Shown: positions 1 through 51,635 of the stretch, one piece after another
Layout of the letters: each line of letters opens with the position of its first letter
How positions within the stretch are numbered: position 1 is the stretch's first letter
Assembly: GCA_021804655.1 (NCBI GenBank)
Contig: JAJZHE010000003.1
Coordinates: 1 to 51,635, forward strand
From: Acidobacteriota bacterium
GTDB lineage: Bacteria; Acidobacteriota; Terriglobia; Terriglobales; Acidobacteriaceae
Direction of reading: 5' to 3'
DNA length: 51,635 nt
Notes under the pieces: model-generated
Told to the model about the DNA's origin: nothing
Databases searched by the model: none
Seen by the model: the letters and a program-made list of their open reading frames with translations, nothing else
Program-made: the position numbers and the translations under genes

Positions 1-61
1 GCCGCAGAGCAGCTTCATGGCTGAAAGCGCCAATCTCTCCTTGAATTGCAACCTGAGTCAA
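1..61 (-). CDS. pheA: Prephenate dehydratase, N-terminal fragment (runs off the left edge)
   Basis: The first 20 codons on the minus strand read M-T-Q-V-A-I-Q-G-E-I-G-A-F-S-H-E-A-A-L-R. This matches the start of prephenate dehydratase (consensus like K-I-A-F-Q-G-E-P-G-A-Y-S-E-A-A), the enzyme that turns prephenate into phenylpyruvate in phenylalanine synthesis. The start is a TTG at 59-61, chosen because GGAG lies at a good distance upstream (67-70) and no ATG is in frame nearby. The catalytic TXRF motif and the ACT domain lie outside the window. It is downstream of ubiA in the same direction with a gap of about 120 bases that shows no gene. The identity rests on only 20 residues, but the motif is characteristic. 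Confidence 0.75.
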   Translation of the reverse strand, partial: MTQVAIQGEIGAFSHEAALR

Positions 62-182
62 AGTTTCTCCGGCTTGAGTGGAATATGCGCGGATGTGAGG
101 CGCCTGGGCAACTCTTCATCATACCGTCTTCAGCGGTGGGTGCCGAGCCGCAACTGGACAGGATTTCCGGGCAGGGTTTTCG

Positions 183-1052
183 TCAGTGGCGCACTTTGAG
201 CAGAAGGTCGAATGCAACGGAAAGAAAGAAGACGCTTGCGATGATGCCGTTCATGGTAAAAAACGCGGCATCGAGTCGGCTAAGATCGCGGGGGGAAACC
301 AGCCGATGCTCGTAAAAGAGCAATCCGGACACAAGAATAACGCCCACATCCCCGGCCAGACCGAAGCGAAAGAGATAAGCGAAGAGCGCAAGCAAAACAA
401 CCACAGCGACGTGCGCAAATCGGGCAATGCGAAAGGAGGCTTCCAGACCCAGCTCCGCTGGAATGCTGTGCAACCCTGCCTGTCGATCGTGATCCATATC
501 CTGGCAGGCATAGAGGATGTCAAAACCGGCAGTCCACAGCAGCACAATCATGGTGAGCAGAGTGATGCGCGGGTCCAGCGAGCCGCGTACGGCGATCCAG
601 GCCGCCGACGGAGCGATGCCCAGCGATAGCCCCAGAATAAGGTGACTCAAACGCGACCAGCGCTTCATATAGGAGTAGCCAAAAAGCACGACAATCACAA
701 TGGGCGAAAGTAGCAGCGTAAGCCGGTTAAGTTGCCAGCAGGCAAACTCAAAGATCGCCGCCATCAGAAGCGTGAAGCCAAGCACAAAGCCGGGCGTCAG
801 CAGCCCGGCAGGAATTGCCCGCATGCGGGTGCGCGGATTGGCGGCATCGAGTGCAGCATCCGCCCAGCGATTGAAGGCCATCGCCGCCGAGCGCGCGGTC
901 ACCATCGCCACCAGGATCCAAAGCAGAATGTGAGCGGACGGCAGTCCATTGGCGGCCAGCATGGCCCCCGTGAGAGCAAACGGCAGCGCAAAGACGGAGT
1001 GCTCCCACTTGATCATCTCCAGCGTAACGCGTATCTGTGTGGCAGCGGCCAT
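183..1052 (-). CDS. ubiA: UbiA-family aromatic prenyltransferase (289 aa)
   Basis: Integral membrane prenyltransferase that attaches a polyprenyl chain to an aromatic acid in quinone synthesis (4-hydroxybenzoate polyprenyltransferase or the menaquinone-pathway MqnP type). The first aspartate motif is NRWADAALD (residues 61-69), followed by NPRTRMRAIPAG. The second is QDMDHDRQAG (about 184-193). Six to eight hydrophobic helices span the protein and the length is normal for the family. The ATG at 1052 is preferred over much longer upstream extensions because the protein then begins directly with the conserved I-K-W-E-H-S-V-F-A-L-P helix. A ubiX homologue lies 24 kb away in the window; the two enzymes belong to the same or parallel quinone pathways. 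Whether the product is ubiquinone or menaquinone cannot be told from the sequence. Confidence 0.9.
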   Translation of the reverse strand: MAAATQIRVTLEMIKWEHSVFALPFALTGAMLAANGLPSAHILLWILVAMVTARSAAMAFNRWADAALDAANPRTRMRAIPAGLLTPGFVLGFTLLMAAIFEFACWQLNRLTLLLSPIVIVVLFGYSYMKRWSRLSHLILGLSLGIAPSAAWIAVRGSLDPRITLLTMIVLLWTAGFDILYACQDMDHDRQAGLHSIPAELGLEASFRIARFAHVAVVVLLALFAYLFRFGLAGDVGVILVSGLLFYEHRLVSPRDLSRLDAAFFTMNGIIASVFFLSVAFDLLLKVRH

Positions 1053-1171
1053 CGGTCCCCTGACTAGTGTAGCGTTTCCCCGCAGCCTGGAGAGTCGTCC
1101 ATCGAAGAGCCTTCGAAGCGAAAGATCGCCAGGTAAAAATCTGTGCCGAAAAGAGCATTCGCAATGATAGG

Positions 1172-2371
1172 ATGCAACGCATGCGATGCTCTGCAAGTCT
1201 TGTTGCGCTGTCCTTGGCGGTCTGTCTTTCCCCGTTTGCCCTGACACAAGACACACAATCTGGAAGTGATGGAACGCCGGATGCGACGGTGGTGTTGCTG
1301 CGCGAGCTATCCAATGCGCCTGGACCACCCGGAGCCGAAGAGCCTGTGCGCGCGATCATGGCTCCGATGATGAAATCCGCCTCGGATGAGGTGCGCTACG
1401 ACGGACTGGGTTCGGTGATTGCACGACAGGGAGAAAGCGGCCCGCGCATCATGGTGGACGCGCACATGGATGAGCTGGGCGGCATGGTGCGCCGCATCAC
1501 GCCGAACGGCCTGCTCACCATGCAGATGCTGGGCGGTTGGCTGGATCAGGCCCTGGTGGACCAGCGATGGACAATTCTCGGTGCGAAGGGACCTGTCCGC
1601 GGCGTCACAGGAATCCGAGATATTCACGTGGTTCCCGCCGAGGAACGCGGACGCGTCTATCCACGCAACATGCTCAGCATCGACATTGGCGCGATGACGG
1701 CGGAGCAGGCTGCGCAGATGGGTATCGAACCGGGCGACCCCGTGGTGCCGGATTCACCGTTTGAGGTGCTGAATGGCTCGGAAAATTATCTGGGCAAGGC
1801 ATGGGATGACCGCGTCGGTTGCGCCGTGTTGATTGAGGCGATGCGCCGGACGGCAAAGAGCGCTCACCCGAACCGATTGTTTTATGTGGCGACGACCCAG
1901 GAAGAGATTGGCCTGCGCGGCGCGCACACCGCTGCGGATGTGGTGAAGCCCGATCTGGGCATCGCCATTGAGGGTGGCATTACTGGAGATGTCTACGCTG
2001 GTCATCCGGAAGAAACGCAGGAAAAACTCGGCGCCGGGCCTGGACTGTTCCTGTATGACTCCAGCACGTTGCCTAACCGGAAGCTGGTGGCGTTTGTGAA
2101 GAAAACGGCCGCTGACAACCGGATTCCGCTGCAATTTGATTTAGTGCAGGGATACGGCGACGATTCAGCGGCGATTCAGGCGAGCAACGGCGGCACACCG
2201 ACGATCAACCTTGTCGTCCCGGTGCGCTATACGCATGCCCACAACGGCATCATGAATCGCGGAGATTTCGACCGGATGGTCGATCTGGTGGTGGAGATGC
2301 TGAACCATCTGGACCAGAAACAGGTGGATGCGATCCGCAATTTTGCGCCGCAGACAACGACGCAGCCCTGA
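1172..2371 (+). CDS. Secreted M42-family metallopeptidase (glutamyl aminopeptidase-like, 399 aa)
   Basis: Binuclear zinc or cobalt aminopeptidase of the M42 (TET/FrvX) family. Visible ligands and catalytic residues: DAHMDELGG (H98, D100), KAWDDR (D212), TTQEEIGLRG with the catalytic base/ligand pair E244-E245, AIEGG (E267) where many members have Asp, and a late histidine in VRYTHAHNG. The N-terminus MQRMRCSASLVALSLAVCL is a signal peptide or lipid-anchor-like segment ending near ALTQ. That is unusual, since M42 enzymes are generally cytoplasmic. It lies 37 bases before an exported M28 peptidase on the same strand, so the two probably form a peptide-scavenging operon acting outside the cytoplasm. 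An ATG at 1181 is an alternative start. Confidence 0.88.
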   Translation: MQRMRCSASLVALSLAVCLSPFALTQDTQSGSDGTPDATVVLLRELSNAPGPPGAEEPVRAIMAPMMKSASDEVRYDGLGSVIARQGESGPRIMVDAHMDELGGMVRRITPNGLLTMQMLGGWLDQALVDQRWTILGAKGPVRGVTGIRDIHVVPAEERGRVYPRNMLSIDIGAMTAEQAAQMGIEPGDPVVPDSPFEVLNGSENYLGKAWDDRVGCAVLIEAMRRTAKSAHPNRLFYVATTQEEIGLRGAHTAADVVKPDLGIAIEGGITGDVYAGHPEETQEKLGAGPGLFLYDSSTLPNRKLVAFVKKTAADNRIPLQFDLVQGYGDDSAAIQASNGGTPTINLVVPVRYTHAHNGIMNRGDFDRMVDLVVEMLNHLDQKQVDAIRNFAPQTTTQP

Positions 2372-2408
2372 ACAAAAAATAAGGAAGTTGACGAGGCAAG
2401 GAAAATCA

Positions 2409-4505
2409 ATGCGAAAACATTTTGGAATCACTGTTGCCTGCGCACTCGCGCTGCTCCCACTTGCGGCGCATGCGCAAAGCGCTCCCACACACCTGTTTGG
2501 ATATGGCAACGCCGCCGCCGAAGCGAAGCTCGACGAGGAGTTCCTCGCGGTTCCGGACGCGAAACTTGCGGGCGAAGAGCTGAAAACACTGACCGCGGAA
2601 CCGCATCTGGCGAGTTCTCCGGAAGACTACAAGACGGCTGAGTATGTGGCGGCGAAATTTCGCGCTACGGGGCTGGCGACCGAGATTGTGCCCTATCGCG
2701 TGCTGATGAATCAGCCACGCAAGGTCAGCTTTGAGGCGCGCTCTGACGACGGCAAACTGCTGTCCACCGGCCCCACACCGGAGCACGTCTCCAGTGACCC
2801 GTACCAGGACAATCCAAAGGTGGTGATGCCCTTCAACGGCTCGTCGGCATCCGGTGACGTGACCGGCGAGGTCGTCTATGCCAACTACGGCACGTTGGCG
2901 GACTTCGACAAGCTCGCCGCCGATAAAGTTGACCTGCGCGGCAAGGTTGTGCTCGTGCGCTATGGGGCAAATTTTCGCGGCGTGAAGGTGTATATCGCGC
3001 AGCAGCGTGGTGCTGTTGGAGTCTTGATCTACTCCGACCCGCGCGACGATGGCTACTATCAGGGCGATGTGTATCCGCATGGACCATGGCGTCCGGCAAC
3101 CGGCGTGCAGCGCGGCTCCGTGCAATATCTCTTCAAATATCCCGGCGATCCGCAGACCCCTGGCGTTGCCTCGACGATGAACCTGCCGGATTCGGCGCGC
3201 ATGGACCCATTGAAGACGGGAAACCAGCCCTCGATCATCTCGATTCCTATCAGCTATCACGATGCGGAGCCGATGCTGCGCGCGCTGAAAGGCGCAGCAG
3301 TGCCAACAAGCTGGCAGGGTGCGCTGCCGTTTCATTACCATGTGGGCGGCAGCGGCGTGCGTGTACATCTGGTCTCGGATCAGGACTACAAAGTGCGCAC
3401 CATCTGGGATGTGATTGGCAGGATCAACGGCAGCGAACAGCCCGATGCCTGGGTGGTGCTGGGCAACCATCGCGATGCCTGGGTCTATGGCGCGGTGGAT
3501 CCCAACAGCGGCACGGCAGCGATGCTGGAAGCGGTGCATGGCATCGGCGTGCTGCTCCACCAGGGATGGAAGCCGAAGCGAACGATTATCTTTGCAAGCT
3601 GGGATGCGGAAGAGGAGGGTCTGATCGGTTCCACCGAGTGGGCCGAGCAGTACGCACAGCCACTGCAAAAGGCGGTTGCTTACTTCAATGTGGATGTCGC
3701 CGTGGCCGGGCCAAACTTCAGCGCCGACGCCGTGCCTTCGCTGAAGATGTTTCTGCGTGAGCTGACCAAAGAAGTTCCCAGCCCGGTGAGTGGCAGCGTC
3801 TACTCGCAGTGGAAGCTGAATAGCGCCCATGAATTCGCAGCAGCAGCCCCGGAGAGCGATGCTCCGGTGGGGGATCTGGGATCGGGATCAGACTTTACCC
3901 CGTTCCTGCAACATCTGGGCGTGCCGTCCACCGATATCGGGTCGCAGGGCGCTTACGGCGTCTATCACTCGGTCTTCGACAACTACGCCTGGTACACGAT
4001 GAACGCCGATCCGCACTTTGTCTATCTGCAGGAGATGGCGCGCGTCTTCGGACTGGAAGCGCTGCACATGGCCGACGCCGACGTGCTGCCGTTCGATTAC
4101 GTGACCTACGGTGAGGAGCTGACGGATTATCTGAAAAAAGCGCAGGCCAAACCCTCAGCCCATGGGATTGATTTTGGTCCAGCACTTGCGGCTGCGGCGC
4201 AGTTCACCACGGCGGCGCAACGTGTGATGCAGATGGAGGCGAATCCGCCTGCAAATCCGGCAGCGCTGAACACTGCGCTGCGTTCGGTGGAAACGGCCTT
4301 CCTGACCGACGCCGGTCTGCCCAATCGTCCCTGGTATAAACACACGATCTATGCGCCGGGCGAATACACCGGCTATGCGGCGGTCGATATTCCCGGCGTC
4401 AATGAGGCACTGGACGCCGGAAAAACCTCCACCGCTGCCGAGCAGATCAAGGTGTTGACGGCGGCGATTGACAAGGCGACAGCGGAACTACAATCTGTCC
4501 GCTAA
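2409..4505 (+). CDS. Exported M28 peptidase with PA domain (glutamate carboxypeptidase II-like, 698 aa)
   Basis: Zinc peptidase of the PSMA/transferrin-receptor type, which trims acidic or C-terminal residues from peptides. A signal peptide (FGITVACALALLPLAAHA) ends near residue 22. A PA (protease-associated) domain follows at about 120-290. The M28 core holds LGNHRDAWVYGAVDPNSG (H354, D364) and WDAEEEGLIG (E401-E403). A TfR-like dimerisation domain closes the protein (about 580-698). The length is typical of bacterial homologues. The ATG at 2409 follows AAGGA; the longer reading from 2328 starts inside the previous gene and lacks a signal peptide. It overlaps nothing and ends 6 bases before the convergent phosphoesterase gene. 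Confidence 0.9.
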   Translation: MRKHFGITVACALALLPLAAHAQSAPTHLFGYGNAAAEAKLDEEFLAVPDAKLAGEELKTLTAEPHLASSPEDYKTAEYVAAKFRATGLATEIVPYRVLMNQPRKVSFEARSDDGKLLSTGPTPEHVSSDPYQDNPKVVMPFNGSSASGDVTGEVVYANYGTLADFDKLAADKVDLRGKVVLVRYGANFRGVKVYIAQQRGAVGVLIYSDPRDDGYYQGDVYPHGPWRPATGVQRGSVQYLFKYPGDPQTPGVASTMNLPDSARMDPLKTGNQPSIISIPISYHDAEPMLRALKGAAVPTSWQGALPFHYHVGGSGVRVHLVSDQDYKVRTIWDVIGRINGSEQPDAWVVLGNHRDAWVYGAVDPNSGTAAMLEAVHGIGVLLHQGWKPKRTIIFASWDAEEEGLIGSTEWAEQYAQPLQKAVAYFNVDVAVAGPNFSADAVPSLKMFLRELTKEVPSPVSGSVYSQWKLNSAHEFAAAAPESDAPVGDLGSGSDFTPFLQHLGVPSTDIGSQGAYGVYHSVFDNYAWYTMNADPHFVYLQEMARVFGLEALHMADADVLPFDYVTYGEELTDYLKKAQAKPSAHGIDFGPALAAAAQFTTAAQRVMQMEANPPANPAALNTALRSVETAFLTDAGLPNRPWYKHTIYAPGEYTGYAAVDIPGVNEALDAGKTSTAAEQIKVLTAAIDKATAELQSVR

Positions 4506-4511
4506 TCTCGC

Positions 4512-7394
4512 TTAGTCGTCATCGTCTTTGCGCTTCTTTGCGCTGGCGTGGATCAGTTGCGTGGGCAGTGGATCGCTGCCCCGCGCATCTCGCCACAGAA
4601 TGACGTTCAGCTTGTATGGATTCGCACGATCCTCATGCGAAAAGTCCATCCTGCTGGACTCTTTTGCCCCCGGCGATCGGCGCGTGTTCGCGGTGTAGAT
4701 CAGGCCGTTGTCGCGATTGCTGGTGTCCGCGGTGAACGCTGGCTGATCGCCCTTTCCGACGAAAAGAGGCGCGATGACCGGCGCAAAGGAGTCGTTGTTG
4801 TTCATGGGCGGCGCGCCCAGCAATTCTTCCATCGTGCGCAGCACGCTCACCGTGGTGTAGAAGTGCGAGTCCACAACGGGCTGCGCGCGGCGCGGCGAGT
4901 ATTTGCTGACCACGAGCGCCACGCTGCGATGCGCATCCACGTGATCGGCTCCATCCTGAGCATCGTCTTCCAGTACGAAGATTGCCGTGTCGTTCCAGTA
5001 GGGGCTGTGGCTGATCGCCTCAACCGTGCGTCCGACGGCGAGATCGTTGTCGGCTACGGAAGCGCGTGGCGTCGGCATTCCAGGCGTGGTTCCCGCCGTG
5101 TGATCGTTGGGAAAACGCAGCATCACAAAGGCTGGCATTGCATCCTTGCCGTGCTCTTCGCGCATCTTCACCCACTCGCGAAAGTGCCGATTGAACTCCT
5201 CGAAACGAAGCTGGTCCGGGAAGCTCAGGTTGAAGTCGGCGTAATCAGGATCGAAATGACCTTCCAGCTCAGGCTTGGTGGCCACGTTCTGAAAGATCAA
5301 AGGAATCTTCCACGGAAAATGACTTTTTCCGCTGCCATAGATTGCAGGAATTTCGGTGCCGGGCAGGATGGCCGGATTGTCGCAGTGTTCCGGTCTCGGC
5401 TCCGGCGTGCCGTTCAGCGGAGATGGGTCTTTGGGCGCTTCGCCGGAGTCGTCGCAGAATTTGGTCGAGATGAACTCGCCAAAGTGATAGAGCGAGATGT
5501 GGTGGCGCGCAAGGTCGGTCCACAGATAGCCGCTGTCCGGCTCGTCAACATCCGGGATTTTTTCCAGCAGCGGATAGCCCTGTTCGACGACGCCTTCGTA
5601 GTCGTAGGGCCGCTCACGTCCGCGATAGCTTTGCTGCCAGGTCTTTTCGGTGTAGTCGCTGGTGATGCCGGCCGTGGACCAGACATGCCCGTCGCCGGAG
5701 ACTTCGCCCGAGTCATAGAAATTGTCGAGCACGCCGAACTGAAGTGCCAGCTTGTGCAGATTGGGCGTGATCGCGGCGCCGTACATCGTCAGATTCGGAT
5801 CGCCGTTGCCCACGCGCTCACCGTTCAGGCTCAGATCGCCGAGGTCCTGATCGTAGGTGCGATTTTCGCGGATGATGTAGATGACGTGATGGATGGGATT
5901 CACGCTGCCGGCATAGTGGAGTTGCTGCTGCGCGGCTGCATTCATCTTGTTGTCCGCGATGGCTTCGCGCGTCATCTCCAACAGATGCGCGTAGGCGATC
6001 TTCAGGTCAATGGAAGCGACGGAGCCGTGCAGCAGCGTGGCGATATACGCGTTGGGACGGCGACGCAGACGTCCGATTCCACGACCGGTTGCACTCTCTG
6101 GAACCACCTGCGCGAAGCTGTTCGGTCCAGTGCCTTTACCTTTGGCTGTGGCCACATAGAGACGATCTCCACGCAGCGCCAGTGCTGTCGGATACCACTC
6201 TGTCGGCAGAAAACCCGCCGCTTTTTGTGGCGATGCGAGTGCAGCAGACACATCAAAAACGGCCACCGCATTCGACCCCGTATTCGCCGCGTAGAGCCGT
6301 TTTCCGTCGGCGGAGAGCGCCAGCGCATCCGGCATTGCTCCGAAATAATGTTGCCCTGGCAGGCGCGTATCGAGCGTGGCAGCCAACCGCATCGATGCGC
6401 CGGAGAGATCGACGACGGCGACGGCGTCGCGATTGGCAAGCGCAACATAAAGCCTGTCGCCATCCGGCGAAAGCACAAGAGCGGCAGGGTGCGAGCCAGA
6501 CTCGACGGGCTGCTTCGGCGGCAGCAAAGGCAGCCATTGCAGAACGCGTCCGCTGCGCAGGTCCAGCCGCGCCACAGCCGAATCGTTCCACAGGGCAACG
6601 TACGCGAAGTGGCCCGCGGAATCGGCAGTTAGAGCAACCGGATACGTCGATGGCACGGTCACCGTCGCTCCCGGCGCCGATGGCGGCAGCGACAGATCGA
6701 AGCGATGCACGACGCCTCCGCTGGTGGGGTCCAGCATCAGCACGTCGTCGGAAAAATTATCCGCCACCAGCAGCCGATCCGGCTCACTTCCCTGCCCTGC
6801 AAGCAATGCCAGTCCGGCAGGAGCGGGAATGGCAAAACCCGATGGAATAGGCGCGCCAAACTGGTTCTGACTTGCGCCGGTCTTCAGCGGTTGCAAGCCA
6901 ATGGGAATCACGCGCTCAAACTGCGGCGCGCCATCGGCAAACCGATAGACGATGACACCATTGCCGGTTTCGTCCGGCTTGCCGCCGGTTGGCGCACTCA
7001 GCGAATCCACGCTGACATAGAGATGCTTGCCATCGGAGCTGAAGACGATGCCCGCATACAGCGTCTGCGGAGCACCCAGCGTCGCACGCTGCTCCGGGAA
7101 ATCCCGCACCTTGCCAGTGGCCGCGTCCAGCACGGCAACCGATTGCGCGAAGCCGGACTCCAGCGTTCCAAAACCCGCGTTCACAATCGCCAGAAAGCGA
7201 TGATCCGGAGACCAGGCCGCGGCCATCGGCAGGCTGTTCAACGGCTGCGGAGCTCCCGGCTCCCGCGGCTGAAGCTGCTTGCTGGTGGGCAGATTGATCG
7301 CCCGTGATTCTCTGGTCTCGGGATGTGGAATTTGCGCGTCCGCCGCCAACGCGGCAAAGAGAACTACGAGCAGGAATCGGCATGAAAACTTCAT
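4512..7394 (-). CDS. Exported YVTN beta-propeller / phosphoesterase fusion (960 aa)
   Basis: Large secreted protein with two parts. A signal peptide (FLLVVLFAALAADA) leads into a seven-bladed YVTN/YncE-like propeller (about 45-430), seen in repeats such as LSPDGDRLYVALAN and LSADGKRLYAANTG. The C-terminal half begins near residue 500 with HHVIYIIRENRTYDQDLGDL, the start of the bacterial phosphoesterase (acid phosphatase/phospholipase C-like, PF04185) domain, and includes FVLEDDAQDGADHVDAHRS, a typical metal-binding stretch. Substrate unknown. I chose the ATG at 7394, nine bases after an AGG; a TTG at 7403 is in frame just upstream. It is convergent with the M28 gene and divergent from the ccm operon. 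Confidence 0.87.
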   Translation of the reverse strand: MKFSCRFLLVVLFAALAADAQIPHPETRESRAINLPTSKQLQPREPGAPQPLNSLPMAAAWSPDHRFLAIVNAGFGTLESGFAQSVAVLDAATGKVRDFPEQRATLGAPQTLYAGIVFSSDGKHLYVSVDSLSAPTGGKPDETGNGVIVYRFADGAPQFERVIPIGLQPLKTGASQNQFGAPIPSGFAIPAPAGLALLAGQGSEPDRLLVADNFSDDVLMLDPTSGGVVHRFDLSLPPSAPGATVTVPSTYPVALTADSAGHFAYVALWNDSAVARLDLRSGRVLQWLPLLPPKQPVESGSHPAALVLSPDGDRLYVALANRDAVAVVDLSGASMRLAATLDTRLPGQHYFGAMPDALALSADGKRLYAANTGSNAVAVFDVSAALASPQKAAGFLPTEWYPTALALRGDRLYVATAKGKGTGPNSFAQVVPESATGRGIGRLRRRPNAYIATLLHGSVASIDLKIAYAHLLEMTREAIADNKMNAAAQQQLHYAGSVNPIHHVIYIIRENRTYDQDLGDLSLNGERVGNGDPNLTMYGAAITPNLHKLALQFGVLDNFYDSGEVSGDGHVWSTAGITSDYTEKTWQQSYRGRERPYDYEGVVEQGYPLLEKIPDVDEPDSGYLWTDLARHHISLYHFGEFISTKFCDDSGEAPKDPSPLNGTPEPRPEHCDNPAILPGTEIPAIYGSGKSHFPWKIPLIFQNVATKPELEGHFDPDYADFNLSFPDQLRFEEFNRHFREWVKMREEHGKDAMPAFVMLRFPNDHTAGTTPGMPTPRASVADNDLAVGRTVEAISHSPYWNDTAIFVLEDDAQDGADHVDAHRSVALVVSKYSPRRAQPVVDSHFYTTVSVLRTMEELLGAPPMNNNDSFAPVIAPLFVGKGDQPAFTADTSNRDNGLIYTANTRRSPGAKESSRMDFSHEDRANPYKLNVILWRDARGSDPLPTQLIHASAKKRKDDDD

Positions 7395-7612
7395 ACCGAA
7401 CAACCTAACAGAGCGGGATTTCTGCTGATAGGGGAACGAAGCCTTCGCGAGGAAAATTCATCGGCTTTTGACGGATGGTGCGGCAACGAGACGCCGAAAC
7501 AGCTACTCGTCGGCCCATCTTTCGATGGAACGGCGCATTGACCCGCCGGGACTTGCGCTCATACACTGACAATGACTGTCGGAGCGCATCAGAGGCCAGT
7601 TCAGGAGCATCT

Positions 7613-8182
7613 ATGTCGGGAATGAACGACAATTCGGGATCACAGAACTCCAGTTCAAAGAACTCCAGCTCAAAAAAATCCAGCTTGAAAAATTCCAGGT
7701 CGCTGCGGATCGTTGTCGCGGTCGTGGTGGTGCTGGGAACGATCGGCTATCTGGCCTACACCGGGCAGGCCTCGGCGAAGAGCTATTACGTCACCATTCC
7801 CGAGATGCAGAAGATGGGCGCAAAAGCCTATTCCAGCAATCTGCGCGTCGAGGGCTTCGTCAAACCGGAGACGATTCAGCAGGATGGCCCGAATGTTCGC
7901 TTTGTGCTCTCCGAATACGAGAGCCACAATCCCAAAGCACAGCAGAACCCGCGTCAGATCACGGTCGATTATCGCGGCAGCGAGCCGCCGCCGGACACGT
8001 TCAAAAACGATGCGCAGGCACTTGCCATCGGCACCTGGGGTCAGGATGGCGTCTTCCACGCCACGCAGTTGCAAGCCAAGTGCGCCTCAAAATATGCGCC
8101 TGCGCAGGGAGCTGCAACCTCCGGAGCCAAAGTCGCAACCAATGAAGCTCCCGTGGTTGCGCATGGCAACAGGACCAACTGA
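7613..8182 (+). CDS. ccmE: Cytochrome c maturation haem chaperone CcmE, Cys-type (189 aa)
   Basis: Periplasmic haem chaperone that receives haem from the CcmABCD complex and passes it to the cytochrome c ligase. A Lys/Ser/Asn-rich N-terminus (8-29), built of NSSSK-like units, precedes one membrane helix (LRIVVAVVVVLGTIGYLAY, 31-49). An OB-fold then follows (about 57-150): NLRVEGFVKPETI, VRFVLSEYE and ITVDYRG. The haem-binding site reads KCASKYAP, so it is C157-x-x-x-Y161 rather than the usual HxxxY. CxxxY CcmE proteins are known from archaea and some Desulfovibrio-type bacteria. The start at 7613 follows CAGGAG at a spacing of five; it opens the ccm operon. Confidence 0.9.
   Translation: MSGMNDNSGSQNSSSKNSSSKKSSLKNSRSLRIVVAVVVVLGTIGYLAYTGQASAKSYYVTIPEMQKMGAKAYSSNLRVEGFVKPETIQQDGPNVRFVLSEYESHNPKAQQNPRQITVDYRGSEPPPDTFKNDAQALAIGTWGQDGVFHATQLQAKCASKYAPAQGAATSGAKVATNEAPVVAHGNRTN
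7646..7705 (+). repeat. 15-bp tandem repeats inside ccmE
   Basis: Three units of 15 bases (7646-7660, 7661-7675, 7676-7690) and a decayed fourth, each built around AACTCCAG(T/C)TCAAA. They encode five-residue units (NSSSK, NSSSK, KSSLK, NSRS) just before the membrane helix of CcmE. Such a run can expand or contract by slippage and sets the length of the cytoplasmic, positively charged tail. Confidence 0.8.
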
Positions 8183-8195
8183 GCGACCTTTGCCC

Positions 8196-8900
8196 ATGCC
8201 TCCAGTGGACGACCGCAGCACGACCAGCTTTCGTCCAGCCGACGCTGCTCCTCTGGCACGTCTGACGGATATCTCGCGGCTCTTCGGATCGTTTGCCGCG
8301 CTTCGCCATCTCAGCTTTGATTTCCAGCCGGGCAAGTGTTACGTGCTGCTGGGGGAAAACGGCGCGGGCAAATCGACGCTGCTGCGCATTCTGGCCGGAT
8401 TGCTGCCGCCAAGCTATGGCGCCATTCACCTTTTCGGAACGCTCACACCGGCGGAAGCCTGCGGGCGCATTGGCTATATGAGCCATGCCCCGATGCTCTA
8501 TGACGAGCTGACGGGAATGGAGAACTTGCGCTACTTTGCCGCGCTGTATCCGCCGCATCAAGCGCTTGCTCCTGAGGTGGCACTGCGCCAGGTGGGGCTT
8601 GATCCGGCACTGCCGCGCACCGTCGGCAAGTACTCCCAGGGGATGCGACAGCGCGCTTCGCTGGCGCGTGTGTTGATGGCGCAGCCGGAGTTGCTGTTGC
8701 TGGATGAACCGTTTTCCAACATGGACGTCACCTCGGCGCACCAGATGGTTGCGCTGCTTGCGGGGCTGCGCACGGCTGAGCGTACGATCGTGCTGACGAC
8801 TCACCAGCGCGAACTGGCGCTGCCCATCGCAGACCATCTGCTGACGCTGCGCGAGGGCAGTCTGGATTCAGTGATCGACGGAGGCGCTGCCCGCGCATGA
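8196..8900 (+). CDS. ccmA: Haem exporter ATPase CcmA (234 aa)
   Basis: ATP-binding subunit of the CcmABCD complex, which drives release of haem-loaded CcmE from CcmC. Walker A is GENGAGKST (53-61), the signature loop is YSQGMRQR, Walker B is LLLLDEPF and the switch histidine is in TTHQR, all in the expected order. The length fits CcmA. Starts at 8163 (ATG, overlapping ccmE by 20 bases) and 8190 (TTG) are also open; none has a strong ribosome site, so translational coupling to ccmE is likely. It ends in a four-base ATGA overlap with ybaK. Confidence 0.9.
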   Translation: MPPVDDRSTTSFRPADAAPLARLTDISRLFGSFAALRHLSFDFQPGKCYVLLGENGAGKSTLLRILAGLLPPSYGAIHLFGTLTPAEACGRIGYMSHAPMLYDELTGMENLRYFAALYPPHQALAPEVALRQVGLDPALPRTVGKYSQGMRQRASLARVLMAQPELLLLDEPFSNMDVTSAHQMVALLAGLRTAERTIVLTTHQRELALPIADHLLTLREGSLDSVIDGGAARA

Positions 8901-9412
8901 ACGCCAACAAGACAAACGGCGCACGCTTCCTGGATTCTCTGGGCATTGCCTATGAGTTGCGCACCTATGAGGTCGATCCGGAAGACCTGAGCGCAACCAG
9001 CGTCGCGCGCAAGATCGGACTGCCCGCCGAGCAGGTCTTCAAAACACTGCTGACGACCGATGAGGCGGGAACCTATCTCTTCGCCGTCGTGCCTGGGGAT
9101 CAGGAGCTGGACTTCAAAAAACTGGCCCGCATCGCCGGAGTGCGTCGCGCGACCATGGTTCCGCTGAAAGACGTGCAGCCATTGACGGGCTACATGCGCG
9201 GCGGAGTGACGGTCTTCGGCGCAAAAAAAACGTACCCGGTCTTTGTGGATGAGGCGATCGTGCTCTTCGACCGCATCAGCGTCTCGGCGGGCCAGCGTGG
9301 AACGCAGATCCTGCTTTCTCCGGAAGATTACCTGCGTGCCGCCGAAGCCGTGGTTGCCGACTTGTGCAAAGAAGCAGTCCATCCGCAGGCGACGACCGGA
9401 GGCCGGCCATGA
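8897..9412 (+). CDS. ybaK: Cys-tRNA(Pro) deacylase YbaK/EbsC (171 aa)
   Basis: Editing-domain protein that hydrolyses cysteine wrongly attached to tRNA-Pro. The fold markers are ATSVARKIGLPAEQVFKTLL, where K49 is the conserved catalytic-site lysine, then VPGDQELDFKKLAR and GYMRGGVTVFGAKK, which match the YbaK/ProX domain over its full length. It overlaps ccmA by four bases upstream and ccmB by four bases downstream (ATGA at 9409-9412), so it is translationally embedded in the ccm operon. I know no direct role for YbaK in cytochrome c maturation; it may simply be co-transcribed. Confidence 0.9.
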   Translation: MNANKTNGARFLDSLGIAYELRTYEVDPEDLSATSVARKIGLPAEQVFKTLLTTDEAGTYLFAVVPGDQELDFKKLARIAGVRRATMVPLKDVQPLTGYMRGGVTVFGAKKTYPVFVDEAIVLFDRISVSAGQRGTQILLSPEDYLRAAEAVVADLCKEAVHPQATTGGRP

Positions 9413-10116
9413 TGCAGCCCGTTTCCGCGCAGCCTCGTGGCTGGTTTGAGCTGGTCCGCACGCATCTGCTCAAGGATCTGCGCATCGAGTGGCGATCCCG
9501 TGAAGCAATCCAGTCTATGCTGTTTTTTGCGCTGCTGGTCGTAGTGCTTTTCAGCATGGCGTTTGATCCCACCGCTGCGGCTTCGCGCGAAATTGCCGGC
9601 GGCGTGCTTTGCGTCGCCACCCTCTTTGCCAGCGTAAGCGCGCTGAACCAGGCATGGACACGGGAGATTCGCCATGAAGTGCTGGATGCGCTGCGCCTGA
9701 CTCCGGCGGATCGCTCGGCGATTTTTGTGGCCAAGGTGCTGGCCAACTTTTTCTTTGTCACCGTGGTGCAGATCCTGCTGGGTCCGGTGTTTTTCATCTT
9801 TTATAACCTGCGTCCGCTGGGCAACGGCTGGCTTCTGCTGGCTGTGATTCCGCTGGGGACGTGGGCGCTGGTGGCCAATGGCACTTTCTTTGCAGCGCTT
9901 TCCATCCGCAGCCGCAACCGCGAACTGCTGCTGCCGCTGATCCTGTTTCCCATCTTTCTGCCGGCTCTGCTGGCCATGGTGCTCGCGGTGAAGACCGTGC
10001 TGACCGGCGACGGCAGCGACCCACATCTGCTGTGGCTGAAGATGCTGGCCGGCTACGACATCATCTTCATGACCGTCAGTCTGCTGCTCTTCGATACCGT
10101 CCTGCAGGCTGAATAA
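9409..10116 (+). CDS. ccmB: Haem exporter membrane subunit CcmB (235 aa)
   Basis: Membrane partner of CcmA in the CcmABCD complex. It has about six hydrophobic helices, a cytoplasmic N-terminus with LLKDLRIEWRSREAI, and the SVSALNQAWTREIRHEVLDA stretch typical of CcmB. The length is close to that of other CcmB proteins (about 220 aa). The ATG at 9409 has a strong ribosome site (GGAGG, six bases away) and overlaps the ybaK stop. A gap of 65 bases separates it from ccmC. Confidence 0.88.
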   Translation: MMQPVSAQPRGWFELVRTHLLKDLRIEWRSREAIQSMLFFALLVVVLFSMAFDPTAAASREIAGGVLCVATLFASVSALNQAWTREIRHEVLDALRLTPADRSAIFVAKVLANFFFVTVVQILLGPVFFIFYNLRPLGNGWLLLAVIPLGTWALVANGTFFAALSIRSRNRELLLPLILFPIFLPALLAMVLAVKTVLTGDGSDPHLLWLKMLAGYDIIFMTVSLLLFDTVLQAE

Positions 10117-10181
10117 ACTCCACTTGCCGCCGACCCAAGCGGCGCTACACTGAAGATGCGGATTTTCCGCTGGATAAAAGA

Positions 10182-10889
10182 ATGAAACGACTTCTGCTTC
10201 TGCTTGCTTTCGCTGGCGTCGTCGCGCTGATGGCGTGGGGATTCAACCAGGCGATCTTCGTTGCACCCACGGAAGCCACCATGGGCGATGTGCAGCGCAT
10301 CTTCTACTATCACGTGCCCAACGCGATGCTGAGTTTTCTCTTCTTCGCTATCAGTTTTGTCGCCTCCATCCTGTTTCTGGCCTGGAAGAACAGCGCGCCG
10401 GAACGCGCACAGGCCGCCGATGCCTGGGCGCTGGCTTCGGCGGAGGTGGGTGTCGTCTTCTGCTCGGTGGTGCTGATCACCGGTCCGCTGTGGGCGCGGC
10501 CCGTCTGGGGCATCTGGTGGACATGGGACGCGCGTCTGACCACCACGCTGATTCTCTGGTTGATCTATGTCAGCTACCTGCTGTTGCGTCGTTTTGCGGA
10601 GGGCGCACAGATGCAGACCCTGGCCGCAGTACTTTCCATCTTCGGCGCGCTGGATGTGCCGATCGTTTATATGGCCAACCGCTGGTGGCGTACACAGCAC
10701 CCGGCGCCTGTCTTTGGCGGCGGACCGGACTCCGGCATCAAAGATCCGACGATGCTGGCGGCTTTTGGATGGAACGTCCTGGCCTGGGCCGCCTGGGGAT
10801 TGATGCTGCTGGCGTTTCGCGTTCACGTTGAACGGCGACAACAGCGCATTCGTCATCACCAAACCGTGGCCGCGCTGGCCGGAAAGTGA
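10182..10889 (+). CDS. ccmC: Haem-handling protein CcmC (235 aa)
   Basis: Six-helix membrane protein that binds haem and loads it on CcmE. The tryptophan-rich WWD signature is plain: WGIWWTWDARLTT (about 109-121). The two conserved haem-ligand histidines correspond to H44 in YYHVPNAM and H173 in NRWWRTQHP. The ATG at 10182 follows a weak AAAAG. It is the fourth ccm gene of the operon and is followed eight bases later by the ccmD candidate. No ccmF, ccmG or ccmH homologue occurs in the window. Confidence 0.93.
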   Translation: MKRLLLLLAFAGVVALMAWGFNQAIFVAPTEATMGDVQRIFYYHVPNAMLSFLFFAISFVASILFLAWKNSAPERAQAADAWALASAEVGVVFCSVVLITGPLWARPVWGIWWTWDARLTTTLILWLIYVSYLLLRRFAEGAQMQTLAAVLSIFGALDVPIVYMANRWWRTQHPAPVFGGGPDSGIKDPTMLAAFGWNVLAWAAWGLMLLAFRVHVERRQQRIRHHQTVAALAGK

Positions 10890-10897
10890 TTGAAACC

Positions 10898-11005
10898 ATG
10901 GGACATCGTTTTCTAATTGCTGCTTTTACAGCCACTTGGATCATCCAGTTGGGCTATCTCCTCATCGTCGCTGCCATCTGGATGCGCCAGCGCAAAGAAC
11001 TCTGA
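10898..11005 (+). CDS. ccmD: CcmD-like small membrane protein (35 aa)
   Basis: A 35-codon ORF starting at the ATG at 10898, eight bases after the ccmC stop. It encodes M-G-H-R-F then one hydrophobic helix (LIAAFTATWIIQLGYLLIVA) and a basic end (WMRQRKEL). Size, single helix, position after ccmC and the short charged C-terminus match CcmD, which stabilises the CcmABC-CcmE complex. CcmD proteins are poorly conserved, so the call relies on position and layout as much as on sequence. Confidence 0.72.
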   Translation: MGHRFLIAAFTATWIIQLGYLLIVAAIWMRQRKEL

Positions 11006-11068
11006 GTGGTTCACGCAATCCATCGCTATCTTCCCCTTTATTTTTGATTTTTTTGAGCATTGATCGAT

Positions 11069-11087
11069 TGTGTACATATTTTGCACA
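11069..11087. promoter_or_regulatory. Imperfect palindrome in an AT-rich island, possible operator
   Basis: The stretch 11030-11185 is clearly richer in A and T than its surroundings. It holds TGTGTA, seven bases, then TGCACA (five of six positions symmetrical). The layout resembles a site for a dimeric regulator, but I cannot name one. It lies between the end of the ccm operon and the small membrane ORF that precedes aroF. Apart from the 63-codon ORF, the 430 bases between ccmD and aroF show no other gene. Confidence 0.3.
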
Positions 11088-11185
11088 TATATTTTTCATT
11101 GAATGATGAATTCGCTTGCCAAGTGTGCTTCAAAAGTGGTGATGTTTACATTGTTGTTATTGATGTCTCAGTCTGAGGCTTATTC

Positions 11186-11377
11186 ATGTTCATTGTCCTG
11201 GTTGTGCTTTCTTTCCTTGGTTTAGTCATTCTTCCGGTGGTTTTTCTCCTCGATCCCATTGAGGTCAAACACAAGTCAAGCGCGGATGCGTCTGCGTCCT
11301 CCGCCAAGTCGACCTCGAAAACGGTTGAAATACACCCTGTTTCGCATCGGCATGTTCCGGTTTCACGCGCCCGATAA
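11186..11377 (+). CDS. Hypothetical small membrane protein (63 aa)
   Basis: A short ORF with one strongly hydrophobic helix at the N-terminus (MFIVLVVLSFLGLVILPVVF), followed by a polar Ser/Ala/Lys tail (SSADASASSAKSTSK) and a His/Arg-rich end. GAGG lies seven bases before the ATG, which supports translation. I do not recognise it. It is between ccmD and aroF, both in the same direction, and could be a single-pass anchor or a cytochrome-associated small subunit, but nothing in the sequence shows that. It may also be spurious. Confidence 0.4.
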   Translation: MFIVLVVLSFLGLVILPVVFLLDPIEVKHKSSADASASSAKSTSKTVEIHPVSHRHVPVSRAR

Positions 11378-11436
11378 GTGTTTCGTTGCCCTTTTTCCGT
11401 CCCTGCGGATAGACTTTAGTTTTGGGGGCAATCGTC

Positions 11437-12492
11437 ATGCTGGTAGTCATGAAGGCGCAGGCAACGGAAGCAGAGATCGCGGCGGTCTGTGCACACATTG
11501 AGCAACTTGGATACAAACCGCACCCGATGCCAGGCGCGCAGCGGACTGCTGTGGGCATCACCGGCAATCAGGGCGAGGCGGATCGCGGGAATCTGGAAGA
11601 GCTTCCGGGCGTCGCTGAGGTCATCCGCGTCTCCAAGCCATATAAGCTGGCCAGCCGCGATGTCAAAAGCGAGAACACGGTCATTACCTTTCCCGGGACG
11701 GATGCCATCATTGGCGGAGAAAACCTCGCCGTGGTCGCCGGTCCCTGCTCCATCGAAAGCCGTGAGCAGGCCTTTGCGATTGCCGAACAGGTGGCGGCCA
11801 GCGGCGCGCAGTTCTTCCGTGGCGGGGCATTCAAGCCGCGCACTTCGCCGTATGCGTTTCAAGGCATGGGCCTGGACGCGCTGAAGATCATGGCTGATAT
11901 TCGAGCTGCGCTGGGGCTACGCATCATCACGGAAGCGATTGATAACGAGAGCCTTGATCTGGTCGAGCAGTACGCGGATGTGATCCAGATCGGCGCCCGA
12001 AACATGCAGAATTTTTCCCTGCTGAAGCGCGCCGGGCGGGCGCGGAAACCGGTTCTATTGAAGCGCGGCATGAGCGCTACGCTGGACGAGTTTCTGATGG
12101 CTGCCGAATACATTCTGAGCGAAGGCAACTATCAGGTGGCGCTGTGCGAGCGCGGCGTTCGCACCTTTGCCGACCACACGCGCAACACGCTGGACCTGAG
12201 CATTGTTCCTGCCGTTCAGCGCTTGAGTCACCTGCCGATCCTGGTCGATCCCAGCCACGGAACCGGCAAGCGGAACAAGGTTCTGCCGCTGGCGCGCGCG
12301 GCGGTCGCCGTGGGTGCAGATGGCATCCTCGTCGAAGTTCATCACCAGCCGGAAAAGGCGCTCTCCGATGGTCCACAGTCCATCTATCCTGAGCAGTTTG
12401 CCGAGATGATGGACGAGATTGAGCAGATTGCACCTGTCGTGCATCGCCGCGTGCCGCGCGGCATTCAGGTCACCGTGACCGCACAGGGATGA
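11437..12492 (+). CDS. aroF: 3-deoxy-7-phosphoheptulonate synthase (DAHP synthase, 351 aa)
   Basis: First enzyme of the shikimate pathway: condenses phosphoenolpyruvate and erythrose 4-phosphate. The N-terminal 70 residues form a ferredoxin-like regulatory domain ([14 protein letters not shown], then [17 protein letters not shown]) as in the Thermotoga-type type I-beta enzyme. The catalytic barrel has [42 protein letters not shown] and [11 protein letters not shown]. The ATG at 11437 has GGGGG eight bases away. The stop overlaps the next gene by four bases. Feedback control through the N-terminal domain (usually by Tyr or Phe) is family knowledge; it cannot be read from this sequence. Confidence 0.95.
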
Positions 12493-13730
12493 AGACCATT
12501 CCGGCTCGTGCAACAAACGATGCGTTGCGGCGCATTGCAGTATGGAGCTGCCTCGGGTGCGCAGCGCTCTCGTTCGTCGGATGCAGACGGCACGACTTCC
12601 CTTCGTATCCGGCAAATTATCGCGAGTACGTTTACGTCGCGAACTCAGGCAGCAATACAGTATCTGCCATTGACGCCGTCAATCTCAGGCTGGATCGCGA
12701 GATTGCGGTCGGAGTGCATCCGATCGCTTTGCTCGCCAGCCGCAGCCGCAACCAAATCTATGTTCTCAATTCTGGCGCGAGCAACGCGGAAACACGGTCT
12801 TCCGGTTCGGTCACCATTTTGGACTCCGAGCATCAAACTGCAATCGCAACCCTCGCCGTGGGACAATCTCCGGTCTCTTTTGCGCTTTCTCCGGATGATC
12901 GTTTTGCCTACGTTACAAGCGCAGGAAGATTGCCCACGGAAAGACCAAGCCTGCTGATTCTGGACCTGGTGAATCGAAGGGTCACTGCGAATCTTCCGCT
13001 CGATCTATTGCCTTCTCAGGTCGCAGTCGCTCCAGATGGGCAGTCCGTGCTGATTTCAAGCGCTGCCAACAACAGCCTGACCATTCTGACTGCGGACGAA
13101 TCGGCGATGCGCTGGACGATGCGAGCCAGGATTACGGGATGCTCCGGCGCGGACGCGCTTGCGATTCTGCCGGATTCCTCCAAGGCATTTGTCGCCTGTT
13201 CACATGGTCATCAGGTGATGGCTGTCGCGCTGGCCTGGCAAAAAAACGCGCATGCTGGCCACTCCGAAGCGCGACCGGATGCGCTTGAAGCGATGCTCAA
13301 TGTGGGGCAAACCCCTGGCTACCTGGCACTGAAGCCGGATGGCGGCGAGCTGTTTGTCTCCAACACCGGCTCCAACTCGATCAGCGAAATCGTCACCACC
13401 TCCGATGACGTTGGCGGCACCTATCTGATTGGTTCAGCGCCGGAGTTTGGACTGGTGAGCGCGGATAACTCGCGACTGTACGAGTCCAGCCTGCAGTCGC
13501 AGGAAATCGCGGTTTACAGCATCGATGATGGCCGCCGCGAAGGCACGATTCACGTAGGCGACGGTCCCGATCAACTTGCTTTTTCCGCCTCTGGACACCT
13601 GCTCTTTGCCGTAGATCGACGTTCCGGGGATGTGGCAGCCATTCGTACCAGTACGCAATCACTTTTCACGCTCCTGCCGGTTGGTCGCACTCCGGTTGCT
13701 ATTGCAGACAAAAGTTTCACGCTTCCGTAG
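12489..13730 (+). CDS. YVTN beta-propeller lipoprotein (413 aa)
   Basis: Extracytoplasmic propeller of the YncE/YVTN type. The N-terminus ends in a lipobox-like SFVGC (Cys32), pointing to a lipid anchor. Repeats are visible as [55 protein letters not shown] and [14 protein letters not shown], enough for about seven blades. Binding partner unknown. It starts in an ATGA overlap with aroF, so the two are probably co-translated even though they share no obvious function. A second, larger propeller protein is encoded at 4.5-7.4 kb. Confidence 0.82.
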
Positions 13731-13778
13731 TCAGGTGTATGCTGATTTGAAGATATTTCATTGATTCGGTGCAGGCTC

Positions 13779-14093
13779 ATGACAATCCTCACTCCGGGCA
13801 CGACAAAATACGCACCGCCCGCCGGCTTCACTTTTCTCACCAATCATTCCCACGTGCTGCTCTTGATCGCCGTTAATCCGGAGATGCGCATGCGCGAAAT
13901 TGCAGTCTCGGTCGGCATCACGGAGCGCGCAGTGCAGCGCATCGTGGATGAGTTGAGCGCTGCCGGATATCTGCACGTGACCAAAGATGGCCGCCGCAAT
14001 CGCTATCAGGTGATGACCGACAAGCCATTGCGGCACCCGGTTGAAGGTCACTGCACCATCGGCGAGCTGATCCATTTTGTCCACGGCCAATGA
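13779..14093 (+). CDS. Winged-helix transcriptional regulator (104 aa)
   Basis: Small DNA-binding protein with one winged helix-turn-helix of the MarR/ArsR kind. NPEMRMREIAVSVGITERAV (about 35-54) gives helices 2 and 3, QRIVDELSAAGYLHV continues recognition, and KDGRRNRYQV is the wing. No ligand domain or cysteine sensor is seen. The ATG at 13779 has only a weak AGG before it. It follows the propeller lipoprotein by 48 bases and converges with yihY. Its targets are unknown. Confidence 0.8.
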   Translation: MTILTPGTTKYAPPAGFTFLTNHSHVLLLIAVNPEMRMREIAVSVGITERAVQRIVDELSAAGYLHVTKDGRRNRYQVMTDKPLRHPVEGHCTIGELIHFVHGQ

Positions 14094-14123
14094 CCAATCA
14101 ACCTGCTTGTCTTGTGCCTTCGC

Positions 14124-15107
14124 CTACTCGGGCGACACGCTCGACGGCTCCGCTCCCTCGGCCTTGTCCGAGGCCAGAACCGATGCGACCTCGCTTACCG
14201 GTTCAGAGATGATTGCAGAGATTTCTGACCATCGCAGGGCGCTGAGTTGAGCGCCTGCAAAAAGCAGCAGTCCAGAGATATATGCCCAGAGCAAGAGACC
14301 TACGGAGACGTAAAACGGCCCGTAGAGCGCCTTCAGGTCCAGTCGCGGCAAAATAGCGACAAAAAGGAACTTGGCCGCAACCCAGACCAGCCCGGTCACA
14401 ACCGAGGTGCGCAGCACAGGACGAATTGGCACCTTGCGATTAGGCATCAGCCAATACACCGAAAAGAAAAACAGAATGCTTGCCGCTGAGGTCGTGATCA
14501 CCAGCCAGGATCCGCTCAGAAATCGGTAGATGACATTATCGATGTGCCCGAAAAGCAGAAGCGTCAGCAACAGGTGCTCGGCCGCATTCAAAACGACACA
14601 GACCACGCCCAGAACCACCATGAACGCAGCCAATCCCAGCGCGACAACCTGGTTCATGATGTAGTTGCGGCTTTTCGCCACGCCCCAGGCGCGGTTCAAT
14701 GCAACCTCCAGTGGCAGAAATATCCCCGTGCATGCCAGCAAAATCATGAACATTGAAACGAGCTGAACGGTATGGCGCGAGGCAACAAAAGCAAGATTCT
14801 GTGCGACAAAATCCTGGTTCGACGGCAGAAAGTACTTGATCATCTCCGCGATCTCCGCGCTCATGGCAGCGGAATGGAAGACGCTGCCGGCAAGCGTATA
14901 CAGCATCACGATCAACGGGATAAAGGAGAGAATTGCATTGGCGGCAAAGCTGAAGGCAAAGGTATGCACTTCGCTGTCCAGCAGATAGCCGGCCAGCATC
15001 TTTCCGTCGCGCGCTGGATGAAATCGTCCGCGGTGTAGTTCTGAATTCGCATCGGACCGGAAATGCTCGTCATCGGTTGAGGAAATGCTGAAACCTGAAA
15101 AATTCAT
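14124..15107 (-). CDS. YihY/BrkB-family inner membrane protein (327 aa)
   Basis: Six-helix membrane protein of the YihY (formerly ribonuclease BN) family; function unproven. Family hallmarks are FAFSFAANAILSFIPLIVML near the first helix, LGVVCVVLNAAEHLL, and the C-terminal stretch LYGPFYVSVGLLLWAYISGLLLFAGAQ (quoted in parts). An acidic and polar tail follows. The ATG at 15107 lacks a clear ribosome site, and an ATG at 14999 would also give the full membrane part. It is divergent from the cold-shock gene. Confidence 0.85.
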   Translation of the reverse strand: MNFSGFSISSTDDEHFRSDANSELHRGRFHPARDGKMLAGYLLDSEVHTFAFSFAANAILSFIPLIVMLYTLAGSVFHSAAMSAEIAEMIKYFLPSNQDFVAQNLAFVASRHTVQLVSMFMILLACTGIFLPLEVALNRAWGVAKSRNYIMNQVVALGLAAFMVVLGVVCVVLNAAEHLLLTLLLFGHIDNVIYRFLSGSWLVITTSAASILFFFSVYWLMPNRKVPIRPVLRTSVVTGLVWVAAKFLFVAILPRLDLKALYGPFYVSVGLLLWAYISGLLLFAGAQLSALRWSEISAIISEPVSEVASVLASDKAEGAEPSSVSPE

Positions 15108-15179
15108 TCTGATTCGGATGCTAACAAAATTTGTCGCGACTCCTCAGTCAAACACTCGCTGCCACTGAATGCTCCAGTG

Positions 15180-15226
15180 CAGGATTCCATTTTTTTCTTG
15201 CAATTTTTCTGGAATCCTGACATAAC
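15180..15226 (+). promoter_or_regulatory. Inverted repeat and probable promoter upstream of the cold-shock gene
   Basis: CAGGATTCCA (15180-15189) and TGGAATCCTG (15210-15219) form a perfect 10-base inverted repeat around a 20-base T-rich spacer. Within and just after it lie TTGCAA (15198-15203) and, 17 bases on, an extended -10-like TGA-CATAAC (15218-15226). Transcription from about 15233 would give a leader of roughly 150 bases, which is usual for cspA-type genes whose long leader acts as a temperature-sensitive RNA. The assignment is by inspection only. Confidence 0.4.
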
Positions 15227-15382
15227 CAGAGCACGAACTCAGAAAAATCCGCGGATTCAGCTCCGAAATCTTTGATGGAAATTGTGCTGATGGCCGTGGA
15301 AAAAGTTGCGGTGGAGAGGTGCGGGCGCCTGTTGCGTCTGTGTGTTCTGGTGGAGTACTTGAGATAGCGCGGAGAGACTAAG

Positions 15383-15589
15383 GTGAAAGAACAAGGTGTA
15401 GTGAAGTGGTTTAATGGCGCAAAAGGCTATGGATTTATTCAGCGCTCGACGGGCGAAGATGTTTTCGTTCACTTCTCGGCGATCATGGCTGATGGCTACC
15501 GATCTCTGAACGAAGGCGAGAGCGTCGAGTTTGAAGTGCAGCAAGGCCCCAAAGGCCTGAATGCGATCGAGGTGCGCCGAAGCAGCTAA
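15383..15589 (+). CDS. Cold-shock protein, CspA family (68 aa)
   Basis: Single OB-fold RNA chaperone that melts secondary structure in mRNA. RNP1 is [11 protein letters not shown]2 is VFVHFSAI, and the start is [13 protein letters not shown]. Full family length. The start codon is GTG at 15383, preceded by GGAGAG at a spacing of six. It stands alone, with a 275-base upstream region holding an inverted repeat and a promoter candidate, and converges with queG. Confidence 0.95.
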
Positions 15590-15610
15590 CGCACGCGGGT
15601 GCGGCGCGGC

Positions 15611-16750
15611 TCAGTCGTTCTTGCTGCCGGAGCGCAGGCGGCTGAGCGCCCGGTGGACAGCCTGCAGGAAAGGCGTGGGGCTGGTTGCGGATTCCGCCTG
15701 TCGCTCCAGCCATGGAATGAACCGCGTCAGGCCGCTGTTGCCCATCGCGATAGCCACATTGCGGCGCATCGACCAAAAGCCGGTTCGGCGGATCGGCGAG
15801 CCGTTGAAGAGCGTTTCAAAGTGCGATTCGTCCATCTCTGCCAGCCACTCCAGCTCCGGGTTCACCAGTTCTTCGCGACATTGCAGCCCGTCATCCTGCG
15901 CAATCGGCGCTTTACGGTTCCACGGGCACACATCCTGGCAGATGTCGCAACCAAAGACCTGCCGCCCCATTCCGTCGCTCAACTCCGGATCGATGGCGTC
16001 GCGATGCTCAATCGTCAGGTAGGCGATGCAGCGCGTGGCGTCCATCTGATAAGGCGCAATCAAGGCACCGGTGGGGCAAGCGTCCAGGCAGCGCGTGCAG
16101 CTTCCACAGCGATCCGGAATCGCCAGCGGAGGCGGCTCGTCCACGGGCAAAGCCATCACAAGAGCCGTCAGAAAAGACCAGGAACCGTGCTTCGGGTGAA
16201 TCAGGCAGGTATTTTTTCCCACCCAGCCAAGACCGGCGGCACGTGCCGCAGCGCGCTCCAGCAGCGGTCCTGTATCCACAAAAGCGCGGCTCTCAAACGC
16301 CCCATAACGCTGCTTCAGCGCGGCCTCCACCTGTCGGAGGCGCTTGAGCAGCACTTTGTGATAATCGCTGGGGCGCAGGCTGCGGTCTGGATCGCGGCGC
16401 GCAGTCCAGGCGTAACGCGCAATCCATCCCGTGCCCTCCGGTGCGGGATCAACCGACCTCACAGCGTCAGCGTGGTAGCTGGCCATGCAGACAAGCACGC
16501 TGCGCGCCCATGGAAATGGCCGCTCCACCCGTCCGCGCAGCAGATTTCCTGCTTCATCCAGGCGAGTCAGGTACTGCATCTGTCCGTGAAAGCCGGAGTC
16601 CACAAAACGGCTGAATCGATCTGCGGTTTGCTCCACATCCGCAGCGGGAAGCGCCAGCAGGCCAGCCTCTGTGAATCCCGCTTCCAGGGCAAGAGCACGC
16701 GCGTGTCGGCTATCAATGGTGGGCGAGGTCGCTGTGTCTGCGAGTGTCAT
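15611..16750 (-). CDS. queG: Epoxyqueuosine reductase QueG (379 aa)
   Basis: Cobalamin-dependent iron-sulphur enzyme that makes the last step of queuosine formation in tRNA. Two [4Fe-4S] clusters are bound by CGSCTRCLDACP (C215, C218, C221, C225) and by C241 with CDICQDVCP (C268, C271, C275). The catalytic aspartate is D159 in AFVDTGP. A C-terminal HEAT-like part (about 285-379) binds the tRNA anticodon stem. The length is normal. It is a single gene, 36 bases after the VWA gene in the same direction. Confidence 0.95.
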   Translation of the reverse strand: MTLADTATSPTIDSRHARALALEAGFTEAGLLALPAADVEQTADRFSRFVDSGFHGQMQYLTRLDEAGNLLRGRVERPFPWARSVLVCMASYHADAVRSVDPAPEGTGWIARYAWTARRDPDRSLRPSDYHKVLLKRLRQVEAALKQRYGAFESRAFVDTGPLLERAAARAAGLGWVGKNTCLIHPKHGSWSFLTALVMALPVDEPPPLAIPDRCGSCTRCLDACPTGALIAPYQMDATRCIAYLTIEHRDAIDPELSDGMGRQVFGCDICQDVCPWNRKAPIAQDDGLQCREELVNPELEWLAEMDESHFETLFNGSPIRRTGFWSMRRNVAIAMGNSGLTRFIPWLERQAESATSPTPFLQAVHRALSRLRSGSKND

Positions 16751-16786
16751 GGGCTGTCACGGGGCAGCTTGCTGCCGACCCAACTT

Positions 16787-18001
16787 CTATTTTCCAGCAG
16801 CCTTGGCCGTTGTGCCGGTGGACGGCTCAAAATACCCCTCGGTGGTGATCACGAAGATTGACTTGTCTTTCGCGCGCAGGGATATCTTGTGGAAGCCATC
16901 ACTGAACGAGTCGTCGCTCAAGTCGTTCGGCGTATAGGTAAGCGTAAACTGCGCGTTCAACTCATCCGCAATCTCGTGAAACGCTTCGTCGAAGTCTCCT
17001 TTGCGGATGTCCTCGAAGTAGCGCCCGCCGGAGCGCACGGCAATCTGCTCCAGTGACTTTTTGCCATCGCCATAGGTCGCAGTTGGAGTGTTCTGACGCC
17101 CATTGCCGCCAGGCTGGCTGCCGGGATAACCGCCACCGGGGTATCCGCCACCGGGATAACCTCCTCCCGGGTAGCCGCCGCCGGGAAATCGACCGGGATA
17201 GCCCATCCCCGGGCGCTGATTCTGTCCATTGTTGCCAGGCTTCGACTGCGTTCCTTCGCTCTTCACATCAATGGTGAAGACGCTGACCTGCGCCCGTTGC
17301 GCGGCGTCGATCGCCTCATTCAGGCCAACCTTGCTGCTGCGGTCATATCCGCTGGTAAAGACCACCATCAGCTTGCGGCCGTGTTCCGGCGCCATCAGCT
17401 CTTTCGCCGCCAGATAGACAGCGTCATAGACCTCTGCACCGCCCTGCACCGTCGCCTTGCCCACGCTGCCCACTGGCGAAGAAGCTGACTGCTGCTGCGC
17501 GGGCGAAGTCGTCATCTCGCTCAACTCGGTGTGAATCTTTTGCGATGAAGTGGTGAAATCCTGCAACAGCTCCACCTCGTGATCGAAGTGCAGCAGGAAG
17601 ACTTTGGTGTTGGTCCGCGCCAGCATCTGATCCGCAAACCGCGCGCAGGCGGCGCGCTCGCTGTCCAGCGCCGATTGCTGACCGTTGCTGGTGTCGATCA
17701 GGATTCCCACGCGCATGGGCTGGTTCTGGGGATGGTCGAAGCCTTGAATGGTCTGCGAATGGCCGTTGTCAGAGAGCGTCAGGTCCGCTGCCGGATAGCT
17801 GGTGAGCAGTTTGCCTTTTTTGTCTCGCAGCGTGACAGGAACGTGCACGACGAATGGCCGCGGCGTGCTTGCTGTTGCAGCGGAATTCGGCTGACCGGGC
17901 GCAGTCGTGGGCTGGGCCTTCACTGGCGTCAGAAACAGGGGTGAGGCCAGGACAACGGCGGCAAGACAGACAAGAGATCGGACACTCATGCTTGCGATCA
18001 T
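16787..18001 (-). CDS. Exported VWFA-related protein of acidobacterial type, with GGGYP repeats (404 aa)
   Basis: Signal peptide (VRSLVCLAAVVLASPLFLTPVKA), then a von Willebrand factor A-type domain. MRVGILIDTSNGQ holds a MIDAS-like DTS, and the TSGYDRSS stretch follows. Proteins of this form are a large family in Acidobacteria (VWFA-related domain, TIGR03436), with unknown roles outside the cytoplasm. Between the A domain and the C-terminal part lies a low-complexity insertion of GGGYP units. The start at 18001 or 17989 cannot be settled, since AAGGA sits two or twelve bases away. It is followed by queG. Confidence 0.85.
   Translation of the reverse strand: MIASMSVRSLVCLAAVVLASPLFLTPVKAQPTTAPGQPNSAATASTPRPFVVHVPVTLRDKKGKLLTSYPAADLTLSDNGHSQTIQGFDHPQNQPMRVGILIDTSNGQQSALDSERAACARFADQMLARTNTKVFLLHFDHEVELLQDFTTSSQKIHTELSEMTTSPAQQQSASSPVGSVGKATVQGGAEVYDAVYLAAKELMAPEHGRKLMVVFTSGYDRSSKVGLNEAIDAAQRAQVSVFTIDVKSEGTQSKPGNNGQNQRPGMGYPGRFPGGGYPGGGYPGGGYPGGGYPGSQPGGNGRQNTPTATYGDGKKSLEQIAVRSGGRYFEDIRKGDFDEAFHEIADELNAQFTLTYTPNDLSDDSFSDGFHKISLRAKDKSIFVITTEGYFEPSTGTTAKAAGK
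17109..17203 (-). repeat. GGGYP-encoding tandem repeats in the VWA gene
   Basis: Four or five degenerate 15-base units encode PGGGYPGGGYPGGGYPGG in the middle of the VWA protein. They are followed by a SQPGG-NGR stretch. Gly/Tyr/Pro repeats of this kind are flexible and can be sticky; here they may act as a spacer. The units differ at third positions, so the array is not very recent. Confidence 0.8.
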
Positions 18002-18140
18002 TTCCTTGATGGAATTTCTTCAGGAGCGCGATTGCAACCAGCACAATCTGCTTCCAGCAGTTTAGACGCAAAAAACGCGATGCGAGTCACAGCAACGTTG
18101 CAACTCGCCCGCGAAAGCATCCGGCTGAGACCGTGACAGC

Positions 18141-20768
18141 CTACTGCGCGTTGTGACCGGGGCCGACTCCACCAGGCCCCGTCGAAGGCGGCGTGGACGG
18201 CATCACCGAGCCGCCGGGCGGAGTCTCCATCTGCGGCGGAGTACGCCAGTTGCCGGGCTGTGCGTGTGTCGCCGGTGGAGGCACGGTGGGCGCATGATTC
18301 GCCGGCTCGATGTGCTGCTCGACCTCGGTGATGGCGCTGTCCGGGCCACTCCAGAAATCGGCGCCTGTATGGCTCAGCGTCCCCGTCGCATTGTCCCAGT
18401 GCAGATGGCTGACGCGATCCTTGCCCTGCTCATACCCATAGGAGACGCCATCGTCGTCAAAGAGCGTGAAGTCTCCGCTGGCACCGGGGTAAACGCGAAC
18501 TTTGGTGATCTTCTGCGGTTGAGCCGTGCTCATGATCGTGCTGCCCATCGGGATGATGGAGCCGGCGCGAACGAACAGCGGCAGCGTGTCGATGGGAGCG
18601 CTGACGGTGATTGTCTGGCCGCCGTGCACGCGCTGATTGGTCCAGTAAAAATACCAGTCTGTTCCCGCCGGCAGATAGACGCGGCGGCTGGTTGCGCCCT
18701 GCTCCAGCACGGGAGCCACCAGAAACGCCGGGCCAAGCATGTACTCGTCGCCGAGATCGGTCACGCGCGGATCGTTGGGGAAATCCATGAAGAGCGCGCG
18801 CAGGATCGGCGCTCCGGTCTGCGCCGTCTGATACTCCACCGAGTAAAAGTAGGGCAGCAGGTCATAGCGCAGTTTCAGATACTTCTCCAGAATTGGCTCG
18901 GCCTGCTTGCCATAGGACCAGACTTCGTTTTCTTTGCGACTGCCGTGGCTGCGGAAGATCGGCAGAAACGCCGCGTACTCAAACCAGCGCGTATACAGTT
19001 CAGGGTAGTCGTCGTAGCCGCCGACATTGTCCCGCGCATCGGAGGGATCCAACAGCGGACGATGCGCGGGATGATGCTCTGCCGGGAGATACTGCCAGCC
19101 GCCGGTGTCGTTGCTCCAGTTCGCAATCCCCGATGCGGTGAAATCCAGCCCGGTGGGAACCTGCCTTCGTAGCGTATCCCAGGTGGGCGCGATGTCCGAC
19201 GACCAGACGATGACGCCGTTGCGCTGGATACCCAGATACGCATCGCGCGAGAGGCTCAGCGCGCGTTTGGCCGGAAGATCCCTGCGGAATCCATCATAGA
19301 GCGCTGCCGTATGCGTCAGAGGATAGATGTTGAAAAACTCCGTGCCCGGCCCGGCATGAAGATAGCTTCCGTTCGGCGGCAGGTCCGGCTCGGTTTCGTC
19401 CAGCCAGATCGAGTCAAAACCCTTCGACAGAATCTGGTCGCGAATCTCGCCCCAGTACCAGCGCGCCGCGGCTGGATTCGTCGTGTCGATATCGGAACCG
19501 GCGCGGTCATAGGGCAACCCGTTGGTCGGCGTGCCGTCGGCCAGATGCTCAAACCAGCCATGTTTCAGAATCGTGTCATAGAAACGCGACCCCGGCACAA
19601 ACCGCGGCCACACGCTGATCATCGACTGATAGCCCATGGCGTGCAACTCGTCGTTCATCGCCTTTGGATCCGGCCACAGCTTCGGATCGAAGTCCATCTG
19701 CCCCATGCGCGTGTAGTAAAACCAGTCCACGACAAAAACATCCGCGGGCAGATGGCGGCTGTGATAGCCGCGCGCAACGTCCAGCAACTCCTGCTGAGAG
19801 CGGTAGCGCTGCTTGCACTGGATGTAACCGTAGGCGGCCTTGGGCAGCAGCGGCGTCGGCCCGGTCAACAGCTTGTAGCCGGCGTAAATCTCATCCGTCG
19901 TCTGCCCGGCGATCACAAAAAACGAGACGCGGTCACCCACCTGCGAGGTCCACGTCGTCTGCTCGTTGAATCCCGGACGGATCGTCGTCTTCGACGGGTT
20001 GTCCCAGATCAGCCCGTAGCCTTTGTTCGTCACCAGGAACGGCACACAGACGCTTTGCCCGCCCGTCGCGTCGTAGTCATGCCAGCACTCGACCGTGTGG
20101 CCTCGATGATCGAGATAGCCTTCCTGATTCTGGCCCAGACCGTAGTAGTGCTCGTCGTCCGGCGCAGCAAAGTAACCGGCAACCTGATAGAACGGTGGAT
20201 CAGTCGGGCGACGGTCATGCAGAATGTCCTCGTTGCCGTCCTTGTAGTTGGGCACGGACTGTGCCCAGCCGGTCATCTCCAGCAGGCGCTTGCCGTTGGC
20301 CGCGTCAAACTGGATGTCGGCTCCCGGCGTCGAACCGCCAAAGAATCGACCGATGTCCATCTGCGTCAACAGCGGCTTCCACGGCCTGCCTTTGGGCAGG
20401 GTCACCACCATCTGTGACGAACGATAGACCAGACCCTCCGGCGAATCGCTGCGCGTCCATCCCTGCGCATTCGGCTGCGCAACAAACCCATATCCCGGCG
20501 CAGCCAGCGCATGAGCGCGTTGCAGGCTGAGTGTGACGCGAAGGATATTCGGCGCATAGGGTTCAAGCACCAGCGTGGCGCCGCGATAAGGCAGCACCAG
20601 ACCGGGATTGACGCCGGAAGCAGCACTGGAATCGGCGGAAGCAGTCCCGGACACGGTGGATGGGGCGACTCCAGGAGCGCTCTGTGACCACATCGGGATC
20701 GCACAGCCCAGGCTCGAACAAACGATGGCCATCAACGACAACGCACATTTCAACGGGCCTTGCACCAT
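18141..20768 (-). CDS. Exported GH31 alpha-glycosidase (875 aa)
   Basis: Glycoside hydrolase family 31 (alpha-glucosidase/alpha-xylosidase). A signal peptide covers about the first 30 residues. The N-terminal beta-sandwich (about 60-300) includes HYYGLGQNQEGYLDHRG. The barrel carries the nucleophile D457 in SIWLDETEPD, the acid/base D525 in VWSSDIAPTWD and the substrate-binding NDTGG (553-557). C-terminal beta domains follow, and a Pro/Gly/Thr-rich tail closes the protein. Start 20768 has GGAGA eight bases away. Xylosidase or glucosidase specificity cannot be told. Alone, it suggests use of oligosaccharides released outside the cell. Confidence 0.93.
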   Translation of the reverse strand: MVQGPLKCALSLMAIVCSSLGCAIPMWSQSAPGVAPSTVSGTASADSSAASGVNPGLVLPYRGATLVLEPYAPNILRVTLSLQRAHALAAPGYGFVAQPNAQGWTRSDSPEGLVYRSSQMVVTLPKGRPWKPLLTQMDIGRFFGGSTPGADIQFDAANGKRLLEMTGWAQSVPNYKDGNEDILHDRRPTDPPFYQVAGYFAAPDDEHYYGLGQNQEGYLDHRGHTVECWHDYDATGGQSVCVPFLVTNKGYGLIWDNPSKTTIRPGFNEQTTWTSQVGDRVSFFVIAGQTTDEIYAGYKLLTGPTPLLPKAAYGYIQCKQRYRSQQELLDVARGYHSRHLPADVFVVDWFYYTRMGQMDFDPKLWPDPKAMNDELHAMGYQSMISVWPRFVPGSRFYDTILKHGWFEHLADGTPTNGLPYDRAGSDIDTTNPAAARWYWGEIRDQILSKGFDSIWLDETEPDLPPNGSYLHAGPGTEFFNIYPLTHTAALYDGFRRDLPAKRALSLSRDAYLGIQRNGVIVWSSDIAPTWDTLRRQVPTGLDFTASGIANWSNDTGGWQYLPAEHHPAHRPLLDPSDARDNVGGYDDYPELYTRWFEYAAFLPIFRSHGSRKENEVWSYGKQAEPILEKYLKLRYDLLPYFYSVEYQTAQTGAPILRALFMDFPNDPRVTDLGDEYMLGPAFLVAPVLEQGATSRRVYLPAGTDWYFYWTNQRVHGGQTITVSAPIDTLPLFVRAGSIIPMGSTIMSTAQPQKITKVRVYPGASGDFTLFDDDGVSYGYEQGKDRVSHLHWDNATGTLSHTGADFWSGPDSAITEVEQHIEPANHAPTVPPPATHAQPGNWRTPPQMETPPGGSVMPSTPPSTGPGGVGPGHNAQ

Positions 20769-20972
20769 CCCACGCTTCTCCGCAATCTCTCAATTTGCCA
20801 ACGAGCAGAATCCATGCGCACCCAGCGCTCAGCATCTGCACGCTGAGTATATCGCGAAGTGTCGTTGCGCCGCGCATCGGCTTGCTCGGCACGGAACTTC
20901 GCGCTACCCTTGTAAAAATCGTTTTCGAGCCATTCCACGGTCAATGAAGCAGGTACGTTCCTGAAGGCGAAA

Positions 20973-21536
20973 ATGAAGGTGAACATCTTTCTTCGACGAT
21001 CTCTGCGAGCCGCGCTGCTCGTTGTATCTTTCGCGCTCCTCACTCACCCTGCTCACGCAACTGGCCACCACAAAACCGCGCAACGCCCTTGCATCAGCAC
21101 GGACCAGGCCAAGCAATATGCAGGCAAGGATGTCTGCGTCACGGCTCATGTCTATGATGTGGTGGAGCTGAAAGACGGCACGCGCTTCCTCGATGTCTGC
21201 CCGCTTTCCATGCCGGATGCCGAATGTCGTTTTCTGATGCTCAGCCTCTATGCCGACCACGGCGAGGTGGGCGAGCTGCGCCGTTATCAGAACCAGAACG
21301 TGCTCGTCCGCGGCGTCATCCGTCCCATGCACGGACGCATGGGCATCATGATCAGCAACGCGCGCCAGTTCACCGGAGGTCCGGAAAAATTCCGACCGAA
21401 TCCCAGGCTGCTGCGTGGCTTCTTTGGCCAGTCGGACTCGATGCCCGTCTCCGACCCCAACCTGACCGCGCATGGCCGCCAGCGCAGCTTCATGAACCGT
21501 TATCTGACCGAGCAGCACACGACCGCCGCAAAATAA
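20973..21536 (+). CDS. Exported OB-fold-like protein of unknown function (187 aa)
   Basis: Signal peptide (RRSLRAALLVVSFALLTHPAHA), then a short domain of about 100 residues. AKQYAGKDVCVTAHVYDVVE and NQNVLVRGVIRPMHGRMGIMI look like strands of a nucleic-acid-binding-type OB fold, as in the tRNA_anti-like or BOF-like exported families. Four cysteines (CISTDQAKQY, DVCVTA, DVCPLS, AECRF) could form two disulphides. The ATG has GAAGG five bases away. Divergent from GH31 and convergent with the glycosyltransferase. I do not recognise a named family with confidence. Confidence 0.65.
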   Translation: MKVNIFLRRSLRAALLVVSFALLTHPAHATGHHKTAQRPCISTDQAKQYAGKDVCVTAHVYDVVELKDGTRFLDVCPLSMPDAECRFLMLSLYADHGEVGELRRYQNQNVLVRGVIRPMHGRMGIMISNARQFTGGPEKFRPNPRLLRGFFGQSDSMPVSDPNLTAHGRQRSFMNRYLTEQHTTAAK

Positions 21537-21554
21537 CGCGCCGCAAGCCGTTCA

Positions 21555-22778
21555 TCACCAGCGATTGCCCGCAGCCGCACGCAGCGCGCGAATTGGATAC
21601 AACGTTCCGCGCCACACCACCCCGCCGCGCACCAGCGTCATCGTGATCGACCGCGCCATGGCAAAGAGAAACAGCGTCAGCGCAAAGGGAAAGAAGATCA
21701 CATACCAGACCGGCACGCGAATTCTTTTCTGCTGCACCGCATACACGGCAGCCAGTGCGAAGAAGCTCAGCACACCAGCTCCGCGCGCCCATCCACCAGC
21801 AGCCAGCGCCAACAACGGAAGCGCGATGTGCAATGCGACCCCGGCACACGCACCCAGCGCCACCAGCAGCCGATAGCGGAAAAGAGCGAAGACGTTCTTT
21901 TCCAGATTGCGCACCACTCCCCAAGCGCCGTTTGCCCAGCGAACGCGGACCATTCCCTGCCCCCAGGCAAAGCGCTGCCGCAGCCCAGCTTGCTTCACGC
22001 GCCAGCCTATGCGCAGATCTTCCAGCACCTCCATGCGCAGAGCCTCGAACCCGCCGACTGCTTCATAGCTGCTCCTGCGCATCAGGTTGAATGCGCCAAC
22101 GCCGAGAAAATCTCTCGCCTTCGGGTCAGCGATCTTCCAATAACGCAGCCCCCAGCCGGTCATGGCAAACATGGCTCCCTGCATCGCTCGCTCGGCGCGG
22201 CTCGTCACCACCCAATCCGGCAAAACCGCCAGATGATCGGCTTCTTCGCGCTGCGCGAACGCAAGCGCGCGCGCCAACGCCTCCGGCGCAAACTCCACAT
22301 CGCCATCCGTGAACAAAATCCACGTTGCCTGTGCGCGCCGCGCCGCCAGCGCCAGCGCATGCGGCTTGCCCAGCCAACCCGGCGGCAGTTCGCGTATATG
22401 CAACACCTCCAGAGTGTGGCCACACGCGCTGCCACAATACTCCGTTGCGACGGCTTCCATCCGCGCGCCAGTTGCATCGGTCGAGCGATCGTTCACGGCA
22501 AGAATCTGCAATCGCAACCCTTGCGAAGCCAGCAGTCCGCGCAGCGTCGCTTCGATCGCGTCCTGCTCATTGCAAGCCGGCACCACCACCGTCAGGTGCG
22601 GCCCATCCACTTCATCCATCGGAGTCATCGAGAGCTGGCTGAGAAATGAAACATCCTGGCGGTGCAGCCATCGATCAAGAGCCTGCCATGCCCAGCCCAG
22701 CCCCAGAAGCCACGCGCTTGCAGTAAAAATCCAGCGCCAGAAGACCATCCAAAATTCGCTCACGTTTTGATTATCCAC
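21555..22778 (-). CDS. Membrane-anchored family 2 glycosyltransferase (407 aa)
   Basis: GT-A fold enzyme attached to the membrane by an N-terminal helix (IFTASAWLLGLGWAW) and two or three C-terminal helices. The nucleotide-binding core starts at LTVVVPACNEQDAI. The metal motif is FTDGDVEFA, and the catalytic and acceptor part is MEVLEDLRIGWRVKQAG with RVRWANG in the QXXRW position. The layout resembles HpnB-like and carotenoid glycosyltransferases, but no hopanoid or carotenoid gene is nearby, so the acceptor is open. The start is GTG at 22778 with a weak ribosome site; an ATG at 22748 is possible. Confidence 0.85.
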   Translation of the reverse strand: MDNQNVSEFWMVFWRWIFTASAWLLGLGWAWQALDRWLHRQDVSFLSQLSMTPMDEVDGPHLTVVVPACNEQDAIEATLRGLLASQGLRLQILAVNDRSTDATGARMEAVATEYCGSACGHTLEVLHIRELPPGWLGKPHALALAARRAQATWILFTDGDVEFAPEALARALAFAQREEADHLAVLPDWVVTSRAERAMQGAMFAMTGWGLRYWKIADPKARDFLGVGAFNLMRRSSYEAVGGFEALRMEVLEDLRIGWRVKQAGLRQRFAWGQGMVRVRWANGAWGVVRNLEKNVFALFRYRLLVALGACAGVALHIALPLLALAAGGWARGAGVLSFFALAAVYAVQQKRIRVPVWYVIFFPFALTLFLFAMARSITMTLVRGGVVWRGTLYPIRALRAAAGNRW

Positions 22779-22869
22779 CGCGTCCGCGGACGATTCACTC
22801 CGGAGCGCACGCTCTGGGAAGCCGTCAGTTTCACGTCATCACACTTCCAGAAACCATGCACGGCCACGG

Positions 22870-23664
22870 CTATTGCGGACGCGGCTGCTGCGCATTCTGC
22901 TGTTGCTGGATCATCTGCATCCGTTGCTGGATCATCTCCTGAGGCGTCTGTCCAGGAGGACGATTGAACGGCTGCGGAGGAGCCTGTTGCACAGGCGCAA
23001 TCTGCTGTTGCGCAAGTGCAGGATCTACCGCGCTATTCGCAGTGGGAGTGTATGCAGCGCGCTCCGGTGGCGCCGAACCTCCCGAACGTCGGCTCAGCTC
23101 GACGCTTTGCGGAATGCCCGGGTCTTTGCCGCCCACCATCAGCAGGTCGTAGCCTGATCCCTCCAGCAACTCCGTCAACACCTGGCGCGCGGTTCCCGGC
23201 CCATACTCGCCGAAGAGACGCTGATCGCTTTGCAAGCCGCTCACGGGAATGTGTGTTGTCGCGCTGACCGCTTCAATCGCCTGTTTCAGGCTGGAGTTCT
23301 TCGCCGATACACTCAACTGCTTCCCGTCCCAATGAATCTCTACAGGCGCAGGTGCGCTCAGCGCAGGCCAATCGGGTGGTGCTGGCGGAGGCGGCGGAAC
23401 AGCCGCCACTGTCGGGGCAGGTTCCGCAGGCTTTGCCATCAGCTTCTTTTTGGAGTGCCGTGCGGAGTGCCGCAGCGTCGGATGTGCTTCCTTCTTTGTG
23501 CCAGGCTGTGATGAGTGCGTAGCTGACGGTGCGCTTTGCGCTGCGGACAAGGCGCCGCACAGAACAAACAAAGCCGCGGCGCTGCCCGCACCCATCCATC
23601 GGCGGCGGGCATGGCTGCTTACACGCTCGAAGCCGCGCGCAACTCCCGCGATCCTTGACCTCAT
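22870..23664 (-). CDS. Exported protein with secretin/TonB short N-terminal (STN)-like domain (264 aa)
   Basis: An Arg-rich N-terminus and one hydrophobic segment (AGSAAALFVLCGALSAAQ) are followed by a Pro/Ala linker (EPAPTVAAVPPPPPAPPDWP). A compact domain of about 70 residues comes next: VSAKNSSLKQAIEAVSATTH and GTARQVLTELLEGSGYDLLM match the STN fold that begins secretins and TonB-dependent receptors. The rest is Gln/Pro-rich (EMIQQRMQMIQQQQNAQQP). No secretin barrel or receptor is fused to it, so it is a free-standing STN protein. The ATG at 23664 has GAGG seven bases away; an upstream GTG at 23679 is also open. Confidence 0.68.
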   Translation of the reverse strand: MRSRIAGVARGFERVSSHARRRWMGAGSAAALFVLCGALSAAQSAPSATHSSQPGTKKEAHPTLRHSARHSKKKLMAKPAEPAPTVAAVPPPPPAPPDWPALSAPAPVEIHWDGKQLSVSAKNSSLKQAIEAVSATTHIPVSGLQSDQRLFGEYGPGTARQVLTELLEGSGYDLLMVGGKDPGIPQSVELSRRSGGSAPPERAAYTPTANSAVDPALAQQQIAPVQQAPPQPFNRPPGQTPQEMIQQRMQMIQQQQNAQQPRPQ

Positions 23665-23781
23665 CCTGCTGCCTCGCACACCCTCACTGTACTAGACTAA
23701 CAATGTTCCGCGTTCGCTCGGAGTTGCAGCTTTTAACTTCCGGGCGTACATGCCGTTTTCAGCCGAAGGAGTTCTGCCGTC

Positions 23782-24774
23782 GTGAAGATTCGCTCGACCA
23801 TTCTTCTCTGTTGCCTGGTCATGACTCCTGGCAGCGCCCGGTCCGCGTTGGCCGCCAGTTGCACCACTCAGGGAGCGATGAAGCCTGCTGACAGATCTTC
23901 GCTGCTCGCCGCAATCAATCCCCTGGCGGAGGCTGTGGCCAACGGCGACGACAGCACGGTTCAAGCCGCCCTGTTGCCCGCCATCAGCAGCGACTGGGAC
24001 TCGATTCGCAGTGTCGTTGCCAGCGCTCCACCACTTTTCAAGGGTGGCACTCTACGTTGGCGCACGATGTATCTGCTGGACGCCATAGACCAGAAAACTG
24101 CGCAGGACACTGAATTCTTCTGCGCCAACTCCGACAACACACTCACCGTCACCGTCAATCTGCGCAACCTGCCGCCGGGCCGCTATGCGCTGGTGCTTGG
24201 CGACTATCTCAAGACGCCGCTGGCCGGTCAACTTGCCATGATTCTTGCCGATAGCCAGGGATGGAAGCTGGGCGGACTCTTCGCGCGTGAAGGCGCACTG
24301 GATGGCCGCGACGGCGTGGACTACTGGAAACAGGCGCGCGCCGAAGCCGCTACCACCGATAACTGGAGTGCGTGGTTCAGCTATGAAGCCGCGCGATGGC
24401 TGCTGTTGCCGATCGATTTTTTGTCCTCACCGAACCTGCAAAAACTGGACAGCGAGCAGCAACAGATCAGCCCGCCAGACAAATCCCTGCCCTTGACCCT
24501 CACCGCGTCGGCCAGCGCTTCCGCTGCTTCCTGGAAACTGACGGGCGTACGTCTGGATACATCTCTGCACAGCGCGGATATTGCGCTCACCTACGAAGGC
24601 AGCGGCACCACGGACCCGGTGGCTGCGCGAGCAGAAGCGGTCAGCGTCATGAGCGCCCTGCTGCGCGTTCATCCTGACCTGCGCAAAAACTTCCACGGAC
24701 TCTGGGCCTACTCACAGAAAAACGGTGCGCAGACCTACGCCATTGAATTGCCGATGACTCAGATTCCACAATGA
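23782..24774 (+). CDS. Exported protein of unknown function (330 aa)
   Basis: The start is GTG at 23782, ten bases after GAAGGAG, giving a signal peptide (STILLCCLVMTPGSARSALA). The mature part is mixed alpha/beta without a motif I recognise. Notable stretches are TVTVNLRNLPPGRYALVLGDY, LGGLFAREGALDGRDGVDYW and EAVSVMSALLRVHPDLRKNF. Its composition matches its neighbours, so it is probably native. It overlaps the Nudix gene by four bases, which suggests co-translation. No function is proposed. Confidence 0.7.
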   Translation: MKIRSTILLCCLVMTPGSARSALAASCTTQGAMKPADRSSLLAAINPLAEAVANGDDSTVQAALLPAISSDWDSIRSVVASAPPLFKGGTLRWRTMYLLDAIDQKTAQDTEFFCANSDNTLTVTVNLRNLPPGRYALVLGDYLKTPLAGQLAMILADSQGWKLGGLFAREGALDGRDGVDYWKQARAEAATTDNWSAWFSYEAARWLLLPIDFLSSPNLQKLDSEQQQISPPDKSLPLTLTASASASAASWKLTGVRLDTSLHSADIALTYEGSGTTDPVAARAEAVSVMSALLRVHPDLRKNFHGLWAYSQKNGAQTYAIELPMTQIPQ

Positions 24775-25268
24775 GCGCTTCCGCTCCAGCCGATGCCGTG
24801 ATGATTCGCCGCGAATTTCCAGCCGCTCCTTTGCTCGGCGTCGGCGCTTTCGTCTTTGCCGCAGATGGCTCTCTGCTCATGATTCAACGAGCGCAGGAAC
24901 CGGCGCGCGGCCAGTGGTCCATCCCCGGCGGCCTTGTCGAAGTCGGCGAATCCCTTCACGCTGCCGTCGCGCGTGAGGTCCACGAAGAGACCGGCCTGCT
25001 CGTCGAGCCGATTGCGATGGTTGAAGTCGTCGAGCGCATTCTGCGCGAAGAAGCAGACGCTGCGCGCGTCCGTTACCACTACGTTCTGACCGATTATCTC
25101 TGCCGCGTCACCGGCGGCACGCTCGTCGCAGGCAGCGACGCAGCTCAAGCCTGCTGGGTTCCAGCATCCGCGTGGCAGCCCGAGGCCAGCACAATGATCG
25201 AAGGCTTCACGCGCCCGGTATTGCACAAAGCATGGTCGCTCTGGAGCGAGCACAGAACCGCGAGCTGA
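24771..25268 (+). CDS. Nudix hydrolase (165 aa)
   Basis: Hydrolyses nucleoside diphosphates linked to another group. The Nudix box is complete and in register: G54-x5-E60-x7-R68-E69-V-H-E72-E73-T-G75, read as GLVEVGESLHAAVAREVHEE. The N-terminal VGAFVFAADGSLLMIQRAQ and the WSIPGG lead-in are typical of the ADP-ribose/MutT-like subgroup. It starts in a four-base overlap with the exported unknown gene and ends six bases before the convergent ubiX. The exact substrate is open. Confidence 0.9.
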   Translation: MSASAPADAVMIRREFPAAPLLGVGAFVFAADGSLLMIQRAQEPARGQWSIPGGLVEVGESLHAAVAREVHEETGLLVEPIAMVEVVERILREEADAARVRYHYVLTDYLCRVTGGTLVAGSDAAQACWVPASAWQPEASTMIEGFTRPVLHKAWSLWSEHRTAS

Positions 25269-25274
25269 TCTCGC

Positions 25275-25901
25275 TCAATCGTCTTCCCGCCAGACATACG
25301 CATCTTCCTGCGGCAGCCCCAGATGCGCCAGCACGCGACAGACAAACTGCCGCGCCATCTCTTCCGAGTCCATCGGGCGATTATAAAAAGCGGGAATCAC
25401 CGGAAAGATCACCGCGTCGGCCTCTGCCGCAAGCTGCATATTGCGCAGGTGAATCCGGTTCAGTGGTGTCTCTCGCACGCACAGGATGAGCGGTCGTCGC
25501 TCCTTGAGCGTTACGTCCGCCGCGCGCGCAATCAGCGTATTGGCCAGGCCATTGGCAATGGCCGCCAGCGTGCCCATGCTGCACGGCAGCACGATCATGC
25601 CATCGCTGGGATAGCTGCCGCTGGCAATTGAGGCTCCGATGTCACTCTCCGACAGTTGTGTCGTCTTTTGCGGCGCATGGCCCAGCAGCCGCTCCAGCAG
25701 TTGATTGCGTCCCGACAGATCAAGCTCTTCCGCCATCACGCGCAGCGAATTCTCCGACGGCAGAAAGTGAACCTTCCCCACGCGTTCATCCTCTTCCAGC
25801 GCCCGCAGCATCCGCCGCGCAACGACGGCTCCGCTGGCGCCCGTCACGGCGACCGTCAGATTCCATCTACGCTCCGCGCGGCTCATATCTGGCTCGCTCA
25901 T
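25275..25901 (-). CDS. ubiX: Flavin prenyltransferase UbiX (208 aa)
   Basis: Makes prenylated FMN for UbiD-type decarboxylases in quinone synthesis. Typical blocks are VAVTGASGAVVARRML at the start, IVLPCSMGTLAAIANGLANT and LKERRPLILCVRETPLN in the middle, and IFPVIPAFYNRP near the end, with the conserved Ser/Glu and Arg positions in place. The length is normal. It overlaps purB by four bases, so the two are translated together. No ubiD homologue occurs in the window. The ubiA homologue at 183-1052 would act in the same or a parallel quinone pathway. Confidence 0.92.
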   Translation of the reverse strand: MSEPDMSRAERRWNLTVAVTGASGAVVARRMLRALEEDERVGKVHFLPSENSLRVMAEELDLSGRNQLLERLLGHAPQKTTQLSESDIGASIASGSYPSDGMIVLPCSMGTLAAIANGLANTLIARAADVTLKERRPLILCVRETPLNRIHLRNMQLAAEADAVIFPVIPAFYNRPMDSEEMARQFVCRVLAHLGLPQEDAYVWREDD

Positions 25902-27226
25902 GCCTGCCCACCTGCGCCGGCGTCCAGCACACGGGCAAAGATCGCGTCCACATGCTTCAGTTGACGCCGCATATCGAAGGTGCGCTCCAGTTGTTGCGGC
26001 GTCAACAACGCTGTTATCTCAGCATCGCGCGCGACCTCTTCGCGAAAGACCAGATCGTCTTTCCAGGCGCGCATCGCGTGGCCCTGCACCAGCCGATACG
26101 CATCCTCGCGCAGCATGCCAGCTTCGGCCAGGTCCAGCAGCAGTTGCCCGCTGAAGATCAGTCCGCCGGTGCTTTCCAGATTGCGCAGCATCCGCGCCGG
26201 ATACACCAGCAGGCGGTCGATCAGGTCGGTCGTCTTTGCCAGCAGATAGTGCATCAGGATCGTCGAATCGGGAAAGATCACCCGCTCCACGGATGAGTGC
26301 GAGATATCCCGCTCATGCCACAGCGCCACATTCTCCAGCGCCGCCTGTGCATTCCCGCGCAGCACACGCGCCAACCCGCTGATCTGCTCGCTCACAATCG
26401 GATTCTTCTTGTGCGGCATCGCCGAGGAGCCTTTCTGCTTCTCGCTGAAGTACTCCTGCGCTTCCCTCACCTCGGTGCGTTGCAGGTGTCGAATCTCCAC
26501 CGCAATCTTGTCCAGCGTCGATCCCATCACGGCCAGCGTTCCAATGTACGCGGCATGCCGGTCGCGCTGGATGACCTGCGTGGCCACCGGTGCAGGTCGC
26601 AGCCCCAGCCGCGCGCAGATGCGCTCTTCGTGTTCCGGCTTCAAATGGCCAAACGTGCCCACAGCGCCGGAGAGCTTGCCCACGCGCATATCCTCCGTCG
26701 CTGCATCGAAGCGCACCAGATTCCGCTGCATCTCCGCATACCAGTTCAGCAGCTTCAGGCCAAAGGTTGTCGGCTCGGCATGGATGCCATGTGTGCGTCC
26801 AATCGTCGGCGTCTCCTTGAACTCCAACGCGCGACGAAGCAGCACCGCAAGAAATCTCTCCATCGAGGCACGAATCATCTCCGAGGCCGACTTCACCTGA
26901 AGCGCCTGCGCTGTATCCACCACGTCGTTCGAGGTCAGCCCGTAGTGCAGCCACCGCGAAGCATCCGCCTGTCCCTGCGCCTTCAGCGACTCCGCCACCG
27001 CCGTTGTGAAGGCGATTACGTCGTGGCGTACCTCGGCTTCAATCGCCTGAATCCTCGCCACGGAGAAGCTTGCTTTTTCGGCAATCGCCTGCGCAGCCGC
27101 TGCCGGAATCACTCCATCCTCCGCCAGCACCAGGCTTGCCGCCGACTCCACCTGAAGCCAGCAGCGGTACTTCGATTCCTCGCTCCAGATTGCTCCCATC
27201 GCGGGCAGCGTATAGCGCTCGATCAA
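25898..27226 (-). CDS. purB: Adenylosuccinate lyase (442 aa)
   Basis: Fumarase/aspartase-superfamily enzyme that removes fumarate from SAICAR and adenylosuccinate in purine synthesis. The signature is GSSAMPHKKNP, the catalytic-region histidines are in RTHGIHAEPTTFG, and the N-terminus IERYTLPAMGAIWSEESKY is typical of the Bacillus-type PurB. The length of 442 fits. The start is TTG at 27224-27226, backed by AAGGGA six bases upstream and by the exact match of the family N-terminus; no ATG is in place. It is followed by the overlapping ubiX. Confidence 0.96.
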   Translation of the reverse strand: MIERYTLPAMGAIWSEESKYRCWLQVESAASLVLAEDGVIPAAAAQAIAEKASFSVARIQAIEAEVRHDVIAFTTAVAESLKAQGQADASRWLHYGLTSNDVVDTAQALQVKSASEMIRASMERFLAVLLRRALEFKETPTIGRTHGIHAEPTTFGLKLLNWYAEMQRNLVRFDAATEDMRVGKLSGAVGTFGHLKPEHEERICARLGLRPAPVATQVIQRDRHAAYIGTLAVMGSTLDKIAVEIRHLQRTEVREAQEYFSEKQKGSSAMPHKKNPIVSEQISGLARVLRGNAQAALENVALWHERDISHSSVERVIFPDSTILMHYLLAKTTDLIDRLLVYPARMLRNLESTGGLIFSGQLLLDLAEAGMLREDAYRLVQGHAMRAWKDDLVFREEVARDAEITALLTPQQLERTFDMRRQLKHVDAIFARVLDAGAGGQA

Positions 27227-27280
27227 CGTCGTTCCCTTTCCCTGGTCAGTCTTCCACCCTGGCGCGCAATCATCCGCACC

Positions 27281-27535
27281 CTACACAGATACGCCAAGTC
27301 TGCGATTCAGTTCCACATACAGCAATCCCTCGCCCGGTCGATACGGCTGGAACCACTCGCCGTCGATGACCATCTGCGGAATCGCACGCTTGCCCACGCG
27401 GCGAATCACTTCCTCGGCAGCGCCAGGCGTCTCCTCAATGTCGATTTCCTCGTAAGCGATGCCATGCTCGCTCAGGTAATGTTTCGCCGCACGGCAATCT
27501 CGGCACCAAGATGCGGAATAAAGCACAATTTGCAT
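27281..27535 (-). CDS. Glutaredoxin/mycoredoxin-like thiol oxidoreductase (84 aa)
   Basis: Thioredoxin-fold protein with the active site WCRDC (C11, C14), then a typical SEHGIAYEEIDIEE stretch and the cis-proline loop KRAIPQMVIDG. The short form and CRDC motif resemble glutaredoxin-like/mycoredoxin proteins more than classical CPYC glutaredoxins. There is no ribosome site before the ATG, but TACAAT lies six bases upstream (27542-27547), so the mRNA may be leaderless. It is divergent from the cupin gene. Confidence 0.88.
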   Translation of the reverse strand: MQIVLYSASWCRDCRAAKHYLSEHGIAYEEIDIEETPGAAEEVIRRVGKRAIPQMVIDGEWFQPYRPGEGLLYVELNRRLGVSV

Positions 27536-27541
27536 ACACTG

Positions 27542-27547
27542 ATTGTA
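27542..27547 (-). promoter_or_regulatory. Probable -10 box placing transcription start at the glutaredoxin ATG
   Basis: On the minus strand TACAAT is followed by six bases and then the ATG at 27535. A start of transcription seven bases after the box coincides with the A of the ATG, and no Shine-Dalgarno sequence is present. No good -35 element at 16-18 bases is seen; TTGTCT lies 14 bases upstream. Confidence 0.4.
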
Positions 27548-27586
27548 TCGCCGCAGATCTGAGACAATCCCCCTCGCGGCCCAGAC

Positions 27587-28108
27587 ATGCCCATGAACCC
27601 ACTGCCTCTCAACGCACTTCCGATGAACGCAGCACGGATCAAAAAGCTACTTGCGCTGGAACCCCATCCCGTGGAAGGCGGCAGCTACCGTCGCACCTAT
27701 GCCTCGTCGCAACATCTCCTTGCCAGCAACGGCTCGCGTCCTGCAGCCACGGCGATTTATTACCTGCTCGAACCGGGCACATTCTCTGAGATGCATCGCC
27801 TGGTCTCAGACGAAATCTTCCACTTCTACCTTGGCGATCCCGTCGAAATGCTCCAGCTCTGGCCCGACGGCTCTCATCGGCGCATCGTGCTTGGCCCGCG
27901 CATCGACCAGGGGCAATCCGTGCAGACGCTTGTTCCCGCGGGCGTCTGGCAGGGGACGCGCCTTCTCGATGCAGGGCAATTTGCGCTGCTTGGCTGCACC
28001 GTCACTCCCGGCTTCGATTTCACAGATTACGAAAGCGGCGTCTGCACCCAGCTCGCCGCGCAATGGCCCGACGCGGCCACTCTCATTCAGTCGCTCACCC
28101 GCCAATAG
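27587..28108 (+). CDS. Cupin-superfamily protein, DUF985 type (173 aa)
   Basis: A beta-barrel cupin of the DUF985 family (cupin_5), whose role is unproven. Family blocks are LLALEPHPVEGGSYRRTYAS, TAIYYLLEPGTFSEMHRL and DEIFHFYLGDPVEMLQL, then LVPAGVWQGTRLL and ALLGCTVTPGFDF. His and Glu residues at the metal-binding positions (EMHRL, EIFHFY) are present. The start at 27587 or 27593 is uncertain. It stands alone between glutaredoxin (divergent) and the enolase-superfamily gene (convergent). Confidence 0.85.
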   Translation: MPMNPLPLNALPMNAARIKKLLALEPHPVEGGSYRRTYASSQHLLASNGSRPAATAIYYLLEPGTFSEMHRLVSDEIFHFYLGDPVEMLQLWPDGSHRRIVLGPRIDQGQSVQTLVPAGVWQGTRLLDAGQFALLGCTVTPGFDFTDYESGVCTQLAAQWPDAATLIQSLTRQ

Positions 28109-28135
28109 CGCTCAGCGCGACGCAGGCACGCAACA

Positions 28136-29263
28136 TCACACAGCAACCGCAACGCGCGCCTGGATGTGTTCCTTGCGCACCGTCAGCTTCTCCACACGAT
28201 CCAGGCGCACGGAAAATCCCCGCCCCGGCATCTCCGGAATCATGATCTCCCCCTGCGAAGAAACGGTAACCTCCGGCTCGATGATGTCCTCGGTCCAATA
28301 CCGCCTGGAAGCGGAGACATCGCCGGGCAGGGAGAAATTGGCCAGCGTGGAAAGAGCAATGTTGTGCGAGCGCCCGATGCCGGACTCCAGCATTCCGCCG
28401 CACCAGACCGGAATCCCGCGCTCATAGGCCGCATTATGCACGGCAATCGCCTCGGAGAATCCGCCCACGCGCCCCAGTTTAATGTTGATGATACGGCAGG
28501 ACTCCATCTCGATCGCCGCCAGCGCATCGCGCCGGTTGCGAATGGATTCATCCAGGCAGATAGCCGTCGCAAGCCGCTTTTGCAGCATCGAGTGGAAGTA
28601 GAAATCATCGTGCCACAGCGGCTGCTCGATCATCAGCAGATCAAATGCCTCAAACTGCATCAGGTGGTCCTGATCCTTCAGCCGATAGGCCGAGTTTGCA
28701 TCGCAGCTCAGCGTAATCGCCGGGAAGCGATTGCGCACGCGGTCGAAGACCTCAACATCCCAGCCCGGCTTGCACTTCAGCTTGATGCGCTGATAGCCGG
28801 CTGCAACCTCGCGCTCGATCATCTCCAGCAACGCTTCGATGCTCGGCTGAATTCCGATCGAGACCCCGCACGGAATCCTATCGCGCGTTCCGCCCAGCAG
28901 ATGGCTGAGCGAGATTCCCTTCCGCTGCGCTTCCAGGTCCCAGATCGCATTCTCCAGCGTTGCCTTGGCCATGCGGTTGCCGCGCACCTGGCTGAAAAAA
29001 CGTGGAATCTGCCCGCCGTGTTCCGGCTCCGCAGCGGCCAACAATGGCCCAAGCTCATCCACGATCACCTGCCAGCACGAATCCACCGATTCCTCGGAAA
29101 AGTGCGGATGCTCGCCAGCCGTGCATTCGCCCCAGCCAATCAATCCCTCCGAATGCACCTCGGCCAGCACCACGCGGCGATCCCGCGTAACGCCAAAGCT
29201 GGTTTGAAACGGTCGCACCAGCGGCAGGTTCAGTTCGCGCAGATAAATTGCGTCAATCTTCAT
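28136..29263 (-). CDS. menC: Enolase-superfamily o-succinylbenzoate synthase / N-succinylamino acid racemase (375 aa)
   Basis: Muconate-lactonising-subgroup barrel. The active-site residues line up with the OSBS/NSAR family: KLK (K161, K163), D188 in SCDANSAYRL, E213 in MIEQPL, D238 in CLDES and K262 in NIKLGRVGG. The capping loop is PFQTSFGVTRDRR. OSBS makes o-succinylbenzoate for menaquinone; NSAR racemises N-succinyl amino acids. The gene is 95 bases downstream of a GNAT gene in the same direction. That context is known from Geobacillus NSAR and favours the racemase or a dual role. The ATG at 29263 has AAGGA eight bases away and is preferred to the ATG at 29272. Confidence 0.88.
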   Translation of the reverse strand: MKIDAIYLRELNLPLVRPFQTSFGVTRDRRVVLAEVHSEGLIGWGECTAGEHPHFSEESVDSCWQVIVDELGPLLAAAEPEHGGQIPRFFSQVRGNRMAKATLENAIWDLEAQRKGISLSHLLGGTRDRIPCGVSIGIQPSIEALLEMIEREVAAGYQRIKLKCKPGWDVEVFDRVRNRFPAITLSCDANSAYRLKDQDHLMQFEAFDLLMIEQPLWHDDFYFHSMLQKRLATAICLDESIRNRRDALAAIEMESCRIINIKLGRVGGFSEAIAVHNAAYERGIPVWCGGMLESGIGRSHNIALSTLANFSLPGDVSASRRYWTEDIIEPEVTVSSQGEIMIPEMPGRGFSVRLDRVEKLTVRKEHIQARVAVAV

Positions 29264-29358
29264 CGCTGTCATCCTTTTTTAGGGGGAAGCACTCTATAGG
29301 GTATCGCTCACCGGAACCTCGGTTCAGGCCATCCTTACAGCGACCAGAGGGATCATTA

Positions 29359-30174
29359 CTATCCTGCCACAGCCGGGTCCATCTTCCCCAACAGAAAACA
29401 ACCGTTTCCTGCTCCATCGACGCGGTAATCCACCACCGCCAGCCCGCGACGGAAAGCATCCTGCAAGCGCTCTCGATTCCGAGTCTGCACCTCCTCGGCC
29501 AGCGATCGCGTACGCTCCTCTGCTTTCCAGGCGTAAACCGCTTTCGGCACAATCACCTGCTCGTCTTCCTGCAACCCGGTGGTTTCATCTCGATCATTTG
29601 CTTGCTCGGACAGCCGCGCCGCTACCCGCGCAGAATCCATGCTCCACTCCGCCACCAGCCGATCCGTCGGCAAGCCGCCCTGCAACCGCGAACTTGAACT
29701 GCCATAGAAATTCGGCTCATAGCGCCGCACAATCGCTCCCAGCCGGTGAATGTTCAGATGTGCATTCTTGATCTCCAGCGGATCGAAGGTCCACTCCATG
29801 TGCGTGATTCCGCGCCGCAGAGCATCCTCGCGCTGCGCCAGCTTCAGCCTCCGACCGATGCCCGCATTCCGATATCCCTCGCGCACGGCGAGCATGTGCG
29901 AGTGAAGATAGCTCACAGGACGCCCAGCCGTGCCCTGCGCTTTCACGCCTGGCAGCGAAAGCGCAAATCCGATCATCTTTGCGGCGCTGCCCAGCTCCTC
30001 GCTGTCGGCATCGCCTGCATCAAACGCGCCAATCACCTGGCCGCCGATCTTCTGTGCCACCAGGAATACCCGCCGCGGAATTACATCTCCATCCGCATAG
30101 CCCCACACGTCTATCTGCAACTGCACACAGGCTTCCAGCTCCTCCAGCCCGCGGCACTCACGCATCGCAATCAT
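29359..30174 (-). CDS. GNAT acyltransferase, possible amino acid N-succinyltransferase (271 aa)
   Basis: GCN5-related N-acyltransferase. The N-terminal ECRGLEELEACVQLQIDVWG and the FLVAQKIGGQVIGAFDAGD strand match the GNAT type found beside NSAR genes. The acyl-CoA pyrophosphate loop is VREGYRNAGIGRRLKLAQRE. The C-terminal half, about 100 residues, extends beyond the GNAT core (WTFDPLEIKNAHLNIHRLGA continues the family pattern). It overlaps mazG by four bases (ATGA at 30171-30174) and precedes menC. In Geobacillus the cognate enzyme is proposed to succinylate D-amino acids; that is inference here. Confidence 0.8.
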   Translation of the reverse strand: MIAMRECRGLEELEACVQLQIDVWGYADGDVIPRRVFLVAQKIGGQVIGAFDAGDADSEELGSAAKMIGFALSLPGVKAQGTAGRPVSYLHSHMLAVREGYRNAGIGRRLKLAQREDALRRGITHMEWTFDPLEIKNAHLNIHRLGAIVRRYEPNFYGSSSSRLQGGLPTDRLVAEWSMDSARVAARLSEQANDRDETTGLQEDEQVIVPKAVYAWKAEERTRSLAEEVQTRNRERLQDAFRRGLAVVDYRVDGAGNGCFLLGKMDPAVAG

Positions 30175-31106
30175 TTCGCCTGCTCCATCGACTGCTTTTC
30201 TTCGTTGGCCAGCGCCACCTTGGCCCGCCGCCACAACTCTTCCAGTTCACTTGCTTTCGCCTGTTCCAGCGCCTGTCCGCTCATCGCTTCCATCCACGCA
30301 AAGCGCCGACGGAAACGCAGATTGGCTCCGCGCAGCGCCATCTCCGCATCCACGCCAAGATGCCGCGCCAGTTGCGCCGCAGTAAAAAGCAGATCGCCCA
30401 GTTCGGCTTCCATCCGCGCCTGTCGCGCAGGAGCGTCCTCCGGCTCGCGCGCCTCAGCCACCAGTTCTTCGGTCTCTTCAGCCAGTTTCTTCAGCAGTTC
30501 GGTCCACTCCGTCCAGTCAAATCCAACCTTGGCCGCCTTGGATCCGATCTGCGCAGCCTCCGCCAGCGCAGGCTGCCCGCGCACCACGCCATCCAGCACT
30601 CCCACGCGCCCAGCATCGCCACTGTTCCGTGTTTCTGTCCGCTGTTTTTCCGCTTTCTTGATTGTTTCCCAGTTTGCCAGCACGCGCTCGGATGAACCAT
30701 CCACATCCGCGTCCACCGCTGCCACATTTCCCGCCGCGCGCGAGGCCTCCTCGCCGAAGACGTGCGGATGGCGGCGCACCAGCTTGCGGTTCAGCTCCAC
30801 CAGCACATCGGCCATCGAAAATCCCGCCGACTCGTGCTCCGCAGCCATCTGCGCATAGAACAGCACCTGAAGCATCAAGTCGCCCAGTTCCTCGCGCAGA
30901 TTTCCCCAGTCCCGGCGCTCGATTGCATCCAGCACCTCCCAGGTCTCTTCCAGCGTATATTTCCGAATCGAATCGAAGTCCTGCTTCCGGTCCCACGGAC
31001 ATCCGTCCGGCCCACGCAACCGCGCCATGATCCGCACCGACTCGGCAAACTGCTCCGCCGCTCGGGTCGCACTCTCTGGCGGCTCATGCTTCATGCCACT
31101 TTGCAT
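30171..31106 (-). CDS. mazG: Nucleoside triphosphate pyrophosphohydrolase MazG (311 aa)
   Basis: Removes pyrophosphate from nucleoside triphosphates. The N-terminal MazG domain starts GCPWDRKQDFDSIRKYTLEE with the E-E-x-x-E-type metal ligands (EETWEVLDAI and DLMLQVLFYAQMA). A second, weaker MazG-like domain follows at about 190-280 (EETEELVAEA, LGDLLFTAAQLARHLG). Two-domain MazG proteins of about 260-310 residues are usual. The start at 31106 or 31094 is open. It heads a minus-strand group mazG-GNAT-menC with overlap at the first junction. Confidence 0.93.
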   Translation of the reverse strand: MQSGMKHEPPESATRAAEQFAESVRIMARLRGPDGCPWDRKQDFDSIRKYTLEETWEVLDAIERRDWGNLREELGDLMLQVLFYAQMAAEHESAGFSMADVLVELNRKLVRRHPHVFGEEASRAAGNVAAVDADVDGSSERVLANWETIKKAEKQRTETRNSGDAGRVGVLDGVVRGQPALAEAAQIGSKAAKVGFDWTEWTELLKKLAEETEELVAEAREPEDAPARQARMEAELGDLLFTAAQLARHLGVDAEMALRGANLRFRRRFAWMEAMSGQALEQAKASELEELWRRAKVALANEEKQSMEQAK

Positions 31107-31181
31107 ACTTTTACTCTAACCCGCGGATGCACGCTTCCCTGCGCCGTGCGGCGCGCCACCCGGTACACTGCGCATAGCCCG

Positions 31182-32063
31182 ATGCACGCACTGCTCCAAC
31201 CCGCGCCCGCGCTTTTTGCTCTCTTCGGCTTGCTCTTCGGCAGCTTCCTCAATGTGGTGCGCCTGCGTCTGCCCGCCGGGGAGAGCATCGTCCATCCCGG
31301 CTCTCACTGCCCGCACTGCCAGCGCCTGCTGGCCTGGTGGCAGAATCTTCCCGTTCTCAGTTGGATTCTGCTACGCGGCCGCTGCCACTTCTGCCGTCAG
31401 CCCATCTCGCCCGCCTATCCTCTCATGGAACTCGCCACGGCAGCGCTCTGGGCTTGCGCCGCTGCTGCTTCAGCGCATCAGCCCGCGCCTTTGGCCCACG
31501 CGCTGGCCGTTGCGGTTTTCTGCTGGCTCATGCTGCTGCTCGCAGCTCTGGACTGGCAACATTTATGGCTGCCGGATCGCATCACATGGCCCGCCATTGC
31601 GCTTGGACTGCTGTGGCAGGGGTTGCGCGCCAATCTTGCTCCAGCGCCTGTTTCGCCTTTGGTGGCCGAGCTGCTCCACTCATCCGGTCTGCAACCAACA
31701 CTGCCTTCCGCGTTGCTTGCGGCCACTCTTGCGGCCCTCGTCGGCGCGGCAATTGTGCTCGTCATTCGGCTGACTTACTGGCTGGTGCGCAGGCGCGAAG
31801 GCATGGGCCTTGGCGATGCCAAGCTGATGGCCGCGCTCGGCGCGTGGCTTGGTTTCACCGCCATGCTGGATTCCTTCTTGATCGCCGTCTTTGCCGCCTC
31901 GGCGGCCGCGCTGCTCTGGATGCTTTTCGGCAAATTGCGCCGCAGTGCAACGGACTGGGCAGCCATGCCTCTGCCGCTCGGCACGTTTCTTGCGCTTGCC
32001 GCTATCGCGGAGATATTCCACCCCGGCTGGCTGCTGCATCTTTGGCTTCGTTTTTCTCTGTAA
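31182..32063 (+). CDS. pilD: Prepilin peptidase/N-methyltransferase, A24 family (293 aa)
   Basis: Membrane aspartyl protease that cleaves and methylates type IV prepilins and type II secretion pseudopilins. The N-terminal zinc region has two pairs, CPHC (C43, C46) and CHFC (C68, C71), linked to methyltransferase activity. The catalytic aspartates are D124 in AALDWQHLWLPD and D212 in the GMGLGDAKL motif. About seven to eight helices follow. No pilin or secretion genes are near. The ATG at 31182 gives the family's usual N-terminus (LFGLLFGSFLNVV); the long upstream reading is not coding. Confidence 0.93.
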   Translation: MHALLQPAPALFALFGLLFGSFLNVVRLRLPAGESIVHPGSHCPHCQRLLAWWQNLPVLSWILLRGRCHFCRQPISPAYPLMELATAALWACAAAASAHQPAPLAHALAVAVFCWLMLLLAALDWQHLWLPDRITWPAIALGLLWQGLRANLAPAPVSPLVAELLHSSGLQPTLPSALLAATLAALVGAAIVLVIRLTYWLVRRREGMGLGDAKLMAALGAWLGFTAMLDSFLIAVFAASAAALLWMLFGKLRRSATDWAAMPLPLGTFLALAAIAEIFHPGWLLHLWLRFSL

Positions 32064-32097
32064 TCCGGCGTGTTCCCACGAAAGCCGCCGCTGCTGC

Positions 32098-32889
32098 TCA
32101 GTGATTCTGCGCGCCGTCAGTCTGTGGCATCTCTTTCAGCGCCTGGCGCGCTTGTTTGGCTTCGCGCCCATCCATTCCATAGCTCAGATACAGCTCAAAG
32201 TGCTGCCTGGCCTTGGTGTACTCCTGCAGGTGCTCTTCGGCGACCGCCAGTCCCCACAGCGCCTTTGTCTCTTCGGGATTCATCTGAAACGCCTCGGCAA
32301 ACCGTGACTCAGACGCTGCCCAGTTCTTCTGATCCGCATAGAACGATCCCACGCTCAGATCTTCCTTCAACCGCTGCTCCGGAGTCTGTTCGGCCACTTC
32401 CTGTTGACCCTTTTTCTTTTTCCCTCGACTCGGCTCGGGATCGGGAGTATTCCAGTCCTGCACTCCGGAGTTGCTTGAACTGTACCCACTCGCCGCATCC
32501 TGACTGGCCGCAGCAACTGCGGGATCAGCATCCGCCTCGTTCCACTCCGGCGTACGCACCGGATCGCCATCCGGGTCCAGATCGCTCACCGTCGGCGACG
32601 GCGTCGCATGCGCAGGCGCTGCATTTGCACTTCCCGGCTCAACCGACAGAACCGGCGCATTCGAGTCTTCGCCGGGAAACGGATTCTGCTCCGTGCCGCT
32701 GCCGTTCGTCCCAGGAGCGCTGTTTCCCGGTTTTTTCAGAGGCGTCGGAGCGCTCTGCTGTTTTGTCTGTGAGGACGACTGCTGCGTCTCTTCGGGAAAA
32801 GGATTTGTCTGCTGGCTGCTGCTCTGCGCCCGCGCAACGATGCCGCCGCACATCAACAAAATCAGCCCCAGCTTCTTCATTTCCGTCAT
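32098..32889 (-). CDS. Exported TPR-like protein (263 aa)
   Basis: Signal peptide (KKLGLILLMCGGIVARA), then a low-complexity region of about 140 residues rich in Gln, Ser, Pro, Glu and Asn (SSSQQTNPFPEETQQSSS), then a basic stretch (PSRGKKKKGQQE). The C-terminal 90 residues form two to three TPR-type helical hairpins: SFYADQKNWAASESRFAEAF and TKALWGLAVAEEHLQEYTKA. TPRs bind other proteins; the partner is unknown. The ATG at 32889 has GGGGA upstream. It converges with pilD with 34 bases between. Confidence 0.75.
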   Translation of the reverse strand: MTEMKKLGLILLMCGGIVARAQSSSQQTNPFPEETQQSSSQTKQQSAPTPLKKPGNSAPGTNGSGTEQNPFPGEDSNAPVLSVEPGSANAAPAHATPSPTVSDLDPDGDPVRTPEWNEADADPAVAAASQDAASGYSSSNSGVQDWNTPDPEPSRGKKKKGQQEVAEQTPEQRLKEDLSVGSFYADQKNWAASESRFAEAFQMNPEETKALWGLAVAEEHLQEYTKARQHFELYLSYGMDGREAKQARQALKEMPQTDGAQNH

Positions 32890-33046
32890 CCGATTCCCCG
32901 TCACTCGAATTCTTCGCTCCAACCTCAACAACCGTGGCAACCGCACAAACAAAATCGCAGCCGCAGCCCCGTTCCAGCATAGTGGATGAGGCGTGCGATC
33001 TGCGATCCTGCCTGCAATTGCACTTGTTCGTAACAGCTCAGGCCGA

Positions 33047-33658
33047 CTACATCTTCATCTTGTCGTGCTTCATCGGCTTGATGGGAAGCTTTTTCAGCAT
33101 GTCGTCGGCGTCCTTGTCCAGCGTCTTCTTTTCTTTGCTGGATTTGTTGGAGATATCCTGATCGGCCACGCCGCGGAAGAGCAGTTTCTTGCTTGATCCT
33201 TCAAAAAGATCGAGCACAAACTTTCCCGTACGCTGATCCACTTCAGTTGTCGTTGCGGTGGTCATTCCCCCCATTCCGCCCATTTCGCCAAAACCGCCCA
33301 TTCCTCCGCCAAAGCCGTCACCCCAGTCGTCACCCCACGCCCAGCCATCACCCCAGCCGCCGCCCATGCCGTTGTACATCGTCTCCATCTCGTGTTCGGT
33401 CTTCACCTTATCCTTTGCGAAGACGACCAGATCGCCGCCCGTCGGCACCAACTGCAAGCCGCGCATCTCCAGATCGCGCGTCACCACGCGCTTGATCCGG
33501 CTGGCGTCCAGCGGATTCGATGTATTGATCTTTCCGATCGAGAAGGTGTGATATTTCGCAAAATCCGCGTGATGGTTGAAATCGGTCCGAATCTCTGCGG
33601 ATGCAACAAACGTCAGCGCGCAAGCCAGCGCGGCCCCAATCATTCCTTTGTACTTCAT
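33047..33658 (-). CDS. Exported DUF4136-type protein with Gly/Trp/Met-rich insertion (203 aa)
   Basis: Signal peptide (GMIGAALACALTFVASA), then the DUF4136 pattern: FNHHADFAKYHTFSIGKINT, DASRIKRVVTRDLEMRGLQL and GDLVVFAKDKVKTEHEMET. The family's C-terminal strand reappears as TGKFVLDLFEGSSKKLLFRG. Between them, about 40 residues are almost only Gly, Trp, Asp and Met (GGGWGDGWAWGDDWGDGFGG, then GEMGGMGGM). The ATG has AAGGAG upstream. Function unknown; members are often lipoproteins, but no lipobox Cys is seen here. Divergent from dnaX. Confidence 0.82.
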   Translation of the reverse strand: MKYKGMIGAALACALTFVASAEIRTDFNHHADFAKYHTFSIGKINTSNPLDASRIKRVVTRDLEMRGLQLVPTGGDLVVFAKDKVKTEHEMETMYNGMGGGWGDGWAWGDDWGDGFGGGMGGFGEMGGMGGMTTATTTEVDQRTGKFVLDLFEGSSKKLLFRGVADQDISNKSSKEKKTLDKDADDMLKKLPIKPMKHDKMKM

Positions 33659-33852
33659 CGTTTCTCCTTGTCACCGGCAGAATCGAATTCGCCGGTGAGC
33701 CTTTGATGGAGGCTCCGGCGGATTGCTCCGGATGTTCAGTACTTACGATGCCTGTTCCCGCATTCCGGGATGCCCTGCATCGCAAACATCCACAGGTGCC
33801 GGCCATCGCGCCTTGCAGCAAACGATACAATCCCATTTGGGAGCACCACCCG

Positions 33853-35877
33853 ATGGCTTATCAGGTTCTGGCGCGAAAATATCGTCCGCAGCGCTTTGCC
33901 GATGTTGCTGGACAGGACCACGTCACGCGCACGCTGAAAAACGCGCTCACACAGCAGCGCGTCGCTCACGGCTACATCTTCTCCGGCCATCGCGGCATCG
34001 GCAAAACCACCATCGCCCGCATCCTGGCGATGGCTTTGGACTGCCGCTCGATCGTCGGCTCCCCGGAGCGGCCCGATGTCGAGCCGTGTCTGCAATGTGT
34101 CAGTTGCCGGGAAATCTCCTCCGGCGGCAGTCATGAAGCGGTCACCCAGTCCTTTGACTTCATCGAGATCGACGCGGCCTCCAACCGCGGCATCGATGAC
34201 GTGCGCTCCATCTGTAGCCAGGCCACCGTGCGCCCGGCTCGCGAACGCTACAAAATCTTCCTGCTCGACGAAGCACACCAGATCACCGATGCCGCCTTCA
34301 ACGCCATCCTCAAGACCCTGGAAGAACCGCCCGAGTGGGCCGTCTTCATGATGGCCACCACAGAGCCGGAAAACATTCCACAGACCATCCGCTCCCGCTG
34401 TCAGCACTTCAGCTTTCACGCCGTCCGTTTTGACGACATCCTCAGCCAACTTCGCACCATCGCCGCGCGCGAAGACATTCTCTTCGAGGACGAAGCGCTT
34501 GCCCTGCTGGCCGAGGCAGGTGACGGCTCCATGCGCGACGCGCTCTCCATCATGGACCAGGCGATCGCCTCCGCACCGCGCCAGGACGGCAAGCCACTGC
34601 TGGAAGCCGCACTCATTCGCGAGCTGATGGGCGCGCTGCCCAACGCAACGCTGGAGCGGCTCTTCGAGATCATCGCCAAGGGCGAATCCGCCCCGCTCAT
34701 GTATGAGTTGGACCGCCTGCTCACCAGCGGCAACAGCCCCATCGCCATCGCCCGCCAGATGGTCCGCTATCTGCGCAACACGCTCATGGCCTCGCTCGGC
34801 GGCGAAAACACCACTCTGCTTCAGATTGCAGCCGAAGAGCGCGCCCGCGCCGCACGCACCGCGCTGCTTTTCTCCGAAGAAGAACTCACGCGCAACCTTC
34901 AGTTGCTGCTGCGCACCTTCGATGATCTCGGCTTCCGCCAGGAGCAGCGCTTCCATCTGGAACTCGGCCTGCTGCGACTGGTGCACGCACAACGTCTCGT
35001 TCCCATGGAACAGATTCTCAGCGGACTTGCCGCCTTGCCGACAAACTCCGCGGCATCCGCTGCATCTTCTACTGCTGTCCGTTCTTCTGCTTCAGCCGCA
35101 AACCCACGCACAGCATCCTCATCCGCTCCGGTGCACCAAGCTCCGGTGCACCAAGCTTCGGCTGCGCCCGCTGCTTCGCCCTTTGCTCCCTCCGGTTCAA
35201 CATCGGCTTCGCTGACCTCCGCGCGCATGCAGCCTGCCTCCGATGCTGCTTCCAGCTCTGTCTTTGCTGAGCTGGGCCGCATCGAAACCAGCGCCTTCAA
35301 CGCAACCGAAGGCGCGCTGGCCCGTGCTGTCGGCCCGCAGCTTGTGCAGCGCCCATCGTCGGAGTCTGCACCAGCGCCTCTTGCTTCAGTTCTCGTTCCC
35401 TCGCCGGAAGCGCAGGATACCGCCTCCGTTGCCGACATATCCGCAGCGGCCACATCAGCGCCCACAGGCGATACTTCCCCCGATACTTCCCCGGATACTT
35501 CGCTGGACGCTGTGCGCACAGCCGTCGTCCAGGCGCTCGAATCCGGTGGCCACAACTCCGCTGCAACGCTGCTCGATGCCGCTCAGTGGATTCCCGACGG
35601 CGCGACGCTGCGCATCGAGGTTCCGGCCAAAGCCACCATGATCCGCATCACCTTCAATGCCGCGGCAGAGAAGATCATCCGCCAGATGCTGACCACCTCC
35701 GGCGCGCCGACCCGCTATCGCATCGTCCCAGGAGAATCTTCCGCCACCGTCACTCCACGGGCCACTGTCAGCGCGGGCAGCATCGATCATGAAGCGCGCA
35801 ATCATCCCCTGGTCGTGCAATCGCTGGAGATATTTGACGGCGAAATTTGTAGTGTCATCGATTTGCGCCCAAAATAA
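33853..35877 (+). CDS. dnaX: DNA polymerase III subunit gamma/tau (674 aa)
   Basis: Clamp-loader ATPase of the replisome. Walker A is GHRGIGKTT (45-53), Walker B is KIFLLDEAH (134-142), the zinc module uses C64, C79, C82 and C85, and the arginine and sensor motifs follow (NAILKTLEEPP, MATTEPENIPQTIRSRCQ). Domain III ends near 370. A Ser/Ala/Pro-rich linker (about 395-560) precedes a C-terminal tau domain (about 560-674). No A-rich slippery heptamer that would give a separate gamma form is visible. The ATG at 33853 follows GGGAG at nine bases. First gene of dnaX-ybaB-(MBL)-recR. Confidence 0.96.
   Translation: MAYQVLARKYRPQRFADVAGQDHVTRTLKNALTQQRVAHGYIFSGHRGIGKTTIARILAMALDCRSIVGSPERPDVEPCLQCVSCREISSGGSHEAVTQSFDFIEIDAASNRGIDDVRSICSQATVRPARERYKIFLLDEAHQITDAAFNAILKTLEEPPEWAVFMMATTEPENIPQTIRSRCQHFSFHAVRFDDILSQLRTIAAREDILFEDEALALLAEAGDGSMRDALSIMDQAIASAPRQDGKPLLEAALIRELMGALPNATLERLFEIIAKGESAPLMYELDRLLTSGNSPIAIARQMVRYLRNTLMASLGGENTTLLQIAAEERARAARTALLFSEEELTRNLQLLLRTFDDLGFRQEQRFHLELGLLRLVHAQRLVPMEQILSGLAALPTNSAASAASSTAVRSSASAANPRTASSSAPVHQAPVHQASAAPAASPFAPSGSTSASLTSARMQPASDAASSSVFAELGRIETSAFNATEGALARAVGPQLVQRPSSESAPAPLASVLVPSPEAQDTASVADISAAATSAPTGDTSPDTSPDTSLDAVRTAVVQALESGGHNSAATLLDAAQWIPDGATLRIEVPAKATMIRITFNAAAEKIIRQMLTTSGAPTRYRIVPGESSATVTPRATVSAGSIDHEARNHPLVVQSLEIFDGEICSVIDLRPK
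35127..35160 (+). repeat. 15-bp duplication in the dnaX linker
   Basis: GCTCCGGTGCACCAA occurs twice in a row (APVHQ, APVHQ), followed by a decayed copy, within the low-complexity linker of DnaX. A second small array, GATACTTCCCC, recurs three times further on (about 35470-35505). The first pair is exact at the DNA level, so it arose recently by slippage. Confidence 0.75.
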
Positions 35878-35970
35878 TCCTGATACGAAAGATGCTTTGC
35901 ATCCAGCGTTGCCGCCGTACATCGTATGCTTGCCACAGATTGCGGAATTTTCGCGGGAAAGGAGTCGGCC

Positions 35971-36309
35971 ATGTTCAACCCGGTCAAGCTTCAGGAAATG
36001 CTTTCCAAAGCCGGTCAAATGCAGGAAGAGGTACAGCGCAAGCTCAGCCAGACGCAGATTGAAGGCGCCAGCGGCGGCGGTGCCGTCACCGTCCTGATGA
36101 ACGGCAAAAAGCAGCTTCTGCGCCTGCGCATCGACCCCGCAGCCATCGCCAGCCTCAGCGGCGAGACGCCCGATCTTGAAATGCTCCAGGACCTGATCAT
36201 TGCCGCCGTCAACGACGCCGGCAACAAGGCCGAGCAAAACCTAAAATCCCAGATCACCGGCCAGATCACCAGCCTGCTGGGTGGACTCAGCATTCCCGGA
36301 CTCAGTTGA
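35971..36309 (+). CDS. ybaB: Nucleoid-associated protein YbaB/EbfC (112 aa)
   Basis: Small dimeric DNA-binding protein that usually sits between dnaX and recR. Blocks are MFNPVKLQEMLSKAGQMQEE, then VTVLMNGKKQLLRLRIDPAA and MLQDLIIAAVNDAGNKAEQN. The ATG at 35971 has a strong ribosome site (AAAGGAG, six bases away). The Met/Gln-rich start is like other YbaB proteins. It is followed by an inserted metallo-beta-lactamase-fold gene rather than by recR directly. Confidence 0.95.
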   Translation: MFNPVKLQEMLSKAGQMQEEVQRKLSQTQIEGASGGGAVTVLMNGKKQLLRLRIDPAAIASLSGETPDLEMLQDLIIAAVNDAGNKAEQNLKSQITGQITSLLGGLSIPGLS

Positions 36310-36374
36310 TCCCTGATCATCCAGTCGCCCCTTTTGCAGCACTGCTTCATCTTTTCCAGAAACGAGGACACCTC

Positions 36375-37361
36375 ATGAACCCCACCGACTCTACGCAACG
36401 CGTCGTCTCGCCCACCACCAGCCGACGCTCATTCCTGAGCATGGCCGCGGTAGCCGGACTCGCAGCCGCAACGCCTGTCCGTTCAATCGCCCAGGCCGCC
36501 GCACAAGCCGACTTTCGCACCACCAGCCGCGCAGCAGCAGCCAAAACTCCGATTCGCGTCACGCAGCTTGCCCCCAACGTCCACCTGCTCCAGGGATACG
36601 GTGGCAATATGGCCGTGCAGACCGGCCCGGACGGCAAAGTGCTCATCGACAGCAGCTATATGCCCGCTGCGCCACGCATCCTGGCCGCGCTTGACTCCAT
36701 CAGCAAAGACCCCGCGGCCACGCTCATCAACTCTCACTGGCACGTGGATCATGTGGATGGCAATCAGCCCATGCACGAAGCCGGTTTTCGCATCCTTGCG
36801 CACAGCAAGACCCGCGAGCGGCTGATGACGCCGCAGTCCATCGCCCTGCTCCATGTCTCGCTTCCTGCTTATCCGGCTGCTGCCTGGCCCGTCACCACCT
36901 TTGACCAGTCGCTCACGCTCTGGCGCAACGGCGACCAGCTCACACTTGCCCACTACGCGCCCGCGCACACCGATACCGACATTTACATCCACTTTCCGAA
37001 CGCCAACGTCCTGCACGTTGCCGACATCTGGTTCAACGGAGTCTACCCGCTCATTGACGAAAGCTCCGGCGGCAACATCGACGGCATGATCGCCGCCTCC
37101 GCGCATGCGCTCAACCTTGCCGACGCGCAGACGAAGATCATTCCCGGCCACGGCCCGCTGGGCACACGCGCCCAACTTGTGGGCTACCACGCCATGCTCT
37201 CCACCGTTCGCGATCGCGTCGCCACGCTCAAAAAATCCGGACTCACCGAGGCGGAGGTCGTCGCGCGCAAACCCACTGCTTCGCTGGATGCACAATGGGG
37301 CAAGGGCGGCATGACGCCCGACGTCTTCACCGGCATCGTCTATCGCACCGTGCGCGTCTGA
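36375..37361 (+). CDS. Tat-exported metallo-beta-lactamase-fold hydrolase (328 aa)
   Basis: A twin-arginine signal (TSRRSFLSMAAVAGLAAATP, 15-34) is followed by an MBL domain. The metal-binding motif is SHWHVDHVDGN (H121, H123, D125, H126), with further His/Asp in APAHTDTDIYIHF, HVADIWFNGVY and IIPGHGPLG. Two zinc sites are possible. The Tat signal means it is folded with its metal before export, so it acts in the periplasm although its neighbours dnaX, ybaB and recR work on DNA. The ATG has GAGG seven bases away. Substrate unknown. Confidence 0.9.
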   Translation: MNPTDSTQRVVSPTTSRRSFLSMAAVAGLAAATPVRSIAQAAAQADFRTTSRAAAAKTPIRVTQLAPNVHLLQGYGGNMAVQTGPDGKVLIDSSYMPAAPRILAALDSISKDPAATLINSHWHVDHVDGNQPMHEAGFRILAHSKTRERLMTPQSIALLHVSLPAYPAAAWPVTTFDQSLTLWRNGDQLTLAHYAPAHTDTDIYIHFPNANVLHVADIWFNGVYPLIDESSGGNIDGMIAASAHALNLADAQTKIIPGHGPLGTRAQLVGYHAMLSTVRDRVATLKKSGLTEAEVVARKPTASLDAQWGKGGMTPDVFTGIVYRTVRV

Positions 37362-37392
37362 TGCGCGCCCTATCTTCCGAGGAGTTTGCATC

Positions 37393-37992
37393 GTGCAGCG
37401 TTACGCCGAGCCGCTTGCCAGGCTCATTGAAGAGCTGAAGAAACTGCCCGGCGTCGGCGGCAAAACCGCGCAGCGCTTCGCCTTTCATCTGCTGCGCGCC
37501 AGCGACGAAGACGCACATGCGCTGGCCGCGGCGCTGGCCACGCTGAAGGCCAGCCTGCGCCTTTGCTCCATCTGCAACAACGTCACCGATGTCGATCCCT
37601 GCGCCTACTGCGCCAGCCCCGTGCGCAACCGGCGCATGATCTGCGTCGTCGAGGAGCCGACCAGCATCGCCTCCGTCGAACGCACACGCGGCTATCAGGG
37701 CGTCTATCATGTCCTGCACGGCACGCTTTCCCCGCTCCATGGCGTCGGCCCGGACCAGCTTCGCATCGCCTCGCTGCTCGCGCGCGTCGAGGCCGGTGAG
37801 GTCGATGAAGTCATCCTCGCCACCAGCCCCACGCTGGAGGGCGAAGCCACTGCGGACTGGCTCGCCGGGCTGCTGCGACGGATTTCCGTTCGCATCACTC
37901 GCATCGCCACCGGCGTTCCCGCGGGCAGCGATCTGGAATACGTCGATGAGGTTTCCATGGCGCGCGCGCTCGATGGCCGACGCGAGTTTTGA
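37393..37992 (+). CDS. recR: Recombination mediator protein RecR (199 aa)
   Basis: Works with RecO and RecF in loading RecA at gaps. A helix-hairpin-helix (LPGVGGKTAQRFAFHLL), a C4 zinc finger (CSICNNVTDVDPCAYC), a Toprim domain (ICVVEEPTSI, VHEVILATSPT-like blocks) and the C-terminal Walker-B-like end are all present. Full length. The start is GTG at 37393, eight bases after GAGGAG. It closes the dnaX-ybaB-MBL-recR group with a gap of 31 bases from the MBL gene. Confidence 0.97.
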   Translation: MQRYAEPLARLIEELKKLPGVGGKTAQRFAFHLLRASDEDAHALAAALATLKASLRLCSICNNVTDVDPCAYCASPVRNRRMICVVEEPTSIASVERTRGYQGVYHVLHGTLSPLHGVGPDQLRIASLLARVEAGEVDEVILATSPTLEGEATADWLAGLLRRISVRITRIATGVPAGSDLEYVDEVSMARALDGRREF

Positions 37993-38034
37993 GACGCGCG
38001 CCAGTCTTTCCTCACCGGCCACATCCTGCTCCCG

Positions 38035-38040
38035 TATAAT
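38035..38040 (+). promoter_or_regulatory. Consensus -10 box seven bases before the CRTAC1-like start codon
   Basis: TATAAT is followed by TTTGCAG and then the ATG at 38048. A start of transcription seven or eight bases after the box would fall on or next to the ATG, so the mRNA is probably leaderless, and no Shine-Dalgarno is seen. No good -35 box lies at 16-18 bases. Confidence 0.5.
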
Positions 38041-38047
38041 TTTGCAG

Positions 38048-39970
<1,923 letters not shown>

Positions 39971-39973
39971 CAC

Positions 39974-40450
39974 ATGCAGAAACACTCCCGACGCAACTTC
40001 CTCCTTCAATTGCCCACCGGTTTAGCCGCACTGACCATGGCTCTGCGCGCGCCGCAATCCATTGCACAGAGCGCAACAATCATCCCACATGCAGCGTTGA
40101 TCGAACCCGCTGAGGCAGCGGCCATGCTGGACAAACCCACTAACCATCGCTGGAAGATTCTGCAGGTCGGCTTTCACTCCATGTATGACCAAAAGCACAT
40201 TCGCGGCGCAGTGTACGCTGGCCCTGCTTCACGAGCCGAAGGATTGGCAACCCTGAAACAAGCTGTCGATTCTCTGCCGCGCACGACGCCCATTTTGCTG
40301 TATTGCGGGTGCTGTCCGTGGACGCATTGTCCAAATATCGCGCCGGCATGGGACGCGCTGCAAGCGATGCGCTTCCAGGCTGTGCGGGTGATTGAAATCA
40401 CGAACAACTTCGGCGATGACTGGGTCGCCAAGGGCTATCCGGTTGCGTGA
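39974..40450 (+). CDS. Tat-exported rhodanese-like protein (158 aa)
   Basis: A twin-arginine signal (HSRRNFLLQLPTGLAAL) is followed by a single rhodanese domain: FHSMYDQKHIRGAVYAGPAS, then the active loop LLYCGCCPWTHCPN. The catalytic cysteine should be C111; C113, C114 and C119 are extra cysteines in or beside the loop, which is rare. NNFGDDWVAKGYPV closes the domain. Rhodaneses move sulphane sulphur or sense redox state. It lies between a CRTAC1-like gene and a Tat TlpA gene, so a role in envelope thiol chemistry is plausible but not shown. Confidence 0.83.
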   Translation: MQKHSRRNFLLQLPTGLAALTMALRAPQSIAQSATIIPHAALIEPAEAAAMLDKPTNHRWKILQVGFHSMYDQKHIRGAVYAGPASRAEGLATLKQAVDSLPRTTPILLYCGCCPWTHCPNIAPAWDALQAMRFQAVRVIEITNNFGDDWVAKGYPVA

Positions 40451-40994
40451 CGAAGCCATCTCTGCCATACAGGACGCGCCAGAATACACATTGTCGCGAA
40501 GGCGTGTCCTGCTGGGTTTGGGAGCTTTTGCGGCCACAGCAGCCATCACTCCAGCCCGGGCGGTCATGCCTGTGTTGCATACACCCGCACCGGATTTTAC
40601 GCGTCCCGCCGTGCCCAGTCATCGACCGATCCGCCTCAGTGCTTTTCGCGGCAAGGTCGTGCTACTCAACTTCTGGGCAACCTGGTGCGGTCCCTGCCTG
40701 GCGGAGATTCCACGTCTCGCAAAATGGCAGAATCGTCTTGGAGCGCAAGGCTTGCAGGTGATCGGCGTCTCCATGGACGACGAAGAGGCGGATGTCGTCA
40801 AGTGGATTCAGAAGCTGAATCTTCCCTACCCGATCGTGATGAGCGATGCCAGGCTGAGTCTGCGCTACGGCGGCGTCCTGGGATTGCCCATGTCATTTTT
40901 GATTGATCGGCATGGGATGCTACGTCAACGCTTCGAGGGTCCATTGGACGCCTCACTGAGCAAGCACAGGCTGCCCCAACTGCTGCAAGAATAA
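40443..40994 (+). CDS. Tat-exported TlpA-family thiol-disulphide reductase (183 aa)
   Basis: Thioredoxin fold with the active site WCGPC (81-85), TlpA blocks (APDFTRP, LSAFRGKVVLLNFWATWC, VIGVSMDDEEADVVKWI) and the cis-proline in GLPMSFLIDRHG. The N-terminus contains a twin-arginine signal (SRRRVLLGLGAFAATAAITP). The start is uncertain: I chose TTG at 40443, which overlaps the rhodanese stop; an ATG at 40416 and a TTG near 40491 are alternatives. TlpA-like proteins keep cytochrome c apoprotein cysteines reduced; the ccm operon is 29 kb away. Confidence 0.88.
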   Translation: MRDEAISAIQDAPEYTLSRRRVLLGLGAFAATAAITPARAVMPVLHTPAPDFTRPAVPSHRPIRLSAFRGKVVLLNFWATWCGPCLAEIPRLAKWQNRLGAQGLQVIGVSMDDEEADVVKWIQKLNLPYPIVMSDARLSLRYGGVLGLPMSFLIDRHGMLRQRFEGPLDASLSKHRLPQLLQE

Positions 40995-41043
40995 GTGGCC
41001 CTCGACGCTCGCGCGGGCAAGCAAACATCCAAAATCGGCGCTG

Positions 41044-41415
41044 TTACCGCTGCATGCGCGCCAGCAGATCCTGCGGATGCACAGGCTTGGCCAGAATCTC
41101 GAAATCGTAGCCACGCGCGCGCGCCTTTTCCAGCAGATCGGCCGTCGCCGCCTGCCCGGAAAACAGCAGCACTTTGATCTCCGGCAGCATCCGCCGAATC
41201 TCAATCGCCGCGTCAATTCCGTTCACGCCCGCCATAATGACATCAGAGATCAGCATCTCCGGCTTGAACTCGCCGGCAATCTCCACCGCCTGCTCGCCGG
41301 AGTAAGCCACGCGCGTCTCAAACCCGCTTTGGTTCAGGATCATCGACAAGGTGTCTGCAATCACGCGTTCATCGTCGGCCACCAGCACTCGCTGTTTATT
41401 CTTGGTTTCGCTCAT
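41044..41415 (-). CDS. Single-domain response regulator (123 aa)
   Basis: CheY-like receiver with no output domain. The acidic pair is D14-D15, the phosphoacceptor D58 (MLISDVIM), the switch Ser86 (LLFSGQ) and Lys110 (LAKPVHP). The ATG at 41415 (MSETKNKQRVLVADDE) gives the usual length. A longer reading to 41490 exists, but TACAAT lies only two bases above that ATG, so transcription would start inside it. No kinase is near. It converges with the TlpA gene, and a 426-base upstream region separates it from the ABC operon. Confidence 0.87.
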   Translation of the reverse strand: MSETKNKQRVLVADDERVIADTLSMILNQSGFETRVAYSGEQAVEIAGEFKPEMLISDVIMAGVNGIDAAIEIRRMLPEIKVLLFSGQAATADLLEKARARGYDFEILAKPVHPQDLLARMQR

Positions 41416-41841
41416 ACCGCGTGCCACCATCTCCTGCGCTCCTGCCGCATCGTCCATCCTGCCAGGCTTCTGTGGAGCGTTTGACTGCATCTATTGTAGC
41501 GGCCCGGACCATAGCTTCGGCGCGACAAGCCGGTCATTTGCACGCGTTTTTCCCTCCGGCTTTCCTGTCGCACACACCCTCACTCGCGTTATGCTAGGTG
41601 CAGACAAGCTCCAACCCTACAACTCATTTGGAAGTGTTTCAGTCCGACTTCTGATTCATCTTCCGCAACATCAGATTCTTCGCTCGGACCAATCTTCCTG
41701 CGCAGTCCCACTAACGGCTTTCTTTTGTGACACTCCAGACCTGATGCGTTCCATCTGCATCGAATGCTTCAGGCGCGCATGCTGCCATTGGCTCAATCCA
41801 AGCTGCATTTTTTCAGTCTTCTAAGCTCCTGGGGGTATCCG
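41416..41841. other. Intergenic region between the response regulator and the ABC operon
   Basis: No gene or RNA is recognised in these 426 bases. On the minus strand TACAAT (41493-41498) could serve the response regulator. On the plus strand TATGCT (41590-41595) could be a -10 box for the ABC operon, but no -35 box is convincing. Much of the rest is pyrimidine-rich. The final GGGGG (41831-41835) is the ribosome site of the ATPase gene. Confidence 0.5.
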
Positions 41842-43239
41842 ATGAGCAACTCGGTCATCAGCACTGTACGTACCATCCCCGAAAGCGCTGCACCCGAAAC
41901 TTTGCAGCCCATCATCCGCGCCGAACGCATTGAAAAGTACTACGCGCAGCCCAGCCAGAATCGCATCCAGGTCATCTCGCCCACCGATCTGTCCATCGTT
42001 CCCGGGGAGATTCTTGCGCTGCTTGGCCCATCCGGCTCCGGCAAATCCACCATGCTGCGCATGCTCAGCGGCCTGTCCCGCCCCAGCGCCGGCCAGGTTT
42101 ACTGGCACGGTCGCCCCATCGCAGAGTCCGCCATCAACGTCTCCATCGTCTTTCAAAGCTTTGCCCTGTTTCCCTGGCTCACGGTGCAGGAAAACGTGGA
42201 AGCTCCGCTGCGCGCGCGCGGCCTGGACGCCGACGAACGGCGCGAACGCAGCCTTCGCATGCTCGATACCGTCGGCCTCGACGGCTTTGAAGCCGCCTAT
42301 CCCAAGGAGCTTTCCGGCGGCATGCGTCAGCGTGTCGGCTTTGCCCGCGCCCTGGTCGTCGAGCCGGAGGTGCTTTTCATGGACGAGCCGTTCTCCGCGC
42401 TCGACGTGCTGACCGCCGAAAATCTGCGCAGCGAGCTGCTCGAACTCTGGTCGCGCAAGACCATGCCCACCAAAGCCGTCTTCCTGGTCACCCACAACAT
42501 TGAAGAGGCTGTCCTGCTGGCCGACCGCATCATCGTCCTCGGCCGCAATCCAGGCCACATCCGCACCGATTTTCGCGTGCAGCTTGCTCATCCCCGCGAC
42601 CGCAAATCCGAGCCGTTCACCCAGCTCGTCGATTACATCTACAAAGTGCTCACGCGGCCCGAGGTCGCTCCGCTTGCCGCGCCCGACCAGAGCACCGGCA
42701 AACCGCCGCGCGACCAGCGCCAGATGCACTACCAGATGCTGCCCCACGCTCGCCCCGGCGGCGTCGCCGGCCTGCTGGAGTTGCTCATCGACAAAGGCGG
42801 CAAGGACGACATCTACCGCCTGGCCGACGATCTGGCATTCGAGATCGACGACCTGCTGCCCATCGTCGATGCCGCGCAGTTGCTCGGATTCCTCATCGTC
42901 GAAGAAGGTGATGCCGCCATCACGCCTTCCGGCACTGCATTCGCCAACTCCGAAATCCTTCGCCAAAAGGAACTCTTCCGCGCAGCCGCGTTGGAGCACG
43001 TTCTGTTGCTGCGCCAGATTCGCCGCGCGCTTGAAACCAAGAATGACCACACCGTTCCGGAGGAGTTCTTCCTCGACATGCTCGACGAGCAGTTCAGCGA
43101 AGACGAAAGCCTGCGCCAGGTGGAGACCGCCGTCAACTGGGGGCGTTACGCGGAACTCTTCGATTTCGATGCCGCACGCCGCCGCTTCATCCTGCCCGAG
43201 GAACCCGAGCCTGCCGTCCCGATCGAGGATGCGGAATGA
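41842..43239 (+). CDS. NitT/TauT-type ABC transporter ATPase with C-terminal AAA-associated domain (465 aa)
   Basis: ATPase of an importer of the nitrate/sulphonate/taurine class. Walker A is GPSGSGKST (62-70), the Q-loop is VFQSFALFPWL, the signature is LSGGMRQR, Walker B is VLFMDEPF and the H-loop is VTHNIEEA. After about residue 290 comes a C-terminal domain of about 150 residues (LLELLIDKGGKDDIYRLADD, DDLLPIVDAAQLLGFLIVEE) matching the AAA-associated domain of some nitrate-type ATPases, probably a regulatory winged fold. The ATG has GGGGG upstream. It overlaps the permease gene by four bases. No substrate-binding protein is encoded. Confidence 0.9.
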   Translation: MSNSVISTVRTIPESAAPETLQPIIRAERIEKYYAQPSQNRIQVISPTDLSIVPGEILALLGPSGSGKSTMLRMLSGLSRPSAGQVYWHGRPIAESAINVSIVFQSFALFPWLTVQENVEAPLRARGLDADERRERSLRMLDTVGLDGFEAAYPKELSGGMRQRVGFARALVVEPEVLFMDEPFSALDVLTAENLRSELLELWSRKTMPTKAVFLVTHNIEEAVLLADRIIVLGRNPGHIRTDFRVQLAHPRDRKSEPFTQLVDYIYKVLTRPEVAPLAAPDQSTGKPPRDQRQMHYQMLPHARPGGVAGLLELLIDKGGKDDIYRLADDLAFEIDDLLPIVDAAQLLGFLIVEEGDAAITPSGTAFANSEILRQKELFRAAALEHVLLLRQIRRALETKNDHTVPEEFFLDMLDEQFSEDESLRQVETAVNWGRYAELFDFDAARRRFILPEEPEPAVPIEDAE

Positions 43240-44981
43240 AGCGCAACTTTCGTCCACTGGCCAGTTCCCTGGTCATGACCTCCACATGGCCGGTCTTCAT
43301 TGACGCAGGCGTCGCTGCCTGCGGCCTGGCCATTTTTTTCACCATCGTCCACATGGGTGCTTACTGGATGCAGGCACCCATCCCTGTCGTCCCCATCTCG
43401 CACTCCATCCGCGCCCTTCCTGCTTACGCTGCTTACTCGGTCGTGCGCATCGCCATCGCCTACCTGCTCAGCCTCGTCTTCGCCATCAGCTATGGCTATC
43501 TGGCTGCCTACAATCCGCGTGTCGAGGCATGGATGATCGCCGCGCTCGACATCCTGCAATCCATCCCCGTGCTCAGCTTTCTGCCGCCAGTTGTGCTTGC
43601 CATGGTCGCTCTCATTCCCGGGCACCAGCTTGGCATCGAACTCGGCGTCATCCTGCTTATCTTCACCGGCCAGGTCTGGAATCTTGCCTTCAGCTTCTAC
43701 ACTTCGCTCAAAACCATCCCACGTGAGATGCTCGAAGCCGCCAGCATCTTTCGCTACTCCGCGTGGCAGCGCTTCTGGCAGCTTGAGATGCCCTACGCCA
43801 CCATCGGCCTGGTCTGGAACTCCATCGTCTCCGTCGCCGGCGGATGGTTTGCCCTCATCGCCTGCGAGATGTTCACCATGGGCGACCGCAGCTTCCAGCT
43901 TCCCGGCCTCGGCAGTTATCTTCAAACAGCGGCCAGCTCCGGCGATGTGCGCGCTTTATTCTTCGGCATCGCCACCGTCATCCTCATCGTCGTCGCCACG
44001 GACCAGCTTCTCTGGCGCCCGCTCATCGCCTGGAGCGACAAATTCAAGTTCGAGCAGGTCGAATCCGACGAGCGCATCGTCTCACCCATTCTGGAGCTTC
44101 TGCGCCGCTCTCCCATCCTGCAATCGGCACCGCGTCGCATCTGGACAAGCATCGAAGAGCCGATCTTTCGACGTTTTGCCGCCGCTCACCGCAACGAACC
44201 GACACATCCACTCGACGAAAATATCTCCCGCGAGCCGTCCCTCCGGCTCTGGATTCTCGCCGTCGCGGTCGCAGCAGCCGTCGGCTGGGGCGCGTGGCAG
44301 GGACTCCTGCTGTTGCGCGGCATCTCCTGGGCCGATCTACGCCTCCTGCTCGCCGGAGCCGCAGCCACCTTCCTGCGCGTCAACGCTTCCCTGCTCATCT
44401 CCGCGCTCTGGACGATCCCCGTCGGCGTCGCCATCGGCTTTAACCCGCGCCTGGCCCGCTTTGTCCAGCCCGTCGCGCAGATTCTCGCCTCCGTCCCCGC
44501 AACAGCGTTTTTTCCGATCCTACTCATCGGCCTCGTCAAGCTCGGTGGCGGACTCGGCATCGGCTCCGTCGCCCTCATGCTCCTCGGCACCCAGTGGTAC
44601 ATCCTCTTCAACGTCATTGCCGGAGCCATGTCCATCCCCTCCGACCTCCGCGAAGCCGCTTCTCTCTACAAATTCACACGCTGGCAACGCTGGACCACAC
44701 TCATTCTGCCCGGCATCTTCCCCTACCTCATCACCGGCATGGTCACCGCCTCCGGTGGAGCATGGAACGCCTCCGTCTTCGCCGAGTACTCCCACCTGGG
44801 CAATCGCACCCTGTCCACCATCGGCCTGGGCGCGCAGATTGACGCCGCCACCGACCGCGGGCAGTTCCCTCTGCTCCTGCTGGCCACCATCCTCATCTCG
44901 CTCATGGTCGTCAGCATGAATCGCCTGGTCTGGCGCCGACTCTATCGCCTAGCCGAAACCCGCTTCAAGCTCGACGCCTAA
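43236..44981 (+). CDS. Fused double ABC permease of the NitT/TauT type (581 aa)
   Basis: Two BPD_transp_1 permease domains in one chain. Domain 1 (about 60-275) has the EAA coupling loop EMLEAASIFRYSAWQRFWQL. Domain 2 (about 365-570) has its own, DLREAASLYKFTRWQRWTTL. A cytoplasmic linker of about 90 residues joins them (ISREPSLRLWIL precedes domain 2). About twelve helices in total. In most systems two identical or separate permeases form the pore; here one gene makes both. It is translated with the ATPase (ATGA overlap). With no binding protein in the operon, the ligand is unknown. Confidence 0.9.
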   Translation: MKRNFRPLASSLVMTSTWPVFIDAGVAACGLAIFFTIVHMGAYWMQAPIPVVPISHSIRALPAYAAYSVVRIAIAYLLSLVFAISYGYLAAYNPRVEAWMIAALDILQSIPVLSFLPPVVLAMVALIPGHQLGIELGVILLIFTGQVWNLAFSFYTSLKTIPREMLEAASIFRYSAWQRFWQLEMPYATIGLVWNSIVSVAGGWFALIACEMFTMGDRSFQLPGLGSYLQTAASSGDVRALFFGIATVILIVVATDQLLWRPLIAWSDKFKFEQVESDERIVSPILELLRRSPILQSAPRRIWTSIEEPIFRRFAAAHRNEPTHPLDENISREPSLRLWILAVAVAAAVGWGAWQGLLLLRGISWADLRLLLAGAAATFLRVNASLLISALWTIPVGVAIGFNPRLARFVQPVAQILASVPATAFFPILLIGLVKLGGGLGIGSVALMLLGTQWYILFNVIAGAMSIPSDLREAASLYKFTRWQRWTTLILPGIFPYLITGMVTASGGAWNASVFAEYSHLGNRTLSTIGLGAQIDAATDRGQFPLLLLATILISLMVVSMNRLVWRRLYRLAETRFKLDA

Positions 44982-45090
44982 AGCATTTTCCGGAAAGGTG
45001 TAAACCAAAACCATTTTGCGAATTGGATTTTTCCTCAAGAAAAATCCACCCTCACGAACTTCGGAAAGTTGATCGTATTCCGGAAAATGC
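44982..45090. repeat. Extragenic nested palindrome
   Basis: The outer arms are GCATTTTCCGGAA (44983-44995) and its exact complement TTCCGGAAAATGC (45078-45090). Between them sits a perfect 9-base stem with a 5-base loop: GGATTTTTC (45025-45033) and GAAAAATCC (45039-45047). The layout is like the dispersed extragenic palindromes of other phyla. It starts right at the stop of the ABC permease and may end that transcript or be a mobile REP-like unit. Only one copy is in the window. A smaller palindrome, GGAATT-CATGA-AATTCC, follows at 45159-45175. Confidence 0.7.
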
Positions 45091-45258
45091 CTGAACCGAA
45101 TCCCTGCTTCACAATCCCCCTCAGACTCCATCCACCGGCTTCGCCGTCAGGCTTAGCCGGAATTCATGAAATTCCACTCAATGTTTGGAAAGCCCTCATC
45201 TTTCCCGCACACATGCCGATACAAGCTGCAGGCGATACTTCGCCGTCGGGGATTATCG

Positions 45259-45615
45259 ATGACTCTTTCTCTCTTCAAAACTGATCGTCCATCGCCAAGT
45301 CGCGCCCTTGCAGCGTTCTCTGGTTTTGCCCTCATTGCGATGCTGCTGGCCGTAACTCTTCACGCCGAGGATCGCGCCGTCAAGCAGCGCGTCGCTCCCA
45401 TCTATCCTGAGATTGCCAAGCGCATGGGCATCACTGGCGTCGTTCAGGTTCAGGCCACCGTTGCACCCGATGGCAAAGTAACCGCCGTCAAAACCGTCAG
45501 CGGCAACCACATGCTTGCCTCCGCCGCTGAGGATGCCGTTCAGCGCTGGCGCTTCGTCGCCGGGGACAGCCAGTCCACGGTCAACGTCGATCTGAACTTC
45601 ACCCTCAACCATTGA
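45259..45615 (+). CDS. Short exported protein with TonB C-terminal domain (118 aa)
   Basis: An N-terminal hydrophobic segment (ALAAFSGFALIAMLLAVTLHA, about 14-34) is followed almost at once by a TonB C-terminal domain: APIYPEIAKRMGITGVVQVQ, VAPDGKVTAVKTVSGNHMLA, AAEDAVQRWRF. There is no Pro-rich spacer to cross the periplasm, so it is not a classical TonB. It may be a secreted or short-anchored TonB-CTD protein. The ATG at 45259 follows GGGG; the longer reading from 45166 has no signal-like start. The gene ends 106 bases before the terminator hairpin. Confidence 0.82.
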   Translation: MTLSLFKTDRPSPSRALAAFSGFALIAMLLAVTLHAEDRAVKQRVAPIYPEIAKRMGITGVVQVQATVAPDGKVTAVKTVSGNHMLASAAEDAVQRWRFVAGDSQSTVNVDLNFTLNH

Positions 45616-45721
45616 TCGCTCAACGGCTGAAATTTTCACCCCTGAACTCTGCGTTCGTGTAACATTTGCCGCTGGCCATCTGCCTTCAGAGCAGCCTCCG
45701 CGGCAGGGCAACGAACAAAAC

Positions 45722-45760
45722 AAAAAGGGCCGGATGCAATCCCTGCATCCGGCCCTTTTT
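45722..45760. terminator. Bidirectional intrinsic terminator
   Basis: A perfect 17-base stem with a 5-base loop (ATCCC): left arm 45722-45738, right arm 45744-45760. The arms begin with AAAAA and end with TTTTT, so each strand shows a hairpin followed by a U-tract. It lies between the TonB-like gene (plus) and secA (minus), whose coding ends converge, and can stop both. Confidence 0.93.
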
Positions 45761-45776
45761 CATTCGTCCCGCTGCC

Positions 45777-48731
<2,955 letters not shown>

Positions 48732-48858
48732 GGCAAAGTTCTCCGTCTACCAGTGTAAATGCTGCCATGACAAACCCCGCCCCAGCAGGTCCAACTGTCT
48801 GCGTAGAAGACCCCTTGCGTCGGATTGCAGTTTGTGGGCAAATTCCCGATGCGGACGA

Positions 48859-50067
48859 TCAGTTCGTCGATGCCATATCCGAATTCCCGCGAATCTGACG
48901 ACGAAGAAAATCGTCGAACAATGGAACGGTAAAGGCGTTGTCGCCATGTGCGGGACTGTAGATCATTCCTTTGCGGATCAACTGACTGCGCAGGGGACCG
49001 ATAGAGGTCGTCTTCGCCCCCAACCGATCTGCAATATCTCCCGAACGCTGCATTACTCCACCCACTCCGACCATTGCAAATAGAAAATCCTTCTCGCGCT
49101 TCGTCAGGCGATCAAACCGCACGCGGAAAAAGCTTTCATCCAGTTGACGAATCGCATTCTTTGTCGCAACCTCCACATCCGAAGTTGTGATCAATGAGCT
49201 TTGCGCTGCATTCCACGTCTCATATCCCCACTGTTGCAAGAAATATGGATAGCGACCTGTCTTGTCGAGAATCGCCTGAACAGCGTCGGGCGCATAAGCG
49301 ACATTGAGCAATTCGGCCGGGCGGGTCAGCGCTTTTCGAGCTGCTTCCTTGTCCAGCTCGGCGACCGAAGGATAGGAGAAAAGCCGTTCGGAATAAGACT
49401 TGGAACGCCCCATCAAGCCCAGAATCACCGGCAACCCGGCGCCATAAAGTACCAGTGGCAGATTCCGCTGGGAGACCTGGTGCAACGCCAGAATCAGCGC
49501 GCTCATCTCTTTTTCCCCTAGGTACTGAATCTCGTCGATCATCAGGCAGATGGCACGATCACGCGACCTCGCCGCCTCCGCAATCGCCAGCAGCAATGCG
49601 CCAAAATCATGTTCCAGATCGCCACTGTCCGCAGAGCCAGGTTCGGGATCGACAGACAATTCCAGGTCGAGCGTTTCATAGAAACGGGCCTTTACCTTCA
49701 GCGTTCCAACAAAACTTTTCAATACCCGTAAGCCGCGCCGTGCAAGCTCGTTTATCGATCCGTCACTGTTGAGCTTGATCAGGATTTGCCGCAGGTACGG
49801 AACCAGCAGGTCGGGCATCGGTTTTTGTTCGTGGGCTTCCGCAAAGACTGTAAAAAAACCTTTATTGTCCGCAATTTCACGCACACGGTTCAGAAGAACC
49901 GTTTTGCCTACGCCTCGAAGCCCCACAAAGATTGAGCTTCGGCTGAAAGTGCCACGTTGAATACGTCCCAATGCAACATGCACATCCTCCAGAATTGCGT
50001 CGCGGCCTGCCAGCTCAGGTGGCTGAGTCCCTGCTCCAGGCGAATACGGATTGCGTGCGTGGTCCAT
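48859..50067 (-). CDS. AAA ATPase with C-terminal winged helix, unknown function (402 aa)
   Basis: P-loop ATPase of the ORC/Cdc6-like 'ATP-binding protein' family (AAA_16). The N-terminus RNPYSPGAGTQPPELAGRD is family-typical. Walker A is GLRGVGKT (49-56), Walker B is CLMIDEI (174-180), and sensor residues follow in LPLVLYGAGLP. A C-terminal winged helix is likely (about 310-395: RSGDIADRLGAKTTSIGPLR). Several roles are possible: DNA-bound switch, plasmid/phage-derived regulator, or toxin-linked NTPase. No partner gene is adjacent. No ribosome site precedes the ATG, which is embedded in a nested inverted repeat. Confidence 0.82.
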   Translation of the reverse strand: MDHARNPYSPGAGTQPPELAGRDAILEDVHVALGRIQRGTFSRSSIFVGLRGVGKTVLLNRVREIADNKGFFTVFAEAHEQKPMPDLLVPYLRQILIKLNSDGSINELARRGLRVLKSFVGTLKVKARFYETLDLELSVDPEPGSADSGDLEHDFGALLLAIAEAARSRDRAICLMIDEIQYLGEKEMSALILALHQVSQRNLPLVLYGAGLPVILGLMGRSKSYSERLFSYPSVAELDKEAARKALTRPAELLNVAYAPDAVQAILDKTGRYPYFLQQWGYETWNAAQSSLITTSDVEVATKNAIRQLDESFFRVRFDRLTKREKDFLFAMVGVGGVMQRSGDIADRLGAKTTSIGPLRSQLIRKGMIYSPAHGDNAFTVPLFDDFLRRQIRGNSDMASTN

Positions 50068-50129
50068 TTATAGGGAGTTTACCCATTTATACGCCAAACT
50101 CCCAATTCTTCGATAAATTCCCTATAAAT
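50066..50129 (-). promoter_or_regulatory. Nested inverted repeat over the start of the AAA ATPase gene
   Basis: The outer arms are an exact 11-base pair, ATTTATAGGGA (50066-50076) and TCCCTATAAAT (50119-50129). The inner arms are GGGAGTTT (50073-50080) and AAACTCCC (50096-50103). CCATTTATA also recurs directly at 50064 and 50083. The left arm contains the ATG, so a protein bound here would block transcription or translation of the gene. The encoded ATPase ends in a winged helix, which makes self-control the simplest guess. Confidence 0.6.
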
Positions 50130-50182
50130 GCCCAGTTCTCGCAATTTGCTCGCGTAATCTGTTCGCCTGATCTCCCGCTCCC

Positions 50183-51635
50183 TCATCCCCGCCGACGCAG
50201 CACTTCCTCATACACTTCCACATACTCCCGCGCCGGGTGCTCCCACCCGTAGTCACGCGCCATTCCGTTCCGCATCAGCGTCTGCCAGCCTGTGGGATCG
50301 TTGGCAAAGACCCACAGCGCGCGGTCGATGGCCCATAGAAAATCGCCCGGGTGATAGCCGAAAAACTTGAAGCCGGTGCCCGTTTTCTGGTCGGCATTCC
50401 ACTCCTCCACCGTATCTTCCAGACCGCCCGTCGCTCGCACCACGGGGATCGTCCCATACTTCATCGAGTAAATCTGGTTCAGCCCGCACGGCTCATACCG
50501 CGACGGCATCAGGAAGATATCCGCGCCGGCTTCGATCTTGTGCGCCATCGCGTCGTCGTATTTCACCTGCACGGCCACCTTCTCCGGATATCGCGCCGCA
50601 AAGCTGCGGAAGAAGCTCTCGTAGTACGGCTCGCCGGTTCCCAGCGCAATCAGTGCAATCTCCCGCTCGGCAAGCTGGTCGCTGATCGCCGCCAGCATGT
50701 CAAAGCCCTTTTGCGTCGCAAAGCGCGAAACAATTCCCAGTACCGGAGTGGTCTCCGCGATGTGCTCCAGCCCAAAGGCGTGCAACAGGTCGCGCCTGCA
50801 CTCCGCCTTGCCCGTCAACTCCTCCGCCGTGTAGTGCGCCGCCAGATGCGCATCGCAGGCCGGGTTCCACTGCGCATAATCCACCCCATTCAGAATCCCG
50901 CGCAGATCCCAATGCCGTCGGCTGAAGATCGACTCCATCCCCTCGCCAAACTCCGGCCCCTGTATCTCCCGCGCATAGGTCGGGCTGACCGTCGTCATGT
51001 AGTCGCTCATGACCAGGCCGCCCTTCAGAAAGTTGAAGGTGTCGTTCTGCTCCACCTTGTCAAAGGTGAACAGATCCCACGGCAGCAGCAGCAACTCCGT
51101 CGTCCGCGGCGGAAACCATCCCTGATAGCCCGCGTTATGCACCGTCAACACCACACCCACATTCCGCAGCACCGGATCGTAGACGTACAGCGTCCGCAAT
51201 AATACCGGCAGAATCGCCGTCTGCCAATCATGCACATGGAAGACATCCGGCACGCCCAGCAGCTTGGTCGCCTCCAGCACTGCGCGCGAAAACAGTCCGT
51301 AGCGCTCTGCATTATCCGCATAATCTCCACCGCCGCGTGGACCGTAAAAGCCTTCACGATCAAACAATTCCGGACAATCAATGAAGTAGTACTGCACCCC
51401 TTCGCGCTGGCCGCCGTCCACCACCCCCACAAACCGGTTGTAAAACGGAAACGGAATTGTCAGCGAACGTACCGCATAGGAGCGCGGCTCCGGCACAAAC
51501 GCCTGCGCCGACCGATACAGCGGCAGATACACCGTCACACGATGGCCCAGCTTCACCAGCTCCGGCGGCAGCGCTCCCACCACATCGGCCAGGCCACCTG
51601 TCTTGGCAAACGGTACACACTCTGAGGCAGCAAAT
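50183..51635 (-). CDS. glgA: Glycogen synthase GlgA, N-terminus cut by the right edge (at least 484 aa)
   Basis: GT5 starch/glycogen synthase that adds glucose from ADP-glucose. The first residues in the window are F-A-A-S-E-C-V-P-F-A-K-T-G-G-L-A-D-V, the ADP-glucose-binding KTGGL motif; only a few residues before it are missing. Downstream are FHVHDWQTAILP, LTVHNAGYQGWFPP, LMPSRYEPCGLNQIYSMKYG and RATGGLEDTVEEW, in the normal order. The stop at 50183 is 53 bases beyond the nested repeat. Neighbours give no glycogen genes within the window; glgC or glgB may lie to the right. Confidence 0.95.
   Translation of the reverse strand, partial: FAASECVPFAKTGGLADVVGALPPELVKLGHRVTVYLPLYRSAQAFVPEPRSYAVRSLTIPFPFYNRFVGVVDGGQREGVQYYFIDCPELFDREGFYGPRGGGDYADNAERYGLFSRAVLEATKLLGVPDVFHVHDWQTAILPVLLRTLYVYDPVLRNVGVVLTVHNAGYQGWFPPRTTELLLLPWDLFTFDKVEQNDTFNFLKGGLVMSDYMTTVSPTYAREIQGPEFGEGMESIFSRRHWDLRGILNGVDYAQWNPACDAHLAAHYTAEELTGKAECRRDLLHAFGLEHIAETTPVLGIVSRFATQKGFDMLAAISDQLAEREIALIALGTGEPYYESFFRSFAARYPEKVAVQVKYDDAMAHKIEAGADIFLMPSRYEPCGLNQIYSMKYGTIPVVRATGGLEDTVEEWNADQKTGTGFKFFGYHPGDFLWAIDRALWVFANDPTGWQTLMRNGMARDYGWEHPAREYVEVYEEVLRRRG

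Follow-up and report, generated by a model that had tools for sequence, protein, structure and literature searches.

An acidobacterial CcmE with cysteine at the haem-binding position probably serves a System I split over two loci and equipped with a distinct type of CcmH

The CcmE protein encoded in a 51,635-nucleotide stretch of an acidobacterial genome (hereafter the window) has a cysteine at the position of the textbook haem-binding histidine, and we consider it highly probable that this Cys-type protein acts as haem chaperone in the periplasm for a System I that is complete in other respects and has its genes split over two loci. Most of the acidobacterial genomes that we read have the Cys form, and wherever both genes were read, the active site of CcmH separates the His from the Cys type without exception. 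A preliminary description made from the letters of the window had noted the CxxxY motif and taken it as a sign that a System I variant lacking CcmG and CcmH extends to this phylum. The observation itself was right, but the interpretation was mostly wrong.

Cys-type CcmE is already known from archaea, deltaproteobacteria, Chloroflexi and Firmicutes, and it was reportedly defined in 2006 as belonging to systems that have no CcmH. Of the present results, it is the CcmH split that deserves to be followed. By 2011, the rule that CxxxY goes with the absence of CcmH, on which the preliminary description relied, had been abandoned in the published literature. The accessible portion of the review in question (PMC3601427) assigns CcmE of this type to deltaproteobacteria, Chloroflexi and Firmicutes, with CPSKY as the motif in 25 of 36 cases, and states that about one third of the Cys-type bacteria have CcmH, that the absence of CcmH is not characteristic of the variant, and that bioinformatics gave no evidence of a compensating feature elsewhere in the machine. 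The same portion describes the Desulfovibrio system as functional in E. coli without CcmH and CcmG. Together with excerpts of a Methanosarcina study (PMC9084895), it reports that the CxxxY proteins of both organisms bind haem via that cysteine, and the latter excerpts add that CxxxY CcmE is required for haem attachment in Methanosarcina. For archaea, CcmH homologues are said in part of one paper to occur solely in Ferroglobus (PMC4429474), and part of another describes CcmH-like proteins of Geoglobus that carry LX[S,N]C[E,D,H]C, lack LRCXXC and flank a second CcmF (PMC4600277). Our picture of classical System I follows the available sections of PMC12285233 and PMC9616876. Among the papers listed in our searches of the open-access literature, we saw no biochemistry on any acidobacterial CcmE and no earlier report of a phylum-wide CcmE/CcmH pattern or of the CcmH split.

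Results

Cys157 lies at the haem-binding position of CcmE

The ccmE frame (Table 1) reads ...LQAKCASKYAP..., with Lys156 followed by Cys157 (codon 8081-8083) and, four residues further on, Tyr161 (codon 8093-8095). The protein scores 77.9 bits against PF03100, well above the Pfam cut-off of 24.6, which makes it a member of the CcmE family, and it has one predicted N-terminal helix (residues 28-55) followed by the set of strands of an OB-fold. Several comparisons agree on the placement of the cysteine. With phmmer, LQAKCASKYAP pairs with VLAKHDENYMP of the CcmE structure 1J6Q, although the match as a whole is weak (E 0.069), and an HMM alignment with proteins of both types puts Cys157 in the column of the His of HxxxY proteins. 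The top four Foldseek matches of the AlphaFold model are all CcmE structures, with Desulfovibrio vulgaris CcmE (2KCT) at rank 17; the mean pLDDT of the model is 66, so we trust its domain fold alone. Sequence comparison thus places Cys157 at the haem-binding position, as the preliminary description had proposed on the strength of the motif.

The site is invariant in 22 sequences, namely this one and 21 relatives at 57-87% identity. KCASKY is also present in all 80 related loci retrieved (the best 80 of 340), although this uniformity is not an unbiased count, since the retrieval used in part a pattern containing KCASKYAP. The nearest named records among these loci are Acidobacteria or members of that group. 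Because KCASKY recurs in the relatives and cysteine is found in 123 of 138 genomes of a Pfam-based draw (see below), Cys157 is not due to chance or a sequencing error. A second CcmE with HxxxY, which would have spoken against the preliminary description, did not turn up: the assembly (2.86 Mb in 245 contigs, 86.9% complete) contains one PF03100 match, the Cys-type CASKY protein, from which HxxxY is absent. At a completeness of 87%, a second CcmE may be missing from the assembly.

Table 1. Features of the window that bear on haem handling and thiol chemistry (positions in nucleotides).
Feature	Position	Strand	Basis or remark
ccmE, 189 aa, Cys-type haem chaperone	7613..8182	+	Pfam CcmE E 8.2e-22; ATG start at 7613, stop at 8182
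Haem site C157-A-S-K-Y161	8081..8095	+	Aligns with the haem-binding His in proteins of the HxxxY type
ccmA, ABC ATPase	8196..8900	+	Pfam ABC_tran E 2.5e-29
YbaK-like aminoacyl-tRNA editing domain gene	8897..9412	+	Pfam tRNA_edit E 1.2e-27
ccmB	9364..10116	+	Pfam CcmB E 8.4e-35; longest ORF, real start may be ATG 9409 or 9412
ccmC, tryptophan-rich WGIWWTWDARLT motif	10182..10889	+	Pfam Cytochrom_C_asm E 7.9e-31
ccmD-like ORF, 35 aa	10898..11005	+	ccmC is followed by a comparable ORF in 36 of 39 related loci
TlpA/ResA/DsbE-like thioredoxin-fold protein, WCGPC	40392..40994	+	Redoxin E 2.1e-22

The ccm operon in the window

The operon runs ccmE-ccmA-(ybaK)-ccmB-ccmC-ccmD-like, which bears out the earlier reading that ccmA, ccmB, ccmC and ccmD lie beside ccmE, with the short ccmD-like gene taken as the last of these. 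Some of the products stay below the cut-offs of the subfamily models: CcmA reaches 128 bits against TIGR01189 (ccmA, cut-off 131.6), with a drug-exporter model scoring slightly higher, also under its own cut-off, and CcmC matches TIGR01191 (ccmC) with an E-value of 2.6e-36, below the model cut-off. The CcmD-like ORF matches no Pfam or NCBIfam family. The arrangement is conserved, with ccmA following ccmE in 80 of 80 related loci. In 72 of these ccmE, ccmA and ccmB were all found, and in 69 of them ybaK separates ccmA from ccmB. The YbaK-like gene overlaps the listed reading frames of both its neighbours. Editing domains of this type are known to act on Cys-tRNA(Pro).

Neither ccmF nor ccmH was found in the window, and ccmF did not turn up in the stretches around ccmE of any of the 80 related loci. 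The statement that the window holds no ccmF, ccmG or ccmH thus stands for the first and last of these genes; as regards ccmG, the window does encode a TlpA/ResA/DsbE-like protein that is unlinked to the ccm genes. This protein matches the ResA and DsbE NCBIfam models under their cut-offs and is one of several candidates for the CcmG function.

CcmF, CcmH and their partners elsewhere in the genome

The window lacks ccmF and ccmH because the ccm genes are split over two separate loci. The genome search that the preliminary description had called for located both genes on another contig (C140), and the idea of a genome without CcmF and CcmH is thereby rejected. CcmF has 691 residues with Cytochrom_C_asm and CcmF_C domains, and the overlapping end of its gene leads into that of a 170-residue CcmH that matches PF03918 above the Pfam cut-off (E 7.5e-19). 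The active-site motif of this CcmH is MMCTCGCNQVLLECNHVGC and not LRCxxC. In CcmF, the tryptophan-rich segment reads WGGYWGWDPVEN, and an alignment of 10 sequences from Cys and His systems shows His182, His270, His312, His519 and most of WGGxWxWDPVEN to be invariant; we take the four conserved histidines to correspond to those that bind haem in the E. coli protein. A 97-residue ORF without a Pfam or NCBIfam match follows ccmH and may play the part of CcmI, and there is no ccmG beside ccmF on this contig.

Thiol proteins and potential clients are present as well. A 712-aa frame on contig C188 encodes a DsbD-type protein (DsbD_TM, E 5.1e-17), the genome encodes no fewer than three CxxC-containing proteins of the TlpA/ResA type, one of them in the window, and the cytochrome c domain PF13442 has 15 matches, 14 of which exceed the cut-off. 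A third Cytochrom_C_asm protein, on contig C95, is most likely HemX, because the adjoining genes read as hemA, hemC and hemD.

Cys-type CcmE predominates in the phylum

Our draw from the phylum comprised 297 genomes, with CcmE in 186 and CcmH in 146. The CcmE sequence was read in 138 of the 186 (48 unread) and that of CcmH in 120 of the 146 (26 unread; 107 readings were made first and 13 added later), and both genes were read in 101 genomes. The haem residue is Cys in 123 and His in 15 of the 138 CcmE genomes, and the tyrosine is present in every one of them. None of these genomes has both types, and the types sort by family: 53 of 57 families are Cys-only and four (f21, f25, f40 and f47) are His-only. 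The idea that CxxxY marks an outlier in the phylum was rejected on these counts.

All 15 His genomes have a CcmH match, as do 89 of the 123 with Cys, and we likewise rejected the equation of the Cys type with a lack of CcmH in this phylum. Among the matches listed, the 31 genomes of the window's own family all have CcmE and CcmH; the genomes listed first as lacking a match to one or the other belong to other families. For 20 of the 34 Cys genomes that lack a CcmH match, a CcmH HMM found nothing in stretches of 5-9.5 kb around ccmE. Such genomes may hold a diverged or distant copy, or CcmH may be dispensable in Cys-type systems. CcmH-plus and CcmH-minus versions of the Cys type seem to coexist in one phylum. 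As for the suggestion that the variant pathway extends to Acidobacteria, the occurrence of Cys-type CcmE is thereby borne out, and a system devoid of CcmH is contradicted, for this genome, by the CcmF and CcmH genes on C140.

The CcmH active site follows the type of CcmE

We sorted CcmH motifs into classes with regular expressions of our own definition. All 13 His genomes in which both genes were read have an RCxxC CcmH (RCPVCQ, RCLVCQN or RCPKCQ), compared with 0 of the 88 Cys genomes. The latter comprise 68 with C-x-C-x-C only, 14 with A/S-P-x-C only (IAPCCW or MSPxC where the CxxC region would be), five with both, and one (G017) with CxCxC and a second copy that carries LYCPVCPNTPLDVC. In the window's own family, C-x-C-x-C is found in 14 of 14 CcmH proteins and CNHxxC in 13 of 14. 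Some of the second copies that were read later do have an arginine before the cluster (RCICGC, RCVCSC, RCPCRC), with the spacing C-x-C and not C-x-x-C. Reading second copies moved two genomes (G187 and G191) from A/S-P-x-C only to both classes, without altering our assessment, and a diverged CxCxC copy may likewise be present in other genomes with A/S-P-x-C only or with no match.

What comes closest to an exception is the 'YCPVCPNTPLDVC' copy of G017, a genome that also has a CxCxC CcmH. Copies of this kind, found there and in G031, fit no motif class and have CxxC without the preceding arginine; CcmE was not found in G031. Both genomes belong to family f3 and share a gene set of CcmF, a thioredoxin-fold protein, the 'YCPVCPNTPLDVC' CcmH and a CcmI-like protein, which in G017 is a second set.

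In seven families (f15, f24, f29, f44, f46, f50 and f64), all of which are Cys-type by the CcmE sequences read, 23 genomes encode CcmF and CcmH in a single reading frame; complete frames have about 816-975 aa. Frames of 825-862 aa suggest the same sharing in three further genomes.

Outside the phylum, both genes were read in two related Bacillota plasmids and five Proteobacteria records only. The plasmids combine CPSKY CcmE with a CcmH that lacks RCxxC (HPPGCTDSMTADYC), and the Proteobacteria records combine HDExY CcmE with LRCxxC CcmH. Plasmids of Deinococcus and Iamia have CcmF and TlpA-like genes in the stretch retrieved, where CcmE and CcmH are unannotated and the CcmH HMM found nothing, and a Methylobacterium plasmid has His-CcmE with no CcmH in its stretch. 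A scan of viral contigs with CcmF gave no relative among 34 stretches, and a search of phage records gave one Salmonella record that led nowhere. In a Vitreoscilla filiformis plasmid, an LRCLVCQN CcmH region lies inside a 369-aa frame annotated as DsbE, so that CcmG and CcmH look fused.

The trees separate His and Cys systems once or twice

For CcmF, a tree of 97 rows (six plasmid references and 91 genomes, two of 93 having been dropped for a CcmF stretch under 250 aa) contains one change between His and Cys and one independent pair. Each genome was represented in this first tree by whichever CcmF was longest; in the case of G017 that was the second copy, which has a CcmH and a CcmI-like gene of its own. 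The program warned that long branches may have drawn the two His groups together falsely. When two long rows are removed and the second copy of G017 is left out, the tree contains two changes. A CcmE tree (136 rows after two short ones were dropped, no outside references, haem-site columns removed) contains one. With one or two deep splits and a single independent pair, the pattern shows co-inheritance and does not support repeated co-adaptation of CcmE and CcmH. It is fair to say that the types of CcmE, CcmF and CcmH are passed on jointly, as two, or perhaps three, old lineages. In family f21, CcmE (KHDENYMP) and CcmH (LRCLVCQN) look proteobacterial and CcmF groups with the proteobacterial references, which suggests that this family took over the whole Ccm set horizontally.

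Discussion

Our view of this CcmE as the chaperone of an otherwise complete machine is founded on observations: the genes and the Cys/Tyr site in the window, the presence of CcmF, CcmH and DsbD elsewhere in the genome, the cytochrome c domain clients and the pattern across the phylum. The steps of the haem path are drawn by analogy with studied systems, and what the CcmH cysteines would do is inferred. On that analogy, CcmC would present haem to CcmE, where Cys157 would take it up, most likely by forming a thioether with a vinyl group, while Tyr161 would serve as axial ligand. CcmAB would then use ATP, with the help of the CcmD-like peptide, to release holo-CcmE, which would pass its haem to CcmF. 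Attachment would be carried out by CcmF together with the variant CcmH (C-x-C-x-C...C-N-H-x-x-C in place of RCxxC) and the small CcmI-like protein, and the acceptors would be CxxCH apocytochromes maintained in the reduced state through DsbD and a thiol protein of the TlpA type. The parts given here to the 97-residue ORF, the CcmD-like peptide and the TlpA-type protein are putative.

Like System I* of Desulfovibrio and other bacteria, the system described here has a C-x-x-x-Y CcmE with the tyrosine four residues after the cysteine, CcmABC and CcmF, with CASKY in place of the common CPSKY, but it differs in that CcmH is present in the genome; Acidobacteria are not named in the host list in the available part of PMC3601427. 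With the archaeal systems, such as that of Methanosarcina, it shares CxxxY CcmE. Most of those lack CcmD, CcmH and CcmI, and CcmF is split in Methanosarcina, whereas this genome has a single CcmF, a CcmH and a ccmD-like gene and so does not fit the archaeal description of having no CcmD, CcmH or CcmI. The nearest printed parallel that we found to its CcmH variant is the set of CcmH-like proteins of Geoglobus, as described in the part of PMC4600277 available. The families CcmA-F and CcmH and the histidines and tryptophan-rich segment of CcmF are those of classical System I (E. coli, Cupriavidus). That system pairs His CcmE with LRCxxC CcmH (KHDENY and LRCLVC in Cupriavidus necator), in contrast to Cys and CxCxC here; HxxxY and LRCxxC are both absent from the proteins of this genome.

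The reading first put forward, a reduced System I without CcmG and CcmH as in archaea or Desulfovibrio, would account for the CxxxY motif and for a window in which ccmF, ccmG and ccmH are not next to ccmE, and the 34 of 123 Cys genomes without a CcmH match, 20 of them negative by HMM around ccmE, speak in its favour. It is nonetheless very improbable for this organism, in which CcmF and CcmH are encoded on C140, a ccmD-like gene is present and all 31 listed genomes of the same family have CcmH. Still harder to credit is a degenerate or misassembled CcmE with haem arriving by another route, such as System II. The third Cytochrom_C_asm protein could be taken as a trace of such a route, but its neighbours hemA, hemC and hemD point to HemX, and a haem site invariant in 21 relatives at 57-87% identity, within a conserved operon, is at odds with decay.

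The nature of the haem bond leaves more room for disagreement. By analogy with the studied proteins, the acidobacterial CcmE probably holds haem by Cys in place of the textbook His, and we infer that the attachment to Cys157 is covalent. Alternatively, Cys157 could be an axial ligand only, and CcmE a carrier without a covalent intermediate; non-covalent binding of ferric haem via its cysteine is reported for D. vulgaris CcmE in the available part of a review (PMC3884852). We think this unlikely, given that the product of the Desulfovibrio operon made in E. coli bound haem covalently (excerpt of PMC3601427) and that a haem-stained CcmE band of Methanosarcina was lost in a C120A variant (excerpt of PMC9084895), both proteins being from other phyla.

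Taking Cys157 as the residue that carries haem in a System I with CcmH, one may ask what the altered CcmH is for. A tentative answer, which we hold to be possible but rather doubtful, is that System I consists of two co-inherited lineages and that the altered CcmH of the Cys lineage is the compensating feature for which the 2011 review had no bioinformatic evidence. The His lineage would pair His-CcmE with RCxxC CcmH. The Cys lineage would either do without CcmH or have one, in some cases fused to CcmF, with C-x-C-x-C...C or A/S-P-x-C. Such a protein would then provide a thiol arrangement or a metal site for undoing the haem-cysteine thioether, where the classical CcmH faces a haem-histidine bond, its cysteines possibly compensating for the Cys-haem bond.

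The counts presented here, over one phylum, correct the expectation that a CxxxY CcmE means the absence of CcmH. With CcmH split along the same line as CcmE, exchanging the two proteins together, and not CcmE alone, becomes a direct test.
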